Of a stretch of 64,000 bases of DNA, positions 1 through 64,000 are shown one piece after another (positions within the stretch are counted from its first letter, which is position 1; each line of letters opens with the position of its first letter). The DNA comes from Methanococcoides burtonii DSM 6242 (GTDB lineage Archaea; Halobacteriota; Methanosarcinia; Methanosarcinales; Methanosarcinaceae). The position numbers and the translations under genes were made by a program. The notes under the pieces were generated by a model. It saw only the letters and a list, made by a program, of their open reading frames with translations. It was not told where the DNA came from and searched no databases. The DNA is taken from contig NC_007955.1 in NCBI RefSeq assembly GCF_000013725.1, positions 186,001-250,000 on the forward strand, given 5' to 3'.

Positions 1-1074
1 ATGTTCTGTGTTCCCAATAATAAACTTGTACGTTTTCATGTATCATCCGGTACTACTGGTAAACCAACAGTTGTTGGCTATACTGATAACGACATAAAAT
101 CATGGACTACTTCCCTTGCTCGTGCTCTGACTTCAATTGGTATCGGTCGCAATGATATCATGCAAATCGGTTATGGCTATGGGCTTTTTACAGGTGGTCT
201 TGGTATGCACTATGGTGCTGAAGAGACGGGTTGTACTGTACTGCCGACAAGCTCAGGTAATACTGACAGGCAGATCGAACTGATGCAGGATCTTGGAACA
301 TCTGTTATCGGTTGCACTCCTTCATATTTTCTTTTCATGATCGAGGCTGCAAAGGAAGCAGGAATAAGCTTCCAGGAAGATACGAACCTGCGAATAGGTG
401 TTTTTGGTGCTGAACCCTGGTCTGAGGAGATGCGCAAGAGGATAGAGGAGTCGTCAGGCATCAAAGCTTATGATATCTTTGGCACCTCCGAACTTAGCGG
501 CCCTCTCTTCACGGAGTGCCGTGAACAGAATGGCATTCACGTCTGGGCAGACCAGTTCCTTGTAGAGGTCATAGACCCTGAAACTGGTGAACCTGTTGCT
601 GACGGAGAGCGCGGTGAACTTGTGATAACCACACTTGTAAAGGAAGCATTGCCACTTATCAGGTACAGGATAGGGGACATAACTGTACTGAACTGGGATG
701 AATGTGAATGTGGAAGGACACATCCACGTATCATGCGTGTTCTTGGTCGTGCAGATGATATGCTTATTGTTCGTGGTATCAATGTGTTCCCTAGTCAGGT
801 AGAGTCTGTACTTATGAAGATCCCTGAGGTTGGTGAACACTTCATGATCATCGTGGACAGGGTAAATGAACTTGATATCATGAAAGTACAGATCGAGATG
901 ACCGATCTTGCATTCAGCGACAAGGTCAATGACATCATAAATCTGGAGAAAAAGGTGGCAGCTGCTCTAAAAGGTGTGCTGAACATTGCTGTCAAGGTGG
1001 AACTTGTGGAGCATGGTTCATTGCCACGTTCGATGGGTAAGGCAAAGAAAGTGATCGACAACAGAAAGTTATAA
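1..1074 (+). CDS. paaK: Phenylacetate-CoA ligase family protein, 5' end outside the window
   Basis: Adenylate-forming enzyme of the PaaK family, expected to activate an aryl or related carboxylate with ATP and CoA. Visible motifs: the phosphate loop SSGTTGKP near residue 17, GTSELSGP near 160, the GELVITTL segment near 205, the RYRIGD motif near 222, and GRADDMLIVRGINVFPSQVE near 248, which joins the hinge and the small C-terminal domain. The family is usually about 430 residues and the phosphate loop lies near residue 90, so about 75 N-terminal residues lie upstream of base 1; the ATG at base 1 is internal. An ACT-domain gene follows, a pairing common in methanogens. The substrate is not known: arylacetate use (aromatic amino acid metabolism) is inference. 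Confidence 0.9.
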   Translation: MFCVPNNKLVRFHVSSGTTGKPTVVGYTDNDIKSWTTSLARALTSIGIGRNDIMQIGYGYGLFTGGLGMHYGAEETGCTVLPTSSGNTDRQIELMQDLGTSVIGCTPSYFLFMIEAAKEAGISFQEDTNLRIGVFGAEPWSEEMRKRIEESSGIKAYDIFGTSELSGPLFTECREQNGIHVWADQFLVEVIDPETGEPVADGERGELVITTLVKEALPLIRYRIGDITVLNWDECECGRTHPRIMRVLGRADDMLIVRGINVFPSQVESVLMKIPEVGEHFMIIVDRVNELDIMKVQIEMTDLAFSDKVNDIINLEKKVAAALKGVLNIAVKVELVEHGSLPRSMGKAKKVIDNRKL

Positions 1075-1117
1075 TCTTTAGAAGACATCATTTAAATTAG
1101 TAAATGGGGCTGATCTC

Positions 1118-1555
1118 ATGGAAGAGAAAATGATCAAACAGATTTCATTATTTGCAGAGAACAAGCCGGGGAGGCTTGCAAGTGTTGCTGACAAATTCAA
1201 AAATGCCGGAATTAATATCCGTGCATTCACAATTGCTGAAGCGGGGGATTTCGGTATAATCAGGATGGTAGTAGATAACCCTGGCCTAGCTCACAAGGTG
1301 TTGCATGATGCTGGATTCACAGTTTCGGAGACCAATGTCCTTGGTGTGGAGATGGAAGATGTGCCTGGTCAGCTCGGAATGATCGCAGATGTTCTCGGTG
1401 AAAAGAATATCAACATCGATTATGCTTATGCTTTTGTTACCAGGACTGAGAAAGCTTTCCTTATTGTTCGTGTCAATGATATCAGGGGTGCGGTCAGGAT
1501 CCTTGGTGCTTCGAAGGTGAAACTTCTTGACATGAGTGATGTTCAGAATATCTGA
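1118..1555 (+). CDS. Tandem ACT-domain protein
   Basis: Small protein of 145 residues made of two ACT domains: residues 5-70 (starting KQISLFAENKPGRLASV) and 75-140 (starting NVLGVEMEDVPGQLGMIAD). ACT domains bind amino acids and regulate enzymes. There is no catalytic domain, so this is probably a stand-alone sensor. It lies 43 bp after the PaaK-type gene and probably shares its transcript; stand-alone ACT proteins beside PaaK-like ligases are a known methanogen arrangement. The ligand is unknown, and a link to aromatic amino acids is inferred from the neighbour only. A second in-frame ATG lies at 1130. Confidence 0.85.
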   Translation: MEEKMIKQISLFAENKPGRLASVADKFKNAGINIRAFTIAEAGDFGIIRMVVDNPGLAHKVLHDAGFTVSETNVLGVEMEDVPGQLGMIADVLGEKNINIDYAYAFVTRTEKAFLIVRVNDIRGAVRILGASKVKLLDMSDVQNI

Positions 1556-1564
1556 TACTGGAAA

Positions 1565-1599
1565 ATGCACATTTTAGTGCATATTCTGTCTTTTTTTTT
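1565..1599 (+). terminator. Hairpin plus T-tract after the ACT gene
   Basis: The stem ATGCAC/GTGCAT (1565-1570 with 1577-1582) encloses a six-base loop and is followed a few bases later by nine T residues. This is a plausible end for the PaaK-ACT transcript. Confidence 0.5.
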
Positions 1600-1654
1600 A
1601 ATTTTACTTTATGTAGACCACTAACGTTTTATATCATTCTTCCAAATTTTGTTC

Positions 1655-2005
1655 ATGGATGAGAATACCATCAAAAGTAAGGAAGCATCGTTGAAAGATA
1701 AACTTCATGGAGCACACACAACCGTTATCGGTGAACGTCAGGGTAAAAAGATCCTTGGTACCATCAGTCAGCACGAAAAGGTCAAGGGCATCGTTCCTTC
1801 TGTTATCACTGTTAGGGGAAAGAGTTCTCCTGGTGGTAATCTCGCTGCAAAGGTACTTCCACATCCCGATGAGCATGGCAATCTCCGTCTTCTTTTGACC
1901 CATGGGACATCAGCTCAGGAAATTAGGATCGTTACAACGGTCGCTACCCGTGAAGATGGGGCACTTCTGATGGAAGAGCTTAATGCTATGCTTTTCGACA
2001 TCTGA
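1655..2005 (+). CDS. DUF2103-type conserved protein
   Basis: A 116-residue protein whose core (GERQGKKILGTISQ near 27, IVPSVITVRGK near 48, NLRLLLTHGTSAQEIRIVTT near 78) resembles the DUF2103 family, described as a predicted metal-binding protein; I judge the family from memory of its consensus. The function is unknown. The ATG at 1655 is preferred to an in-frame TTG at 1649. A TATA-like TTTATATCA lies at about 1628, only about 25 nt before the ATG, so the message may be leaderless. It is followed 16 bp later by the marker-12 gene, probably in one operon. Confidence 0.7.
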   Translation: MDENTIKSKEASLKDKLHGAHTTVIGERQGKKILGTISQHEKVKGIVPSVITVRGKSSPGGNLAAKVLPHPDEHGNLRLLLTHGTSAQEIRIVTTVATREDGALLMEELNAMLFDI

Positions 2006-2021
2006 GATCAAGGTGTGATCG

Positions 2022-2999
2022 ATGTTTATCGGAGTCGACCATGGGACCAATGCAATGCGTTTTGCCGGAATCGGTGATGGGGATATACGGACATTTGAAA
2101 TGCCACGTAGAGAAGTATCCAGCATGTCCGAAGCTCAGATAATCGATTCGATCACTTCTCATTTTGATGTAGGGATCTCTGATATTGAACTTGCAGCTGT
2201 CACCTATTCCATGGGTGATGGTATTGTAAGTATCGAGGATATGGACAATGTGGATTCCAGGGGTGTTTTGAGCATAGAGGGCGTTGGCAAGAAAACAGGG
2301 GCTGGAACTCTTGTTTTTGATGCGATAAAGAATTCGCCTATCTCTGCTGTCCTTATTCCAGGAATTCATGCAAAAAGCAATACTGATCCCCGTTTGAATG
2401 TTTTTTCCCATTCCACAAGTCCTGAGAAGATAGGTATAGCCTACAATGCCAAATGCAAAGGCATAGATGATTTTGTAGTTTCAGACATAAGTTCTAACAC
2501 AGTTACCGTGGCCGTTTGTGGTGGTAAGCTCATTGGTGCTATTGATGCTTGTATCTTTGCACCGGGGACCCGACATGGTCCGCTCGATCTGGAGGCTATC
2601 AGGGATGTCGATGCGGGTAAATGTAGTGCCAATGAAGCTTTCATAAATGCTGGTGTGCTGAAACACACTTCTTATTCAGATAACGATGAACTTCTTGAGG
2701 CGGCTGTCAATGGTAAAAGTGATGCTATCTTTGCTCTTGACCAGATCGCTTTGTTCGCATCAATGGAAATTGCAGCAATGCAGGTCCTGATGAATGATCA
2801 TGGTTCGCTCGGAAATGTATTTCTTGCCGGCTCGATCGGTGAAGTCGATCATGTTGCTGAAAGAATAGGCAAGCATCTTGACCTGAAACCCGAATTGCTT
2901 GGTAAATGGAGTGCTGCTATAGGCTGTGCTGAGATAGCACGTGATATTGCAGGTGGTGCAAGGACAATTCTTGGACTTGATGTAAATTTAAATATATAA
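2022..2999 (+). CDS. Methanogenesis marker protein 12
   Basis: A 325-residue protein matching methanogenesis marker 12: the N-terminal FIGVDHGTNAMRFAGI phosphate-binding loop of the ASKHA (hsp70/actin-like) fold, an internal GVGKKTGAGT motif near residue 89, CIFAPGTRHGPLDLEAIRD near 181, and NVFLAGSIGEVDH near 265. The family is restricted to methanogens and their relatives. The biochemical function is unknown; an ATP-dependent role in a methanogenesis-linked cofactor or enzyme is inferred from distribution and fold. It begins 16 bp after the DUF2103 gene with GGTGTGATC as ribosome site. Confidence 0.9.
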   Translation: MFIGVDHGTNAMRFAGIGDGDIRTFEMPRREVSSMSEAQIIDSITSHFDVGISDIELAAVTYSMGDGIVSIEDMDNVDSRGVLSIEGVGKKTGAGTLVFDAIKNSPISAVLIPGIHAKSNTDPRLNVFSHSTSPEKIGIAYNAKCKGIDDFVVSDISSNTVTVAVCGGKLIGAIDACIFAPGTRHGPLDLEAIRDVDAGKCSANEAFINAGVLKHTSYSDNDELLEAAVNGKSDAIFALDQIALFASMEIAAMQVLMNDHGSLGNVFLAGSIGEVDHVAERIGKHLDLKPELLGKWSAAIGCAEIARDIAGGARTILGLDVNLNI

Positions 3000-3046
3000 A
3001 CTAGTGACATATTCTGAATCTCTGTGGCTGTCCCTGTTCTAATCTT

Positions 3047-3841
3047 TCACTTGTATATGTCTGGTCTGCGATCATCGAAGACAGGTATTTCTTTTCTTGT
3101 TTTTTTCATGATGGATGTATCAATTTCCTCGATGATCACACATTCTCCATCTTTCGCATCTGCTATTACGTTTCCAAGGGGGTCAATTATCATACTACCT
3201 CCAAAGAAGGTGGAAGTAGGGTCTGAACCGGATCGGTTGCATGCAATGTGGAATACCTGATTTTCAATAGCACGTGCAGTGGCAAGTGTTCTCCATTGAT
3301 GTTCTCTTGGGTTCGGAAATTCGGCAATGGTCATAAGTATGTCCGCTCCTGAAAGGCAAAGCTTCCTTGCAATTTCTGGAAACCTCATCTCATAGCATAT
3401 TTGCAACCCAACTGTCAGATCTCGTTCTTTAAGGTGTATTGGTTCAATGACGTCTCCTGATGTGAAATATTCTTTTTCTTTTCCGAATGGATGTGTCTTT
3501 GTGTAGGTCCCGACAAGTTCTCCATCTTCCAGGCAAAAGCCCAGATTAGTATATGTTTCTCTGTTCTTGGAACTGTGTTTTTCGATTATGGATCCTACTA
3601 TTATACACTTGTTCTTTTTTGAGAAGACCTCTAGTTCTTTAATTGTGGGGTATGATCCTGATTCGGCTATATTTTCTAGTTCTTCATAACAGAAGCCTGT
3701 GGAGAACACTTCCGGGAGAACGATAATATCAGCACCTTTTGAAATGGCTTCTTCTGAAAAATGAAGGGCTTTTTTGATATTCTTTTGTTTATTGCAATGA
3801 CAAATATCCATCTGGATAGCTGCAATTTTTATTGTTTCCAC
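3047..3841 (-). CDS. Carbon-nitrogen hydrolase (nitrilase superfamily, amidase-like)
   Basis: The nitrilase-superfamily catalytic triad is visible: Glu in DIIVLPEVFSTGF, Lys in YTKTHPFGKEKEY, and Cys in GLQICYEMRFPEIARKL. The length (about 265) suits an omega-amidase-like member, which hydrolyses C-N bonds of small amides. The reading frame can start at ATG 3859, but GTG 3841 is better: AAAGAGGC lies 7 nt ahead of it, and a TATA-like ACATTATAAC near 3880 would put transcription start almost on ATG 3859. It is divergent from the marker-9 gene and convergent with marker 12. The substrate is not predictable. Confidence 0.85.
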   Translation of the reverse strand: METIKIAAIQMDICHCNKQKNIKKALHFSEEAISKGADIIVLPEVFSTGFCYEELENIAESGSYPTIKELEVFSKKNKCIIVGSIIEKHSSKNRETYTNLGFCLEDGELVGTYTKTHPFGKEKEYFTSGDVIEPIHLKERDLTVGLQICYEMRFPEIARKLCLSGADILMTIAEFPNPREHQWRTLATARAIENQVFHIACNRSGSDPTSTFFGGSMIIDPLGNVIADAKDGECVIIEEIDTSIMKKTRKEIPVFDDRRPDIYK

Positions 3842-4012
3842 TTTATAGCCTCTTTTCATAATATGCGATGTTGTTATAATGTTAGTAACGCTGGTGTTAT
3901 TATCGGTCCGTTGTTGTGCTTATTCATGTATTTATCTAACGTTACATTAATATGTAACTACTTTCTTCTACAGCGCAAGATATGCTTAAATAATCTTAAT
4001 GAGGCTATTATT

Positions 4013-5152
4013 GTGAGCGAAGAACTTTTTGATCTGCAAGTTGGTTATGTTACTTTCAGAAACCCCATTGCGCTTGCGCCAATGGCTGGTATCACTGACA
4101 GTGTATTTGCCAGCAAAAATGCAAAGAATGCCGGTCTTGCAGTGATCGGTGGCTATAATCTTGATGAAGAAACGAATGCAGCTGCGGCAAAGCTTGTTGA
4201 AAGAGGCCGGCAGGAGTTCTTATCGGATGCTCCTCTTGAGTTCTTTGAAACGGAGGTAAATGCTGTCGATACCGGTGGGGCTGTAGGTTTCAATGTAAGG
4301 GCTGTAAGCCTTGAACCTCTTCTTAAAGCTGCCACTATAGTGAAAGATGCAGGTGGCATACTTGAGCTTGATGCACATTGCAGACAGGAGGAAATGGTTT
4401 CCATTGGTGTTGGTGAAGCATTGATGAAGGACCTTCCACGTCTTAACGAATGGATAAAGAAGATCAAAGAGACTGGTGTGGTTCTTTCTGTGAAAGTGAG
4501 GGCGAACGTTGTCGATGATATTGCCCTTGCAAGAAGCATTGAGAATGCAGGAGCCGACATTCTTCATGTCGATGCCATGAAAGAAGGAGCTGGTGCTGAC
4601 CTTCGAGCTATTTTACGTATTCGTGATTCTACAAGGCTTTTACTTATTGGGAACAATTCCATTATGGACATTATGGACGCAAGGGACATGTTCTCAAAGG
4701 GTGCTGATATGATATCGGTGTCCCGGGTTGTGCTTGAGGATGATGGGTTTATTGACTCTCTTGTCGAAGATGTCTGTGCAGTACAGGAACAGATGGGCTG
4801 GTATAATTCTCCAAAGCATGTGTGTCGTGGCGAAGGTGACCTGAGAGGACTTGCATTTTGTTGTTTACCTGTTAAACCATGTGCAGTGCATAATAAGGCG
4901 GCTCAGCTTGGATATAGTCCAAAAGAATTTGCTGATATCAAAATGGAATTTGTAAAAGGAACTCCACTTGAATTTGGAGATAGTACATGTTTTGGCAGCC
5001 TTGCATGGTGTTGTAAGATCTCAAAACCCTGTTATCTGAGAGATGGTGTTCTCGATGTCCTTGATCTTTCTGCTTCAGATTATATGCGTTTGAAAAAGGA
5101 CCTTGCAACTTATATACTAGATAATGCTAAAAAACCTGTTAATGAACAGTGA
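4013..5152 (+). CDS. Methanogenesis marker protein 9 (TIM-barrel, Dus-like)
   Basis: About 379 residues from GTG 4013, which is preferred because GAGG lies 8 nt upstream; the open frame runs further back but that part is not protein-like. The N-terminal NPIALAPMAGITDSVF is the FMN-barrel start shared with tRNA-dihydrouridine synthases. The C-terminus has a cysteine-rich region with two similar blocks, LAFCCLPVKPC and LAWCCKISKPC, plus CRGEGDL, which suggests an Fe-S cluster or metal site. This pattern is diagnostic for marker 9, a methanogen-restricted protein of unknown function. It overlaps or abuts the CitG-like gene, so the two are probably co-expressed. Confidence 0.9.
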   Translation: MSEELFDLQVGYVTFRNPIALAPMAGITDSVFASKNAKNAGLAVIGGYNLDEETNAAAAKLVERGRQEFLSDAPLEFFETEVNAVDTGGAVGFNVRAVSLEPLLKAATIVKDAGGILELDAHCRQEEMVSIGVGEALMKDLPRLNEWIKKIKETGVVLSVKVRANVVDDIALARSIENAGADILHVDAMKEGAGADLRAILRIRDSTRLLLIGNNSIMDIMDARDMFSKGADMISVSRVVLEDDGFIDSLVEDVCAVQEQMGWYNSPKHVCRGEGDLRGLAFCCLPVKPCAVHNKAAQLGYSPKEFADIKMEFVKGTPLEFGDSTCFGSLAWCCKISKPCYLRDGVLDVLDLSASDYMRLKKDLATYILDNAKKPVNEQ

Positions 5153-5159
5153 TCAGAGT

Positions 5160-6107
5160 ATGCATTCTATGGATGGTTGTAACAACCAGTCTGTATACTC
5201 ACATATTGCATGTTGTGCACAACTGGCAATGATACTTGAGGTTTCCTCATCTCCAAAGCCGGGTAACATTGACAGGCATCATGACTATGAGGATACCAGA
5301 TATGAACATTTTCTGGCATCTGCGGTAAGTGTCCATCCTGTTATTGAAGCTGCAGCAAGGAATGATTCTCGAGTTGGTACTTTACTAAAAAGTGCGGTCT
5401 GTCATAGCAATAGCTGGCAGAGTGGTGGAAACACTCATTTTGGTGCATTCCTTCTCCTTATTCCTCTTTCAATGGCTGCCGGTGAGCTTCTTGGCAGTGG
5501 AAATAAGTTTGATATGGATGAGCTCGTTGCCCGTGCACATGAAATAGTCAGTTCAACGGATACGGATGATGCTATTGATTTCTATAAAGCATTTCGTTCA
5601 GCAGGGGTGCGTGTGAACGATGTGGATGAGTTCGATCTTCAGGACGATTCATCATTTGTATCATTGAGGGAGAATGGATTGACCCTCTATGACCTAATGG
5701 TTATCTCACAAGGTTATGATCAGATCGCAAATGAGTGGGTAAGCGGTTTTGGTGATTGTGTGAAGTGTGCTCAAATGCTTGATCGGTTCATGGATGTATC
5801 CCGTGATGGGGCACTCATACCTGACATCAATCATGCAGTTGTTTTTTCATTCCTGAAGCTGCTTTCTGAAAGGCCTGATACGTTCATCAGGACAAAGACG
5901 GACGAAAAGACTGCTGAGGAAGTCTCGCATCAGGCAAAATGTATTGTAGAAAGGTTGGAAGGCTCAGGCTACCACATGTCTCCTTTCTGGGATGATGTGG
6001 GAATATTTGATGAACTGCTTTTGGAAAAAGGCTTAAATCCCGGCTCGACAGCAGATATCGTCATAGCAGGTTTGTTCATCTCTTTACTTGGAGGCTTGAG
6101 ATTCTAA
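5160..6107 (+). CDS. Triphosphoribosyl-dephospho-CoA synthase (CitG/MdcB) family protein
   Basis: A CitG-type protein: the SSPKPGNIDRHHDYEDT segment near residue 26 is the typical N-terminal motif, and SNSWQSGGNTHFGAFLLL near 85 the second. CitG joins ATP and dephospho-CoA to make the citrate lyase or malonate decarboxylase prosthetic precursor, but methanogens lack those enzymes, so the archaeal reaction may differ. ATG 5160 is chosen because GTGATC lies 6 nt upstream; ATGs at 5124 and 5142 are alternatives. It sits tightly between marker 9 and DUF447. Relatives of CitG and DUF447 also occur in the tetrahydromethanopterin C1-transfer clusters of methylotrophic bacteria, so a cofactor role is a reasonable inference. 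Confidence 0.85.
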   Translation: MHSMDGCNNQSVYSHIACCAQLAMILEVSSSPKPGNIDRHHDYEDTRYEHFLASAVSVHPVIEAAARNDSRVGTLLKSAVCHSNSWQSGGNTHFGAFLLLIPLSMAAGELLGSGNKFDMDELVARAHEIVSSTDTDDAIDFYKAFRSAGVRVNDVDEFDLQDDSSFVSLRENGLTLYDLMVISQGYDQIANEWVSGFGDCVKCAQMLDRFMDVSRDGALIPDINHAVVFSFLKLLSERPDTFIRTKTDEKTAEEVSHQAKCIVERLEGSGYHMSPFWDDVGIFDELLLEKGLNPGSTADIVIAGLFISLLGGLRF

Positions 6108-6703
6108 TGACGGAATTTGATCTGGATGATTTTGGTATTACTGAGGGTATATCGGAAGTTATTGTGACTACATATCAGGGTTGGTCACCCAATGCTGCTC
6201 CAATAGGTATCATAAGAAAAGGGGATGATGTGTTCGTAAGACTTTTCAAAGGTTCGCAGACCTATAAAAATGTAAAAGCAGAACGCATGCTTGTTGCAAA
6301 TCTTGTTTATGACCCTCTGATCTTTGTGCGTAGTACTTTTGGGAATATCACTGAATCGGAGTTTAAAGTTCTTTCCTATGGAGGTCGTGCGTTTGCAACT
6401 GTCAGGGATTCATCTTGTTGGGTCGTATTCGAATGCGATGAGTTCAAGGAGACTTCCGGGGCAATAGTTGCAAAGCTCATTCCAAGACATGCGCATGTTG
6501 GTCGCTGTATCTTCAATTCAATTAACAGGGGATTCAATCTCGTGGTAGAGTCTTGTGTGCATGCTACTCGATATGAATTGACGAACAATGAGAAATATAT
6601 GAGACTCATAGAAGCATATTCTATCACTGTTAACAAATGTGGAAGTGGGCGGGATAAAGAAGCGATGGAACTTCTTCTTAAAAGATATGGGGAACAGGGC
6701 TGA
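6107..6703 (+). CDS. DUF447 family protein (flavin-reductase-like split barrel)
   Basis: A 198-residue protein with the DUF447 opening (ITEGISEVIVTTYQ, then SPNAAPIGII) and the FKGSQTYKNVKAERM segment typical of split-barrel flavin-binding folds. The start ATG shares bases with the stop of the CitG-like gene (TAATG), so translation is probably coupled. The function is unknown; flavin binding is inferred from the fold. Its coupling to CitG-like and marker-9 genes suggests a shared cofactor pathway. Confidence 0.8.
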   Translation: MTEFDLDDFGITEGISEVIVTTYQGWSPNAAPIGIIRKGDDVFVRLFKGSQTYKNVKAERMLVANLVYDPLIFVRSTFGNITESEFKVLSYGGRAFATVRDSSCWVVFECDEFKETSGAIVAKLIPRHAHVGRCIFNSINRGFNLVVESCVHATRYELTNNEKYMRLIEAYSITVNKCGSGRDKEAMELLLKRYGEQG

Positions 6704-6706
6704 GCC

Positions 6707-7186
6707 ATGTCAGAACACCTTATGGAATATTTCATGGATGCTGCTGTAAAAGAAGCTCAAAAAGGTATGCGTAACAATGAAGGTGGCCCTTTTGGAGCTG
6801 TTATTGTAAAGGACGATACAATCATCTCAAAAGGACACAATGAAGTTCTTGGGACAAATGATCCGTCTGCTCATGCCGAGATCGTGGCTATCCGTAAGGC
6901 ATCAGCGGCTCTGGAGGATTTCGATCTGTCGGGTTGTGAGCTCTATGCGACCACAATGCCTTGTCCTATGTGTCTTTCAGCTATAATGTGGGCGCGTATT
7001 GGGAAGATCTACTACGGCACCAGCACAGAAGATGTTGCATCTCTTGGTTTTGATGATGGTGACATCTATGCAATGTTGAGGGAAGGTGTTGACACTTCAG
7101 TACTTAGTGAAGTGAAAATTGAGTGTGAAAATTGTTACGAACTCTTTGACGAATGGTCAAAAAAACCAGATAAGAGAATGTATTGA
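6707..7186 (+). CDS. guaD: Guanine deaminase-type nucleoside deaminase
   Basis: A 159-residue cytidine-deaminase-fold enzyme. The zinc site is visible as HAEIVAIRKA and PCPMCLSAIMWARIGKIYYG, and the N-terminal GGPFGAVIV is also typical. The FDDGDIYAMLREG segment and a C-terminal tail resemble Bacillus GuaD rather than tRNA adenosine deaminase, so guanine to xanthine is the best guess. It begins 3 bp after DUF447 and probably ends the marker-9 operon; a tRNA or pterin-related substrate cannot be excluded. Confidence 0.85.
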   Translation: MSEHLMEYFMDAAVKEAQKGMRNNEGGPFGAVIVKDDTIISKGHNEVLGTNDPSAHAEIVAIRKASAALEDFDLSGCELYATTMPCPMCLSAIMWARIGKIYYGTSTEDVASLGFDDGDIYAMLREGVDTSVLSEVKIECENCYELFDEWSKKPDKRMY

Positions 7187-7201
7187 TCATTCTCTAACAT
7201 T

Positions 7202-8092
7202 TCAGTTTGAACCTAGCAGTTCTTTTGCTTCTTCCTCTCTTCCAAGTTTATATAACAGGTTTGCCTTGTTCTCAAGTGCTGCGGTAAACCCCCTTTCTAC
7301 TTCGAGTGCATTACTGTATGCATTCAAAGCATTCTCGTTTTCTCCCAGTTCTTCAAGAGTGGTCCCCATGCAGTACCATGCATCGGAAAATGCTGGTTTG
7401 ATCTCGAGGGCACTATTGTAAGCGTCAATTGCTTCTTTGTGCTTTCCCAGCTTTTCAAGGGTGTTGGCCTTACAATACCAAATACCGGATGCATTTTTTT
7501 TGATCGTAGGGTCAGGGTTCATGTTCAGGAATGAGTAACGTGGAAAATTGAAGTGCATTATGTCTGCAAACTCGATCGCTTTTTCATAGCATTCAAGTGC
7601 TTCTTCAAAACGTTCGAGTTGATAGAGTGTGTTTGCTTTGCAAGACCATGCATCAGGGTATTCCGGTTCAAGTGAAATGGCCAGATCGAGCATCCTGAGT
7701 GCTTCGTCATATCTGCCGATGTTGAAAAGTATGAAGCCCTTACTGAAGATGGGTTTCATATCATCTGGCTTTTTTTGTATCGTATTTTCGATTATGGTAA
7801 GAGCTTCTTCCTTTTTGTCGAGTTTAAATAGGATGAAACATTTGTTGAATCTAATTTCAAGTTCACGGTTCAGAGCATTCTTGGCTTCATCTTCCATTCC
7901 GTTTTGGATCATTTCTTGTTGCAGTTCTTCCCATATGGATGCTGCTTCATCATATTTTTCTAAAGCTTCTTCAAATCGTCCAATCTCATGGAGTACATAT
8001 CCTTTTCCATAGGTGCTTTCAGCATTTTTGACAATTTGTTTTAGTTTTCTTTTATATGATGCTTGCTGGAACATGTCCTTGATACCGCTCAT
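7202..8092 (-). CDS. Tetratricopeptide repeat protein (cytoplasmic)
   Basis: A 296-residue protein with at least six TPR units between residues 20 and 290; clear ones read ALRMLDLAISLEPEYPDAWS, CYEKAIEFA, and AYNSALEIKPAFSDAW. No signal peptide or membrane segment is seen. TPRs mediate protein-protein contacts; the partner is unknown. It converges with the guanine deaminase gene (15 bp apart). Confidence 0.85.
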   Translation of the reverse strand: MSGIKDMFQQASYKRKLKQIVKNAESTYGKGYVLHEIGRFEEALEKYDEAASIWEELQQEMIQNGMEDEAKNALNRELEIRFNKCFILFKLDKKEEALTIIENTIQKKPDDMKPIFSKGFILFNIGRYDEALRMLDLAISLEPEYPDAWSCKANTLYQLERFEEALECYEKAIEFADIMHFNFPRYSFLNMNPDPTIKKNASGIWYCKANTLEKLGKHKEAIDAYNSALEIKPAFSDAWYCMGTTLEELGENENALNAYSNALEVERGFTAALENKANLLYKLGREEEAKELLGSN

Positions 8093-8362
8093 ACATTGAA
8101 TTATCCGGTTGCCAGTGATATACTTTTTGCAATGGTTGTATTAGTGAAGCTGTTTGTTTCGTTGTCTTCTTTCAATTTATCTCTTTAAAGGCAATTCCTT
8201 TCGAGAATATCAGTAATTTATAAAGTAAATATCGTTATTTCAGATGTTCACTCATTAATGTATAAATATGCCTTTTATCTTATACTAAATGAACAACGTT
8301 ACTAAATATTATTATCTAATATCACTTATGGAGTTGATCGCATCAGTACCAAAAAAGCAAAT

Positions 8363-10921
8363 ATGGAAGGTGCAAAAGTATCTATTGTTGATGCAGCATC
8401 CAGAGAAAAGGTTTTCAAATCTGTTATAAATTCCAGCCCTGCGGTCGTTTTTATATGGAGGGAGGAAGCGGGCTGGCCAGTGGAGTTCGTTTCTGAGAAT
8501 ATTTCTCAATTTGGGTATGATGCAAAAGATCTTATTTCGGGAAAGTTTCGTTATGCTGATATTATCCATCCGGATGACGTTGATGGGGTAATATCTGAAT
8601 CATCTCTTCATGTGTGTGATAAAGATCGCAATTTCAACCTTCGATATCGTATTCTCACAAAGACCGGTGAGGTTCGATGGGTTGATGAAAGGACCTCCTC
8701 CCATTATGATGATTCTGGTTCTATTCAGTTCTACCATGGTATTGTTCTGGATATTACTGAACAAAGGATGGATGATATCGCACTGCTTGATGGTGCTCTT
8801 GGTATGAACAAAGCACTTCAGACCGTTATCAATTCAAGTCCGGTGGTCGTTTTTCTTTGGAGGGCAGAGACGGATTGGCCCGTGGAGTTCGTATCGAATA
8901 ACATTGATATGTTCGGTTATTCGGTTGGAGATTTCATATCGGGGAAGTTGGTCTATGGGGATATTGTTCATCCTGATGATATTGATCGTGTTCGTGCAGG
9001 TGTTTCCAAGTGTACTGAGGGGGGTTATTCTGATTTTTTCCAGGAGTACCGTATTCTTACAAAGGCTGGTGAAGTCCGTTGGGTCGATGAAAGAACTCAG
9101 ATACAGCATGATCCACAAGGCAATGTGAAATATCTTCAGGGTATTATTCTTGATATCACTGGAAAGAAGAAGGTAGAGAATGTACTTCATAGTGAAGAAA
9201 GACGCATTGAAGCACTGTTACGCTTGTATCAGATGACGGATGCTTCAATTCAGGATATTATTGATTTTGCCAGGGAGGAAGTTGTAAGACTAACTGAAAG
9301 CAAAATGGGATATCTGGCATTCATAAGCGATGATGAAAGTGCCATCACGGACGACTCATGGTCTGAGAACGTTACGAATGAATGTTCTCTACTCGAAAAG
9401 AAACTTCAGTCGCATGTAGTTGATGTCGGGCTTTGGAGTGAAGCTCTTAAGCAGAGGTTGCCGATCATAGTCAATGACTATTCTTATGAGAGCACTTCCA
9501 AAAAGGGTTATCCTGAAGGGCATATGGAAATCGATAGGTTCTTGAGTGTTCCTATATTTGACAGGGAAAAGATCGTTGCTCTTGTAGGGGTTGCTAATAA
9601 GGCCTTAGATTATGATCATTCGGATGTGCGTCAGGTCACACTTCTGATGCAGGGTATGTGGAGCATTCTTCTTCATAGAAGTGTTGATGAGGAGTTACGA
9701 CGTTCTATTGACATCCAGAAGATCCTTGGGGATGTTATTAAGAACAGTCCTGCCGTTGTTTTCCTTTGGCGCGCCGAGCCGGATTGGCCGGTTGAGTTCG
9801 TTTCAGAAAATGTGATCCAGTTTGGTTATTCTGTTGATGATTTCATCTCAGGAAGATTTGTGTATGCTGATATTGTACACCCCTATGATCTTGAGAGGGT
9901 ACAAAGGGAACTTTCTAAGAGGATAGATGCGGGTTTTATGGATTTTAATCAGGAATATCGTGTATTGACCAAGTTCGGTGATATACGATGGGTTGACGAA
10001 AGAACTTTTATCAAGCATGATGAGATCGGGAATGTTGCATATATGCAGGGTCTTATTGTGGATGTTACTGACCGTAAACATTCTGATGATTTTATGCATA
10101 TGCAATTTGATCTTGATAGTGTTCTAAGTTCTGCGCATAGTCTTGAAGAAACGTTCGAACAGATGCTCGAATTCAGTTTAAAGGTCGAGCCGGTGGATTC
10201 TGGTAGGCTGTATCTTATTGATGAATCCACGGGGGATCTGATGCTTATGGCGCATAAAGGTCTTTCAGAACGTTTTGTGAAGGATACTTCATTGTTTGTG
10301 AAGAATTCAGTGCAGAATCGTCTTGTGATGACCGGTCAACCGGTTTACAAACATCATTCGGAGCTCAGTGCTATTACTACTGGTGAGAGTTCCCAGTACG
10401 AGGGTTTGCATGCTACCGGTATAATCCCTGTGAAACATGATGGGAAGATCATTGCAGCGCTTTGCTTGTCTTCACATGCTGAATATGAGATCCCTGCAAA
10501 TGCACGCAATTCACTTGAGACGATAGCTACTCAGATCGGAGTGGTAATATCAAAGATCCAATCGGATTCAAATGATTCCAGGAAATACGAGGATCTTCAA
10601 TCACTTGTTGAGATGGTGGATGATATTTTGGTGGTGATGGATATGGAGGGATATATCCTCTATGTAAATAAGGTGGTTGCAGACCGTTTCGAGCTTTCGG
10701 ATGTGGATATTTCTGATATGCATTACCTTGAACTTCATCCTGATCGGGAATGGGATAATGTGGAATCTATGCTTTCCAGTGTCCGGGTTGGTAATAAATT
10801 AGTATATGAAACTATCATGCTGGATGTGGGTGGTTCTCTGGACAGGGTCGAAACAAAGCTTGTTTGTGGTGAATGGTCGGGACAGCCTTGTATTATGGCT
10901 TCATCAAGACTTATGGACTGA
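8363..10921 (+). CDS. Multi-PAS/GAF sensor protein without a kinase domain
   Basis: An 852-residue cytoplasmic sensor. Domains in order: PAS 1 (about 15-135), PAS 2 (about 150-275), GAF 1 (about 290-430), PAS 3 (about 450-570), GAF 2 (about 590-730), PAS 4 (about 745-850). The first three PAS units are near-copies (shared NSSPAVVF or NSPAVVFLWR starts, VEFVSENI, VRWVDERT), so they arose by internal duplication. No HisKA, HATPase or GGDEF is seen before the stop, so output must pass through a partner. GAF 1 closely resembles the GAF of the histidine kinase at 51923. The start is uncertain: ATG 8363 has no ribosome site, whereas GGAGTTGATC at 8330-8339 points to an in-frame ATC at 8342. Confidence 0.85.
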   Translation: MEGAKVSIVDAASREKVFKSVINSSPAVVFIWREEAGWPVEFVSENISQFGYDAKDLISGKFRYADIIHPDDVDGVISESSLHVCDKDRNFNLRYRILTKTGEVRWVDERTSSHYDDSGSIQFYHGIVLDITEQRMDDIALLDGALGMNKALQTVINSSPVVVFLWRAETDWPVEFVSNNIDMFGYSVGDFISGKLVYGDIVHPDDIDRVRAGVSKCTEGGYSDFFQEYRILTKAGEVRWVDERTQIQHDPQGNVKYLQGIILDITGKKKVENVLHSEERRIEALLRLYQMTDASIQDIIDFAREEVVRLTESKMGYLAFISDDESAITDDSWSENVTNECSLLEKKLQSHVVDVGLWSEALKQRLPIIVNDYSYESTSKKGYPEGHMEIDRFLSVPIFDREKIVALVGVANKALDYDHSDVRQVTLLMQGMWSILLHRSVDEELRRSIDIQKILGDVIKNSPAVVFLWRAEPDWPVEFVSENVIQFGYSVDDFISGRFVYADIVHPYDLERVQRELSKRIDAGFMDFNQEYRVLTKFGDIRWVDERTFIKHDEIGNVAYMQGLIVDVTDRKHSDDFMHMQFDLDSVLSSAHSLEETFEQMLEFSLKVEPVDSGRLYLIDESTGDLMLMAHKGLSERFVKDTSLFVKNSVQNRLVMTGQPVYKHHSELSAITTGESSQYEGLHATGIIPVKHDGKIIAALCLSSHAEYEIPANARNSLETIATQIGVVISKIQSDSNDSRKYEDLQSLVEMVDDILVVMDMEGYILYVNKVVADRFELSDVDISDMHYLELHPDREWDNVESMLSSVRVGNKLVYETIMLDVGGSLDRVETKLVCGEWSGQPCIMASSRLMD

Positions 10922-11067
10922 TTGGTTTATGGACTGATGGATCGGATTATATTTTTCTGTCCGATTCTTTTATTTTAGGATTCGATAAATAGTCTTTATA
11001 TATGATTATGTAGATAATTGCTTTAAATATTAGATACGATAATGCATCGATTTTTTGGAGAGTATAA

Positions 11068-11913
11068 ATGAATACAAAATATGTAGCCATTTTTTTGGCG
11101 CTTTTAATGGTCATGTCAATAATAACTGTTTTCATTCCTGGGAGTTCGAATGGGGATGCTGAGGATAATTCGGGTGTGGAATTAGCTGGTTTTGAATCTA
11201 TTCCCGGTGAACATGTGGATCATGAACTGAATTCCCTTGCTGATGGTCTGGCAGTTACACCGGAAGGTGTGGCATTTGCAGAATACGTTGACGTTGATAG
11301 CATAAGGGATACACCGCTTTTCCTTATGATGGATGATGTGTCACAGTTGGACTCAATCTATGGTGTTCCGGTCACTAAGTCATACTCTGCGAGATACACT
11401 AACCTGCACCGTTTCAATATGCATGTGATAAACCCTGAGGTCATTGCTTTCCCTTATGAGCTTTCAGAGGAAGCGTATAATGGATACTATTTCGCTTCAC
11501 GCGGGGGCGACCTGTATAACGTTATAGGCAATCCTATGCTCTTTGGTCAGCAGGATCGGTTGGAAGATGCTCTGGATGTCATGGAAGGCGATGCTAATGC
11601 ATCATCTGATTTCAGCAGGGTGATGGAGTTCGTGGAGCCGGGTGCATCGATACAGCAAGTTATGGTTGTGGATGACGGTTTTGCAGATCAGTATTACCTT
11701 GATCTGATGTTCCTTGATGATTCTCGTTTGTCACGTACTACTGTCTATCTTAATCCGACAGATGGTACTCGCAACAATATAACTGCTTATGCAGCTGAAG
11801 GTACTGATAAGGGTCTGGACTATGATATAGAGTCTCAGGAAGATATTTTGAAGGTGACCGTTACATCTAATATCACCGATTTCTATACACTCATTGGTGA
11901 ACCTGCTTGGTGA
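11068..11913 (+). CDS. Secreted or membrane-anchored protein of unknown function
   Basis: A 281-residue protein with an N-terminal hydrophobic segment (residues 6-25, AIFLALLMVMSIITVFIPG) that acts as signal peptide or anchor, then an acidic soluble domain without motifs I recognise. GGAG lies 8 nt before the ATG and a TATA-like TTTATATATG near 10994. It stands alone between the PAS sensor and the translation operon. I do not recognise the family. Confidence 0.75.
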   Translation: MNTKYVAIFLALLMVMSIITVFIPGSSNGDAEDNSGVELAGFESIPGEHVDHELNSLADGLAVTPEGVAFAEYVDVDSIRDTPLFLMMDDVSQLDSIYGVPVTKSYSARYTNLHRFNMHVINPEVIAFPYELSEEAYNGYYFASRGGDLYNVIGNPMLFGQQDRLEDALDVMEGDANASSDFSRVMEFVEPGASIQQVMVVDDGFADQYYLDLMFLDDSRLSRTTVYLNPTDGTRNNITAYAAEGTDKGLDYDIESQEDILKVTVTSNITDFYTLIGEPAW

Positions 11914-11986
11914 TTTTGTTCTCACCTTATTTTTTTTATTTTGCCTTGTGCATGTTTTGGGGAACTGGCAGACACTTTGGCGCAAG

Positions 11987-11996
11987 CTATATATGT
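11987..11996 (+). promoter_or_regulatory. Likely TATA box of the L7Ae operon
   Basis: CTATATATG lies about 140 bp before rpl7ae, with purine-rich sequence just upstream. It is the best TATA match in the interval and implies a leader of about 110 nt. There is no direct proof of the start site. Confidence 0.4.
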
Positions 11997-12128
11997 GACT
12001 GTCGCGATTCATACCAAATACTTTGGTTGATGTAATATCACTCATTTCTGAGTGAATGTATTGCTGATGTGAATTACAATGAATAATGACAAACCGCAGA
12101 CAAAGGCGGTTTCGAAGGAGATATGAAT

Positions 12129-12482
12129 ATGGTTAAATTTGAAGTTCCTGACGAATTAGCAGATAAAGCACTTGAAGCAATCGAACTCGCAAGAGACACC
12201 GGAAAGATAAAGAAAGGTACGAACGAAGCAACAAAAGCTATCGAAAGAGGCATCACAAAGCTTGCAGTAATCGCAGCTGATATTGAGCCATCCGAGATCG
12301 TTGCTCACATTCCAGCTCTTTGCGAAGAAAAGAACACACCATACATTTTTGTAAAACAGCAGAAAGAACTTGGTGCAGCATGTGGAATTGGTGTAGGCTG
12401 TGCAGCTGTTGTGATCACTGATGCAGGAAAGGGCAGCGAACTTGTAGAAGACGTTGCGCAGAAAGTCGCTGCACTCAAATAA
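12129..12482 (+). CDS. rpl7ae: Ribosomal protein L7Ae
   Basis: The archaeal L7Ae/L8e protein binds kink-turns in 23S rRNA, box C/D and H/ACA guide RNAs and RNase P RNA. The 117-residue sequence has [12 protein letters not shown] near residue 33, the RNA-binding signature, and [15 protein letters not shown] and [12 protein letters not shown] typical of the family. GAAGGAGAT lies ahead of ATG 12123 and 12129; the start at 12129 ([10 protein letters not shown]) fits family length. It is the first gene of the conserved archaeal order L7Ae-S28e-L24e-Ndk. Confidence 0.97.
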
Positions 12483-12489
12483 TCATTGA

Positions 12490-12720
<231 letters not shown>

Positions 12721-12725
12721 TGATA

Positions 12726-12914
12726 ATGGAACAGAGAAAATGTTCATTTTGCGGAGAGTTGCTTGAGCCAGGTACAGGTCTCCTTTTTGCAAAGAGGGAC
12801 GGATCCACATATTATTTCTGTTCTTCTAAGTGTAAGGGCAACTTCGATCTTGGAAGACTTCCAAGGCGTACTGTCTGGACAGAACAGGGTAGGATCTACC
12901 TTAAGAAAGCATAA
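12726..12914 (+). CDS. rpl24e: Ribosomal protein L24e
   Basis: A 62-residue large-subunit protein with a zinc ribbon made of CSFCG near the N-terminus and CSSKC near residue 35, followed by the [12 protein letters not shown] tail typical of L24e. ATG 12726 is chosen because GGTGA (the end of S28e) lies 5 nt upstream; in-frame starts at 12717 and 12720 are too close to it. Confidence 0.95.
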
Positions 12915-12928
12915 TGTTGGTGAATCTT

Positions 12929-13378
12929 ATGGAAAGAACCTATGTTATGGTCAAACCGGATGGCGTTCAGCGCTGTCTTGTTGGAGAGATCGTCTCAAGG
13001 ATCGAGAAAAAAGGTCTTAAGATCGCAGCATTAAGGATGAATGTGATGACCGAAGCGGCTGCAAAGGAGCACTACAAAGAGCACTCCGAGAGGCCTTTCT
13101 TCGGTTCTCTCGTATCCTTTGTTACTTCAGGACCATCGGTTTCGATGGTCATTGAAGGCAATAATGCGATCAAGATCATGCGTGCGATCAATGGTGCAAC
13201 GAATCCTGTTGATGCATTGCCCGGAACCATCCGTGGTGATCTTGCAGTTGATATGGGTAGAAATGTTGTCCATGCATCCGATGCTCCGGAATCAGCAGAG
13301 CGTGAGATAGGTCTTCACTTTGAAGAGTCCGAGATCTCCGGCTATCCACGAGCAGATGATGAATGGTTGTATGAGTGA
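12929..13378 (+). CDS. ndk: Nucleoside diphosphate kinase
   Basis: Transfers the gamma phosphate between nucleoside triphosphates and diphosphates through a phosphohistidine. The opening [14 protein letters not shown] and the active site [16 protein letters not shown] (catalytic His) are visible. Its length of 149 is standard. The start is ATG 12929, 5 nt after GGTGA; the ATG at 12914 overlaps the L24e stop and is less likely. Last gene of the L7Ae operon before aIF5B. Confidence 0.97.
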
Positions 13379-13533
13379 TTCGAAAGGATCAGACATCTGA
13401 AGATCGAATAACATTCAGGTACAAGTGGCCGATAATTTGGTCCTCTGTCATTGTTAGTATGTTATGTACTAACGCTCCTGAATGTTTTTATTAATATTAA
13501 TGAATTCAACAGGATTTCAGAGAGAGTTGTGTC

Positions 13534-15309
13534 ATGGTTGTAAAAGATAACTTACGGACTCCTATTGTTTGTGTTATGGGGCATGTGGATCACGGCAAGA
13601 CCTCACTGCTTGACATGATACGTGGAAGTGCAGTTGTATCCGGGGAGGCTGGAGCTATCACCCAGCACATTGGTGCAACTGAAGTTCCTATAAGTGCTAT
13701 TGTGGAAAAATGTGGGAATCCAGGTCTACTTGATAAGTTCATGGTTCCTGGGCTTCTTTTCATTGATACACCTGGTCATCATGCGTTCACTACTTTGAGG
13801 AGTCGTGGCGGTGCTCTTGCAGACCTTGCCGTTGTTATCGTTGATATCAATGAAGGTTTTAAACCACAGACGATCGAGAGCCTGAATATTTTGCAACAAC
13901 ATAAGACCCCGTTCGTTGTTGTGGCGAACAAGATCGACAAAATCCATGGTTGGAACCCTCAAAAAGGTGCTCCTTTCATGACGTCTTACAATAAGCAGAG
14001 CGAACACGTAAGGGGAAGTCTTGACACTAAGTTCTATGAGGTCGTGGGTGAACTGTATAACCATGGTTTCAGTTCTGATCGATATGACCGTGTAAATGAT
14101 TTCCAGCATAATATTGGTGTTATTCCTATCAGTGCGATCACAGGTGAAGGTATTCCTGATCTATTGATGGTTCTGCTGGGGCTGGCGCAGAGATTCCTCG
14201 AATCGAATCTTCATTATAATGCAGAAGGGCCCGGTGTGGGTACTGTTCTGGAGGTCAAAGAAGAGCGTGGACTTGGAACCACACTTGATCTTATCTTGTA
14301 TGATGGGGTGCTGAAGAAAGGTGATACGATAGTTGTTGGATGTTTAGGTGAACCTATACAGACAAAAGTTCGTGCAGTCCTAAAACCACGTGCTCTTTCG
14401 GAGATCAATGTTGAAGATAAGTTCAAGCAGGTAAGTAAGGTTACTGCTGCAGTTGGTGTTAAGATCTCAGCCCCTCATCTCGATGGTGCATTATCCGGAG
14501 GTTCAGTTAGAGTAGCTACTGCTGAAACACTGGATGCTGTTGTTGAAGAAGTGCGTAATGAGATCGAAGATGTCCAGATCGATACCGATCAGAGCGGTAT
14601 AACTATAAAAGCTGATACAATTGGATCTCTTGAAGCTCTTGTGAACGAACTTAAAAAGGAGGATATCCCTATTCGCAAAGCGAATGTGGGTGATATTTCC
14701 AACAGGGATATTATGGAAGCTTTCGCTATCGAAGATCCGTTCCATTCTGTTATTGTAGGGTTTAATGTCAATATCCTCCCTGATGCCAAAGAAAAAGTAC
14801 GATCCACTGGCGTCAAGGTGTTCATGAACGATGTCATCTACCGTTTGATAGATGACTATAGGGATTGGGTAAAGGAGCAGCGGGCTATATCCGAAAAGGC
14901 CGTTTCCGAGACAATTGTCAAACCCGCTATGTTCACTATTATGCCTGACTGTGTGTTCAGACAGAGTAAACCTGCTGTTGTAGGTGTGCGTGTAATAGGT
15001 GGTACCATCAAGACGAAGGTCGATGTTGCGACAGGCGATGGTACTGTAGTGGGAATTGTAAAAGGCTTGCAATCACGAGGTGAGAACGTAAGTGTTGCTA
15101 CTATCGGTATGGAAGTTGCTATGTCTATCGAAGGTCCTACAGTGGGCAGACAGATAAACGAAGGCGATATTCTCCATGCGAACATACCTGAAAGGCATGT
15201 TAAGATACTTGAGCAGGAACTTTACGATTCACTTTCGGCGGATGAATTAGAAGCACTTGACTCCTTCTTGGATATAAAAAGAAGGGATAACCCATTCTGG
15301 GCGAAATGA
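13534..15309 (+). CDS. infB: Translation initiation factor aIF5B (IF-2 homologue)
   Basis: GTPase that promotes ribosomal subunit joining. G motifs: GHVDHGKTSLLD (P-loop, residues 16-27), FIDTPGHHAF (G3), NKIDKIHG (G4). The 591-residue length matches archaeal/eukaryotic-type IF5B without the long bacterial N-terminus. Downstream are domain II (GVGTVLEVKEERGLGTTLD), a domain III Rossmann unit and the C-terminal domain IV. No intein is present. It has its own interval of 155 bp after ndk, so it may be separately promoted. Confidence 0.97.
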   Translation: MVVKDNLRTPIVCVMGHVDHGKTSLLDMIRGSAVVSGEAGAITQHIGATEVPISAIVEKCGNPGLLDKFMVPGLLFIDTPGHHAFTTLRSRGGALADLAVVIVDINEGFKPQTIESLNILQQHKTPFVVVANKIDKIHGWNPQKGAPFMTSYNKQSEHVRGSLDTKFYEVVGELYNHGFSSDRYDRVNDFQHNIGVIPISAITGEGIPDLLMVLLGLAQRFLESNLHYNAEGPGVGTVLEVKEERGLGTTLDLILYDGVLKKGDTIVVGCLGEPIQTKVRAVLKPRALSEINVEDKFKQVSKVTAAVGVKISAPHLDGALSGGSVRVATAETLDAVVEEVRNEIEDVQIDTDQSGITIKADTIGSLEALVNELKKEDIPIRKANVGDISNRDIMEAFAIEDPFHSVIVGFNVNILPDAKEKVRSTGVKVFMNDVIYRLIDDYRDWVKEQRAISEKAVSETIVKPAMFTIMPDCVFRQSKPAVVGVRVIGGTIKTKVDVATGDGTVVGIVKGLQSRGENVSVATIGMEVAMSIEGPTVGRQINEGDILHANIPERHVKILEQELYDSLSADELEALDSFLDIKRRDNPFWAK

Positions 15310-15399
15310 TCGATGGATACAAAATAAATACCTGTAATTCATATACAGGCTTAAGCTAACTTTAAATAGAAATTAATTCAAACATATTGGAGGCAAATC

Positions 15400-15807
15400 A
15401 TGGCAGATTTTAAAATTGTAGTTTCAGATCCTAAAACAAAGACCTACCAGTTCGACATTACTGGAGCTGAAGCAAACCAGTTCATTGGAAGATCTATTGG
15501 TCAGACAGTAGATGGCGCAACCGTAGGTCTGGATGGTTACACACTAACCATTACAGGCGGTACCGACAACAGTGGTTTCGTAATGAGTCCAACCCTTCCA
15601 GGTCCAAGGAGGCAAAAGGTCCTTATTGCAAACGGTGTAGGATATTCAGCAGTAGCAAAAGGCGTACGCCGAAGGAAATTCCTTCGTGGAAGTGAGGTAG
15701 CTCCTGACATTACTCAGATCAACACCAAAGTTACAGGATACTCTGACAAGGCCATTGAAGAGATCCTTGGTGGCGGTTCAGAAGAAGTTGAAGCACCAGC
15801 AGAGTGA
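15400..15807 (+). CDS. rps6e: Ribosomal protein S6e
   Basis: A 135-residue archaeal S6e with DPKTKTYQFDITG near the N-terminus, IGRSIGQTVDGATVGLDGY, and the basic RQKVLIANGVGYSAVAKGVR. TTGGAGGC lies 7 nt before the ATG, and a TATA-like CTTTAAATAG near 15360 is a probable own promoter. The gene order infB-rps6e is common in archaea. Confidence 0.95.
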   Translation: MADFKIVVSDPKTKTYQFDITGAEANQFIGRSIGQTVDGATVGLDGYTLTITGGTDNSGFVMSPTLPGPRRQKVLIANGVGYSAVAKGVRRRKFLRGSEVAPDITQINTKVTGYSDKAIEEILGGGSEEVEAPAE

Positions 15808-15820
15808 TATTTGTCACTCT
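15801..15820 (+). terminator. Hairpin overlapping the rps6e stop
   Basis: A perfect 7-bp stem AGAGTGA/TCACTCT with a six-base loop; the stop codon lies in the left arm. T-rich sequence follows about 10 nt later. Probably the 3' end of the rps6e message. Confidence 0.45.
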
Positions 15821-15996
15821 CCTGTTTCATTCATTTTTAAGTTCACTATTCTTATTTTTTCTTAGCTGTATTGTGATAGTATCTGTATACTTTTCTTCAT
15901 TAAGATGCATCCGTTTTTGCTAACATAATATATATATAATAAGGCTCTTATATAATAGCTGTCAATCGTGTAGATCCATATATAGGCTGTGATTAT

Positions 15997-17346
15997 CTGC
16001 TAAATAATACCTCCATATTCTCTATACTAGCTATCGTTGTCCTGCTTTCTGTTACGGTATCCGCTGCACCGGTCACTGATTGGATCTCAACTGGAAATGC
16101 TATGCTTGATGAAGGCGATCATGCAGGGGCATTGAATGCTTTTGAAACTGCTATTATGTACCAGCCAAACGTTCCAGCTGCCTGGTATGGTAAAGGTGAT
16201 TCTCATTTTTATCTTGGTGATTATGAAGCCGCTATTCAGGCGTATGATATGGCGCTACAGTACGATCCGAATCTTTTGAATGCATATGCAGGCAAAGCTG
16301 ATTCATTAGCAAAGATCGGGAAGTCCGATGAAGCCAGGACTCTTTATGAAAAAGCAACTGCTATCGGGGCTGATGATGCAGAAATATGGTCTCGTAAAGG
16401 CAGTACTTTGTATGGATTGGGATATTATTCTGAATCGGTTAATGCCTATGATAAGGCCATTTCCCTGGATCCAACTAACATATTATCGTATGTTGGCAAA
16501 GGCTATTCACTAATTGGAATTGCACAGTATTCCGATGCATTGGAGGCATTTGAAGAGGCTCTCGTATTTGACAACGGGTATTCTATATCATGGGTTGGAA
16601 AAGGTGATTGCTATTATGGTCTTGGTGGCTATGAAGCTGCAATAAGTGCTTATGATATGGCATTATCAATAGATCCTACCTTTTCACCAGCATGGTCCGG
16701 TAAAGGCTATTCTCTATATGAAATAGGTGATCATGAGGGTGCAATTGTTGCATTCGATACTGCTCTATTTCACTCTCCTAAATATGTAAAGGCATTAAGT
16801 GGAAAAGCTTTCACGCTTTTTGCACTCGAGGAATACGATCTATCTCTTATTGCTTTCAATGAAACGATCGATGCTGATGCTAGTTATGCAAAGGCATGGT
16901 CTGGTAAAGGTGATGTCCTTTCACAGATCGGGAAGGCAGAACAGGCAACTGCTTCATACAGAATGTCCGTCCAACTTTACTCCGGGGATGCTGATGCTCT
17001 CTACAATCTTGGGCGTGAGCTTTTTGAAATGGGACTTTTTAGTGAAGCCCTTGAAGCGTTCGAAGCTTCGTTGAACGTAAACTCTGAGAACTTATTTGCT
17101 CTTGTAGGTAAAGGTTATGCCTTATATGAATTAGGTGATTATAAGGGTGCATCTGTGGCCTTTGATCAAGCAATTGCTGTCCAGCCAGGGTATGAACGGT
17201 CCATTGAAGGTAAACAACTAGCTGAGACCCAACTCAGGATGGAATGGGTTCGGAGTTTGTTCTCAATCGAAATAACAATGGCAGCATTGTTCATTCTTGC
17301 TGTCTATTTCCTTTACAAGAAAAAGAAGTCTGATCTGATCAAATGA
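15997..17346 (+). CDS. Extracytoplasmic TPR protein with C-terminal membrane anchor; start codon not canonical
   Basis: The obvious ATG (16102) lies inside the mature protein. Upstream in the same frame is a clear signal peptide (SIFSILAIVVLLSVTVSAAP), but between the preceding stop at 15940 and 16102 there is no ATG, GTG or TTG. CTG 15997 lies 3 nt after GTGAT and would give a good signal peptide, so it is my tentative start; a mutated start is possible. Some ten TPR units follow, each with a variant of AIxAYDMALxxDP and WxGKG, then a transmembrane segment near the end (ITMAALFILAVYFLY) and a basic tail KKKKSDLIK. The TPR array is probably outside the cell. It begins a set with DUF4389 and thioredoxin genes. 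Confidence 0.75.
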   Translation: MLNNTSIFSILAIVVLLSVTVSAAPVTDWISTGNAMLDEGDHAGALNAFETAIMYQPNVPAAWYGKGDSHFYLGDYEAAIQAYDMALQYDPNLLNAYAGKADSLAKIGKSDEARTLYEKATAIGADDAEIWSRKGSTLYGLGYYSESVNAYDKAISLDPTNILSYVGKGYSLIGIAQYSDALEAFEEALVFDNGYSISWVGKGDCYYGLGGYEAAISAYDMALSIDPTFSPAWSGKGYSLYEIGDHEGAIVAFDTALFHSPKYVKALSGKAFTLFALEEYDLSLIAFNETIDADASYAKAWSGKGDVLSQIGKAEQATASYRMSVQLYSGDADALYNLGRELFEMGLFSEALEAFEASLNVNSENLFALVGKGYALYELGDYKGASVAFDQAIAVQPGYERSIEGKQLAETQLRMEWVRSLFSIEITMAALFILAVYFLYKKKKSDLIK

Positions 17347-17378
17347 TCGATCAAGTGATTTAATATGGGGGTATTATA

Positions 17379-17735
17379 ATGGATCAGAAAAGAATGAATG
17401 AGCTTTTCGTATGGAACAAAAAAGCTTCCCGTTTTGAATTGTTCGTAAGATTATTCTATAGCATACCTGTTGTGATAATTCTATCTTTATATAGCCTTTT
17501 GATGATAATTTGTCTTCTATTTCAGCTACCTTTTATTTTAGTGCTTGGAAGAAGATTTGAAACTCTGAACAATGTCATAAAAGGCTATTTGGAATATTAC
17601 ACTCACATTGCAGGTTATTTCTACCTGACAACCGATAAACGTCCTGGTGTTCTACCAAAGGATATTTCTATCTTTGAAAAGCAACTTTATTATGATCACA
17701 ATATGGTCGAAATATTTGATAATGATGAAAAATGA
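17379..17735 (+). CDS. DUF4389-type small membrane protein
   Basis: A 118-residue protein with a hydrophobic region at residues 25-60 (VVIILSLYSLLMIICLLF, then LPFILVLGRRFE) and the family-like segment YLEYYTHIAGYFYLTTDKRP. I assign DUF4389 from this pattern. GGGGGT lies 7 nt before the ATG, the same strong ribosome site as in several genes of this genome. It sits 32 bp after the TPR protein. Confidence 0.65.
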   Translation: MDQKRMNELFVWNKKASRFELFVRLFYSIPVVIILSLYSLLMIICLLFQLPFILVLGRRFETLNNVIKGYLEYYTHIAGYFYLTTDKRPGVLPKDISIFEKQLYYDHNMVEIFDNDEK

Positions 17736-17796
17736 TCGTTCTTATCAAATAAAATATTGATCATTTAACATAAACGATACCAATAAAGGGGGTAAC

Positions 17797-18189
17797 ATGC
17801 AGAATAATTACGTAGGCGAAGTAGGTGACGGTAATTGGGAAATTATGGTTGAAAAACAACCAAAACCTGTTCTGGTAATGTTCTATCTGAACACATGTTC
17901 TCATTGCAAAGCTATAGACCCTTATTTCAGAGAATTTGCAGAAACATACAAAGATTCGTGTAAATTCTTCAGGCTCAATGCCGAACTTAATCCATGGGTC
18001 GCAGAAAGATATGGAGTGGAGGGAACACCTACGTTTATATTCACGTGTGCTGGAAAAATGATAAGGGGTATGGCGGGTGTTTCCCATCCTTCTGAACTTA
18101 AAAAGAACATTGAGGATTTCCTGAAGGATGGTTCAGTGTGTGCTGCGAATATTACATCGCTTAAGTATGATATGTCATTGTACGGCTGA
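17797..18189 (+). CDS. Thioredoxin-fold protein (CSHC motif)
   Basis: A 130-residue thioredoxin-like protein with active site NTCSHCKAIDPYF, a conserved cis-proline in VEGTPTFIF and no signal peptide. CSHC instead of CGPC suggests a redox role other than classical thioredoxin. GGGGGT precedes the ATG. It is the third gene of the TPR-DUF4389-Trx row, and the insertion sequence lies directly downstream. Confidence 0.9.
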   Translation: MQNNYVGEVGDGNWEIMVEKQPKPVLVMFYLNTCSHCKAIDPYFREFAETYKDSCKFFRLNAELNPWVAERYGVEGTPTFIFTCAGKMIRGMAGVSHPSELKKNIEDFLKDGSVCAANITSLKYDMSLYG

Positions 18190-18203
18190 GCACACATTTT
18201 TTT

Positions 18204-19477
18204 GGTTCTCTTTAACATCGTGTGGGTAAACTCAGTTTCCCTGCCATCAAGAATATCATTTTATTCCTGTACACTTCAGTCTTCAATCCATACGATCTCT
18301 TAAAAGCAGTCTTGATCTTGTTGTTCAATCCTTCAACAACACCATTGCTAATATTTCCCTTAATTGATTCCAGAATTCCATGAGAATTTCTTTTTATCAT
18401 CTTTGCTAATGTGATAACTTCCTTAATGTTGCTATGTGTTCCCCAATAATGCCATTTTTCAATATACTCTCTTGCTACATCCATATTTTTGATTTCCCAT
18501 AATCGCTGGAGTGCAAGTTTAAACTTGTACGCTTTAGCAGTTTTAGTATCCAAATCCTTGATCGATTGTATTTTAGCGATTTCTCTATCTGATAAATTTT
18601 CAGGATTTTTCAACCACATGAATCTGGTTTTACCAAGATCTTTATTTGATTGATACTCAGATCTTCGAACTTTATCAATAGCATCATTCATCATTTTTAC
18701 AATGTGAAACTTATCATAAACGATCTTAGCATTTGGAAAATATTCTCGTGCCCCTCCTTTGAAAGCAGGGTACATATCCATCGAGATATACTTAATGTTA
18801 TCAGGATCAATCTTCTTGGAAAGATATTCTCTAAACTTTTTGAACACACTTCTTTTCTTTCCATTTTCAATATGAATTATTCTTGATTTATTGAGATCAT
18901 AGAACAAAGTCACATAACTGTGACCTTTTTTGACAGATATCTCATCCACTCCAATTGTATCAAGACCAGACAGGTCCATCTTTGCTGCTGCTTTGTTAAC
19001 ATAATGAGTGAGAATTCTCCATACTGAATCTTCATGAATGTTAATCATTTCAGCAATAGCAGACACAGTCATTTCCTTGGATATAGCAACAATTAATGCT
19101 TCAAAGAACAAGGTAAATCCAGTGTTTTGTCTTGTCCAGGGAACATTGACAAGCTTTACACCATGTTCATTACATTTTGTTCGAGGGACTCTGGCATGAA
19201 GGTATGTTTCATAATGAAAAAAGTCGAGGTGTCTCCACACCTTTTTTTTTGTATCATGGAGTTCACTTAATTTGTTGCAAACAGGGCATGAGAATTTAGT
19301 ACCCTTGGAAAAATCAAGGTAGATGTCCATCCTCCTTTTAGAAGTATTGAGATCAATGTCTTTTACAAACCAAGGGGATAATAAGCCAAGGGTAATTTGA
19401 ATGAGTTCTTTATCTTCCATAATGATTGAATTGGAAGAAACGAATATTAAATTACCCACTCAATGTTGAGGAGATCC
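18204..19477 (-). mobile_element. ISL3-type insertion sequence, apparently complete
   Basis: About 1274 bp bounded by imperfect inverted repeats: 18204-18230 starts GGTTCTCTTTAACATCG and the reverse complement of 19451-19477 starts GGATCTCCTCAACATTG; 21 of 27 positions match and the block GTGGGTAA is shared. It holds a single transposase gene without visible frameshift. A/T runs flank both ends, and I cannot recognise the 8-bp target duplication usual for ISL3. Confidence 0.85.
18212..19420 (-). CDS. ISL3 family transposase
   Basis: About 402 residues. The N-terminal zinc-finger-like part has CPVCNKLSELHD and a W-R-H-L-D segment; the DDE part shows the motifs TIGVDEISVKKGHSYVT, KYISMDMYPAFKGGA, IVYDKFHIVKMMNDA and the final GVVEGLNNKIKTAFKRSYG, all typical of ISL3/IS1001-like enzymes. 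The frame opens at GTG 19459, but that codon lies inside the right inverted repeat, so ATG 19420 (MEDKELIQ) is preferred. Confidence 0.9.
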   Translation of the reverse strand: MEDKELIQITLGLLSPWFVKDIDLNTSKRRMDIYLDFSKGTKFSCPVCNKLSELHDTKKKVWRHLDFFHYETYLHARVPRTKCNEHGVKLVNVPWTRQNTGFTLFFEALIVAISKEMTVSAIAEMINIHEDSVWRILTHYVNKAAAKMDLSGLDTIGVDEISVKKGHSYVTLFYDLNKSRIIHIENGKKRSVFKKFREYLSKKIDPDNIKYISMDMYPAFKGGAREYFPNAKIVYDKFHIVKMMNDAIDKVRRSEYQSNKDLGKTRFMWLKNPENLSDREIAKIQSIKDLDTKTAKAYKFKLALQRLWEIKNMDVAREYIEKWHYWGTHSNIKEVITLAKMIKRNSHGILESIKGNISNGVVEGLNNKIKTAFKRSYGLKTEVYRNKMIFLMAGKLSLPTRC

Positions 19478-19727
19478 AAAAAATTGAATAATCCAATCGA
19501 GAAGACATATAAAGCAGCAAGTTCAAGCCTATTGTGAAGCAAACGATGAATAGGATAGTATTGGCTGGAAAGACTACGTTTTCCGATTGACCCTGTCGAA
19601 CGTTAACTGTTTTACCCAAAGAGGTTGCAGACTGGAAATCCGGTGAGCAGATTTTGCGGTTGTCTAAACTAGATATCTTTCATCGGACACCAACCCAGCA
19701 TTCTACTAGTATATTCAATAATTGTTG

Positions 19728-20336
19728 TCATTCCGTGTCCCTATCATTCGATACTACAACAATTGGTGTAGCATACCCCGACTTAACCAGTGTCTTCTGG
19801 TTTTTCCTTTCCCATTGTACAATCTGCATGTAATGTGACCACAGCAGGGACATGCCGCATCCACCAAGAAATGCAACGACACTTCTTAATCCGTAAATTG
19901 ACATGAAATGGGTGATCACAGCCACATATATGAAAATAATGATGCCAAAAACAACTATCCGTTTTATAGAGAGTTTTGTGGCAGCTTTACGGGGTATGCG
20001 AATTGCTATCCTGTCCAGTGAATGCCAGGTTGTTTTCCATGTAATCTTGCTTATCAATATCCCTAAAAAAGTTCCTGCCAGAACAATACCCATGTTCTTT
20101 CCGCCCCACGAAATAAACATATTTATGGGACCGATGGTGCCAAAAATTGATCCTATTAAAATCAAGTTGCGATATTTATTCCGCCATGTCATGGTCTTAT
20201 GGTTTGGTTCCCTACTTTTGTCAGGTGCATTTACCACAAGGTTATCGAATTGCATTGCTTTTCTGGCTTCCATCGCACCCAAATTCGGACACCATCCCAT
20301 GACTTTCCGTATAGTTTCTGCTATATTTATTGTCAT
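19728..20336 (-). CDS. DUF1673 family membrane protein
   Basis: A 202-residue protein beginning with the NIAETIRKVMGWCPNLGAME signature of DUF1673, a family expanded in Methanosarcina, followed by four probable membrane segments (around residues 55-75, 80-95, 125-145, 150-165). The function is unknown. Its ATG overlaps the TGA that ends the readthrough frame of the upstream regulator (ATGA), so the two genes look translationally coupled. Confidence 0.8.
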   Translation of the reverse strand: MTINIAETIRKVMGWCPNLGAMEARKAMQFDNLVVNAPDKSREPNHKTMTWRNKYRNLILIGSIFGTIGPINMFISWGGKNMGIVLAGTFLGILISKITWKTTWHSLDRIAIRIPRKAATKLSIKRIVVFGIIIFIYVAVITHFMSIYGLRSVVAFLGGCGMSLLWSHYMQIVQWERKNQKTLVKSGYATPIVVVSNDRDTE

Positions 20337-20779
20337 ACCAATCCTCTCAACTTTTCAAACAGTTCCTCTGCCAGTTTTGTAGGATCATCCGTCTGCTTCA
20401 GTTTGATTTTCATCTCATCTGCAAAGTCCTAAAGCAGTTCGATACACTCCCTGTACCTGCTGCATTTCCCACAATCTCCTTCGTGTTCATACCACACCTG
20501 CACACCGTATTTTTCAGACACAAAAATCAAGGTACTGACATTAAGGGGCACTAAGTGCCCGAACAGTATGCCGCGCTCAGAACTCATGCTCTCCATTTCT
20601 ATCTGGTTCGCCTGCGCCATCTCAAGCAGCGTATTCTCAATGCGTTTATCCATGCTGATAAGCGCTCTGGATACCGCCTGCCTGGAGATGTTGAACGAGT
20701 GTGCAATGTTGATGTTGGGAAGACCACCTCTTCGCAGTTTCCAGAACTCAAACTGTTTTTCTCCTGTTGGAAGGAACAT
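20333..20779 (-). CDS. HTH-type regulator with an in-frame UAG (possible pyrrolysine readthrough or nonsense mutation)
   Basis: A helix-turn-helix protein: NINIAHSFNISRQAVSRALI near residue 23 is the recognition region, and a cysteine cluster (CGKCSRYREC) sits near 105. The first frame stops after 116 codons at TAG (20429-20431). The same frame then continues DFADEMKIKLKQTDD, then PTKLAEELFEKLRGLV, and ends at TGA 20333-20335, which overlaps the ATG of the DUF1673 gene as ATGA. The continuation is charged and helix-like, not random, so the native protein was or is about 148 residues. In a UAG-poor genome this may be read as pyrrolysine; a recent nonsense mutation is the alternative. Confidence 0.7.
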
Positions 20780-20804
20780 ATGTCAACATGCACATGTTTA
20801 CTAT

Positions 20805-21638
20805 TTATGTATTGTTACAGATTTTGATTTTATCATATCTCAAAGAATCCATAGTCTGCACATATTTCTCTACCGACTCCAAATAATTGGAATTGATCCT
20901 GTAAATTGTGTAACAACCTTCTTTATCGCCTCTGACGATCTCCTGTTCCATAAGTCGTCTGATATGCCAGCTCATGGTGGATGCAGAAACCCCTATCCTT
21001 TCTGCAAGAGCTCCATTGGTATTACATCCGTTGTTGAGAATCTCTAAGACGATCCTTCGATCAATATCATCTCTCAGCCCAGCGATCACTGTCTTCTCTT
21101 TTTCATCATAGGTGGAACCATTCTGAAAATACCGGATCTTTCCATTTACTTTGTGAGATACGATCATGTGCTGTGTTTCCAGGACATCTACATGGTATCT
21201 CACAGTCCCCCTGTTTAATCCTGTTCTCTTGACGATCTCGTTAAAATAAGCTCCAGAACGGGATTGAATAAAGCCATACAATTTCTTCCGGTTCAGGTTA
21301 TCCAGCGTATTTGACCTGCGGACCCTTTCATATCCACCTAGAAGAGGGAGGATATTCGGGAACACCTGTGTAAATGATGTGCTTAGCCGGATACAGGCCA
21401 GCCAAAGGAGAAAGTACCAGTAGGGAATAGTTTTGACCTCGAGTTCCTGCACATATTCTCCTGCTACCGATACACCGAATTCATTGCTCAAGGTTGGGCG
21501 GACAGTGTACTCAGTAGCACAGGCGGTTGAGATAGATAACAGAAGGAAAAAGGAAGCGAAGATGATTCTTCGATGCTTAATTATGGTATATACCAAGATT
21601 TTAGTCCTCTGTTCAAAGAAAGGATAATTCCTATACAT
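20805..21638 (-). CDS. Membrane-anchored double winged-helix transcription regulator
   Basis: A 277-residue protein: N-terminal signal/anchor (IIFASFFLLLSISTAC, residues 29-44), a short extracellular part, a second hydrophobic segment (YWYFLLWLACIRLS), and a cytoplasmic part with two winged-helix motifs: NEIVKRTGLNRGTVRYHVDV near 155 and LAERIGVSASTMSWHIRRL near 225. This design is common in Methanosarcinaceae. It presumably senses something outside and acts on nearby genes. It is a paralogue of the gene at 23263-24009. Confidence 0.85.
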   Translation of the reverse strand: MYRNYPFFEQRTKILVYTIIKHRRIIFASFFLLLSISTACATEYTVRPTLSNEFGVSVAGEYVQELEVKTIPYWYFLLWLACIRLSTSFTQVFPNILPLLGGYERVRRSNTLDNLNRKKLYGFIQSRSGAYFNEIVKRTGLNRGTVRYHVDVLETQHMIVSHKVNGKIRYFQNGSTYDEKEKTVIAGLRDDIDRRIVLEILNNGCNTNGALAERIGVSASTMSWHIRRLMEQEIVRGDKEGCYTIYRINSNYLESVEKYVQTMDSLRYDKIKICNNT

Positions 21639-21721
21639 CGTATTTCCACTGTCTTGTTTTCAATAACTTATGTTTGGATTTATCTAAACAATATTTTCAT
21701 GAAATTCCATGCAAAACTTCT

Positions 21722-21874
21722 TTAGGATTTAAAGGCAACTAGGATAAATGTAGCTATAGGACCAAGCAATAAGGAAATAAGAAACCAATTGAGACCTTTT
21801 TTGTTCTTACTTTGAGCGATTCCTGTATTTATTAATGCAAGCGTTCCCCATCCTACAGCATAACTCTGTTCCAT
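21722..21874 (-). CDS. 50-residue membrane protein
   Basis: A short gene with a good ribosome site, GAGGTAG, about 6 nt before ATG 21874. The product starts MEQSYAVGWGTLALINTGIA, has a basic QSKNKKG turn, then a membrane segment WFLISLLLGPIATFILVA. The shape suggests one or two membrane passes. The function is unknown. The shared 21-bp promoter element (site 1) lies about 130 bp upstream. Confidence 0.6.
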   Translation of the reverse strand: MEQSYAVGWGTLALINTGIAQSKNKKGLNWFLISLLLGPIATFILVAFKS

Positions 21875-22220
21875 GTATTACTACCTCTTCAATTTATTTA
21901 TTTATTTATTTATTTATTATTTTTTTAACATATTATTTAAAATTTTGTTTTATGTCTGCTTATTTTATTAAAGAAAAATACGATTTGTGAGGTATATTAC
22001 CTTTATGTCCATTTCATCGAACTGTTCCGAAGATTTCTAATCATATAGCTGCATGGGTTGTTTTTTTACCATCTTTACCTTGAATTATACATGGTCTTCG
22101 ATATACTTTTCATGAAACACTGCCCGAATGTGGGTGCCATGGATATTTGAGTATTTACTACTATCAAATTCCGAAACCTGCATGAACCCAAACCTTCCTA
22201 TGACATAAAAATCAAAATTC
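21875..22220. other. Intergenic stretch with an ATTT microsatellite and promoter site 1
   Basis: No gene seen. It holds about seven tandem ATTT/AAAT units around 21891-21920, just upstream of the 50-residue gene, the shared promoter element at 21991-22023, and otherwise AT-rich sequence. Confidence 0.6.
21991..22023 (-). promoter_or_regulatory. Shared promoter element, site 1
   Basis: On the minus strand AGTTCGATGAAATGGACAT, then AA, a 4-nt spacer and an AATATACC TATA-like box. It is one of four copies with the same spacing to the TATA box. It points to the 50-residue membrane protein gene. Confidence 0.65.
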
Positions 22221-23107
22221 TCATTTAGTGAACCCTTTGGACAGGAGGAGGGAATTAATAGCATCGATTATACCTGTCTTCTTCTCAAAGAGCATCACAA
22301 TCCTCTCAGGCAATTTAAAAATGGTAATCCTATATCGGGTGACAATAAAGTAACTTAGCAAAGCCAGTATGCAACCACCAATCAGATCTGTGATCCAATG
22401 TATTCATAGATATAGTATCGTAAATTGTATGGTAATCGTTGTTAGCGTCACAAAAACTTTGAACTTCTTATAATCGGTCCTGAAGATCATCAACATAGCC
22501 ATAATGGATTATGCAGCATGCAGACTTGGGAAACAATTGTCAAGGAATGGATCGACAATTCTCACACCTTGTGAGATGATAGGGCTCAGGTTATACAATA
22601 AAGGGGTAACAGTGGGTAATGTGTAACCTGTAACTGTCACTGGTAAATAAATATAAAAAGGAAGTGCTATCAGGTAGATTGCAATGAAAGCAATCGTGTA
22701 CTCTTGTAGAACCTTGAGATTTTGAGTCTGCATGAGCAAGAAGAACGTGAAAACTAACAATAAGGAAAATCCAACCAAATAAACGATTGCACTAATACAT
22801 GTTAACATTGGGTTGCAAAGCTTTGAAAATAGCTTACGGTATCACCCTCTATTAACAGTATATACTTAGCGTAGTTAGTATTTGCTCCGTCACGCAAAAA
22901 TTTGGTAACTACCACCTGAAATTTAACGAGCACATAGACAAAGCATGCTGATAGCAGATAGGGCAATGTATCCAACGAAAACATGCTTCTGTATGTTGTC
23001 TTTGGATTTTTTTTGAAATTTTTCGGCACAAAAATATAATAGCCAGCAGTTATCAGGCAAAGTAGAATAGGTGTCATAATCAGAATCATCAGATATGAGG
23101 ATATCAT
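22221..23107 (-). pseudogene. PAP2/inositolphosphotransferase-like membrane protein, broken
   Basis: A membrane protein of about 295 residues in three pieces. Part one (23107 to about 22810) has hydrophobic segments, then a -1 frameshift in a C-run near 22810; the second frame carries the PAP2 signature CFPSLHAA, followed at once by TAA (22509-22511); the same frame goes on SIMAMLMIF, has a second stop (TGA) in YL*IHWITDLIGG, where the family usually has Gly, and ends at 22221. The normal enzyme would be a membrane lipid phosphatase or phosphotransferase. Three independent lesions make it a true pseudogene. Promoter site 2 is still in place upstream. Confidence 0.8.
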
Positions 23108-23170
23108 TGTGCATCAATTCCAGGTAATTCAAACATATCAGATAGAACAAGCTCCTGTTAATCGGTTATA

Positions 23171-23203
23171 CATATAAACGGTTTATGTCCATTTCCTCGA
23201 ACT
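23171..23203 (-). promoter_or_regulatory. Shared promoter element, site 2
   Basis: Minus strand AGTTCGAGGAAATGGACAT then AA, a 4-nt spacer and TATA-like TTTATATG. It lies about 65 bp before the PAP2 pseudogene and differs from site 1 by one base in the 21-bp core. Confidence 0.65.
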
Positions 23204-23262
23204 GTTTCGATAGCCTAATATGAACTTTGGTATTTACACCAAGACCTGATGAACTATGTTCC

Positions 23263-24009
23263 TCAAATGTCAGCATGCATTATCTTGTCCAGTTCCGATT
23301 CCATCCGGGGGTTCAGAGAATATCTCTTGAACCTACCATCCTTCTCTGCCTGCAGTAATTCATTCGTGGTCATTTTCTTGAGGTGGTATGAAACTGTGCT
23401 GTTGGTGATGCAGAGGGTCTGTGAGATTTCGTTATTTGTCATACCGGGTTTATCTCTGATCATCAGAAGTATTTGTTTTTGGTTTGCATCCTGCAGAAAA
23501 GGAGCTAGGATCTGGGCTTGCTCGCTGCAAACCGAATTGTTCTGAAAGAACCTTGGAGAGCTTCCATGGTCGTAAACAGTGATCTTGTGCTCGTTGTGTA
23601 GTTTTTTCAGGTGGTACTTTGCAGTCCCTCGGTTTAGTTCAAGACCATGTGATATATCAGCCACACTGCATCCCGGATTGCTTACGATATACTCAAAAAC
23701 GTTGTTCCTGTTCTTATTTGCAAATATAAGGCTGAACTTCGACAATATTAGAGGTGACAGTTTGGCAAGACCGATCGTTACCAGGAAAATATTAAAGATA
23801 TGTATCATCTTTAGTTTTAAAGGAAGGTCCCAGAATGTCAAGGTGGAATCTGCACCTTTATAGGAAGCCGGGTCGTAGGAAGGATCTTCACTGGCTGGAA
23901 CTACTATGTATCCCTCGGCCGTATTGTATTGGGATTCTACATATACTGCTCCACATGCCAGAAGCGGTACCAAAAGCGAGATTAAGATTGTCAGTATCCA
24001 TTTATTCAT
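23263..24009 (-). CDS. Membrane-anchored double winged-helix transcription regulator
   Basis: A 248-residue paralogue of the 20805-21638 regulator. N-terminal signal/anchor (ILTILISLLVPLLACGAV), an outer segment, a second hydrophobic stretch (HIFNIFLVTIGLAKLSPLIL), then winged helices at VADISHGLELNRGTAKYHLK near 117 and NEISQTLCITNSTVSYHLKK near 197. It is divergent from the lipoprotein gene at 24212, and promoter site 3 lies between them. The core ATGGACAT also occurs there in reverse orientation, so it is the best candidate to control the shared-element genes. Confidence 0.85.
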   Translation of the reverse strand: MNKWILTILISLLVPLLACGAVYVESQYNTAEGYIVVPASEDPSYDPASYKGADSTLTFWDLPLKLKMIHIFNIFLVTIGLAKLSPLILSKFSLIFANKNRNNVFEYIVSNPGCSVADISHGLELNRGTAKYHLKKLHNEHKITVYDHGSSPRFFQNNSVCSEQAQILAPFLQDANQKQILLMIRDKPGMTNNEISQTLCITNSTVSYHLKKMTTNELLQAEKDGRFKRYSLNPRMESELDKIMHADI

Positions 24010-24102
24010 TTAGTGTACATAAGACTTTTTAATGTATAAACATTTCTCAAATTTCAAATAAATTTTTAAAAATAATTACTCTGAGACCAATGTCCATCTT
24101 TC

Positions 24103-24136
24103 AGTTCGATGAAATGGACATAAATAATTTATAAAA
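24103..24136 (+). promoter_or_regulatory. Shared promoter element, site 3
   Basis: AGTTCGATGAAATGGACAT then AA, a 4-nt spacer and TATA box TTTATAAAA at 24128-24136. A reversed half copy (ATGTCCATC at 24090) lies just upstream, which makes the site partly palindromic and suits a divergent promoter. It drives the lipoprotein gene. Confidence 0.7.
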
Positions 24137-24211
24137 GAACATAGTTACATTTATAAACATTGTAAAAAAGTTCGTTGAATAACGAATATTGATTATCGGA
24201 GGATGAGGGAC

Positions 24212-25294
24212 TTGAAAAGAACTAAAGTATTGCTTGTATTGCTTTTAATGTGTTGTGCATTGTTCTCAGCGGGATGTGTGGACGAGCAACTTACAGCAGA
24301 AGAGATCGCAGAGAAAATGCAACAGAAAAACGACCTCATTGAAGATTCCTCATTCACTTTGTACATGACAATGTCACTCATGGGTCAGGAATCCGTAATG
24401 GAGCAGGACATGTTCCAGAAAAAAGATAAGATGAGGTCGGTCACTAAGCAGCCTGCAGAACAGGCGGGTACCATTGTCGTTTCCAATGGAGAGACCATGT
24501 GGACATATGATCCTCAGCAGAACTCGGTCGTGGCCATGGAAATGCCGGATATCGATCTGTATCAGGAAATAAATTATGGCGATATCATTGCACAGTTCCT
24601 GAATGAAAGTGATGTTTCTTTCTCCGGAATGAAAAAGATCGAAGGCAGGAACACTTTCATAATGAACCTTGAGCCAAAAGAGGAAGTTCCATCCGCAGGT
24701 CCATTTACCGGCAATATCAAGGTCTGGGTCGACGCAGAGACCTGGATGCCGCTGAAGTATGACATGTATGATACCGATGGAAACGTAATTGTTTCAGTAG
24801 AGGTTCGCAATTTGCAGGTGAATACTGGTATTTCAGATGAAGTATTCGAGTTCGATATCCCTGAAGGTGTAGAAGTAAGTACCCTTAACCTGAATGAGTT
24901 CGCAGTTCCTGAGGATATCACATTAGAGGAAGCACAGGATAAAGCAGATTTTCATATTCTTCTTCCATCCTATGTCCCGGATGGTTATGAACTCGATCAT
25001 GCATCACTGTTCGATAACAGCGAGTTCGCATCCGGCAGTCAGGTTCTGCAAAGAGTCACTCTGGTTTTCATTAATGATGACTCACAGCTGCATATAACTG
25101 AAGTTGAATCCGGTTTTCCCGGACCAACGGAGTTCCCTGGTTCCGAGAGTGTTGATGTCAATGGCTCTCCCGGGGACTTTGTCGAAGTTTATGGAAATAA
25201 AATGCTTCGATGGTATGTGGATGATATTGAGCTGATGATAAGCGCTTCCCTGGATAAAGATGAGATCGTGAAGGTGGCGGAATCCATGAACTGA
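24212..25294 (+). CDS. Lipoprotein with LolA-like and DUF4367-like regions
   Basis: A protein of about 360 residues with a lipoprotein signal (VLLVLLLMCCALFSAGC, cysteine as lipobox). Residues 25-230 resemble LolA-type outer-membrane-lipoprotein-carrier folds (TLYMTMSLMGQESVMEQDM, later IKVWVDAETWMPLKYDMYD), and the C-terminal part (HILLPSYVPDGYELDHASLF) resembles DUF4367. Such pairs occur in archaeal and Gram-positive surface proteins. The role is unknown. TTG 24212 fits GGAGG 9 nt upstream; ATG 24203 touches the ribosome site. It sits behind promoter site 3. Confidence 0.8.
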   Translation: MKRTKVLLVLLLMCCALFSAGCVDEQLTAEEIAEKMQQKNDLIEDSSFTLYMTMSLMGQESVMEQDMFQKKDKMRSVTKQPAEQAGTIVVSNGETMWTYDPQQNSVVAMEMPDIDLYQEINYGDIIAQFLNESDVSFSGMKKIEGRNTFIMNLEPKEEVPSAGPFTGNIKVWVDAETWMPLKYDMYDTDGNVIVSVEVRNLQVNTGISDEVFEFDIPEGVEVSTLNLNEFAVPEDITLEEAQDKADFHILLPSYVPDGYELDHASLFDNSEFASGSQVLQRVTLVFINDDSQLHITEVESGFPGPTEFPGSESVDVNGSPGDFVEVYGNKMLRWYVDDIELMISASLDKDEIVKVAESMN

Positions 25295-25345
25295 TCTGAT
25301 AAACTTGCTTTTTTATGTCCTTTTCATCGGACATTTCCTGATTTC

Positions 25346-25379
25346 AGTTCGATAAAATGGACATAAACAATTAATACAA
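25346..25379 (+). promoter_or_regulatory. Shared promoter element, site 4
   Basis: AGTTCGATAAAATGGACAT then AA, a 4-nt spacer and TTAATACAA as TATA-like box. An inverted, slightly degenerate copy starts at 25313 (TTATGTCCTTTTCATCGGAC, 17 of 20 matching), so the whole forms a long palindrome around a short spacer. It precedes the small membrane protein at 25424. Confidence 0.65.
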
Positions 25380-25423
25380 AATTTATCACTATGATTATTA
25401 AAGAAAAGAAAGATGATGATCTT

Positions 25424-25651
25424 ATGAACGAGCCTGGTAAAATACAGATAAACTACATAATATATGCACTTGTGTGTGGAGTCATTGGTGCAAATCTATT
25501 TTTGACTTCCATTGGACAAATGCTGACATCAAACATCTTTTACCAGGAATATCTTTTTGGCCCGCTGCTTACCTGGACCGGTTTTGGAGTAGGCTTTGTA
25601 CTTCTTGTAGCATCAATATTTTTCGTAAAGGATTCCTTTGGAGCATCGTAA
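25424..25651 (+). CDS. Small membrane protein with two membrane segments
   Basis: About 75 residues from ATG 25424: NYIIYALVCGVIGANLFLTS and then LLTWTGFGVGFVLLVASIFF are two hydrophobic segments. An in-frame ATG at 25391 would add 11 charged residues, but the TATA-like box at 25371 would place transcription start near 25400, after that ATG, so 25424 is preferred. The function is unknown. It is probably a member of the shared-element regulon. Confidence 0.65.
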   Translation: MNEPGKIQINYIIYALVCGVIGANLFLTSIGQMLTSNIFYQEYLFGPLLTWTGFGVGFVLLVASIFFVKDSFGAS

Positions 25652-25739
25652 TACATGAACGAATTAACAAAAAAGGGTGTTTGTTTTGATCCGGAAGCAT
25701 ATTTCAGTATTTGATAGCACATTCATAGGAGTTGATATC

Positions 25740-26423
25740 ATGAAATTATCAATAAAATTTTTGATCATTCTTCTAATTCTATCTGCATTTACAGCAAATG
25801 CATGTGCAGATGTACTATTTCCAGGAACACGTGGTATAGACAGATGTGTCAAAATAGTGAATCTGGAGGAATTCCCGGAAATCGTACTGGTGGGACACAT
25901 AGCCGGTCCGATTATTCAGTGTGAGAATCCTTATATCATCAGTTCGAATAAATGTCTGACAAAATTCTATAAAGCCAATGACCTGACGATCTATGCCATT
26001 GATAAAGATTATTTAGAAGCTAAAGGACTCGATAATATCGATCTGGAATCGGATCCAAACTTATGCTTCTATGAAGTTGAGATAAATCCTAAATGGAATG
26101 TTGTGAAAGAGGAAGATCCGCTGACCAGAGAAGAAGTAGAATATTCGATAGCCGGTTTTTCAGAAGACCGGCTGGTACTCTATACATCCAGGAAGGTTTC
26201 AGAGTACAATGATGGCAGTCCAGACCGCATCGAAACATTTGAAGAACCAGATATACCAAATATCAGGCTGACGATCAAAGAAAATACATCTTTTGCAGAA
26301 AAGAACACCTCTTCCATAAAAGAAAATCTATCACTGAACGAGGAAACGGTTCCGGATGTAGTTGATAAAAAAGATGAAGGTATCCTGGCTTCCATAATCC
26401 GTTTTCTTAAGGGGTTAGTATGA
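25740..26423 (+). CDS. Secreted protein of unknown function
   Basis: About 227 residues with a clear signal peptide (FLIILLILSAFTANACAD). The mature part has paired cysteines (RCVKIV, IIQCENPY, SSNKCLTKFY, LCFYEVE), and a C-terminal stretch rich in Glu/Asn ends in a short hydrophobic helix (LASIIRFLKGLV). ATAGGAG lies 8 nt before ATG 25740. The last codons overlap the next gene as ATGA, so this is the first gene of a coupled three-gene set. Confidence 0.7.
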   Translation: MKLSIKFLIILLILSAFTANACADVLFPGTRGIDRCVKIVNLEEFPEIVLVGHIAGPIIQCENPYIISSNKCLTKFYKANDLTIYAIDKDYLEAKGLDNIDLESDPNLCFYEVEINPKWNVVKEEDPLTREEVEYSIAGFSEDRLVLYTSRKVSEYNDGSPDRIETFEEPDIPNIRLTIKENTSFAEKNTSSIKENLSLNEETVPDVVDKKDEGILASIIRFLKGLV

Positions 26424-26548
26424 TGGATATGAGCAAGTTAACCACTATACAAAAGAAATACATAATCTTCTTCTGCCTTGGTATCTTCACATTCTATCTC
26501 AGTGGTTATCTCCTAAGGGCATACATCCTTCCCAGTCCATCTATTTGA
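26420..26548 (+). CDS. 42-residue single-pass membrane peptide
   Basis: It starts at ATG 26420, overlapping the TGA of the previous gene (ATGA), and ends at TGA 26546-26548, which overlaps the ATG of the next gene (TGATG). The product has a charged start (MMDMSKLTTIQKKY) and one membrane segment (IIFFCLGIFTFYLSGYLL). The double overlap is strong evidence that it is translated. The function is unknown. Confidence 0.65.
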   Translation: MMDMSKLTTIQKKYIIFFCLGIFTFYLSGYLLRAYILPSPSI

Positions 26549-26934
26549 TGCTACTCATTTACTGGATACTATTTGGTACCGGAATACTGGTCTGCAAGGA
26601 GAGGTCGAGTGTTTTTGTGGCAAAGGCATTTATCATATCCTTTATGGCGCTACTTCTTATCTCTGCCGGCTTTTTTGTATGGAGTGCGCACAGTCATATG
26701 TATTCAAAAACGATAGATGCTGATCGATTTGACTATACTCCTGCGGATTTTGTAGTTGTAACTGAAGAAAAGTTGAACGAATATCCTGCCTTAAAGGAAG
26801 CAATCGAGACCCAGGAGTTTGTGAAAGCAAGTTCCGGTGAATGGAGGCGGACAATCGATTTCCTTGAAGAAAAGGGTTCTTATGTGATCAAGGTTGGGAA
26901 TGAATATTATGGAGTCTCGTTTGCGACTGCTTGA
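26548..26934 (+). CDS. Membrane protein with C-terminal soluble domain
   Basis: About 128 residues: two membrane segments (LLIYWILFGTGILVC and FIISFMALLLISAGFFVW), then a soluble domain with DFVVVTEEKLNEYPALKEAI and GSYVIKVGNEYYGVSFATA. I do not know the family. Its ATG overlaps the stop of the 42-residue gene, so it is the third gene of the coupled set. Confidence 0.7.
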   Translation: MLLIYWILFGTGILVCKERSSVFVAKAFIISFMALLLISAGFFVWSAHSHMYSKTIDADRFDYTPADFVVVTEEKLNEYPALKEAIETQEFVKASSGEWRRTIDFLEEKGSYVIKVGNEYYGVSFATA

Positions 26935-27077
26935 AATGTGGATATTGTTGAAATTATTGCAAGTCTGATTATCAAACTGAAAGATGATAGCTGATGAAGT
27001 TAACATAATAGTTTGTCTGTGTATTTGAAGCTGCAAAAAAAAGATTGTAAAAAATATTGGGGATGGTGGGAAGGATA

Positions 27078-28576
27078 ATGCTTAGAATCTGTATTGTAAT
27101 AACATTTGTCATTCTGATGATGACTGCCGGTACTGTAACGGCGAATTCTATTATTGTTGGCGCCGGCGACGAGGCAAATTATGCAACGATCCAGAAGGCT
27201 GTAGACAACGCAAATGAGGGAGATGTTATTCTTGTTCAGCCGGGGAGCTACATGGAGAACATAGACATCTCCAAGAGTTTAACATTAATGTCACAATCCG
27301 GCAATCCCGAAGATACGATTGTTGAGGCTGCCAACAATCAAGACCACGTAATTCATGTAAGCTCAGATAGTGTCAATATCAGTGGGTTTACGGTAATGGG
27401 CGGCATAAAGAATACAACAATGTACAAAGGTGGAATATACATTGATGAAGCATCCAATTGTATCATTCAAAACAATATTGTTTCAAATAATGGAAACGGT
27501 ATCTACCTTTTTTATCCAGCTAAAACAATATTCTGGTAAACAATACGGTGAATTCTAACATCTATGATGGGATACTTGTCTCTTTTTCCAATTACAACAC
27601 AATAAACGGTAACATTGTATTTGATAATCCTTCCGGAATAGCAATTCACGGTTCCAACAACAATATCGTAGAACATAACAATGCATCAAATAATGAAATT
27701 GGAATCAGTGTTGGTGGTGATAATAACACACCGGCAGGCAACATTGTAACAATGAATGAAAACAGGGGAATTGTTATTTCAGGTTCTGGCAATAAACTGC
27801 TTAATAACGTCATCTTATCCAAGATTGGAGACTACGGTTTTGGAATTTTTGTATCGTCAGGGAGTAATGGTAATATCCTGTTGAACAACACGATCCGAAA
27901 CAACAATTGTAACCTATACCTTGATGAAAGGGTTGATAATACTACGATAAGAGACAACGATATTTCTGAAGAACTTCTTGGGTATGATAAGATAGTAGAA
28001 AGAAGTAGGGTGAGAATTGAAAAAGAAATGGAGAATTTCTCAACGGATGATCATAATTCCATTGGTCGTAAGTCACTTGAATTTGGACCTGAAACTTTTA
28101 AAGAACTGAGAAATGAGACTAATGTAATAACAACTTATTGCAGAATGCCTTCTTTTGAGAACGAAACTGAAAGAAGGGATTGGCTCGGGAAGCTCATGGT
28201 GATCGGAAAAGGTGCGAGGAATGAAACCGAAGTTTACTTCCATCCGAATGGTTCGGTGATTTGGACTGGTTGTGGAATTAATGGCTGTGTCGAAGTTGGG
28301 GTCCTTGAGGGAACAGACATTGACAATTCTACTCTGGATGAGATATATGAGATATTCGAAGAGCAGGGAAAGAAGGTCGGGATTGAAGAAGTACCGGTTG
28401 CATTCATGTATGATGGATTTATTGTTCTCGATGAAGAAATTGTTGAAGAATCGAATGTTGATCCAGTAGAAAATAACAATGAACAACGCTCTGAGATCAT
28501 TCCTGGATTTAGAATAATAACTTCATTTTTAGCACTGATCGCTGTATTCATTTTTGCTAAAGGAGCTTCTCGATGA
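27078..28576 (+). pseudogene. Secreted beta-helix (NosD-like) protein, one frameshift
   Basis: Signal peptide (VITFVILMMTAGTVTANS), then ATIQKAVDNANEGDVILVQP and repeated N-rich right-handed beta-helix turns (IQNNIVSNNGNGIYLF, NNILVNNTV). The frame breaks at 27522-27525: restoring one A in the A-run joins NGIYLFYPAK to NNILVNNTVNSNIYDG without gap. The second part continues the helix to about residue 300, followed by a C-terminal domain (WLGKLMVIGKGA; HPNGSVIWTG; DEIYEIFEEQGK) and a final membrane helix (ITSFLALIAVFIFAKG). That C-terminal domain is shared with the HEAT protein downstream. ATG 27078 follows GGAAGGA. Confidence 0.8.
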
Positions 28577-28682
28577 AACAGATGTCAAATTACCATCCTT
28601 TTATTTTTGATTACATTGACGACTGCAACAGATGTACTGACAAAGGATGAAATGGAATTAATGACTGGTGGTATGGATGATC

Positions 28683-29092
28683 ATGATAAAAAATAAAAAG
28701 TTCCTGTCATACAAGGGATTGCAAATAATTGGCGGGGCTCTGATGATCGGAGTTCTTTTTGCCAGTGGGTATGTTACCATTCATGCTTCCGATGCTGACA
28801 TTTCCAATAATGTCTATGATGATGACATTTATTATGAGACTCCTTCTACATTCCACAGGTCCTTTGATCTATCAAAAGGCATTGTTTACGATGTTGATAT
28901 GCGAGTTAGGAATGGTGCTAATACTTCAAGAAGTGCAAATGTTACTGCTTCACTTGAATCCAATGGCGAAGTAGGGATAGCAGTTCCCAAACAGTTACTT
29001 TAAGTCCCAATGAGACTGCTGTGTTGTCTTTTACGCTTGACGGAGAGCATGGCAAAGAATATCATCTTGTAACTATTATGGAAAATTTTTGA
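28683..29092 (+). pseudogene. Secreted beta-sandwich-like protein, one frameshift
   Basis: Signal peptide/anchor (YKGLQIIGGALMIGVLFASG), then a domain that reads VYDVDMRVRNGANTSRSANV and ends in LLPK-like sequence at a premature TAA (29001-29003). Restoring one A at 28989-28991 continues the frame as VTLSPNETAVLSFTLDGEHG up to TGA 29092, a typical beta-sandwich ending. The start could be ATG 28668 or 28683. The function is unknown. It is one of a row of frameshifted secreted-protein genes. Confidence 0.65.
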
Positions 29093-29138
29093 ATTGTAAT
29101 ATGCTTGGTAAGGACATAATTTTATTGAGGGTAAGTCA

Positions 29139-30694
29139 ATGCAGGGAAACAAAAAGATTTTAATTACGATTTTGAGTATGTTTCTGTTGGTAGTTCTTGT
29201 TATTGGTGCGTTCTTCTATCCCGGAGTCCGCTTGGATGCGGAAGTTCCTGAAGTACCGGTAAACAATCTGTCTATTTTTCAGGCAAAGATTCCTTTGAAT
29301 ATCCTACACGTCGATTTCGTGAACTCTACTGAAGACTTCAATAGTTCTGCAAACGATGTTTGTTTCCTTGTTATCAATGATTCTATTGAGGATACAAAAT
29401 TCAATGCAGATAGCTTTCATCCCATAGGAGAAGCAAAGATAGAAAACTCAAAAGGATACCTGACACGGCAAGTAAAGGTCGGCAATTTTGTCACAGACAG
29501 GGGTGATTATCCCATGTCATCTCTTGGACGTGTCAGGATCACTGAAGTTGAATTTGTTTATTTCGACCGTTTTGATGTTTATCCGTATGGCTATGGGGAT
29601 GAAACCACATACTATCCAACCTGGAAGCTCACAACAAAGACCTCCAATTATGGTCATGAGATTCTGATGGTCAAGGCAATATCTCCGAGCACACCTATCT
29701 CACATACTGATGTTTATGACAGCACTTCCGCAGCGGGGTCATTGATATCAGATATGGCAGACGAGAACATTTCTGTCAGGGTTAATGCTGTCAAAGAACT
29801 CGTTGAAATGGATGCATCGGCAGTAGAACCCCTGATACAGGCATTGGGTAGCTATGACCCGAAGATTCGGGAGAATTCAGCCCAGACCCTTGGTAAGATC
29901 GGAAATGAAACTGCAGTTGAGCCACTAATTGATGTTTTGGGCGACAGGGACAGCGATGTTAGAAACGCTGCAAAAATTGCTCTTGTGGATATTGGTGATC
30001 CGGCATTCGAACCTCTTGTCAGGGTTGCAAACGATCTAAATGAAAGTCAACCATCCCGGATATGGGCGATCCAGGCTCTTGGTGAGATGGGGGAACCAGC
30101 AGTAGAACCTCTGATGGTTTTAATAACCGTTAATGACGTATCTGGTCCTGCAACACAATCTCTAAGCAGAATAGGTGAGCCTGCGGTAGAATCTCTCATC
30201 CTTGCGTTAGGGGATAATGACTCGCAGGTACGCGCACCCGTGCTGCTGAAGCTCTTGGCAGGATTGGGGATGAAAGGGCTGTCAAACCTCTTAAAGAAAC
30301 ATTGAATGATGATTCGGAACTTGTACGCACTTCTGCAAAAATAAGCATTGAAGGAATTGTAAACAAACACAAGTACGGTGCCATCGCTACTTATGGAAAG
30401 GAACCGGAATTCTATATCGAGGATGAGAGGGATTACTGGCTTGATGAACTTGCAATTGTTGAAAAAGGAGTAAGCGAAGATATGCTGGAATATACCTATC
30501 CAAATGGACCTGTGGTCACCTATGGGCTTGATCGAAATGGATTTATTGTGCTTGATATTCTGGATGGTTCGCAGATCAAAACTTCCCTGATGGATGAGAT
30601 CTATGGGATCTTTGACAGGCAAAGCAGGCAGAATGGTATCAACGAAGTGCTTGTGATGTTCCAATTCCAGACTGAGGCACCGGAGGATGATTGA
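29139..30694 (+). pseudogene. Membrane-anchored HEAT-repeat protein, one frameshift
   Basis: N-terminal anchor (ILITILSMFLLVVLVIGAFF), an outer domain to about residue 200, then PBS-lyase-type HEAT repeats (AVEPLIQALGSYDPKIRENS, ALGEMGEPAVEPLM). The frame breaks near 30232: removing an extra GC from CGCGCACC turns VRAPVLLKL into VRTRAAEALGRIGDERAVKP, the perfect next repeat, and continues to 30694. The restored protein is about 518 residues and ends in the same C-terminal domain as the beta-helix gene (YWLDELAIVEKGV; YPNGPVVTYG; DEIYGIFDRQSRQ). GAGGGT lies 6 nt before the ATG. Confidence 0.8.
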
Positions 30695-30898
30695 TGTCTC
30701 GCATATGATACGGAGTTAAAATGAATTTTATTTAAATTTTTCACTTGTTCACCCATCAATGAAAATGAAATGAATATATAAAAACCAAAAACCATAATAT
30801 AACCAAAGCAATTGCAACGATAAGAAATTTTATCTCTCTTTTTGATGCAAAGTAACCACCCAGTCCACCAAGAATCATTAATCGTAATAAAAATATCT

Positions 30899-31083
30899 GG
30901 CTCTGTAGAAATCCTCTTTTCTAACTTCAACTAAGCCACTCATTTTTATAAATCCCCCTGTGATTGTTCTCCAACTTAAATACAAGGGGATGAATGTGTT
31001 TGTTCCAAATTATAAATCTGGAACACACTTCAAAAATTTGTCAAGACTGTGTTTTTAGTTTGGATGAGGATTTCTACAAAGCC
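30899..31083. mobile_element. Miniature derivative of the IS at 62.5 kb
   Basis: Ends are inverted repeats GGCTCTGTAGAAATCCTC (30899-30916) and, reversed, GGCTTTGTAGAAATCCTC (31066-31083). The last about 40 bp are nearly identical to the right end of the IS5-like element at 62548-63284. The interior has no transposase and contains short palindromes (around 31000-31030). This is a non-autonomous (MITE-like) copy. Confidence 0.75.
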
Positions 31084-31128
31084 TAATTTCTGTTACATTA
31101 TGTGTGATGGGAAAATGGAGGTTGAAAG

Positions 31129-31545
31129 GTGAACAAAAATTTAGAAATGGCAAAAAAGTTTTACGAGGCATGTGAAACTGGAAAAGGATGAGAAGTCTGT
31201 AAGCAATACTATCATCCTGGTGCAACATTCTCTGCCCAAGTAGGTGCATTGGATGGAATAAACACTGTGGAAGGTTACACCGAATGGATGAAGAACTTAC
31301 TAACCCCAATACCAGATGGACATTATGAGCTACTTTTCCTTGCAGAAGACGAAGAAAGGAATAGCGTTGCAGCTTGTGCTGTATTCCATGGAACTCAGAT
31401 TGGTCCAGGTGGTCCTGTGCCCCCAACAGGTAAGACCGCCGCAGCAGACTATACCTATCTGATGATATTCGAAGGAAATCTTATCAAACACATGACCAAA
31501 ATATGGAACGATATGATTACCCTCCAGCAGATTGGTTGGGCTTGA
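31129..31545 (+). pseudogene. SnoaL-like (NTF2-fold) protein with a nonsense codon
   Basis: GTG 31129 follows GGAGG by about 7 nt and opens MNKNLEMAKKFYEACETGKG; the next codon is TGA (31189-31191), and the frame continues EVCKQYYHPGATFSAQVG up to 31545. The family usually has Trp here (TGG), so a single G-to-A change broke the gene. The remaining sequence is clean, so the loss is recent or the codon is an error. SnoaL-fold proteins have diverse small-molecule roles. It lies just after the miniature element. Confidence 0.7.
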
Positions 31546-31892
31546 ATTCGTTGTATTTTATTTTACGAGACAATTTTGAGACAGGGATAACAACCCTTTC
31601 TTTAATCGTTTTTTCAAATTTCTCGACTAAGCCTTTTATTTTAGAAAAATAGATACAAAATGTTATGTAAATAAAATATATTTATAGTCGCTGATAACAT
31701 GACAATTAAAGTTCTCAACATCTAGAGGGGATAGAGGGAGATACAAAGTATCACCCTCGACACATAAAATAAAGAGCCACCACCACAATTTTTATTTATC
31801 TGATTGTACCCCCGTACTCCCCAATTATAGATTACAGATAGCTCTTAATATATACATATTAATTAATAGTATATTAACATATCTAATGTTTT
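31546..31892. other. Gene-free stretch with one strong hairpin
   Basis: AT-rich spacer of 347 bp. The only structure I see is at 31734-31758: GAGGGAGATAC and GTATCACCCTC pair over 10 bp with one mismatch around an AAA loop. No T-tract follows, so it is not an obvious terminator. No gene or repeat is otherwise visible. Confidence 0.5.
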
Positions 31893-32210
31893 TCAGATGT
31901 GACAATCATCATCATTATGTCGTGTTGCATTTTCAAATAATAACCTATTGATATTAAGACCCTGTTCTTTTTGTTTTCTGGTAAGAATACAGTCATTTTT
32001 CTTGTAGAAATTGACTGCCTGATTATTTATCTCAAATGTTTCAACGTGGAGAGTTGTAGCACCATGACCGGACAACTCCTTCCCGGAATGAACAAGAAGT
32101 TGCGATCCAATACTTTCACGTTGAAGGTCAACATCTACCATTATAAGATGAACAATATCTTCAAAATCGATAGTAAAATTTGAACCATAACCATCAGGGT
32201 TATTACTCAT
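31893..32210 (-). pseudogene. GNAT acetyltransferase, N-terminal part missing
   Basis: A 105-residue frame holding only the C-terminal half of a GNAT fold: the acetyl-CoA loop region VDVDLQRESIGSQLL and the final strand HVETFEINNQAVNFYKKND. The usual first half (about 60 residues) is absent upstream, so the gene is truncated or remodelled. It is divergent from the helicase gene. A minimal active acetyltransferase is unlikely. Confidence 0.6.
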
Positions 32211-32267
32211 CAGAAAGATGAGTCAGATAAATTCCAACAATTTTTACATTTTAACCAGAGGTATAAC

Positions 32268-33659
32268 GTGTCATTTGATAATTTAAATTTGATTTTCCCG
32301 CTTCAGCGGGCATTAACCGAAGAAGGATATACATCACCTACTCCCATACAAGAACTATCCATCCCCCATCTATTGGATAATAGGGATATGATCGGTATCG
32401 CTCAGACAGGAACTGGCAAGACGGCTGCATTCATATTGCCAATTCTTCAAAATATGTCTGCAATTCACAAAAAGGCAACTCCGAAAAAACCACGAGTACT
32501 CGTGCTTGCCCCAACAAGGGAACTTGCAGCACAGATCGGGGAGAGTTTTGCCACTTATGGCAAATACACCCGTTACAAACATACAGTTGTATTCGGAGGT
32601 GTCGGACAGACACCACAGGTAAGAGCTCTCTCAAGAGGTGTAGATTGCCTTGTAGCAACTCCGGGCAGACTGCTGGATCTGATACAGCAAGGACACATCA
32701 AGCTTTCAAATGTAGAATATTTTGTCCTCGATGAAGCGGACAGGATGCTTGACATGGGTTTCCTCAACGACGTGAACAAAATTGTCGATATGCTGCCAAA
32801 AAAGCGTCAGTCCCTTTTCTTTTCAGCCACCATGTCCCCGGAGATATCTACACTTGCCAGGAAGATGCTCAGCAATCCTGCACAGGTTGAGGTTACTCCG
32901 CAGGCAACAACCGTTGAGCGCATAGAGCAGTTCATCTTTTTCGTGGATTCGGATAACAAGAACGAATTGCTTTTGCATTTACTAAGGGGCGAACATCTGG
33001 ACTGTGTCCTCGTATTCACACGTACAAAGCACCGTGCCAATAAGGTCACTGAGATGCTTAACAAGAGCAATATCAATGCGGGTGCTATCCATGGAAGCAA
33101 GTCCCAGACCCACCGTACAAAAACGCTTCAGAATTTCAAGTCCGGACAACTGCGTGTACTGGTCGCAACAGACATAGCTGCCCGAGGAATTGATATCGAG
33201 GACATATCCCATGTAATAAACTATGACCTGCCGAATATCCCTGAAAGCTACGTGCACCGCATAGGACGTACAGCAAGAGCAGGAGCTGAAGGAACAGCAT
33301 ACTCATTCTGTGCAGCGGATGAAAGGGATTTCCTTCGTGATATCGAAAAACTCACCGATATGGAGATCGAGGTCGCAGAGCATAATTACCACTCCGAAAA
33401 AGCGAAGAATGCCACAGGTGACGCAGCGAAGCCAGCTCCCAAGCAACAGAGAGGACGAACTGGAAGCACCGGACCTAAAAGAGGTAGAGGCAAAAAAGGA
33501 GAAGGCAAAGGCGGTAGAAGTAGTAGTGCTAATAAGGATAGTAAAAATAAAGATGGACGATCCGAGAACACCAATCGAGGCCAGGCTAAAAGTACATCCA
33601 AGAAGAACTCAGGTCGAAATTCTGGTCGAGGCGCAGGTAAGCCCAAAAGCAGTCAGTAA
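32268..33659 (+). CDS. DEAD-box RNA helicase with basic C-terminal tail
   Basis: A 463-residue ATP-dependent RNA helicase. Motifs in order: SPTPIQELSIPHLL (Q), AQTGTGKTAAF (I), APTRELA (Ia), TPGRLLDLI (Ib), VLDEADRMLD (II), FFSATM (III), VFTRTKH (IV), TDIAARGID (V), YVHRIGRTARAG (VI). From about residue 375 the tail is rich in Lys, Arg, Gly and Ser, which favours RNA contact. GTG 32268 follows AGAGGT by 5 nt. Cold-regulated DEAD-box helicases are known from Methanococcoides; whether this is that gene cannot be told from sequence alone. No long conserved leader is seen. Confidence 0.95.
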   Translation: MSFDNLNLIFPLQRALTEEGYTSPTPIQELSIPHLLDNRDMIGIAQTGTGKTAAFILPILQNMSAIHKKATPKKPRVLVLAPTRELAAQIGESFATYGKYTRYKHTVVFGGVGQTPQVRALSRGVDCLVATPGRLLDLIQQGHIKLSNVEYFVLDEADRMLDMGFLNDVNKIVDMLPKKRQSLFFSATMSPEISTLARKMLSNPAQVEVTPQATTVERIEQFIFFVDSDNKNELLLHLLRGEHLDCVLVFTRTKHRANKVTEMLNKSNINAGAIHGSKSQTHRTKTLQNFKSGQLRVLVATDIAARGIDIEDISHVINYDLPNIPESYVHRIGRTARAGAEGTAYSFCAADERDFLRDIEKLTDMEIEVAEHNYHSEKAKNATGDAAKPAPKQQRGRTGSTGPKRGRGKKGEGKGGRSSSANKDSKNKDGRSENTNRGQAKSTSKKNSGRNSGRGAGKPKSSQ

Positions 33660-33663
33660 TTGA

Positions 33664-33705
33664 GCATTTTTTCAGTTCATGAATCTATTCATGGGCTGAA
33701 AATGC
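33664..33705 (+). terminator. Large hairpin after the helicase gene
   Basis: GCATTTTTTCAGTTCATGAAT pairs with ATTCATGGGCTGAAAATGC with two extra T and one wobble. There is no U-run after it. It lies between convergent genes (helicase and TSUP) and may end transcripts or protect 3' ends. The rest of 33706-33966 shows nothing else. Confidence 0.45.
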
Positions 33706-33966
33706 TAATGTCTGTTCCTGACCTTACTCCAAAAAATTATTGATTGCTACAATTTACAGAATATCATAATCGTTCATTGCATTTTTCTTGGCAATTACTA
33801 TCTCAATTATAGCAGGTTTAATTGTTTATTTTGCTTTTTAAGTGTAAGGTCTGATACAATATATTTCAAGTTGTTAATTGGATCAAAAGCACCCATTGTT
33901 TCAAGGTTTGGTGTTATTATTAAAGTTTTCCATCATGAAATCAGAATCATGGGACGTATTATGCCA

Positions 33967-34740
33967 TCATTTAAGAAGGGATAACTGCAGCATCATGGAG
34001 ATTAATATCAATAGTAGGCCGAATATTTTTTGAAAGTATCTCTCAAAAAAACCACTAAGAGATGGAAATCTAAGGTACATTAGATGAGAACCTAGCTGAC
34101 CTCCGATAAAAGACACAATTCCAAGGATCGCCAGTGTACGAAATTCTATCTGGGCATTGCTTATGTGTGAAAGGAATCCGGAAAGGGAAGAGAACAAAAC
34201 TACCAAAGCAGATGTTGCAGGAGCACGTCTTACGCCGAATCCCATGAACACAAGTATCGGTACAAGGAAGATACCACCACCTATGCCCAGCAGTCCTGCA
34301 ATGAAGCCTATGAACAGACCGGAGATTATCCCGATAGCTAAACGTTCCTTTATATCCAAGTTAGAAGTAGTATCATTTTCCCCGATATCTTTCAAGAGTA
34401 TCATAAGTACACCGGCAGCAGCTACGACCACACTGAAAGTATGAAGGACGAACTCTTCCGGAACAGATGTAGAGACATACGCTCCCAATGGTGCAGCTAT
34501 TGCAGAAGATAAGATAAACGGTGCCGCTGTGGGGAGATCAACTGTCTTTTTCCTTAGATAAGTAACGGATGCAGAAGCAGTTGTGACCACATTGAGCATA
34601 AGAGCCATTGCAATGGCAGTTATCAGATCTATCCCTAGCCAATAGAACAGTGGCACATAGATAACAGCACCACCCATTCCGAGAAATGAGAAGAGGACAG
34701 AAAGCAATAGCACCAATGCAACCAGAATAAGAGTATCCAT
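33967..34740 (-). CDS. TSUP (TauE/SafE) family exporter
   Basis: About 257 residues with seven to eight membrane helices; the paired TSUP signature is visible as FLGMGGAVIYVPLF near the start and LLGIGGGIFLVPILVFMGF in the second half. The family moves sulfite, sulfonates or similar anions. ATG 34740 (MDTLILVAL) is preferred to TTG 34767. It is the last gene of a three-gene unit with two RCK proteins; the ion relation is inference. Confidence 0.85.
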   Translation of the reverse strand: MDTLILVALVLLLSVLFSFLGMGGAVIYVPLFYWLGIDLITAIAMALMLNVVTTASASVTYLRKKTVDLPTAAPFILSSAIAAPLGAYVSTSVPEEFVLHTFSVVVAAAGVLMILLKDIGENDTTSNLDIKERLAIGIISGLFIGFIAGLLGIGGGIFLVPILVFMGFGVRRAPATSALVVLFSSLSGFLSHISNAQIEFRTLAILGIVSFIGGQLGSHLMYLRFPSLSGFFERYFQKIFGLLLILISMMLQLSLLK

Positions 34741-34763
34741 AATATCGTATTTCCAGGAATATA

Positions 34764-35450
34764 TCAATTCTTTGTCACATATGCATTGTGGAACAATTCC
34801 ATCTGTTCTCTGCTACCTACCACTGCAACCACGTCCCCAAGTTCAAGGACAAACAGATCATGCGGATCGATAGTAACTTCCTTATTGCGTTCAACGCCCA
34901 GTACCCTGCAACCTAACTTTTTGACAAGATCCAGTTCAACTATAGAAATACCGACTATAGGAGAGCCTTTATGCAAATGAAACTTCTCAATTCCGATTCC
35001 TTCATAGAGAACAATATCTTCGAAAAGATCGTCACATTCGTATTTTGTGCATGTAGAAGTTATCTTGGCAAGCATCTGTCCTGCAACTATCGAGAGAGAC
35101 CCCACATAATCGGCACCTGCCTTGTAGATCTTATCGATCGACCTTACAGAATTGGCACGTGAGAATATTAGGGAATCCGGTTTCATGCCACGTCCGATAA
35201 GGGTTGCAAAAATGACATCATTGTCATCGTTCAAAGTGATAATCAGAGTTGATGCTTTATCGATACCAGCTTCCTTTAAGATATCTTCATCCGTACCATC
35301 GCCCACAACATAGGGGAAATCAGCATTTGAAAAATTCTGCTCATTTGTATCAACTGCTACAAAACTAAGCTGATGGTCCTGAAGCACCTCAACAATGCGC
35401 TTACCCACATCACCATAACCAAGTACTATCAAATGTTCATCTGTCCTCAT
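34764..35450 (-). CDS. TrkA/RCK-type potassium regulatory protein
   Basis: A 228-residue protein with an NAD-binding TrkA-N domain (LIVLGYGDVGKRIVEVL, residues 7-23; AVDTNEQN near 33; VVGDGTDEDILKEAGI near 48) and a C-terminal RCK_C domain (IVELDLVKKLGCRVLGVERN). It has no channel part. It is separated by only 9 bp from the channel gene and probably gates it or a related transporter. Confidence 0.9.
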   Translation of the reverse strand: MRTDEHLIVLGYGDVGKRIVEVLQDHQLSFVAVDTNEQNFSNADFPYVVGDGTDEDILKEAGIDKASTLIITLNDDNDVIFATLIGRGMKPDSLIFSRANSVRSIDKIYKAGADYVGSLSIVAGQMLAKITSTCTKYECDDLFEDIVLYEGIGIEKFHLHKGSPIVGISIVELDLVKKLGCRVLGVERNKEVTIDPHDLFVLELGDVVAVVGSREQMELFHNAYVTKN

Positions 35451-35459
35451 AGCAATATT

Positions 35460-36464
35460 TCACCCAGCTAAATTTTCAAGTTTTGCAAGTTGTTCAATTG
35501 TACCAGCTGCAAGGAGGACGGTATTCTTTTTTATTAGATCATTGTGACCAATATCGAATGTTAACTTCCCGCTTTTGCGCAGTGCTATGACCTTGGCGCC
35601 CGTCCTATCTTCTATCGATGCCTGAAGAAGTGTTTTACCAACAAGCATACTTTTAGATTGTATCGGAAGTTCTGCGATCCGATAACCATCAAAGAACTCG
35701 GTTGCACCGGAAACCATTCCAAGGATAGGATCTACAGCCTTTTTTGCAATGAACCTGCCAAGAACGAGCTTTGGAGAAATTACCCTGTCAGCACCTGCAT
35801 ATTTCAAGTACTTCACATTAGAAGCATCCTCAGCCACCGCAATTACCCGAACATCACTAAGCTTGCGTGCGGTCAGAGTGATATTTGCATTCTCCCTGTC
35901 CGACATATTGGCAATTAGAAACCTTGCAGAATGGATGTTCGCATTCTCAAGAGAAGATTCTTCACTGGCTATACCATACAAACATGGGATATGTTTTTTA
36001 TTTATGGAACGAAGAACTTCCTCCTCATCCGAAAGAATGACAAAGTCCAGTTCCTGCTCCTGAAACTCATTTATCAAGGTTTCTACAAGCTGGTTATAGC
36101 CACAAACGATAATATGATCGGACATTTTCTTAGGAACCCTTGCAGGTAAAGGAAGCTTCATGGTCTTCTCGAACCATGGAGTTACAACAAGGGTTATCAG
36201 AATACCAAAGAACATGGAAATACCAGATACCTGCACAACTATAGAGAATAACTTCCCAATAATCGATCTGAAGACGATATCACCATAACCAACAGTTGTG
36301 ATCGTTGAGACTACCCAGTACAGAGCATCGTGGAAGTTGATGTGCTCGAACTGTTGTTCAAACTGCATTAGCTTAATAAAAATAAAAATATAGATAACAA
36401 CGACAGCTATGGAGATACCAATATACCCTGCCATATCCGTACGTAAGAAATTTGGGTACTTCAT
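35460..36464 (-). CDS. Potassium channel with RCK domain (MthK-like)
   Basis: A 334-residue protein: a membrane helix, pore loop with selectivity filter VSTITTVGYGDIVF near residue 52, second helix, then TrkA-N (DHIIVCGYNQLVETLINEF near 110; HIPCLYGIASEESSLENANI) and RCK_C domains (ELPIQSKSMLVGKTLLQASI). This is the classic two-helix RCK channel. It is first in the unit with the RCK protein and TSUP exporter. Confidence 0.92.
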   Translation of the reverse strand: MKYPNFLRTDMAGYIGISIAVVVIYIFIFIKLMQFEQQFEHINFHDALYWVVSTITTVGYGDIVFRSIIGKLFSIVVQVSGISMFFGILITLVVTPWFEKTMKLPLPARVPKKMSDHIIVCGYNQLVETLINEFQEQELDFVILSDEEEVLRSINKKHIPCLYGIASEESSLENANIHSARFLIANMSDRENANITLTARKLSDVRVIAVAEDASNVKYLKYAGADRVISPKLVLGRFIAKKAVDPILGMVSGATEFFDGYRIAELPIQSKSMLVGKTLLQASIEDRTGAKVIALRKSGKLTFDIGHNDLIKKNTVLLAAGTIEQLAKLENLAG

Positions 36465-36528
36465 CCAATTTGCCTCTTATACCTATATTTTACTACTAAT
36501 ATCAGATCTATGTAAATGTATTGTACAC

Positions 36529-38283
36529 TTAGAATCCGTGTACAATATAAGGACCGAATATCATAAAGAGGAACGAAGCCAGTATCAGCATTGTAAAAGA
36601 TGCTGCAATGGCGGAAGATACCTCTTTTGCCTTCGCCTCATCAGAAATGAACCTACTGATTAAAGCGTGCAGATAGTCCCTGAACACATGACCACCATCA
36701 AGTGGTACTGCCGGCAGACAATTGAAAAGGCCAACATAAAAATTAAGCCATCCTACCCACAACAATGTGTTCGCGATCCAGAATATGCCTATTCCTAATG
36801 GCTCACCCCATCCTATCGGAGAATAAAACTGTGCAAGCTGACCACTGAATCCCGGGAAGCCCTCGCCTGCAAATCCAAATATCGGAAGGCCCAGAATAAT
36901 GATCCAACCAGTAAATCCACCAAGCATCGAAGGGATAGCTTTCAGAGCCGCAAGGTAGTCCTTTGCAGGAAATTCGCCTATGGACATTCCAAGAGGTACA
37001 ATTTCAATTTCAATTTCATTGGGCCTATAATAGATACCAAGGAAACCTTTTTCGGAACCACCTTCCGGGTGGGAAGCCAGTTCGATCTCGAATATTTCAG
37101 AAGAGACGTTATCTCCTGTAGCCTTACCAGCTATCACTGTTTCCACAGAGATGACCTGACCGGTCTTAGTGAAGTTCATAAAGGTAACAAAATCTTCAGA
37201 TGAACTAATTGCAGTATCATCGATCTTTATTATCAGCATACCGCTTTCAAGACCCATTGCTTCAGCCGGAGAATCCGTAACGACATTATTGACATACATC
37301 CCCTTTATGCCATCATCCGTATCATTCCCAACCTCAACATCATAGACCAGTAGGTTGTGGTCCTTTGAAGCATGTACCTGAACAACTGCCCCTGCTTCTA
37401 TATTGTTCATGTAAAGAATGATGTCATTGGCCTTTTGAATAGAAGTATCATCGATCTGTGTTATGACCATACCGTTTTCAAGCCCTGCAATATTAGCTGA
37501 CGAATCGGAGGTCACATTGATGATCATGGTATCGCTCATTGGAGCTATAGCACCAAGGACCGGGCCGAAGAAAAGTATGAATGCTATTAAGGCAACCACA
37601 AAATTAGACATTACTCCGGCAGCAAGTATTCTTGCTCTCTGTTCCCTTGAAGCAACCTTTTTAGGCATCACTTCTTTTTCGGTACCCAGAATACGCCTTT
37701 CAATAGGACCATCGGTAGTATTAGCACCTAAACCTTCAGTATCTTCCTTTTTGACACCAAATAGCTCTTCCTCATCGGGCTCAGCAAAACCACCTATAGG
37801 AACGATAGCAAGAAGGATACCCATGGATTTCACCCTGATACCTTCGACCCTACAGAGAATAGCATGTGAGAACTCATGAACAACAAGAGTGACAAGCAAG
37901 GCTATAACACCCCAGGTCAGGGGTATGAACTCATTGACACCCGGTATCAGAAAAATATTCCTTGCCTCATTGAACTTACCCGGTTCCGGCAATGTGCTTT
38001 CGCCTATAGAGGCCAGCATCGCAATGTCTGAGATAATGATGATCAAGAACATGGCTAACATACCAACGAACATAAGGACAATACCAATGTTCGCAAAGGT
38101 TCTCCAACTTCTCTTCGGGCGTGCAAGAGTATCCAACAGGGCTTGCCCTTTCACCGTTCTGATCATAAGGACAGGACCATAGGTAGATATGTTATATCGC
38201 TCAAATATTCCTTTCTTATCAAGTATAGATACAATTGCCCAATATACAAGGAAAAGGGCAAACAAGGTGCTAGTGCTGACCAA
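36529..38283 (-). CDS. Site-2 type membrane metalloprotease (M50) with two PDZ domains
   Basis: A 584-residue intramembrane protease: HEFSHAILCRVEGIRVKSMG (catalytic HExxH, near 139) and NCLPAVPLDGGHVFRD (second zinc ligand, near 537), with several membrane helices. Between them are two PDZ-like domains (ENGMVITQIDDTSIQKANDI and ESGMLIIKIDDTAISSSEDF). Such enzymes cleave membrane-bound regulators. The membrane-anchored winged-helix proteins at 20.8 and 23.3 kb are conceivable substrates, but this is only inference. Confidence 0.92.
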   Translation of the reverse strand: MVSTSTLFALFLVYWAIVSILDKKGIFERYNISTYGPVLMIRTVKGQALLDTLARPKRSWRTFANIGIVLMFVGMLAMFLIIIISDIAMLASIGESTLPEPGKFNEARNIFLIPGVNEFIPLTWGVIALLVTLVVHEFSHAILCRVEGIRVKSMGILLAIVPIGGFAEPDEEELFGVKKEDTEGLGANTTDGPIERRILGTEKEVMPKKVASREQRARILAAGVMSNFVVALIAFILFFGPVLGAIAPMSDTMIINVTSDSSANIAGLENGMVITQIDDTSIQKANDIILYMNNIEAGAVVQVHASKDHNLLVYDVEVGNDTDDGIKGMYVNNVVTDSPAEAMGLESGMLIIKIDDTAISSSEDFVTFMNFTKTGQVISVETVIAGKATGDNVSSEIFEIELASHPEGGSEKGFLGIYYRPNEIEIEIVPLGMSIGEFPAKDYLAALKAIPSMLGGFTGWIIILGLPIFGFAGEGFPGFSGQLAQFYSPIGWGEPLGIGIFWIANTLLWVGWLNFYVGLFNCLPAVPLDGGHVFRDYLHALISRFISDEAKAKEVSSAIAASFTMLILASFLFMIFGPYIVHGF

Positions 38284-38407
38284 ATAAACTCTCCTTTGTT
38301 AGTGGTACGGGATAAAATCACGTTTTTATTAAGATATATATTATTATCATCTGTAGAGTCATCTGTTTCTATAAAAGATATTTCATACGGATACAGAAGG
38401 GACAATA

Positions 38408-38860
38408 TCAGAACATGTCTGAAAAAGAACCGAACTGCTGTGCAAAATTGAGCTGATCCACCTCTTCCCAGTCTTCAACGATCATTCCATTTTCAATACG
38501 GCTTATAGTTATTCCTGTAAAATGTACAGGTTTTTTTGTCGGTATAACTCCCTGAAACTTACCAAGGTGAGTGCCACTTGCACTCCAGCGTGTCACTACC
38601 TTGTCACCTTCTGCAATGACATCATATATCTCGAACACAAGGTTTGGAAGGGCATAATGGATAGCTCCCATGAACTCGATCAAACCTTCAAGATCAAGGG
38701 TGGAGCCTCCAAAATGCATATGATAATCAACACTGCACTTCTCAGACAGCATTTTTGGATGCCAGCCACGACTGGCAACACTAAGAACAAGCTCTTTGTT
38801 GCCCTGATTGTCATTGCATGGACCAGTTGATAGATCATAATCAGATCGAACGGTTGTCAT
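38408..38860 (-). CDS. SnoaL-like (NTF2-fold) protein
   Basis: A 150-residue SnoaL family member with VDYHMHFGGSTLDLEGLIEF, VTRWSASGTHLGKFQGV and the typical ISRIENGMIVEDWEEVD. The family includes polyketide cyclases and many uncharacterised small-molecule binding proteins. The substrate is unknown. It stands alone, convergent with nothing, 100 bp from the protease gene. Confidence 0.85.
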   Translation of the reverse strand: MTTVRSDYDLSTGPCNDNQGNKELVLSVASRGWHPKMLSEKCSVDYHMHFGGSTLDLEGLIEFMGAIHYALPNLVFEIYDVIAEGDKVVTRWSASGTHLGKFQGVIPTKKPVHFTGITISRIENGMIVEDWEEVDQLNFAQQFGSFSDMF

Positions 38861-39036
38861 CAGAACAACATAATTACTTACTCACTAATAAATATAATTC
38901 CAAAAATAACAATGTATTTGTAACGATAGTGCCAATATAAACGAAATATAAAATTATTTATGAGAGCATCATAAGAACAGGAAAGATCCTCAATAAACGC
39001 ATCTAATAATAACAAATTGAAATAATTACAATCGAT

Positions 39037-39047
39037 ATATTTATAAC
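39037..39047 (+). promoter_or_regulatory. Probable TATA box of tRNA-Leu
   Basis: TATATTTATAAC lies about 40 bp before the mature tRNA 5' end, which fits the usual archaeal tRNA promoter spacing. Confidence 0.45.
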
Positions 39048-39082
39048 AAATACTGCTGTTAATAGCAACGTATTTCTCAAAT

Positions 39083-39168
39083 GCGGGAGTAACCAAGTGG
39101 CCAACGGTGGCAGACTCAAGATCTGCTCGTGTAGACGTTCGGGGGTTCGAATCCCTTCTCCCGCACCA
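39083..39168 (+). tRNA. tRNA-Leu (anticodon CAA)
   Basis: A class II tRNA: acceptor stem GCGGGAG pairs with CTCCCGC, the anticodon stem GCAGA/TCTGC encloses the loop CTCAAGA with anticodon CAA, a long variable arm follows, and the T-loop reads GGGTTCGAATCCC. CCA is encoded at 39166-39168. No intron is visible. Confidence 0.95.
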
Positions 39169-39225
39169 TTTTAATTATTTGATTGATCTTTTTTTACATA
39201 CGTAATGGTAGACATGGTGAAAAGC

Positions 39226-40056
39226 ATGGTGACATACAAAAATGTAGTTGAGGCCACTGTAGATATAATCAAAGAGGCAGAGACACAACTCCCTGATGAT
39301 GTTATAGACGCACTTAAAAATGCAAGACAAAATGAGTCAAGTGACGTTGCAATATCACAGATCGATGCGATACTGAAGAATATTGATATCGCAAGCAACA
39401 ACAACATACCGCTCTGTCAGGACACAGGCATACTTATATTTTATGTAGAGATCGGAAGGGAACTGAAACTTGATATTGACCTTAAGGGAGCTATCATTGA
39501 AGCATCCAGAATAGCCACACAGGAAGTCCCCCTCAGACCAAATGCAGTACACCCCATAACAAGAAGCAACAGTAGCGATAACACCGGAGATGGACTCCCC
39601 GATATTAAATACGAATTTGTTGAAGGCGATCAGCTAAAGATAACGGTCGCACCAAAGGGAGCAGGTTCGGAAAACATGAGTGCCCTCAAGATGATGAATC
39701 CTACAGAGTTGAAAGATGTTCGGAAATTCATCCTTGAGACCGTTCTTAACGCTGGAGGAAGACCCTGTCCACCGATAATAGTCGGAGTTGGCATCGGAGG
39801 GTCTTTTGATAAAGCTGCCCGTCTTGCAAAAGCTACCCTCCTGCGTGAGGTAACGGACATGACCGATGAAGAAAAAAGCATTCTCAAAGACATCAATTCC
39901 CTTGGGATCGGACCCATGGGACTTGGAGGAGATACCACAGCACTTGCAGTTCATCTTGCTACATCCTACTGCCACACTGCTTCACTCCCCGTAGCCATCA
40001 ATATCCAGTGCTGGGCGAACAGACACGCATCAGTTGTTCTAGGAGGTGATAAATGA
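39226..40056 (+). CDS. fumA: Fumarate hydratase class I, alpha subunit
   Basis: The N-terminal domain of the Fe-S fumarase as a separate protein. NIPLCQDTGILIFYVEIG carries an Fe-S ligand, then RPNAVHPITR, PKGAGSENMSALKM and CPPIIVGVGIGGSFDKAARLAK. It interconverts fumarate and malate in the incomplete citric acid branch. ATG 39226 fits GGTGA 5 nt upstream, although frames open at 39205 and 39214. Stop and next start overlap, so the alpha and beta subunits are coupled. Confidence 0.93.
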   Translation: MVTYKNVVEATVDIIKEAETQLPDDVIDALKNARQNESSDVAISQIDAILKNIDIASNNNIPLCQDTGILIFYVEIGRELKLDIDLKGAIIEASRIATQEVPLRPNAVHPITRSNSSDNTGDGLPDIKYEFVEGDQLKITVAPKGAGSENMSALKMMNPTELKDVRKFILETVLNAGGRPCPPIIVGVGIGGSFDKAARLAKATLLREVTDMTDEEKSILKDINSLGIGPMGLGGDTTALAVHLATSYCHTASLPVAINIQCWANRHASVVLGGDK

Positions 40057-40628
40057 TGGAATATCATCTCAACACACCCCTGAAAAAAGAATATATCGAA
40101 GAACTCAATACCGGAGATATCGTATATATCTCAGGAACAGTACTGACAGCCCGGGATGAAGCACATGCGAGGATCCTTGAACTTAAAGAAGAAGGTAAAG
40201 AACTACCATTCAGCCTTGAAGGTGCAGCCATTTACCATTGTGGCCCTCTTATGCAACAGACAGATGGGAAATGGAAAGTCATTGCAGCAGGTCCTACAAC
40301 GAGTGACAGAATGTCGAAGATGACACCTGCACTTCTTGAAAATTTCAATGTCCGAGTCCTTATTGGAAAGGGTGGCATGACAAATGTGGCTGATTCCATG
40401 AAAGAAAAATGCGTATATCTTGCTTATACGGGCGGATGTGCTGCCCTTGCATCAGAATCCATAAAGAACGTCACGAATGTGCACTGGCTCGACCTTGGAA
40501 TGCCGGAAGCCGTGTGGGAACTTGAAGTTCATGAATTCGGACCGCTCATAGTAGGAATCGATGCAAAAGGAAAAGATTTTTTCACATCCATAAAAGAAAA
40601 GGCGAGAAGCTCATTTTTAAAACTATGA
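40056..40628 (+). CDS. fumB: Fumarate hydratase class I, beta subunit
   Basis: C-terminal domain of class I fumarase: LNTGDIVYISGTVLTARDEA, IYHCGPLMQ, GPTTSDRMSKMTPALLENF and GKGGMTNVADSMKEK are typical of the beta subunit, with the YTGGCAALAS segment. GGAGGTGATAA precedes ATG 40056. It forms the heteromeric enzyme with the upstream gene. Confidence 0.93.
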   Translation: MEYHLNTPLKKEYIEELNTGDIVYISGTVLTARDEAHARILELKEEGKELPFSLEGAAIYHCGPLMQQTDGKWKVIAAGPTTSDRMSKMTPALLENFNVRVLIGKGGMTNVADSMKEKCVYLAYTGGCAALASESIKNVTNVHWLDLGMPEAVWELEVHEFGPLIVGIDAKGKDFFTSIKEKARSSFLKL

Positions 40629-40646
40629 GCTTCTAATACTTTTTTG
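40605..40646 (+). terminator. Terminator after the fumarase genes
   Basis: AGAAGCTCA pairs with TGAGCTTCT (40605-40613 with 40626-40634) over a 12-nt loop, followed by six T about 6 nt later; the stop codon lies in the structure. A good rho-independent-like end. Confidence 0.6.
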
Positions 40647-40741
40647 ATTTACATACATAACTAAGCGTTCGTTCATTTAGTCAGCCGTTCAACCGACATT
40701 CCAACGGTTTGATCGACCAACATTCGGGATCATTCATAGGT

Positions 40742-41728
40742 TTAAAGCACTATGAATGAAAGCCATGCAATTAATGTCAGGGCGAAAGAGTGTTTCAACC
40801 CGGCACTCAACCTGCCTTCCCCCATCTGTCCTGCAACAAGGCCACTCATATAACCCTGGATGATAGTCGCATGGAAAAGTATGCGTATGAAATTATCAGC
40901 ATCGAAACTGCCTATGAAAGAACCACCTGCAGGTGATGAAGATGAAGCCACACTTGCCATATGCATAGTGGGAACGAACCTTGTAGCCAGCATCAATATC
41001 ACAAAAATGAATACAAAGAATGACATGTAACTGATCACAACATAAACAGCCATATTGCCGCGGCGCTCTCTTTCAAGGGTCTTTATCTCACTCGCATCCC
41101 TTGCAGCAGCCTCGAGGACAAAAGAAACACGACCACCTGCCCGATTTGCCTGAGTAATAAGTGCTACTGACCTGGTAATGAGGTGAGTGTTCATCCTTTT
41201 TCCGAAATTCTCAAGCGTATCCTCAAAGGAGATACCCCATGAAAGAGAAGCATCCATCATGCGGATCTCTTTGGTCATTTCACCATATTCACCTTTTGCG
41301 ACAGTTTCTACAGAAGCCGGAAGGGTGAGACCTGCCCTGCTCATTTCTGCAATATCACGAAGAAAGTTCGGAAGATATTCCTCGACCTTGTTGATGTATC
41401 TTGCTTTACGATAAAATGTCAATGCAGGAGGAAGAATAAATATCCAGCTTGAGAAAATAAGAACATTATCAATGCCGGGTGTCCCCCAAGTCAGGTACAA
41501 ACCCGCGATCATGAATATAATTGCTGCCGGTCCACTGAAGGCCATAGCATAATAAGGATATGTTGAAAAGGAACCTTTTGGATCCTTCATAAAATCTCTT
41601 AAACGATCATTTTTCTTGATATCATCAAGCTTCATTAGAATAATCTGTTTCTCATAAGTAGTGAGCTGTTCCTCATCAAGTTCATCAATTTCAACAACAT
41701 TTCTTCCGGTCTTTTTATTGAATTTCAC
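40742..41728 (-). CDS. TadC-type archaeal pilus/secretion membrane protein
   Basis: A 328-residue T2SSF-domain protein with cytoplasmic four-helix parts (LPNFLRDIAEMSRAGLTLPA; GKRMNTHLITRSVALITQAN) and paired membrane segments. It resembles the archaellum/pilus core protein ArlJ/TadC. It follows a second T2SSF protein by 2 bp; two TadC-like proteins plus one ATPase form a Tad-like pilus machine. Confidence 0.88.
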   Translation of the reverse strand: MKFNKKTGRNVVEIDELDEEQLTTYEKQIILMKLDDIKKNDRLRDFMKDPKGSFSTYPYYAMAFSGPAAIIFMIAGLYLTWGTPGIDNVLIFSSWIFILPPALTFYRKARYINKVEEYLPNFLRDIAEMSRAGLTLPASVETVAKGEYGEMTKEIRMMDASLSWGISFEDTLENFGKRMNTHLITRSVALITQANRAGGRVSFVLEAAARDASEIKTLERERRGNMAVYVVISYMSFFVFIFVILMLATRFVPTMHMASVASSSSPAGGSFIGSFDADNFIRILFHATIIQGYMSGLVAGQMGEGRLSAGLKHSFALTLIAWLSFIVL

Positions 41729-41730
41729 TA

Positions 41731-42651
41731 TTATTCCTCCGGAGTTATTAACGTTATAATCACGAGAAACATCGCACTTCCAACTGGAATCAAACCATAA
41801 ACAAGAATATATAGGAATACCTGATCTGCACCACCCATGAGTGATACGATAGCTATCGTAATAATAAGGAACAAAGGACCTGCGACAAATGCAGTCACAT
41901 ATGTCTCACCAAGAAGACCAAGGGTTTCTAAAAACTCTTTCTGCTTTTGCCTGTTATCAATTATGTACTGTTCAGCCTTGATCTTGAAATAGGACTCAAG
42001 TTCACCACCAGACGTTACAACTGTGATAGCACCCTGAAGGAATTCCTGTAACATCGGAGAGGGTGTTGAAGATGCAAGATTCTTCATTGCAGACACAAGG
42101 TTACTGCCAAGAACTTCCAGATCACGCACAAGATATTTTGATTCGACACACATCTCACCATATATCTCATTGTTTGAAAGAGCACGGAAAAGATCTACCG
42201 GAAGAACCCCTGCACCAGACATTGCAGACATATAGTTGATAGCATAAGGCAACATCTGTTCGATCTTACGTTTTCTGTCACCTGCGACCATAGCAGGATA
42301 AGATTTCAATAGTGAATAGACACTAACAAAACATAAAGCTGCAAAAAATAGACCTCCAAAAACAGCTACCAGTATAGGCTGGTAAGGACGATAAGCAGCA
42401 GTCCATGCTGGAAAACCAAATCTATTAGCCTCTATCACCGGTACACCAATGAGTACTATCACAAAAAAGAATAGGAGAAGTATGCCTAATGTGGCGAGAA
42501 TCGAAATGAGAAGAACGCCAGAAAGATACCTGTCATACCCCATATTCAGCCTGGACCTTAGAAGGTCCCGCCTCAAATTAAAATACTTTGAACGTTTGTC
42601 CACATAGTATTTACCAAAGAGCGCAAAAGCTATACTGAAATATTTATCCAT
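41731..42651 (-). CDS. TadC-type archaeal pilus/secretion membrane protein (second copy)
   Basis: A 306-residue T2SSF protein with MLPYAINYMSAMSGAGVLPV and LQEFLQGAITVVTSGGELES motifs, and about six membrane segments. The ATG overlaps the stop of the pilus ATPase gene, so it is translationally coupled. Together with the next gene it makes the two-part membrane platform found in Euryarchaeota. Confidence 0.88.
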   Translation of the reverse strand: MDKYFSIAFALFGKYYVDKRSKYFNLRRDLLRSRLNMGYDRYLSGVLLISILATLGILLLFFFVIVLIGVPVIEANRFGFPAWTAAYRPYQPILVAVFGGLFFAALCFVSVYSLLKSYPAMVAGDRKRKIEQMLPYAINYMSAMSGAGVLPVDLFRALSNNEIYGEMCVESKYLVRDLEVLGSNLVSAMKNLASSTPSPMLQEFLQGAITVVTSGGELESYFKIKAEQYIIDNRQKQKEFLETLGLLGETYVTAFVAGPLFLIITIAIVSLMGGADQVFLYILVYGLIPVGSAMFLVIITLITPEE

Positions 42652-44701
42652 TCAGATCCTGCCTTACAAGTTTCATTAATGTTTCAGGCTCACGCTTATG
42701 CGCAACCACTATCTTAGAGAAGTCTCTGAAGTAGGTGATATTCTTCAAGCGCGCCCATTCAATGACGTCTTGGCGTTCCTGCAATTCTTCCTTGACCTTA
42801 ACATCATCCCAGCCTCTTGAATCCATTAGATCATCTAGAATGTAGGAACGACCTGAATACTGGAATAAGTCCTTTGACGCGTTCCATACAAATACCTCGT
42901 TCGTTAGAAGTTCACCAGTTCTCGGATCAACCCCTATGATCTCAGTAAGCGATTTACACCTCCTTACCCGCTCATCCCCAACTTTCACCTGTGCCTGAAT
43001 TGCCACAATATCAAGTGCCTGTATCATGATCCTGGGAACATTGATAGGAGGATTCTCAAGCCTGTGCACGATTGATTGTACGGAATCTGCATGCATGGTA
43101 GAAAATGTTGTGTGTCCTGTGGACATCGCCTGGAAAAGCACATATGCTTCAGCACCCCTAACTTCACCCACAAGAATAAATTCTGGACGCTGACGAAGTG
43201 CAGCCTTTAAAAGTTCATACATTTCAATAGAACCTTTATTTTCACCTCCAAACGCTTCACGTGTGACTCCAGGTATCCAATTCGGGTGAGCAAGGTTCAA
43301 TTCTCTTGTATCTTCGATCGAAACAATTTTCATTTCAGGCTGAATAAAAGTAGAAACAGCATTCATCGCTGTGGTCTTGCCTGAAGCAGTGCCACCCGCG
43401 AAAATGAGACTCCTACTTGAATCAACAGCAAGCCATAGATATGCCAGCATTGCATTCGAAAATGTATGATAGCTTAAAAGATCGGAAGGTGTGATTGGAT
43501 TCTCATTGAATCTACGAATAGTGAACGTACTTCCCCTTGTAGTAATCTCCCTTCCAAGAGTCATCTGTATACGGGAACCATCAGGTAATGTTGCATCTAA
43601 GAGTGGATTTGCAATGGAAATGTGTTTGCCACAAATTTGAGCTAACCTTATGATCAAAGCATTTAATCCATCTTCCTCATCAAAAATTACATTTGAAGGT
43701 ATAGATTCGTACTTTTTATGATAAACATAGACAGGCGTGTTAGGGCCATCACCCGAAATATCCTCGATCTCCAGATCGCGCATAATAGCATCAACTTCAC
43801 CGTAGCCAAGGTAATCACGAATAATAAAATAACTGATCTTTTCACGAGTTATGGTGGTGATTCTTATCCTGTAATCGTGTAGGAAAGAATTAACATTTGA
43901 CCTCAAATACTCTTCGGAATCAATTCTGTTCATACTTTTCAGATGAGTATCCATAACTTCACCAAGACGTTCTTTTACCATCTTGAAAAGTTTTGTTTCC
44001 TCTTCTGAGAGTTCAGGTTCAAGTACCTGATATAAATATTCATGAATTTCGGGATTATAAACTACCCTAATGTAAGAATATGGCGGGTTCACATTATAGA
44101 ATTCAATTTCATCATAAACAGAATCTTCTGGGAGAGTTATTTCCACAAGAGGACCATGTATTGCAATATCATAATCATCCATTTCAAAAGATTTGGCGCG
44201 AACCATATTCAAGAACTTCTGGATGAACGATTCAGGTTTGATCTCAAGGGGGAGAACCTCTGGAATAGGGTGCTCTGAAACAATTTCTTTCAGGGTCTTT
44301 TCCCATGCAGAACTAATCTCGCCTGATAAATTGGTGCTTTTATCAATATTTTTTTTCTTAAAATTGAGTAATTCCCCAATATCACTCTCTAACTCTTCTT
44401 GAGAAAGGAGCTCGGTCTGAGAATCAGCTTCCACAATCTCTACAATATTTGATAATATGTCTTCAGGAGGTTCACTTGTACCTACTTCTGAAGATTTATC
44501 CAAGGGCAAACCGTCATCCATCCCATCGATTGCATTCATTACGATATTCTCCGCAGATACTTTTTCGTCTTTTTTTGCATCGAACTCATTATCAGAACTT
44601 TCTATCATTCTACCAAACCTTTTGTGATCGATATTCTTTATGGACCAAAATAGAGGGACTTCCCCATAATATGTCTTCATTATTATGCAGATCGAGTACA
44701 T
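42644..44701 (-). CDS. Pilus assembly/secretion ATPase (GspE/VirB11/TadA type)
   Basis: A 685-residue ATPase. A poorly conserved N-terminal part (to about 150) is followed by the ATPase: GSRIQMTLG, the Walker A FAGGTASGKTTAMNAVS, the Asp box SIEDTRELNL, Walker B EFILVGEVRGAEAYV and the His box GHTTFSTMHAD. It drives pilus assembly. The frame opens at ATG 44701; ATG 44680 or 44608 may be the real start. A TATA-like CTTTTATAAA near 44760 precedes it. Pilins are not in this cluster. Confidence 0.9.
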   Translation of the reverse strand: MYSICIIMKTYYGEVPLFWSIKNIDHKRFGRMIESSDNEFDAKKDEKVSAENIVMNAIDGMDDGLPLDKSSEVGTSEPPEDILSNIVEIVEADSQTELLSQEELESDIGELLNFKKKNIDKSTNLSGEISSAWEKTLKEIVSEHPIPEVLPLEIKPESFIQKFLNMVRAKSFEMDDYDIAIHGPLVEITLPEDSVYDEIEFYNVNPPYSYIRVVYNPEIHEYLYQVLEPELSEEETKLFKMVKERLGEVMDTHLKSMNRIDSEEYLRSNVNSFLHDYRIRITTITREKISYFIIRDYLGYGEVDAIMRDLEIEDISGDGPNTPVYVYHKKYESIPSNVIFDEEDGLNALIIRLAQICGKHISIANPLLDATLPDGSRIQMTLGREITTRGSTFTIRRFNENPITPSDLLSYHTFSNAMLAYLWLAVDSSRSLIFAGGTASGKTTAMNAVSTFIQPEMKIVSIEDTRELNLAHPNWIPGVTREAFGGENKGSIEMYELLKAALRQRPEFILVGEVRGAEAYVLFQAMSTGHTTFSTMHADSVQSIVHRLENPPINVPRIMIQALDIVAIQAQVKVGDERVRRCKSLTEIIGVDPRTGELLTNEVFVWNASKDLFQYSGRSYILDDLMDSRGWDDVKVKEELQERQDVIEWARLKNITYFRDFSKIVVAHKREPETLMKLVRQDLNG

Positions 44702-44875
44702 TGCTTACTGCAAGTTGCACAGCATTATCATCATTATTATCATCATGGTGTCGTTTTATAAAAGATTATTGGTAATATAAAAACAAAACTAGTATCAACA
44801 CAACCCAGAAAGGTCAGCCAATGTAAACCTATATATCCAGAAAAATGAAAGTACTAAAGACATAAAGGTGAGACA

Positions 44876-46396
44876 ATGCAACTAAAAGTACAACCCATTG
44901 ATGTCAAAGTAGGCAAATATAAAGTGATCCTGAACACAATTGATGCTAAGGAGCTAGGTGTCCATGAAGGAGACAGGGTACGTATAAAGAACCACGTGAC
45001 CCTAACAGCCATCGTAGATTTTACGGAAGATATGATATCACCTGGCATGATAGGGTTATACCATGAAGTGAAAGAGGCACTGAGTAAGGAATGGACCGAG
45101 ACGGTCGAAGTATTCCCTGCTGAAAAACCAAAGTCAACCTATATTATAAGAAAGACAATGGATGGACAGAAGCTCACAAAGGAAGAGATAGACATACTCG
45201 TGAAGGACATTGTCGAAGAGAACCTTGCCGAGATAGAAATTGCTGCATTCCTTACTGCAACATATATAAACGACATGACCGATGATGAAACCGAATGGCT
45301 TACACGTGCCATGATAGATTCTGGGGACAAGCTGGAATTCGATACCCATCCAATAATGGACAAGCATTCCATCGGAGGAGTTCCCGGAAATAAGATCTCA
45401 TTGCTCATCGTTCCCATAGTAGCTGCAAACGGATTACTTATCCCAAAGACCAGCTCAAGGGCAATCACTGGTGCAGGAGGGACTGCAGACCTGATGGAGA
45501 TACTTGCACCTGTTGAGTTCGATGCTGCTGAGATCAAGAGGATGACCGAAGAGGTTGGTGGCGTACTTGTCTGGGGTGGTGCTACCAATATTGCACCTGC
45601 GGATGATAAGCTCATAAAGGTCGAATACCCGCTTTCAATTGACCCGCATTGCCAGATGCTTGCATCCATCATGGCAAAGAAAGGTGCCATTGGTGCAGAC
45701 CATGTCGTAATGGACATACCCACCGGACCCGGTACAAAGATCAAGAACGTACAGGAAGGAAGAAAGCTCGCAAGGGACCTGATCAATCTTGGTGACAGGC
45801 TTGGTATGGATGTGGATTGTGCTCTGACCTATGGTGCCTCCCCCGTGGGACGCACTATAGGACCTGCACTTGAAGTGATCGAGGCATTGAAGGTCCTTGA
45901 GAGCTTTGAGGGACCGAACAGCTTGATAGAGAAGAGTGCATCACTTGCAGGAATGCTTCTTGAGATGGGGAATGTGGCTGGCAAAGACAAGGGATATGAC
46001 CTTGCCATTGAGACCCTGAAGAACGGAAAAGCACTGACGAAGTTCAAAGAGATCATCAAGATACAGGGCGGTAATCCTGATGTGACCCACAAAGACATTT
46101 CCGTGGGAGAGTTCACTGAAGATATCATTGCCCCTAATAACGGATATATACTTGAGATGGACAACAAGCGCCTTGTTCAGATCGCAAGGCTCGCAGGAGC
46201 ACCTAATGACAAAGGTGCAGGAATACTTTTGCATAGGAAACAGGGAGAACCTTTGAAAGAAGGCGATCCTGTGATGACCATTTATGCAGAGAAGAAATCA
46301 AAACTTGAAAACGCGGTCAAGAGCGCAAAGGAAAGACCACCGTTCATTGTAGAGGGAATGATGCTGGAGCGCATCCAGAGTTTCAAGGAGATATAA
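44876..46396 (+). CDS. deoA: AMP phosphorylase (DeoA family)
   Basis: A 506-residue enzyme that converts AMP and phosphate to adenine and ribose 1,5-bisphosphate, the first step of the archaeal pentose pathway to type III RubisCO. The active site is visible: DKHSIGGVPGNKISLL, SSRAITGAGGTADLMEIL, and GGATNIAPADDKLIKVEYPL. The extra N-terminal domain (about 85 residues) separates archaeal AMP phosphorylases from bacterial thymidine phosphorylases. GGTGAGACA precedes the ATG. The isomerase and RubisCO genes are not in the window. Confidence 0.92.
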   Translation: MQLKVQPIDVKVGKYKVILNTIDAKELGVHEGDRVRIKNHVTLTAIVDFTEDMISPGMIGLYHEVKEALSKEWTETVEVFPAEKPKSTYIIRKTMDGQKLTKEEIDILVKDIVEENLAEIEIAAFLTATYINDMTDDETEWLTRAMIDSGDKLEFDTHPIMDKHSIGGVPGNKISLLIVPIVAANGLLIPKTSSRAITGAGGTADLMEILAPVEFDAAEIKRMTEEVGGVLVWGGATNIAPADDKLIKVEYPLSIDPHCQMLASIMAKKGAIGADHVVMDIPTGPGTKIKNVQEGRKLARDLINLGDRLGMDVDCALTYGASPVGRTIGPALEVIEALKVLESFEGPNSLIEKSASLAGMLLEMGNVAGKDKGYDLAIETLKNGKALTKFKEIIKIQGGNPDVTHKDISVGEFTEDIIAPNNGYILEMDNKRLVQIARLAGAPNDKGAGILLHRKQGEPLKEGDPVMTIYAEKKSKLENAVKSAKERPPFIVEGMMLERIQSFKEI

Positions 46397-46401
46397 TTAT
46401 A

Positions 46402-46938
46402 ATGCAAAAAATTGTGATACTCCGACTCGGACATCGTCCTGAGAGGGACAAGAGAATAACCACCCACGTAGGCCTTACAGCCCGCGCCCTCGGTGCTGAA
46501 GGCATGCTCTTGGCATCCAATGATAAAGGAATTAAAAATGCCATCGAGGATGTAGCCGAGCGCTGGGGAGGGGACTTCTATGTTGAAAATGATGTCAACT
46601 GGAAGAGCGAGATCGAAAAATGGAAAGAGGAAGGCGGGAAAGTATGCCACCTTTCCATGTACGGGATCAATCTTCCTGATGCTGCCGGAGAGATCAAGTT
46701 GTGCGATAAGCTCATGATAGTGGTTGGTGCTGAAAAAGTTCCAACCGAGATATACGATCTGGCTGACTGGAACGTTGCTATTGGAAATCAGCCACATTCC
46801 GAAGTTGCTGCTGTTGCACTCACAATGGACAGGATAGCACAGGAAGAGCCGCTAAAGCGCGAATTTGGATATGCAGAACTCACTATTGTTCCAATGGAAC
46901 GCGGAAAACGAGTTATTAACAATGTGAAAGAAGAGTGA
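46402..46938 (+). CDS. tRNA (cytidine-56-2'-O)-methyltransferase aTrm56
   Basis: A 178-residue SPOUT methyltransferase with ILRLGHRPERDKRITTHVGL at the N-terminus and CHLSMYGINLP, IVVGAEKVPTEIYDLADWNV, IGNQPHSEVAA in the C-terminal knot, all aTrm56 signatures. It methylates C56 in the T-loop of archaeal tRNAs. It begins 5 bp after the AMP phosphorylase gene, an unexplained but tight pairing. Confidence 0.92.
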   Translation: MQKIVILRLGHRPERDKRITTHVGLTARALGAEGMLLASNDKGIKNAIEDVAERWGGDFYVENDVNWKSEIEKWKEEGGKVCHLSMYGINLPDAAGEIKLCDKLMIVVGAEKVPTEIYDLADWNVAIGNQPHSEVAAVALTMDRIAQEEPLKREFGYAELTIVPMERGKRVINNVKEE

Positions 46939-47027
46939 GAACTTCGTTTTTCACTCATCCATTATTTCACATTTATTTTTAGATTTATTCCATAACATAT
47001 ACATATAAGTAAATTCTTTAGAAAATC

Positions 47028-48116
47028 ATGTCTATTTTTGATCGGCTGTTGCAATTAAATCCAAATCAAATCCCATTAGAAGATTTCTTTACAGAAATAT
47101 TTACTTTTGTTTTAGAGAATGAGCAGTCATTCTTTCTCTCTTTTTTAACCCACTTTAAAATTACTGAAGCTATAGAACCAATTGCAACAATATGGACTCA
47201 GCAAACATACAAAGCATTAGATTATCATTTCTCAGATAGCAGACCAGATATTTGCATTGAAATAAATAATGCCTCACATAATGAACTCATTTTTGTAGAG
47301 TCTAAAATAGGTTCATCCGAAGGATATGACCAACTGAAAAGATATGCAGAGCAACTTGATCAACTTAATCACTTTGGAAAAAAGAAACTGGTGTATATCA
47401 CTCGCGATCATGAGAACAAGGATGAAAACAAAATATTTGCCGGATGCAATAACGAAGATGAACTATATTTTATTCAAATAAGATGGTATGAAATATACAA
47501 TTTTTTGTCCACATATTACAAACAAACTGATAGTGAAGACATATTAATAAGAGAAACATTAAATTTTATGGAAGAACATAATATGGCAACTAATAACTGT
47601 TTTAATACGATTGATATTTTGGCACTAACTAACTTCAGAAAAGTTCAACAAATGATGGATGAGACGATCTACGGAATTGTCTCCGATAAATTCGAAACAG
47701 AGATAGGGAAAGTGTCACAAAGGGCATCCTGTTTGACACAACTAAGAGATTTTAATCGGTATGTTTGCGTCCGCTATAATCAGAATTATAGATTTAATGT
47801 TCTCCTTGGATATTGGATTGATACCAAGAATATAACTTCATATCCAAGCTATGGAATTTGTTTAGAAGTTTCACCTACATGCGAACAGAGAAAAGAGATA
47901 ATTGAGTTCATGAACGAACTTGCCGGTCAATCAGATGGATGGGAAACAGTTAATCATAACTCAAGTAAATCCTGGGCAAGAGTTATGAAACTTTCAAAAA
48001 TTGATACGATTCTCGGCCTTGAGAACCATATCCAATTAATACAAAATAATTACATTGATCTATTAAATGAAGTCACGAGCTTTAAAGAAACATATCCAGA
48101 CTTACCGTGGGAATAA
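47028..48116 (+). CDS. PD-(D/E)XK nuclease-superfamily protein
   Basis: A 362-residue protein with a nuclease core: Asp in SDSRPDICIEI (near 68), then ELIFVESKIGSSEGYDQLKR (E-x-K), fitting the D-ExK arrangement of restriction endonuclease-like folds. The second half (residues 190-360) has no motif I recognise. The gene is clearly more AT-rich than its neighbours and stands alone, so horizontal transfer and a DNA-defence or repair role are plausible. No methyltransferase partner is present. Confidence 0.75.
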   Translation: MSIFDRLLQLNPNQIPLEDFFTEIFTFVLENEQSFFLSFLTHFKITEAIEPIATIWTQQTYKALDYHFSDSRPDICIEINNASHNELIFVESKIGSSEGYDQLKRYAEQLDQLNHFGKKKLVYITRDHENKDENKIFAGCNNEDELYFIQIRWYEIYNFLSTYYKQTDSEDILIRETLNFMEEHNMATNNCFNTIDILALTNFRKVQQMMDETIYGIVSDKFETEIGKVSQRASCLTQLRDFNRYVCVRYNQNYRFNVLLGYWIDTKNITSYPSYGICLEVSPTCEQRKEIIEFMNELAGQSDGWETVNHNSSKSWARVMKLSKIDTILGLENHIQLIQNNYIDLLNEVTSFKETYPDLPWE

Positions 48117-48167
48117 ATTAAAAAAATTGATCGCATACTTCATCAAAAATGAAGTAACGACCAAAGG

Positions 48168-48341
48168 TCAACATTCTTTTTTTTCTTTGCCTTTATCATC
48201 AACAGAAACGCCCCTGTTAACAGGCGGTTTATCGAATTTTCCATAACCACGGTGCTTCTTACAGCCGGGAGCTTTTGACTGCTCCATCATAAGTTCATCC
48301 AGATCGTCATCAGAAAGTTCTTCATGTTCTTTTTCTGCCAT
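48168..48341 (-). CDS. 57-residue acidic-to-basic small protein
   Basis: A short product starting MAEKEHEELSDDDLDELMME, then QSKAPGCKKHRGYGKFDKPP and a basic tail ending in KGKEKKEC. Its ATG overlaps the TGA of the Nif3-like gene (GGTGAGATGATGG), so coupled translation is likely. Two cysteines (residues 26 and 57) might bind metal. I do not know the family. Confidence 0.55.
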   Translation of the reverse strand: MAEKEHEELSDDDLDELMMEQSKAPGCKKHRGYGKFDKPPVNRGVSVDDKGKEKKEC

Positions 48342-49081
48342 CATCTCACCTTGATGAAAGGATCGTTCGCAATGAATTCAACATCGATCTTTAATAAGTC
48401 CTTCAAACGTTCACAGAGAGTTTCCATTGCAGGGTTCTCTGTTGCATAATGGGTCGCATCTACCAGTAGCAGGTCATCATAGCTGCGGAGAACATCGTGT
48501 TTCAGTTCAGCAGAAACATAAGCATCCACATCGTTGTCCCTTGCGATATCGAGATAGTCGTCCTTGAAACCACTGCCACCAAAGACCATTACTTTTTTAA
48601 TGGTATCCTTTTCCCCAACATACTGAAGATGAGTGTTCAGACTTTTTGCCACATGATCGATGAACACATCCAGAGGGCATTCATCAATAGTACCTATCCG
48701 CCCCATACCTACCTCGTATACGTCGTTAAGACCCAGACGTTGAGCGAGCACATCGTTCACACCACCCTTTGCACTGTCATAGTTCGTATGCATCGAATAA
48801 AGGGATATTTCATTGTCAAATGCAATTTTCAGCAAGCCTGCAAGCTCTTTTGAGATAAGGTTCACAGAATGGAATATCAATGTGTGATGAGTGATGAGCA
48901 TGTCTGCGCCTATCTGTGCTGCACGTTCCAGGACATATTCGGTAGGGTCAAGTGCAACTGCTATTCTTTTGATATCGTTGTCAAGGTCAAGTGTGAGACC
49001 TATACGATCAATATCGAAATCCTCTGCAAGTTCAGGAGGGGCGATCTCCTCAAGTGTTTCGACTACTTTTGATAGCTCCAT
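48341..49081 (-). CDS. Nif3-like dinuclear metal protein (DUF34)
   Basis: A 246-residue Nif3/YbgI family protein with the metal ligands ADMLITHHTLIFH and LYSMHTNYDSAKGGVNDVL, and later DAYVSAELKHDVLRSY and LLVDATHYATE. Members bind two metal ions; some are GTP cyclohydrolase type 2, but the general role is unclear. The start ATG is 49081. A 57-residue gene is coupled at its end. Confidence 0.9.
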   Translation of the reverse strand: MELSKVVETLEEIAPPELAEDFDIDRIGLTLDLDNDIKRIAVALDPTEYVLERAAQIGADMLITHHTLIFHSVNLISKELAGLLKIAFDNEISLYSMHTNYDSAKGGVNDVLAQRLGLNDVYEVGMGRIGTIDECPLDVFIDHVAKSLNTHLQYVGEKDTIKKVMVFGGSGFKDDYLDIARDNDVDAYVSAELKHDVLRSYDDLLLVDATHYATENPAMETLCERLKDLLKIDVEFIANDPFIKVR

Positions 49082-49445
49082 GTTATATCAATAAAATTCT
49101 TGGAAATATCAAGTTATCGGAAAAACAAGAGTAAGTAAGATTAAAATATGTTAATTTTAAAATGATAAAACAATAAGATCCTGATCAAATCGATACATTT
49201 ATAACCGTTATGTTCATTCATACATAACGCTTGCTTAGACTATGTTAAATTCGAATGTATGACCGCTAAAGGATGTAAACCGGCACATTTGGATAGCTGA
49301 ATTCCACTAAGCTTTCCATTAGTAATGCCACTTGCCCGTTCATCTACTCCGTTAGAACAGCAGCAGTTATTGACCACAGTGGTCATACGATCGTATTTTT
49401 AACAGACATAATGTTAAATCTAAATTATGAAACAAAGGTGAAACC
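49082..49445. other. Gene-free stretch with two adjacent palindromes upstream of modD
   Basis: A TATA-like TTTATAAC at about 49199 is followed by 170 bp of mixed sequence and then TGACCACAGTGGTCA (49371-49385), a perfect 7+1+7 palindrome, and directly TACGATCGTA (49386-49395) and five T. The block could be an operator for modD or the end of a small RNA of about 150 nt. No open frame of note. Confidence 0.4.
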
Positions 49446-50237
49446 ATGATCGAAGAATTCGAACATTACCTGCTTGAGGATTGCCCCTACGGAGATGAGA
49501 CCACAGAACTGCTCGGTATCGAAGGAGAAGGAAGTCTCACAATAAGATCAAGAGACCCTGGTATTGCCTCCTGTGCAGATGATCTGGCAGAATTTTATGA
49601 GAAGAAAGGCTTGAAAGTGAACATGCATCTCGAAAACGGTAAAGAGTTTACAGAAAATGCCATTCTTTTTGAAGCCGAAGGCGACCTACGTAAACTTTTC
49701 AAGCTCTGGCGAATCTCACAGACCTTCCTCTCAATGACCTGTGCCATTGCAACAAAGACCCGAAAGATGGTCGATAAAGCAAGAGAAGTAAATCCCGATA
49801 TCATGATAGCTACAAGCCGAAAAACCCACCCGGGTTTCCGAAAATACGAATTGCGATCCGTACATGCCGGCGGTGGTGACCACCATCGAAACTCCCTTAG
49901 CGACTCTATTCTGATAACACAAAATCATTTCAACGTAGTAGGTTCCTTCGATAAATTAAGAGCCATGAGAAAAATAGAGATAGAACCACGCACCAAAGAA
50001 GAAGTCTTTCAATACGCTCCCATAGCCGACATCCTATTACTCGACCACTACACCCCCGAAGAACTAAAAGAGGTCGCTCCAAAACTTAGACAAATCAATC
50101 CAAAGCTCGAACTTGCTGTAGGCGGTATTTCATTCGAAAACATCCCAAAATATGCAGCTTCAGTTGATTTTGTCGTTACAACGGCACCATTTTATGCAGA
50201 GCCTTTTGACCTTACAACTAATATAGAAAGGTTGTGA
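49446..50237 (+). CDS. modD: ModD-like nicotinate-nucleotide pyrophosphorylase family protein
   Basis: A 263-residue NadC-fold protein: LLEDCPYGDETTELLGI, SQTFLSMTCAIATKTRKMV, TRKTHPGFRKYELRSVHAGG-like segments (here TSRKTHPGFRKYELRSVHAG) and LLLDHYTPEELKE. The N-terminal pattern and GGGDHHRNSLSD favour ModD, which occurs with molybdate transport genes, over true NadC. No mod transporter is visible here. AAAGGTGAAACC precedes the ATG. Confidence 0.8.
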   Translation: MIEEFEHYLLEDCPYGDETTELLGIEGEGSLTIRSRDPGIASCADDLAEFYEKKGLKVNMHLENGKEFTENAILFEAEGDLRKLFKLWRISQTFLSMTCAIATKTRKMVDKAREVNPDIMIATSRKTHPGFRKYELRSVHAGGGDHHRNSLSDSILITQNHFNVVGSFDKLRAMRKIEIEPRTKEEVFQYAPIADILLLDHYTPEELKEVAPKLRQINPKLELAVGGISFENIPKYAASVDFVVTTAPFYAEPFDLTTNIERL

Positions 50238-50243
50238 ACGACG

Positions 50244-50282
50244 GATTTCCAAATCCCTAGGGAGTAAAGGAAATCTTTTTTT
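50244..50282 (+). terminator. Intrinsic terminator after modD
   Basis: GATTTCC pairs with GGAAATC (50244-50250 with 50269-50275), the loop itself holds the palindrome TCCCTAGGGA, and seven T follow directly. Strong structure. The rest of 50283-50546 shows no gene. Confidence 0.7.
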
Positions 50283-50546
50283 ATTTTCGTCTTCGGTTGA
50301 TACCCCGATAGCTCTTTATTTATCTTTCATGAATACTAATAAAATCAATTTACCACTTTTTATTGTTTAGAATAAATTTCCTCTAGAGTTACCCCTATTT
50401 TCATCTATACATCAAATTGTCTAATAACTACATAATTGTTGAATTTGAGTTATTCATTCCCATAATGTAGGCCAGGCAATTCTTTTCAAAAAGTTCATAA
50501 TATCATGAAAATGCTTTTCGAAGAATTCAGACTGGTCATAGCTGAA

Positions 50547-51098
50547 TTACGACTTCACATAAACATCCCTAAGGCTATGGAGAAGTTTGTGGAACTCTTC
50601 GTGTTTGCCTTCACCTATTTTCTCGATCTCAACGATCTCAAATGATTTCAACAGATCTACCTGAATCTCCTGAGCAAGATGTTCATCTGCCATGGGGAAA
50701 AGGTTATTTTCCTCTTTGTTGATGTGCTGGGTCAAAAGTTCAATATAATCCCTTGAACTCCGGACTATTGTTGATAGAGCTTCAGAGTCCATATTTCCGG
50801 AAACCGCTTCACTTATCATTCTGACATTTCGCCTTCCATGTTCATGTTCTTCCAGAAGGGAATCTATCATGTCTTCTGACCCAGGAATCTCTGCCTTTTT
50901 CATTGCAGGGAAAAGATATTCCTCTTCCTTTGTGTGGTGGCACTTGTCAACAAATACTTTCAAGAATTCAACGACGTTCCCGAGATGCTCATGTTTCACC
51001 TCTTTTCCGGACTCGAGATCTGTGCAGATTCCATCCAATATCTTCAGCATCAATGTGACAGCATGGTGCTCTTCTTTTAAATCATCAGTTGGTTTCAT
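50547..51098 (-). CDS. Hemerythrin-like protein
   Basis: A 183-residue protein with the hemerythrin/HHE ligand pattern: EEHHAVTLMLKILDG near residue 9, CHHTKEEEYLFPAM near 55, LLEEHEHGRRNVR near 81 and TQHINKEENNLFPMADEH near 122. Such proteins carry a di-iron site and sense or bind oxygen or NO. It is convergent with modD and divergent from the AhpD-like gene, so it could serve oxygen stress handling. Confidence 0.88.
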   Translation of the reverse strand: MKPTDDLKEEHHAVTLMLKILDGICTDLESGKEVKHEHLGNVVEFLKVFVDKCHHTKEEEYLFPAMKKAEIPGSEDMIDSLLEEHEHGRRNVRMISEAVSGNMDSEALSTIVRSSRDYIELLTQHINKEENNLFPMADEHLAQEIQVDLLKSFEIVEIEKIGEGKHEEFHKLLHSLRDVYVKS

Positions 51099-51317
51099 CT
51101 TATTCTCCTCTTATCTTTTTAGCAAGCTCTACATCCAGTTCCCTTACTTTATTGAGATCATTCTCTCTGCAAGACCTTTTTACGTCAACTGAACCCCGAA
51201 CCCCTATTAATTATTGATAATACTTTTACTTACCATTTTTGCCATATGCATTCTGCCAGCAAAATAAGTAAATAATAAGTGATCATGCAATTATTGTAAG
51301 ACAATTGGGGGTATTAA

Positions 51318-51680
51318 ATGTCTAAACATGAAGAACTTGAACACAAAGAATTACTGGACAGTATGAGCGATAAACTTGGTTTCACTCCTCGCATCCTTGA
51401 AACCGTTGGGGACCTTGACCCGGATTTTTTAAAAAAATACAACCGTTGCAACCATAAGCTGTTGTCAGATGGTACTCTGCCAGCAAAAATGAAAATACTG
51501 ATGGCTCTGGCAGTAGTTGCATCAAAACAGTGCGATAGGTGCACTGTTGTTCAAATGCAGAGTGCGCTCAAGAACGGTGCTACCAAGGAAGAGATCATGG
51601 AAACCATGGAAGTCATATACATCACATCTGGAGCTCCAGCTGTCGCATCCTGCAGGGAAGCTTTGAAACAGTTAAAATGA
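51318..51680 (+). CDS. Carboxymuconolactone decarboxylase/AhpD-like protein
   Basis: A 120-residue CMD-family protein with [20 protein letters not shown] (CxxC active site, near residue 75) and a C-terminal helix. AhpD-like members act as thiol peroxidase partners. GGGGGT precedes the ATG. Its neighbour is the hemerythrin gene, and an oxidative stress pair is plausible. Confidence 0.88.
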
Positions 51681-51922
51681 CGACATGATGTTTTTTAGAT
51701 AAACATCTGGGGGTAAAATGTGCCACTACATTGTGGTACACGAGATGGGCCTGTAATAAAATCTGCAAAAGATGCTTTTTACAGGTTTTCTTTTTACAAG
51801 TGTAGTTTCTATCCTAACGGATACAATACACTACTTGAGTGATATTTTCGGTCTGGTCTTTGGTTGTGGGTTTGATCGCTTCACACAAAAAACCAGACAA
51901 AATATGGAATGAGGTGTGACAA

Positions 51923-53494
51923 TTGGAATATGAGAATGACTATCGCATGATCATTGAAAGTTCACCATTGGGCATCATTTACTTCGATGAGACTGGGATG
52001 ATCACCTTCTGCAATGAAAAACTCACCAGTATTCTCAATATGCAGAAAATGGACATTTTCGGCTTGAACATGGCCGATATTTTCACAGATGAAGGCATGC
52101 AAAATATTATCGGAAAGACTTTTTTGGGAGAGTCTGCACATTATCAGGTTAATTTCCATCCCCCTGGAAAGGATGATGCAATAGAGATAGAGATATACTG
52201 CAGTCCTGGCATCTCAGGCCAGGGTTCACCTCATGGAACTGTTTGTATCCTGGAAGATGTCACTTCAAGAATAGAACTGGAAAATGCTCTGAAGCTTGAC
52301 GAGTATCGTCTTGAAGCACTACTGGAGCTTGAACAAATGGCAGACGCTCCAATGCAGCAGATAGCTGATTTTGTGCATGAACAAGCCGTCAGGCTTACAC
52401 AGAGCACGATCGGTTACATTGCATTTCTCAGCGAGGATGAGAGCCTCCTCACAATGCACACATGGTCCAACAGTGTGATGCAGAAATGTACTATCCCGGA
52501 TAAGAAATTCGTATATCCTGTGAAAAATATCGGACTCTGGGGAGAGCCTATACGACAAAGGAAGCCAATTATAGTCAATGATTACCTTGCTCCCGACCCC
52601 CTCAAGAAAGGATTTCCACCCGGTCATGTGGAGATGTTTAACTACCTGACCATACCTGTGTTCGAAGGGGAAAGAATAGTTGCCACCGCAGGGGTAGGTA
52701 ACAAAGATGAGGATTATGATAGATCAGACGTGCGACAGCTAACGTTGCTGATGCAAGGATTATGGAATCTCATGCAACGCAGAGAAGGTATCGAAAAACT
52801 CAGGGAACATACAGAGCAGTTAAAAGAGTCTAATGAGATGAAAGACCTTTTTACAGATATTTTGCGCCATGATCTACTCAATCCTGCAGGAGTCGTCAAA
52901 GGATATACCGACATCCTGCTTGAAAGTGAGGAAGATGAGGAAAAAATGAAGATCCTGCAGACCATCGACAGGAACAACGAAAAACTTATCGAGATGATCA
53001 GGAGTGCAGCCAGCTTTGCAAAACTGGACACCATTGAGAATATCGAGTTCAAGGACATGGATATTGCCCTGATGCTAAGGATGATCGTGGAAAGTCTCAA
53101 ACTACAGATCGATGAAAGGGAAATGGACATCGAAGTAATGCCTGATGGTGCATATATGGCAAAGGTAAATCCCATGATAGAAGAGGTCTTTGTCAATTTC
53201 CTATCAAACGCCATAAAATATAGTCCCGAAAAAGAAAGAGTGATCATAGATATACTGGATTCCGATGACGAGTGGAAAGTAACTGTCACAGACTTTGGCT
53301 CTGGTATTGCAGATGAGGACAAGCCAAAGTTGTTCGAGCGTTTCAAGCGAGTGGACAAAAGTGGTGTCAAGGGTACAGGGCTCGGGCTTGCTATAGCAAA
53401 GAAGATAACCGAGCTGCACGGCGGACACATTGGAGTGGAAAACAATCCTGATGCAAAAGGCAGTGTTTTCTGGGTAACGATAAAGAAGGCATAA
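51923..53494 (+). CDS. PAS-GAF sensor histidine kinase
   Basis: A 523-residue kinase starting at TTG 51923 (GAGGTG 6 nt upstream). PAS (about 5-120), GAF (about 150-300), HisKA with ILRHDLLNPAGVVKGYTDI (phospho-acceptor His near 320), HATPase with NFLSNAIKYSPEKERVIIDI (N box), TDFGSGIADEDKPKLFERF (G1) and GTGLGLAIAKK (G2). No membrane segment is seen. Its GAF is closely similar to GAF 1 of the PAS/GAF protein at 8363. No response regulator is nearby. Confidence 0.93.
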   Translation: MEYENDYRMIIESSPLGIIYFDETGMITFCNEKLTSILNMQKMDIFGLNMADIFTDEGMQNIIGKTFLGESAHYQVNFHPPGKDDAIEIEIYCSPGISGQGSPHGTVCILEDVTSRIELENALKLDEYRLEALLELEQMADAPMQQIADFVHEQAVRLTQSTIGYIAFLSEDESLLTMHTWSNSVMQKCTIPDKKFVYPVKNIGLWGEPIRQRKPIIVNDYLAPDPLKKGFPPGHVEMFNYLTIPVFEGERIVATAGVGNKDEDYDRSDVRQLTLLMQGLWNLMQRREGIEKLREHTEQLKESNEMKDLFTDILRHDLLNPAGVVKGYTDILLESEEDEEKMKILQTIDRNNEKLIEMIRSAASFAKLDTIENIEFKDMDIALMLRMIVESLKLQIDEREMDIEVMPDGAYMAKVNPMIEEVFVNFLSNAIKYSPEKERVIIDILDSDDEWKVTVTDFGSGIADEDKPKLFERFKRVDKSGVKGTGLGLAIAKKITELHGGHIGVENNPDAKGSVFWVTIKKA

Positions 53495-53589
53495 GACTCA
53501 TTTATTCAGATAAAATATAAAGAAATGTATATGGCCTGCATAGAGAAAACTGGGAACTTTGTAGAGGTTCTTAATTCGTAACACATGCG

Positions 53590-53787
53590 TTAGGGACCTA
53601 CTTTAAGACCATTTGCAGCTACTGCGAAAAGACACTCTTCCCGAACCCAAAGAAGTACGAATATCTTCAGTACATCGTAGATAATAAAATTCAGGCTTTT
53701 TGCAAGACCTGTGGTGGCTTCGATCCCAAGTAGATCGTAGGTGACCTTATCTGCTATCCACTGCATGGGATAGAACACGTCAACCAT
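53590..53787 (-). pseudogene. Permease of the DUF318 (YraQ) type, cut off after the first helix
   Basis: The frame starts at ATG 53787 behind GGAGGA and reads MVDVFYPMQWIADKVTYDLL, then LGIEATTGLAKSLNFIIYDV and the first membrane helix LKIFVLLW. After that the sequence is unrelated and stops at 53590. The family has about 300 residues, so roughly 85% is missing. Such permeases usually follow an ArsR regulator and a small CxxC protein, as here. Confidence 0.65.
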
Positions 53788-53871
53788 TGTCATTTCCTCC
53801 AGAGTAGATTGACAGGGAACAGCATCTTTGAATTATAAGATCGGATTGCATCTGTCATGTATCTTATAACA

Positions 53872-54054
53872 TCACTTTTCAGTGGATGCATTATATTTTA
53901 ACATTCTTTTCGTTTTCACAGAGAGCGAACAGAAAAGCTTGACACACTTTTCCAGACTCTCTGAGATCACCGAATCCTCGACATCCAGATTTCTTGTCTT
54001 CTTCACACCAAGTTCAGTGACAACTATATCATCCGGTGATCTATTTTTTAACAT
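53872..54054 (-). pseudogene. Possible N-terminal relic of an ArsR-type regulator
   Basis: A short frame (60 residues from ATG 54054) overlapping the end of the redox gene. The part DVEDSVISESLEKCVKLFCS, then LSVKTKRMLKYN resembles the first helix of ArsR proteins, then stops without the wing. The assignment is weak: it may be a real small protein or just an open frame. Context (three palindromic operators, permease relic) favours a lost ArsR. Confidence 0.3.
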
Positions 54055-54262
54055 TGTCCACACTGGGAACTCTGCCGGCGATCATTGCCTCGCCGTCAAT
54101 GACAAGCCCGGGAGTTATCATTACTCCATAGGAAAGAATGGTCTCATAATCTTCAACCTTGACAACCTCCGCCTGGAGCCCGCTTTCCTGAAGAGCTTTT
54201 TCAACTATCTCTTTTGCCTTAATACACTTTGCACATCCCGTACCGAGTATTTCTATTTTCAT
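54041..54262 (-). CDS. Small redox-active disulfide protein (thioredoxin fold)
   Basis: About 73 residues from ATG 54262 (an earlier ATG at 54286 lacks family support). MKIEILGTGCAKCIKAKEIV holds the CAKC site; PGLVIDGEAMIAGRVPSVD is the cis-Pro part. Members are found beside ArsR regulators and DUF318 permeases. The gene ends in TAG, rare here, and TGA follows in frame three codons later (after ITG). Confidence 0.8.
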   Translation of the reverse strand: MKIEILGTGCAKCIKAKEIVEKALQESGLQAEVVKVEDYETILSYGVMITPGLVIDGEAMIAGRVPSVDNVKK

Positions 54263-54321
54263 ACGATCACATCCTGTCTTTATCATACAACGATCTTTGT
54301 CACTTGAGCAGCTTCAAGGGA

Positions 54322-54402
54322 TTTCAAATAATATTGAAACTTTCTATTTCAAATAATGTCGAAATTTATATTTATAGAGATTAGTTTCAAATTAAGTTGA
54401 AA
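54322..54402. promoter_or_regulatory. Three 18-bp palindromic operators around a promoter
   Basis: Site A TTTCAAATAATATTGAAA (54322-54339), site B TTTCAAATAATGTCGAAA (54347-54364), site C TTTCAAATTAAGTTGAAA (54385-54402). A and B are spaced 25 bp start to start; a TATA-like TTTATATTTATAG lies between B and C. The TTTCAA-N6-TTGAAA form resembles ArsR-family operators. The sites lie upstream of the redox protein gene (minus strand). Confidence 0.65.
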
Positions 54403-54529
54403 TGGAGTATAAGCATCATACTGGTAAAGTATTCTAGATAATCTCGGTTACAACTCTCTGAAATAGAATATCTCATCAATTGGAAACCATTTATTTCAAT
54501 TATGGCAGAAATGTACAAGCAAAACAGAG

Positions 54530-54700
54530 TAAGGTGGCAGACCAAACCTTGATGAGATCGTCATGTTCAAGATGTTAGTATTGCAACAATTTATGGTTTA
54601 TCTGGCCCCACTAACTTGAAAAGAAAGCTCTTGACAGAATTTGCTTTAGGAAATTCTTAGGTCATGGGGTCAATATGCGTGTTGATAGAATAAACTATAA
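54530..54700 (+). pseudogene. N-terminal relic of an IS5-type transposase
   Basis: Frames broken by shifts read LDEIVMFKMLVLQQF, then YGLSGPTNLKRK, and KALDRICFRKFLGHGVN, which match the N-terminal part common in IS5-family transposases (LQQWYGLSDxELExQ...FRKFLG). The rest of the gene is absent. No inverted repeats were found. The remaining sequence of 54403-54529 shows nothing. Confidence 0.55.
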
Positions 54701-54792
54701 ATGAAGGATGGCAGATTCGCTGCTTCCAGCATGCTTATTTAGTCATATTTTGACTATATATCCCAAAGTTCGAACACTTAAGGTCAATGATA

Positions 54793-56406
54793 TTATAATT
54801 GCTCAAGATCAAGTTCTTTAATGCACCCATCATAGTAGCTTTTTATCAACTTGTGCCAATCACCTGTTATTTTTCTAAATTGAATTCCTCTCTTTTTTCC
54901 ATTGTACTCCCACACCCCAGCCCGATAGAATATTGATCCGATGTGACTTGATAGCTGAGCTTCTGTATTTGTCCAATGGAGATCATTATAAAGGAATTTC
55001 CCAATACCTTCTTTTTCGGTCCCATTTCTTAATTTAGCTACGTTATTTGACAGACCTTTCCAGTGTTCATCTGCCATATAATCATCCAATTTACTCAATT
55101 CATCCTTCTTTATAAGCTTATCAACCTTGAGCGCGCCATTTAACGAATCAAATTCTCTACTTATGGAAAGGTTGAGATCATCATCAATTTTCCACCAAAA
55201 CTTTTTTGTTTGCCCAAGTGTAGCACCAGGGATCCAATCATTTTTATCATCCAAATTGTATGCTTCAATTGTATTTTCTGCGATATTGAGCCAGTTGTAC
55301 CTAGTCTCAATAAGTTCTTTACCGGCCTTTCTCATGCTACTATTGGAAAGGTCATCAAGTACATAATTTATGCCCCATGCAATAGAATTCGGATTTTTGT
55401 AGACAAGGATACCATCAACAAAATTATTGATTATTTGGACAGCATCTGTTGCAACGATGGTCCTTTCAGCATCCCACCCTTCAAGAACAACAATCCCAAA
55501 AGGTTCGTTCCTGCTTGGAATACATAGAATATCACATGCATTTATCCAGTCCCTGGCCGTTTCATCATCCACATATCCCAGAAAATGACAATTATCTGAA
55601 ATTTTTTCGGCATTTGCAAGAGCTTCACAGGGAGGGCGCATTTCACCTTCCCCGATGAAAACAAATTTTGTGTCCCAGCGATGATCTATCACTTCAGGGA
55701 TAGCTTCAACAAGCAGGTCCGGACCTTTTTGGTAGCTCATACGTCCTATGAACAGAACAACCGGTGCAAGAGGATGGATGCCGAATCTATTTTTCACTTC
55801 ACCGGCATCAACATCCTTTTTTATTTTTCCATGGAAAATACCATTTGGAATGATAGTTATCTTCTCATCGGGTATCTGGTACAGGAACTTGATCTCATCT
55901 GTAAGTTGCTGTGATGTAGATATGACCTTCACAGATTCATATCCAGCTTTCCATTCCCGGTGGGATATTTCTTCGGCTTCCCACCAGTTTCCATATTTGT
56001 TACCGTTCCGTCCCCATTCGGTACTGTGATATGTGAACATAAAAGGAATACCAAATTCATATTTGATCCTTGAAACCGCATTAAAAGGATGCCAGTCATG
56101 TGCATGTAATATATCGAACTTGCCATATTCCTTCGTAACATCAAGGAATCTCGAGTACATTGAATCACACATGCTATCCATTTGCTGAACAATGCCTCCT
56201 GAGAGAGAATGGTCTACCCGATGGTAGTGAACTCCATTAACCTCTCCATATGGTTCCAGTCCATTATTTCTGGTAAATATGTGGACTGAATGTCCTGTCT
56301 TCGCAAGAGCTTCAGCAAGTTCGGAAACATGCGGAGCTATACCACCCACTTTTATCGAATGTAAACTCTCCCAAGAGAACATTCCGATCTTTAAATTTTT
56401 CCCCAT
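54793..56406 (-). CDS. Glycosyltransferase family 4 protein (glycogen synthase-like fold)
   Basis: A 537-residue GT-B enzyme: HSIKVGGIAPHVSELAEALA at the N-terminus, DILHAHDWHPFNA near 98, IIPNGIFHGKI, VLFIGRMSYQKGPDLLVEAI near 215 and the nucleotide-sugar site PSRNEPFGIVVLEGWDA near 300. The N-terminal part resembles starch/glycogen synthases, the rest GT4. A C-terminal extension of about 130 residues is unlike the family and may bind the acceptor. It stands alone, so the product (glycan or glycogen-like) is unknown. Confidence 0.9.
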   Translation of the reverse strand: MGKNLKIGMFSWESLHSIKVGGIAPHVSELAEALAKTGHSVHIFTRNNGLEPYGEVNGVHYHRVDHSLSGGIVQQMDSMCDSMYSRFLDVTKEYGKFDILHAHDWHPFNAVSRIKYEFGIPFMFTYHSTEWGRNGNKYGNWWEAEEISHREWKAGYESVKVISTSQQLTDEIKFLYQIPDEKITIIPNGIFHGKIKKDVDAGEVKNRFGIHPLAPVVLFIGRMSYQKGPDLLVEAIPEVIDHRWDTKFVFIGEGEMRPPCEALANAEKISDNCHFLGYVDDETARDWINACDILCIPSRNEPFGIVVLEGWDAERTIVATDAVQIINNFVDGILVYKNPNSIAWGINYVLDDLSNSSMRKAGKELIETRYNWLNIAENTIEAYNLDDKNDWIPGATLGQTKKFWWKIDDDLNLSISREFDSLNGALKVDKLIKKDELSKLDDYMADEHWKGLSNNVAKLRNGTEKEGIGKFLYNDLHWTNTEAQLSSHIGSIFYRAGVWEYNGKKRGIQFRKITGDWHKLIKSYYDGCIKELDLEQL

Positions 56407-56692
56407 TATCTTTCAACCCAATTAGTTTATATATAGATAGTAAAATCTTTGCACATCTATTTAAAATTATCATTTGGAGTTTTCCTGTAAATTATCCTGA
56501 AGATATTTAACAGCCCCAATAACAATGCTATTTTTTAGTATAAATGATTCTTTCTTGTATTTAGCATCCATAATTGTTACTGTATTAGTTTATTCATAAC
56601 CAAAGAACCGGAATACGGTGGGAAGTCTAAATGATATTATGATTTTCAGATTACTTATCACATCATGAGACCTTTGCAAAAGCTAACATATG
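56407..56692. other. Gene-free spacer upstream of the glycosyltransferase
   Basis: AT-rich sequence containing the promoter region of the minus-strand glycosyltransferase. I see no open frame, repeat or clear structure. Confidence 0.4.
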
Positions 56693-56897
56693 GACTCTGT
56701 AGATATCCTCAAAAATAATGAAACATATGAGTTGATGAAATTCAAGAGTTGCTATCAACAGGTGAAAACAGGCATATGTTTGCATCGGTTTACTCCAACG
56801 CACCTTCTGATCGATAGATACGAAGGCACTCAGCTGCATAGCATCTGAGTGAAACTGTGATTCAAAACTTCTTGATCAAAAGGATTTCTACAAAGCC
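56693..56897. mobile_element. Miniature element of the 62.5-kb IS family, decayed
   Basis: The left end GGACTCTGTAGATATCCTC (56693-56711) and the right end AGGATTTCTACAAAGCC (56881-56897) match the family ends GGCTCTGTAGAAATCCTC with a few changes. There is no transposase inside. Compared with the copy at 30899 the interior is unrelated, so it may be a solo pair of ends around other DNA. Confidence 0.55.
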
Positions 56898-57173
56898 ATT
56901 AATTATATTAGCATCAAAACACAATTTAATATTATAGGAAAGAATGGGGAAGTTGGCCTTTCAATAATAGGACTGGAAAATGAGATCGAACAGATCCAAT
57001 CCAATATTGATGATCTTGAAAATGGTAAAGGAGGAAACATAGCCAGTATAGCAGAACAATTTGCAGGAAAGACCACCCTGATAAATGAGATATATAGTAT
57101 GAACAAAAATAAAGTTGAGATGATATCTCTTTCCTCTGTCGTAAAACCCACGTTTGACAGTTCTATTTTTTAG
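56898..57173 (+). pseudogene. N-terminal fragment of an ATPase (P-loop-like)
   Basis: A frame without start codon reads IIGLENEIEQIQSNIDDLEN, GGNIASIAEQFAGKTTLINE and NKVEMISLSSVVKPTFD, then TAG at 57171-57173. FAGKTT is a degenerate Walker A. The pattern recalls STAND/AAA-type ATPases that start with a short E-D-E-I-E-Q-I helix before the P-loop. Only about 85 residues remain; the left border coincides with the miniature element. Confidence 0.5.
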
Positions 57174-57180
57174 CCTTTTA

Positions 57181-57344
57181 GAATTTGACAGTTGTTACTA
57201 AGTTAAAGATTTATGTTAATTAATGTTATGTAAAAACTATAATTTGTGACATATTCTTATTTAGTTACAGATTGGACAAATATTGATGGAAAATAAGCAA
57301 AATGCCACATAAATTAACATTAATTTTTATAAACTGTCAAATTC
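57181..57344. mobile_element. MITE-like inverted-repeat element
   Basis: 164 bp bounded by the perfect 13-bp inverted repeat GAATTTGACAGTT (57181-57193) / AACTGTCAAATTC (57332-57344), with subterminal similar blocks TTATGTTAATTAATG and CATAAATTAACATTAAT. A third partial end GTTTGACAGTT lies at 57152. It holds no gene. Family unknown. Confidence 0.5.
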
Positions 57345-57532
57345 GGGTTAGAACATTCTTCATGGAACTTACAAACATCACAACAATTGGTTCTCAAAGA
57401 GAAATCACCAAAAACAGATCATTGAACATATTAATGAAGTATATAAAAAACATTTTAAATAATATTAGATACTAATTTCATTGTATGCCTTAAAGTTAGC
57501 TATTTAGAGGCATGATAAATGGGGGTAAAATT

Positions 57533-60136
57533 ATGAAAAGTATTAAACATACTAAATATATGCTGATAGTATTAATATTATTCAGCTTGATCTGTACCGC
57601 AGCATCTGCTCAGGAGTCCACAGGAAACAGGATATGGGACGCAGATGAAAATATGACACTTGAATACACCTGGACAGCTCAAAGCTATTCAGGATTCTAT
57701 TATGATATTGATTCCGGAAAAAGTTCGGAAACACTGACTATCAATCTTGACAGTGATTCCGACAGGTCAATTGATGACGGTGATCTCGTTTATTCTACAA
57801 AACCGATAGAAACCGATTTTGAGCACAATGGGTGGGGTTCATATCAGGTCATCGGTTTCATGGCAGAGCGTTACTTTGCAGGATACACGGATGACTCCGA
57901 TTTTGTAAGGGATGATGTCAGTTTAATTTCAGAAGGCCAACTGGCAAAAGTGCTTACAGATGATGACGATAAAAAGTCGTTCTTCGCCGGCTCCTCGTTG
58001 GTTCTTGAAGAAGGTTACAAGCTCAGCATAGTTGAAGTCGACATGGATGGTAACAAGGTACTTGTTTCACTCACAAAGGATGGCAAACAGGTTGAAAGCG
58101 CCATACTTACCTCAAGAGATGACTACGTTTACGAAAAAGACCTAGGGTCCGCTGAGGACGTACCAATAATAGCAGTTCACTTTGATGAGATATTCAGAGG
58201 AACGGAAACAAATGCGATCTTTGTTAGGGGGATCTTCCAGATATCAGACCAGTATGTAGAAGTCGATGGTGGAGATGATTTTGGCAGAATGGAGGTCCAA
58301 ACTGTAAGTGCAAACGAGATATCAATGGAAAATAATGATGACATATCTCTGAGCAGAGGAAAGATAATAAGCATCATGGGTAAACTCAAGTTTATTGTAG
58401 CTGACGATGATACATTGAGATTTGCTCCATTTTTAGACCTCACTGCACCCGGAACCTATGAACTTAGGGGTACTATTACTGAAGAAGAGAATATGACCTG
58501 GACACCACTCAACTTTGAAGGTTTCTACTACAACATTGATGAGGGAATTGGAACCGAATCACTTGAGGTAGTGAGCCTTGATGGCAAAACGATCGAAAAA
58601 GGTGACCTTGTATATTCAACAGTAGCTGAGGAAGTGAGCTTTGAGTATGGTCAGTGGGGCAAATTCCGGGTGGTCGGTTTCATGGCGGAGAAATACTTTG
58701 CAGGGTACCCAGAGAACAGGTTCACTGATGATGTAAGCATGCTTTCTGAAGGTCAGCTCTCCAAAGTACTAATCGATAATGACAAGAAAAGTACTGTTGT
58801 TGCTGGTTCATCCCTTGTGCTCGAAGAAGGATATGAGATCGAGATCGTAGAGGTGGATATCTCCGGTGACAAAATATTGGTCACATTGATGAAAAATGGT
58901 AAAAAGGTTGACAGCGAGGTCATAAAATCGAATGCTGATCTAGTATTTGAAAAGGATCTGGGGTCCGCTGAGAGTGTACCAATAATAGTAGTTCATTTCG
59001 AGGAGATATTCAGAGGAACGGAAACAAATGCGGTCTTTATGAAAGGAATGTTCCAGATCTCTGAGAAGTTCGTCGAAGTAAACAATGGGGATAGTTACGA
59101 CAAGATGGAAGTAAAGAGGATCAACTCCCAGATGATCGAAATGGAGAATGACAAATCAATCACACTTTCAAGAGATAAGACCATACCAATTATGGGCGAT
59201 ATATCTCTTAAAGTCGCAGATTCAGACACCATCAGATATTATCCATTCGTAACATATACCACACCCCCTTCCCGAGCACTTACAATTGAAATGCCTTCTG
59301 TGCTTGTCCAGGGTGATTCCATTGACATAAAAGTGACCTTCCGTGGTGCAACTGTCAGCGAAGCACTTGTTGAATTCGATGGCAAGGAAGTTGGGCTGAC
59401 CTCTGATGAAGGTATGATCTCATATAGACCGACAAGATTAGGCACTTTTAGTGTCAGTGCTGAGAAGGAAGAATTTGCGTCTGCAGATAAAGAAGTGGAA
59501 GTTATATCTACTGACGATGTGACCAGAAAGGTAGCCATTGAAGTCACGCCTTTTGAAGTCGTGTATGAAGGAGATACGATCACAATTTCCACAATAAAGG
59601 CCATCGGTGCAGATCCGGTTGCAGAAGCGCAGATACTCTATGATGGGGTCTCGATAGGCAATACTTCTGCAAAAGGCACACTTTCCTTCAAGGTAATAGA
59701 ATCCGGAGTTCACAAGATAACATCACAATCTGAGGGATTACTGGATGCAGAGTTTAACCTCGAAGTAATAGCTCTTGAACCAGAATTCGAGTTATCTAAC
59801 CTCATCATAACACCTGCAGAGGTCGGTACAGGGGAAGCCGTAACGATCATGGTTGATGTTATGAACACCGGTACCGATGAGGGTGATGTCAATGTACAAC
59901 TCAATATCAATGGAGAAGTCGTTGATTCCAAGAGTGTCACTCTTGGTGTAGATGAGGAAAGTACTGTTGAGTTCACACGTACTGAATCAGAAGCAGGTGA
60001 ATATCTAGTCCAGATTGGAATCGAATCAGGAACTTACACCGTAACTCGTGGAATTCCGTCCATGGGAATTTTTGTTTCAGTATTAATTCTGGTTTCTGCA
60101 GCATTTGTTGCAATGAGATACAGAAAGGAAAACTGA
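57533..60136 (+). CDS. S-layer protein with tandem duplicated domains
   Basis: About 867 residues. Signal peptide (LIVLILFSLICTAASAQ), two copies of the Methanosarcina S-layer domain (DUF1608 type): residues 30-300 and 315-580, each with GFMAERYFAGY or GFMAEKYFAGY, AGSSLVLEEGY and EIFRGTETNA. Then Ig-like and CARDB-like beta domains (PSVLVQGDSIDIKVTF; IITPAEVGTGEAVTIMVDVM) and a C-terminal membrane anchor (IFVSVLILVSAAFVAMRYRK). GGGGGT precedes ATG 57533. It is shorter or differently built than the main S-layer protein of relatives, so it may be a secondary surface protein. Confidence 0.9.
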   Translation: MKSIKHTKYMLIVLILFSLICTAASAQESTGNRIWDADENMTLEYTWTAQSYSGFYYDIDSGKSSETLTINLDSDSDRSIDDGDLVYSTKPIETDFEHNGWGSYQVIGFMAERYFAGYTDDSDFVRDDVSLISEGQLAKVLTDDDDKKSFFAGSSLVLEEGYKLSIVEVDMDGNKVLVSLTKDGKQVESAILTSRDDYVYEKDLGSAEDVPIIAVHFDEIFRGTETNAIFVRGIFQISDQYVEVDGGDDFGRMEVQTVSANEISMENNDDISLSRGKIISIMGKLKFIVADDDTLRFAPFLDLTAPGTYELRGTITEEENMTWTPLNFEGFYYNIDEGIGTESLEVVSLDGKTIEKGDLVYSTVAEEVSFEYGQWGKFRVVGFMAEKYFAGYPENRFTDDVSMLSEGQLSKVLIDNDKKSTVVAGSSLVLEEGYEIEIVEVDISGDKILVTLMKNGKKVDSEVIKSNADLVFEKDLGSAESVPIIVVHFEEIFRGTETNAVFMKGMFQISEKFVEVNNGDSYDKMEVKRINSQMIEMENDKSITLSRDKTIPIMGDISLKVADSDTIRYYPFVTYTTPPSRALTIEMPSVLVQGDSIDIKVTFRGATVSEALVEFDGKEVGLTSDEGMISYRPTRLGTFSVSAEKEEFASADKEVEVISTDDVTRKVAIEVTPFEVVYEGDTITISTIKAIGADPVAEAQILYDGVSIGNTSAKGTLSFKVIESGVHKITSQSEGLLDAEFNLEVIALEPEFELSNLIITPAEVGTGEAVTIMVDVMNTGTDEGDVNVQLNINGEVVDSKSVTLGVDEESTVEFTRTESEAGEYLVQIGIESGTYTVTRGIPSMGIFVSVLILVSAAFVAMRYRKEN

Positions 60137-60161
60137 GATCAGGATCGAGAAATTGAGATTT

Positions 60162-60190
60162 CCTGCCCTTATGGGCAGGTTATTTTTTTA
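60162..60190 (+). terminator. Intrinsic terminator after the S-layer gene
   Basis: A perfect 7-bp GC-rich stem CCTGCCC/GGGCAGG with loop TTAT and a T-rich tail (TTATTTTTTT). The clearest terminator in the window. Confidence 0.8.
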
Positions 60191-60343
60191 ATTATAATCA
60201 TATTGAAGTTATAACATTTAATATTTCTAAAACAACGTTTAAATGCTAACCTATTAAATAATAGTATAGAGAAGAGTTGGGAATATATCTCGGATTTTAA
60301 CATCTCTTCTACAAAAATAAATAAATATATGGGGGAATATATA

Positions 60344-61264
60344 ATGGTGGAATCGCCTATACTGGAAAGTTTATTTGGAATAATGGATCAGTTCATTGCA
60401 TTTATTCCGATACTTATTGCTGTCATAGTATTGATGATAGTAGGGAAGTTTGTCGGAAAAGCATTTGGAAAGATCGGAGCAAAAATCCTTGATAAGATAG
60501 GTTTGGATGATCTCATTGATAAGACATCCTTAGGTGGTATGATCAAAAAAACTGGAATGACCACCGTGGCAATGTTTGATGGTATAATCAGATGGTTCAT
60601 CTACATCATCTTTGCTGTAATTATTATAGACATACTGAAGATACAGATCGTGGCAAATTTCCTCACCCAGATCATATTATTCCTGCCCCTTATAGCATCG
60701 GCATTGATAACCCTTGTAATTGGATTGCTTATCGTTGATTTCCTGGTAGAACTGATCAAGAAGGTCGCGATGGCTTCAGGAATTGATGAAAATATCGGAA
60801 AGAGCAGTATCGGGAAAGGTCTTGAAGCAGCAGAATTGACAGCTTCTGGCATAATTGCAGGTATTATAAAAGCTTTCGGATACATAATCTTCATTCTGGC
60901 AGCTTCTAATATCCTGGGACTGAATGTGGTCTCTAATTTCCTGGTGAGCATACTCAACTACATACCCAATTTATTTGCAGGAATGCTCATACTGGTAGTT
61001 GGGCTATTGGCAATTGATTTCCTTACTGACTACCTAAAAGGCATCATGGAAGGAATGGAAGTAGAAGGAGCAAATGTCTGGGTCCCAGTACTCAAGGGAT
61101 TCCTTGCACTTGTACTGGTATTACTGGCACTTGATACAGTGCTCATCGATACGAGTATCTTCTATCTGCTGATAGGACCACTGGCATGGGGATTCGCTGT
61201 TGTAGTAGCTTTCAAGTGGGGGATCAAAGAGGCACTTGTGGCATATGCAAGAGAGAGGAAATAA
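60344..61264 (+). CDS. TM-helix repeat protein (mechanosensitive channel N-domain-like)
   Basis: About 306 residues with two repeats of the conserved TM-helix type: FIAFIPILIAVIVLMIVGKF and later VANFLTQIILFLPLIASALI, LVIGLLIVDFLVELIKKVAM, NFLVSILNYIPNLFAGMLIL. Amphipathic linkers carry GKIGAKILDKIGLDDLIDK. It resembles the extra TM domains of MscS-type proteins but lacks the channel domain. ATG 60344 follows GGGGGAAT; the ATG at 60329 lies inside the ribosome site. Confidence 0.75.
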   Translation: MVESPILESLFGIMDQFIAFIPILIAVIVLMIVGKFVGKAFGKIGAKILDKIGLDDLIDKTSLGGMIKKTGMTTVAMFDGIIRWFIYIIFAVIIIDILKIQIVANFLTQIILFLPLIASALITLVIGLLIVDFLVELIKKVAMASGIDENIGKSSIGKGLEAAELTASGIIAGIIKAFGYIIFILAASNILGLNVVSNFLVSILNYIPNLFAGMLILVVGLLAIDFLTDYLKGIMEGMEVEGANVWVPVLKGFLALVLVLLALDTVLIDTSIFYLLIGPLAWGFAVVVAFKWGIKEALVAYARERK

Positions 61265-61460
61265 TCCTCTTTTTTATATTTTGTAATAAATATTCTGTAA
61301 AAAAAGTAGCGGTGTTGAAAGCAGAAACACCACTTGCCCAGTGCACAAATTCGATCTGGATTGGAACCAGCATGGAATTTTGCACCCCCTTTCTAAAATA
61401 GAGTTTTTTACCGAGATCCTACTGCATCCAGACCGCTTGCTTCAATGCCATTAATATATT

Positions 61461-62243
61461 TCAAATCTTTTTCAAGAGGTTTTTAATATCTTCATTGATC
61501 TCAATTGCCAGCTTTTTTGCACTCTCGCCTGTGGAATCTACAAGTCTTTCAACCTTAGAGATGATAGCCTCGATCTCTTCCTTTATATCAATTGATTTGA
61601 TCGAATCTGATATAGATTTCATCTCTTCTTTTACATTCATCCCCAACTTCGATGCTTCGCTTCCAGTCTCTACTGCCAGTTCATTGATACTATTGGAAAG
61701 TATCTCAAGTCGATTATTTAGATCGATCCTGCTGTTGATCAAAACGAGTTCATCTTTAATCTCAGATCCCAATGTCTTTGCAGCTTCTCCTGTAGAATCT
61801 ATAAGCTTATCAACTCTGGCAATGATATTATCGATCTCTTTCCTGATGTCTATGGACTTAACAGAACTTGCAAGGGATCGCATATCCTGCTTTACTTTGG
61901 TTCCAAGTTTTGTTGCTTCGCTTCCAGTCTTTACTGCCAGTTCATCGAGATCTCTGCTTAGATCATCCATATGTTTATGCAGGGCTATCCTGTCAGTAAT
62001 CGCAGTGATTTCCTGTTTTACTTCGGAAGCAAGCATTTTTGCAGAACTTCCGGTTCTGTCAACCAGCTGATCAACCTTTACCCCAAGTTTTTTGACCTCC
62101 GCTTTTATATTTATATACTTCAAATCTTTGGCGACGGAATTAAGCCTGGTCTTAATCTTTTCATTTAGAACTTTTGCTTCTTCACCGGTATTTTCTGCCA
62201 ATTTATCTACGTCTTGATTTATCTCTTCAAGTAATTTTTCCAT
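61461..62243 (-). CDS. Coiled-coil repeat protein
   Basis: A 260-residue helical protein built of similar units of about 37 and 74 residues: VDQLVDRTGSSAKMLASEVK, LDELAVKTGSEATKLGTKVK, VDKLIDSTGEAAKTLGSEIK, INELAVETGSEASKLGMNVK and VERLVDSTGESAKKLAIEIN. The recurring [VL]xxTGxxAKxL is amphipathic and recalls apolipoprotein-like or phasin-like surface-binding helices. No membrane segment. The function is unknown. It converges with the TM-helix protein. Confidence 0.75.
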   Translation of the reverse strand: MEKLLEEINQDVDKLAENTGEEAKVLNEKIKTRLNSVAKDLKYINIKAEVKKLGVKVDQLVDRTGSSAKMLASEVKQEITAITDRIALHKHMDDLSRDLDELAVKTGSEATKLGTKVKQDMRSLASSVKSIDIRKEIDNIIARVDKLIDSTGEAAKTLGSEIKDELVLINSRIDLNNRLEILSNSINELAVETGSEASKLGMNVKEEMKSISDSIKSIDIKEEIEAIISKVERLVDSTGESAKKLAIEINEDIKNLLKKI

Positions 62244-62547
62244 AGTTTACCTCCAAAAGATTATTCCCTATTAACATAAGAAAGGTCAAAGATATAAAGC
62301 TATGTTAGTACTAAAAATAGAATGTATCAACACAATATTTTTTGATAGAGAGTTTACAAAAATACTTTTATTCAATGATTTTCTTTTTTTAGATAGAAAG
62401 TATTTCCCACTTAACTTCATCATAAAAAGAATTATTATAATTGCATCCATATGAACAAAGGGTGTTATGGATAAGTGTATGTGTGATGATAATGAACACA
62501 ATATATGAAGGGATGACTGTTAATGAATGAACATAATTACAATTCTA
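62244..62547. other. Gene-free spacer before the IS
   Basis: About 300 bp of AT-rich sequence holding the promoter region of the minus-strand coiled-coil gene (CCTCC at 62251 is its ribosome site). I see no gene or repeat. Confidence 0.4.
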
Positions 62548-63284
62548 GCTCTGTAGAAATCCTCAATATTAGGACAACAATCCAAGTCTAAACTATTGGT
62601 ATATGTCTTGCCCAAGATCATAATGAAATCTGCATTTCAGTCTATTGATGTAGATTTTACGAGGTTTTCTACAGAGCCCATATTTAAGAAAACACTTGAC
62701 CTATTTTATAAAAATAGAGATTCAATTGACATTACTGCAATTGATTCCACTGGATTCACAAGTGGTTATTGTAGTAACTACTATTCCTGGCGAATTAAAA
62801 AGTGGAGACGAAGTTATGTAAAGACTAGCATTTCGGTTGATGTTAGTAAATTTGTGATTACTGGTTACAAGGTTTCTGGTAAACCTGTTCATGATGCAAA
62901 ACATGCAAAGACATTGCTATTGCAATGTCATTGCAATAGGAGATCAAGATATTATGTGACGGATAAAGCCTATGATTCTGAAAACATACACGAATTGACG
63001 AGGGAGAAACTTGGATCAATAGCAATCGTTCCACTGAGACAACTTGAACGAAAGCGAATCAAAGGACGATATCGGAAGAAGATGATTCATGAATTCGACA
63101 ACAAAATTTACTCTATGCGGAATTTGAGTGAAACGATGTTTTCGGTTTTAAAAAGAAAGTATGGGAAAACTTACGTGAGAAAGTACAGAAATCAAGTAAA
63201 AGAAGTGAAATTTAAAGTAATATTACACAATCTTGATAATCATCAAGACTATGTTTTTAGTTTGGATGAGGATTTCTACAAAGC
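62548..63284 (+). mobile_element. IS5-like insertion sequence, probably internally shortened
   Basis: 737 bp with inverted ends GCTCTGTAGAAATCCTC (62548-62564) and, reversed, GCTTTGTAGAAATCCTC (63268-63284). It holds one transposase frame that lacks the usual N-terminal DNA-binding part, so this copy may be a deletion derivative. Two miniature relatives with the same ends are at 30899 and 56693. No target duplication is obvious. Confidence 0.75.
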
Positions 63285-63294
63285 CGACTTTTGA
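62623..63294 (+). CDS. IS5-like DDE transposase, N-terminally short
   Basis: About 223 residues from ATG 62623 (frame opens at TTG 62596). DDE motifs: SIDITAIDSTGFTSGYCSNY (first Asp), RYYVTDKAYDSENIHEL (second Asp), and SMRNLSETMFSVLKRKYGKT (Glu), with basic RRSYVKTSISVDV. The missing first 80 or so residues suggest it cannot transpose alone. The last codons, including the stop, run past the IS end into flanking DNA. Confidence 0.8.
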   Translation: MKSAFQSIDVDFTRFSTEPIFKKTLDLFYKNRDSIDITAIDSTGFTSGYCSNYYSWRIKKWRRSYVKTSISVDVSKFVITGYKVSGKPVHDAKHAKTLLLQCHCNRRSRYYVTDKAYDSENIHELTREKLGSIAIVPLRQLERKRIKGRYRKKMIHEFDNKIYSMRNLSETMFSVLKRKYGKTYVRKYRNQVKEVKFKVILHNLDNHQDYVFSLDEDFYKADF

Positions 63295-63353
63295 AGGCAA
63301 CTTTGAGTTACCCTATCCTTTTCATAAAGCTAAAATACACCAAAAGTAAATAA

Positions 63354-63998
63354 TTAAATTGGCAGTATAGTCATGCTCATATAAAGTCCCCAGACGCCAC
63401 TGGCGATCATATCTACTGAAATTGCACCTAGGAACAGACCGAATAGCCTTGTGAGCACCAGCATTCCATTATATCCCATTTTTTTGTGAATTCTTCTGGA
63501 AAAGAGAAATGTTACCATGGCTACTGAATATGTTATTACTGCTGCGAGTATGAGGAGCATTTTTTGCTGGACCACTTCAGCAGTTTCTGTAAGAATTATG
63601 GCTGTTGTTATGGTAGCAGGACCTGCCAGTATAGGCATTGCAATTGGGAAGATCCAGATATCATCACGTTCATAGGATGCATTTATCTCTTTATCAGTGA
63701 TGCTTTGTCTTGATATCTTGGCATGCATCATATCAAAAGCTACCGTTAGAAGTAAAAGACCACCGGCAACTTTTAGTGAATCAAGACTTATCCCAAGAAC
63801 GTCAAGAATAATGGTCCCTGTAAAAATGAAGAACATGGAAATTATAAATGCCAATGTGACAGATTTTTTAGCAATTACGTTCTTTTCACGTAAACTCAGA
63901 CCATTGGTCAGTGTTATAAATGTAATTACTCCTGTAATCGGGCTTACAATAACAAACAATGTGATAAATGAATTAATGAAATAACTGACATGATCCAT
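63354..63998 (-). CDS. MarC family (UPF0056) membrane protein
   Basis: A 214-residue protein with six membrane helices; MarC signatures ITLTNGLSLREKNVIAKKS near 25, AFDMMHAKISR near 86, and FPIAMPILAGPATITTAIIL near 116 are clear. The family was once linked to multiple antibiotic resistance but its transport role is unclear. The ATG at 63998 is two bases from the window end; a further upstream start cannot be excluded. Confidence 0.9.
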   Translation of the reverse strand: MDHVSYFINSFITLFVIVSPITGVITFITLTNGLSLREKNVIAKKSVTLAFIISMFFIFTGTIILDVLGISLDSLKVAGGLLLLTVAFDMMHAKISRQSITDKEINASYERDDIWIFPIAMPILAGPATITTAIILTETAEVVQQKMLLILAAVITYSVAMVTFLFSRRIHKKMGYNGMLVLTRLFGLFLGAISVDMIASGVWGLYMSMTILPI

Positions 63999-64000
63999 CC

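Follow-up and report, generated by a model that had tools for sequence, protein, structure and literature searches.

The locus examined here raises the question of whether a UAG codon within a regulator gene of Methanococcoides burtonii terminates translation or is read as pyrrolysine (Pyl). The window, a stretch of 64,000 nucleotides (positions 186001–250000), was taken from a single contig of 2,575,032 bases, and on its minus strand an HTH open reading frame (20779–20429) runs for 116 codons before a TAG (20431–20429). The initial annotation had claimed that the frame continues past this TAG up to an overlap with the next gene, and its coordinates were confirmed: 31 codons are open as far as a TGA at 20335–20333, which the ATG of the DUF1673 gene overlaps as ATGA (Table 1). 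The length of the extension was dropped as evidence, since in about one quarter of the genes with a TAA or TGA stop the frame likewise stays open for at least 30 codons. The 31-residue tail aligns without gaps with the C-termini of all close homologues and is identical at 28–29 of its 31 positions in the closest, an agreement that, judged from the alignments, is far beyond chance. Long protein-like extensions past a TAG were also seen in two M. burtonii ORFs that have no Pfam match (L115 14986–15618, minus strand, and L120 157–807).

Table 1. Coordinates of the regulator locus in the window and of the other M. burtonii genes that carry a single in-frame TAG.
Feature	Location	Strand	Remarks
HTH regulator gene, full read-through frame	20333..20779	-	148 residues, UAG at codon 117, TGA end; homologues have 149 codons with the stop counted
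TAG in frame at codon 117 (proposed Pyl)	20429..20431	-	Trp (TGG) in 84/87 other distinct homologues
31 sense codons past the TAG	20336..20428	-	Strongly conserved in homologues; cover the C-terminal portion of helix 109-122 plus helix 133-145
H99-x3-C103-x2-C106-x5-C112 motif	20444..20485	-	Alignment of 35 homologues and weak Pfam matches
DUF1673 membrane-protein gene	19728..20336	-	ATG overlaps regulator TGA; PF07895, E = 8e-28
MobA-like gene, single in-frame TAG	L175 7128-7733	-	M. burtonii
HerA-like ATPase gene, single in-frame TAG	L128 7748-9025		M. burtonii
UPF0058 gene, single in-frame TAG	L189 12142-12426		M. burtonii
Unnamed gene, single in-frame TAG	L150 12191-12568		M. burtonii

Relatives of the regulator are present in 87 of the 186 genomes of the order, and also in Methanomicrobiales and Methanothrix. 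The comparison of codon 117 that had been suggested at the outset gave a clear result: among the 87 other distinct homologues spanning this codon none stops there, nearly all have Trp, and the three that do not (TGC, CAA and CGT, for Cys, Gln and Arg, one each) belong to one family. TGG is retained in two of the closest relatives, which are 88% and 85–86% identical. As nearly all homologues have TGG, none of them stops at this position and TAG occurs in the M. burtonii genome only, the TAG is best explained by a single G-to-A change in the M. burtonii lineage.

In the predicted structure (mean pLDDT 89.9), residue 117 lies within the helix formed by residues 109–122, which is followed by a helix at 133–145; according to this model, a stop at the UAG would delete the latter helix together with half of the former. 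Position 117 is near-invariant in the alignment of 35 sequences, and the tail beyond it holds the invariant residues E122, P133, A137, E139 and F141. In pairwise comparisons with 14 close homologues, pN/pS was 0.04–0.17 for the tail and 0.12–0.25 for the head, and by this measure the tail is under no weaker constraint than the head; its conservation may largely predate the TAG, so that these values are no proof of constraint after the mutation. A recent nonsense mutation, with the UAG terminating a 116-residue regulator that is either an incipient pseudogene or a working short form, would agree with the occurrence of the TAG in this genome alone and with the setting of the gene, near a DUF1673 pseudogene fragment and an ISL3 transposase, where genes decay. 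Such a mutation would nevertheless remove a tail containing five invariant residues, and the frame does not have the appearance of a nonsense pseudogene: no second lesion was found in its 148 codons, homology extends in frame before and after the UAG, and the pN/pS of the tail gives no sign of relaxed constraint past the stop.

The presence of tRNA-Pyl in the genome also speaks against termination as the sole fate of this codon. The search for the pylTSBCD genes that had been proposed for this locus recovered the full set, with pylS (439.6 bits) and pylB (591.3 bits) followed by the pylC and pylD ORFs and clustered with a tRNA-Pyl gene, for which ARAGORN gave the anticodon CUA. TAG terminates just 1.3–2.0% of the ORFs of at least 150–200 amino acids in the genome. 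The initial count of TAG-ended genes in the window, roughly 45 complete genes with only one other ending in TAG, was about right: of 60 non-overlapping ORFs with 100 or more amino acids, the regulator alone ends in TAG; four further TAG-ended ORFs have only 48–84 amino acids and are of doubtful reality. UAG does not act solely as a sense codon in this genome, since pylB terminates in TAG beside pylC, as noted earlier (PMC2933860), and read-through would pass the pylC start; this continued termination at UAG is a point in favour of a nonsense mutation in the regulator.

A comparison between genomes bears more directly on this alternative. ORFs from 48% of the genome of a congener (G001) were compared with 49% of the M. 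burtonii genome; initial counts of in-frame stops, dominated by antisense ORFs and by starts placed too far upstream, were set aside, and a filter for intact genes was then chosen. Among 352 near-full-length pairs, the M. burtonii member carries an internal stop in six, and every one of these stops is TAG, with no TAA and no TGA. One of the six, located over the 16S rRNA gene, was discarded as an artefact, leaving the regulator and the other four genes of Table 1. The chance of all five internal stops being TAG is 0.006–0.010 from codon usage, a rough figure which counts the regulator itself and depends on a filter set after the first-pass lists had been viewed. The M. burtonii genes in which TAA or TGA breaks the frame are all frameshifted, deleted or partial. 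Among the MobA matches in the genome, the TAG-bearing gene leads by a wide margin (93.8 bits, against 33 and 28 for the two that follow), and the TAG-bearing UPF0058 gene is the sole member of its family there; neither therefore has an intact second copy. In the reverse comparison, few intact genes of the congener were found with any internal stop. An in-frame TAG does occur in two histidine-kinase-like genes of the congener (L162 3931–5571 and 16093–17424, both on the minus strand); that of the second gene lies within the ATPase domain.

Among nonsense pseudogenes, TAA and TGA would be expected at the same frequency as TAG, whereas the intact genes with a single stop show TAG only. This pattern disfavours the recent nonsense mutation that the initial annotation had offered as its alternative, and we regard it as unlikely. 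The same pattern bears on a sequencing or assembly error with TGG as the true codon. The TAG differs by a single base from all close homologues and one genome of the species was compared, both points in favour of such an error, but the genome is complete in one contig and an error would not give TAG alone among the internal stops of intact genes, which makes this explanation extremely improbable. Taken on sequence evidence, the genome-wide pattern suggests instead that UAG is generally decodable in M. burtonii and is read in everyday genes beyond the methylamine methyltransferases. A report from 2025, which was given no weight in the present assessment, reportedly has M. burtonii using TAG as Pyl throughout; in the literature searched, no whole-genome paper on an archaeal 'Pyl code' was found. 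In annotation pipelines that treat TAG as a stop, such genes will appear as truncated or split.

We therefore consider it highly probable that TGG117 of the regulator has become TAG and that Pyl is inserted there by competition, yielding the 148-residue form along with some truncated protein, in a near-neutral change rather than as a dedicated regulatory device. A Trp codon would have mutated to TAG in the M. burtonii lineage, and with tRNA-Pyl(CUA), PylRS and the genes for Pyl biosynthesis present, and with TAG rarely ending genes, ribosomes would insert Pyl at position 117. At UAG, Pyl insertion is a matter of competition between Pyl-tRNA and release factor for which no element is required (PMC9499178, PMC8211752), and a reporter in M. 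acetivorans likewise showed 20–30% suppression of UAG with no element required (PMC2933860). Because of this competition, a mixture of full-length and truncated protein is to be expected: a 148-residue regulator carrying Pyl in place of Trp117, and a 116-residue product from the remaining termination, which would lack the last helix and would probably be inactive or degraded. The most likely outcome is thus a regulator made at full length with Pyl117 together with some of the 116-residue product. Sequence, homologues, pyl genes and the pattern across the genome are observations, whereas the actual insertion of Pyl, its efficiency and a working Pyl form are inferred. The replacement of Trp117 by Pyl is most likely near-neutral and tolerated, although Pyl might impair the protein, Trp117 being near-invariant.

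The N-terminal HTH region of the regulator (residues 7–50) matches the Tfx NCBIfam TIGR00721 (E = 0.0041) with 17 bits, below the family cut-off of 60.25; it is thus similar to the Tfx-type archaeal DNA-binding proteins in this region, whereas the remainder of the protein has no match to them. The same region resembles the solved 'archaeal transcription factor' 8hno, and a fold search of the PDB with the regulator gave no significant match. Shortly before the UAG, H99, C103, C106 and C112 are invariant in 35/35 aligned sequences. The spacing H-x3-C-x2-C-x5-C is that of the His-Cys3 [4Fe–4S] sites of the NuoG/FeFe-hydrogenase type. The NuoG Fe–S family PF10588 gave 12.8 bits, below its cut-off of 27, and 16 of the 35 members match it weakly. 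On the basis of this spacing and of the weak matches to an Fe–S family, the residues just before the UAG may form a His-Cys3 metal or Fe–S site, and the regulator may sense redox state or iron.

The DUF1673 gene that overlaps the regulator is the only full copy in the genome. Since a GAGAGG stretch, recognized by eye, precedes its ATG, its expression need not depend on read-through of the UAG. A second DUF1673 gene fragment (19742–19460, minus strand), which has its own in-frame TAG, adjoins the ISL3-type transposase (18212–19459). Orphan copies of the C-terminal tail of the regulator alone were observed at L029 1501–1623, L030 1501–1605 and G005:C4:24043–24117; those of L029 and L030, from congeners, lie directly before a second DUF1673-like start, and this arrangement suggests that they arose by tandem duplication.

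The UAG might also serve as a control element, the ratio of the 148- to the 116-residue form following the Pyl level and so tuning DUF1673 or other targets to growth on methylamines. Partial termination at UAG is expected from the 20–30% reading in the reporter (PMC2933860), the UAG is placed five residues past the invariant Cys cluster, and the regulator and DUF1673 genes overlap; against these points, the UAG is found in no other species, unrelated genes show the same TAG pattern, which points to neutral drift, and neither a PYLIS-like nor any unusual RNA structure was found around or after the UAG (z = -0.16 and 0.07). Tuning by Pyl supply is conceivable and finds no support, as the UAG is not conserved and no PYLIS-like structure accompanies it, and we judge such control to be very unlikely. 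Equally slight is the likelihood of a broader proposal, that UAG is in effect a Pyl sense codon in Methanococcoides and that the full-length regulator, possibly a His-Cys3 redox sensor, informs the DUF1673 operon of Pyl or methylamine status. The original suggestion that the UAG may be read as pyrrolysine was well supported, by indirect evidence, in respect of decoding, but not in respect of a protein length set by Pyl supply.

The near-neutral insertion of Pyl favoured here can be compared with known systems. In the methylamine methyltransferases MtmB, MtbB and MttB, of which one such frame was seen, an in-frame UAG is decoded as Pyl in the same organism; in these enzymes the UAG is conserved and catalytic, whereas that of the regulator is confined to one species and is not expected to be catalytic. 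The regulator does not resemble a conserved functional Pyl site of this type, its UAG being unconserved and lacking a PYLIS-like structure, although PYLIS is not strictly required. Earlier computational surveys included M. burtonii (PMC3639795, PMC1242214); the regulator gene is not named in the consulted passages of their main texts, and the method described in PMC3639795 is stated there to miss any gene for which no homologue has a UAG. In Candidatus Methanomethylophilus alvus, 1.6% of stops are TAG, in-frame TAGs occur in ordinary genes and many Pyl proteins have been predicted (PMC4153887). The two organisms are alike in their rare TAG stops (1.6% versus 1.3–2.0% of longer ORFs) and in single in-frame TAGs in non-methyltransferase genes, whereas Ca. 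M. alvus belongs to another methanogen order and has Pyl genes of another type. The gain of UAG by drift in ordinary genes is already known for Thg1, the tRNA-His guanylyltransferase, and has been proposed for many genes of Methanomassiliicoccales. Thg1 of Methanosarcina acetivorans, like the regulator, is an ordinary protein whose gene has an in-frame UAG in one species and a sense codon in the homologues (PMC2933860; the study by Heinemann in 2009 is among the works cited in PMC4153887). For Thg1, Pyl incorporation and activity have been tested, whereas for the M. burtonii regulator they are predicted; the regulator also differs in being a DNA-binding protein in which the replaced residue is a near-invariant Trp. 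Three features of the neutral, Thg1-type change from a sense codon to UAG were found for the regulator, namely pyl genes in the genome, homology on both sides of the codon with no other lesion, and a lineage-specific UAG in place of a sense codon. With it, a transcription regulator joins Thg1 among the few ordinary proteins that are likely to carry pyrrolysine.
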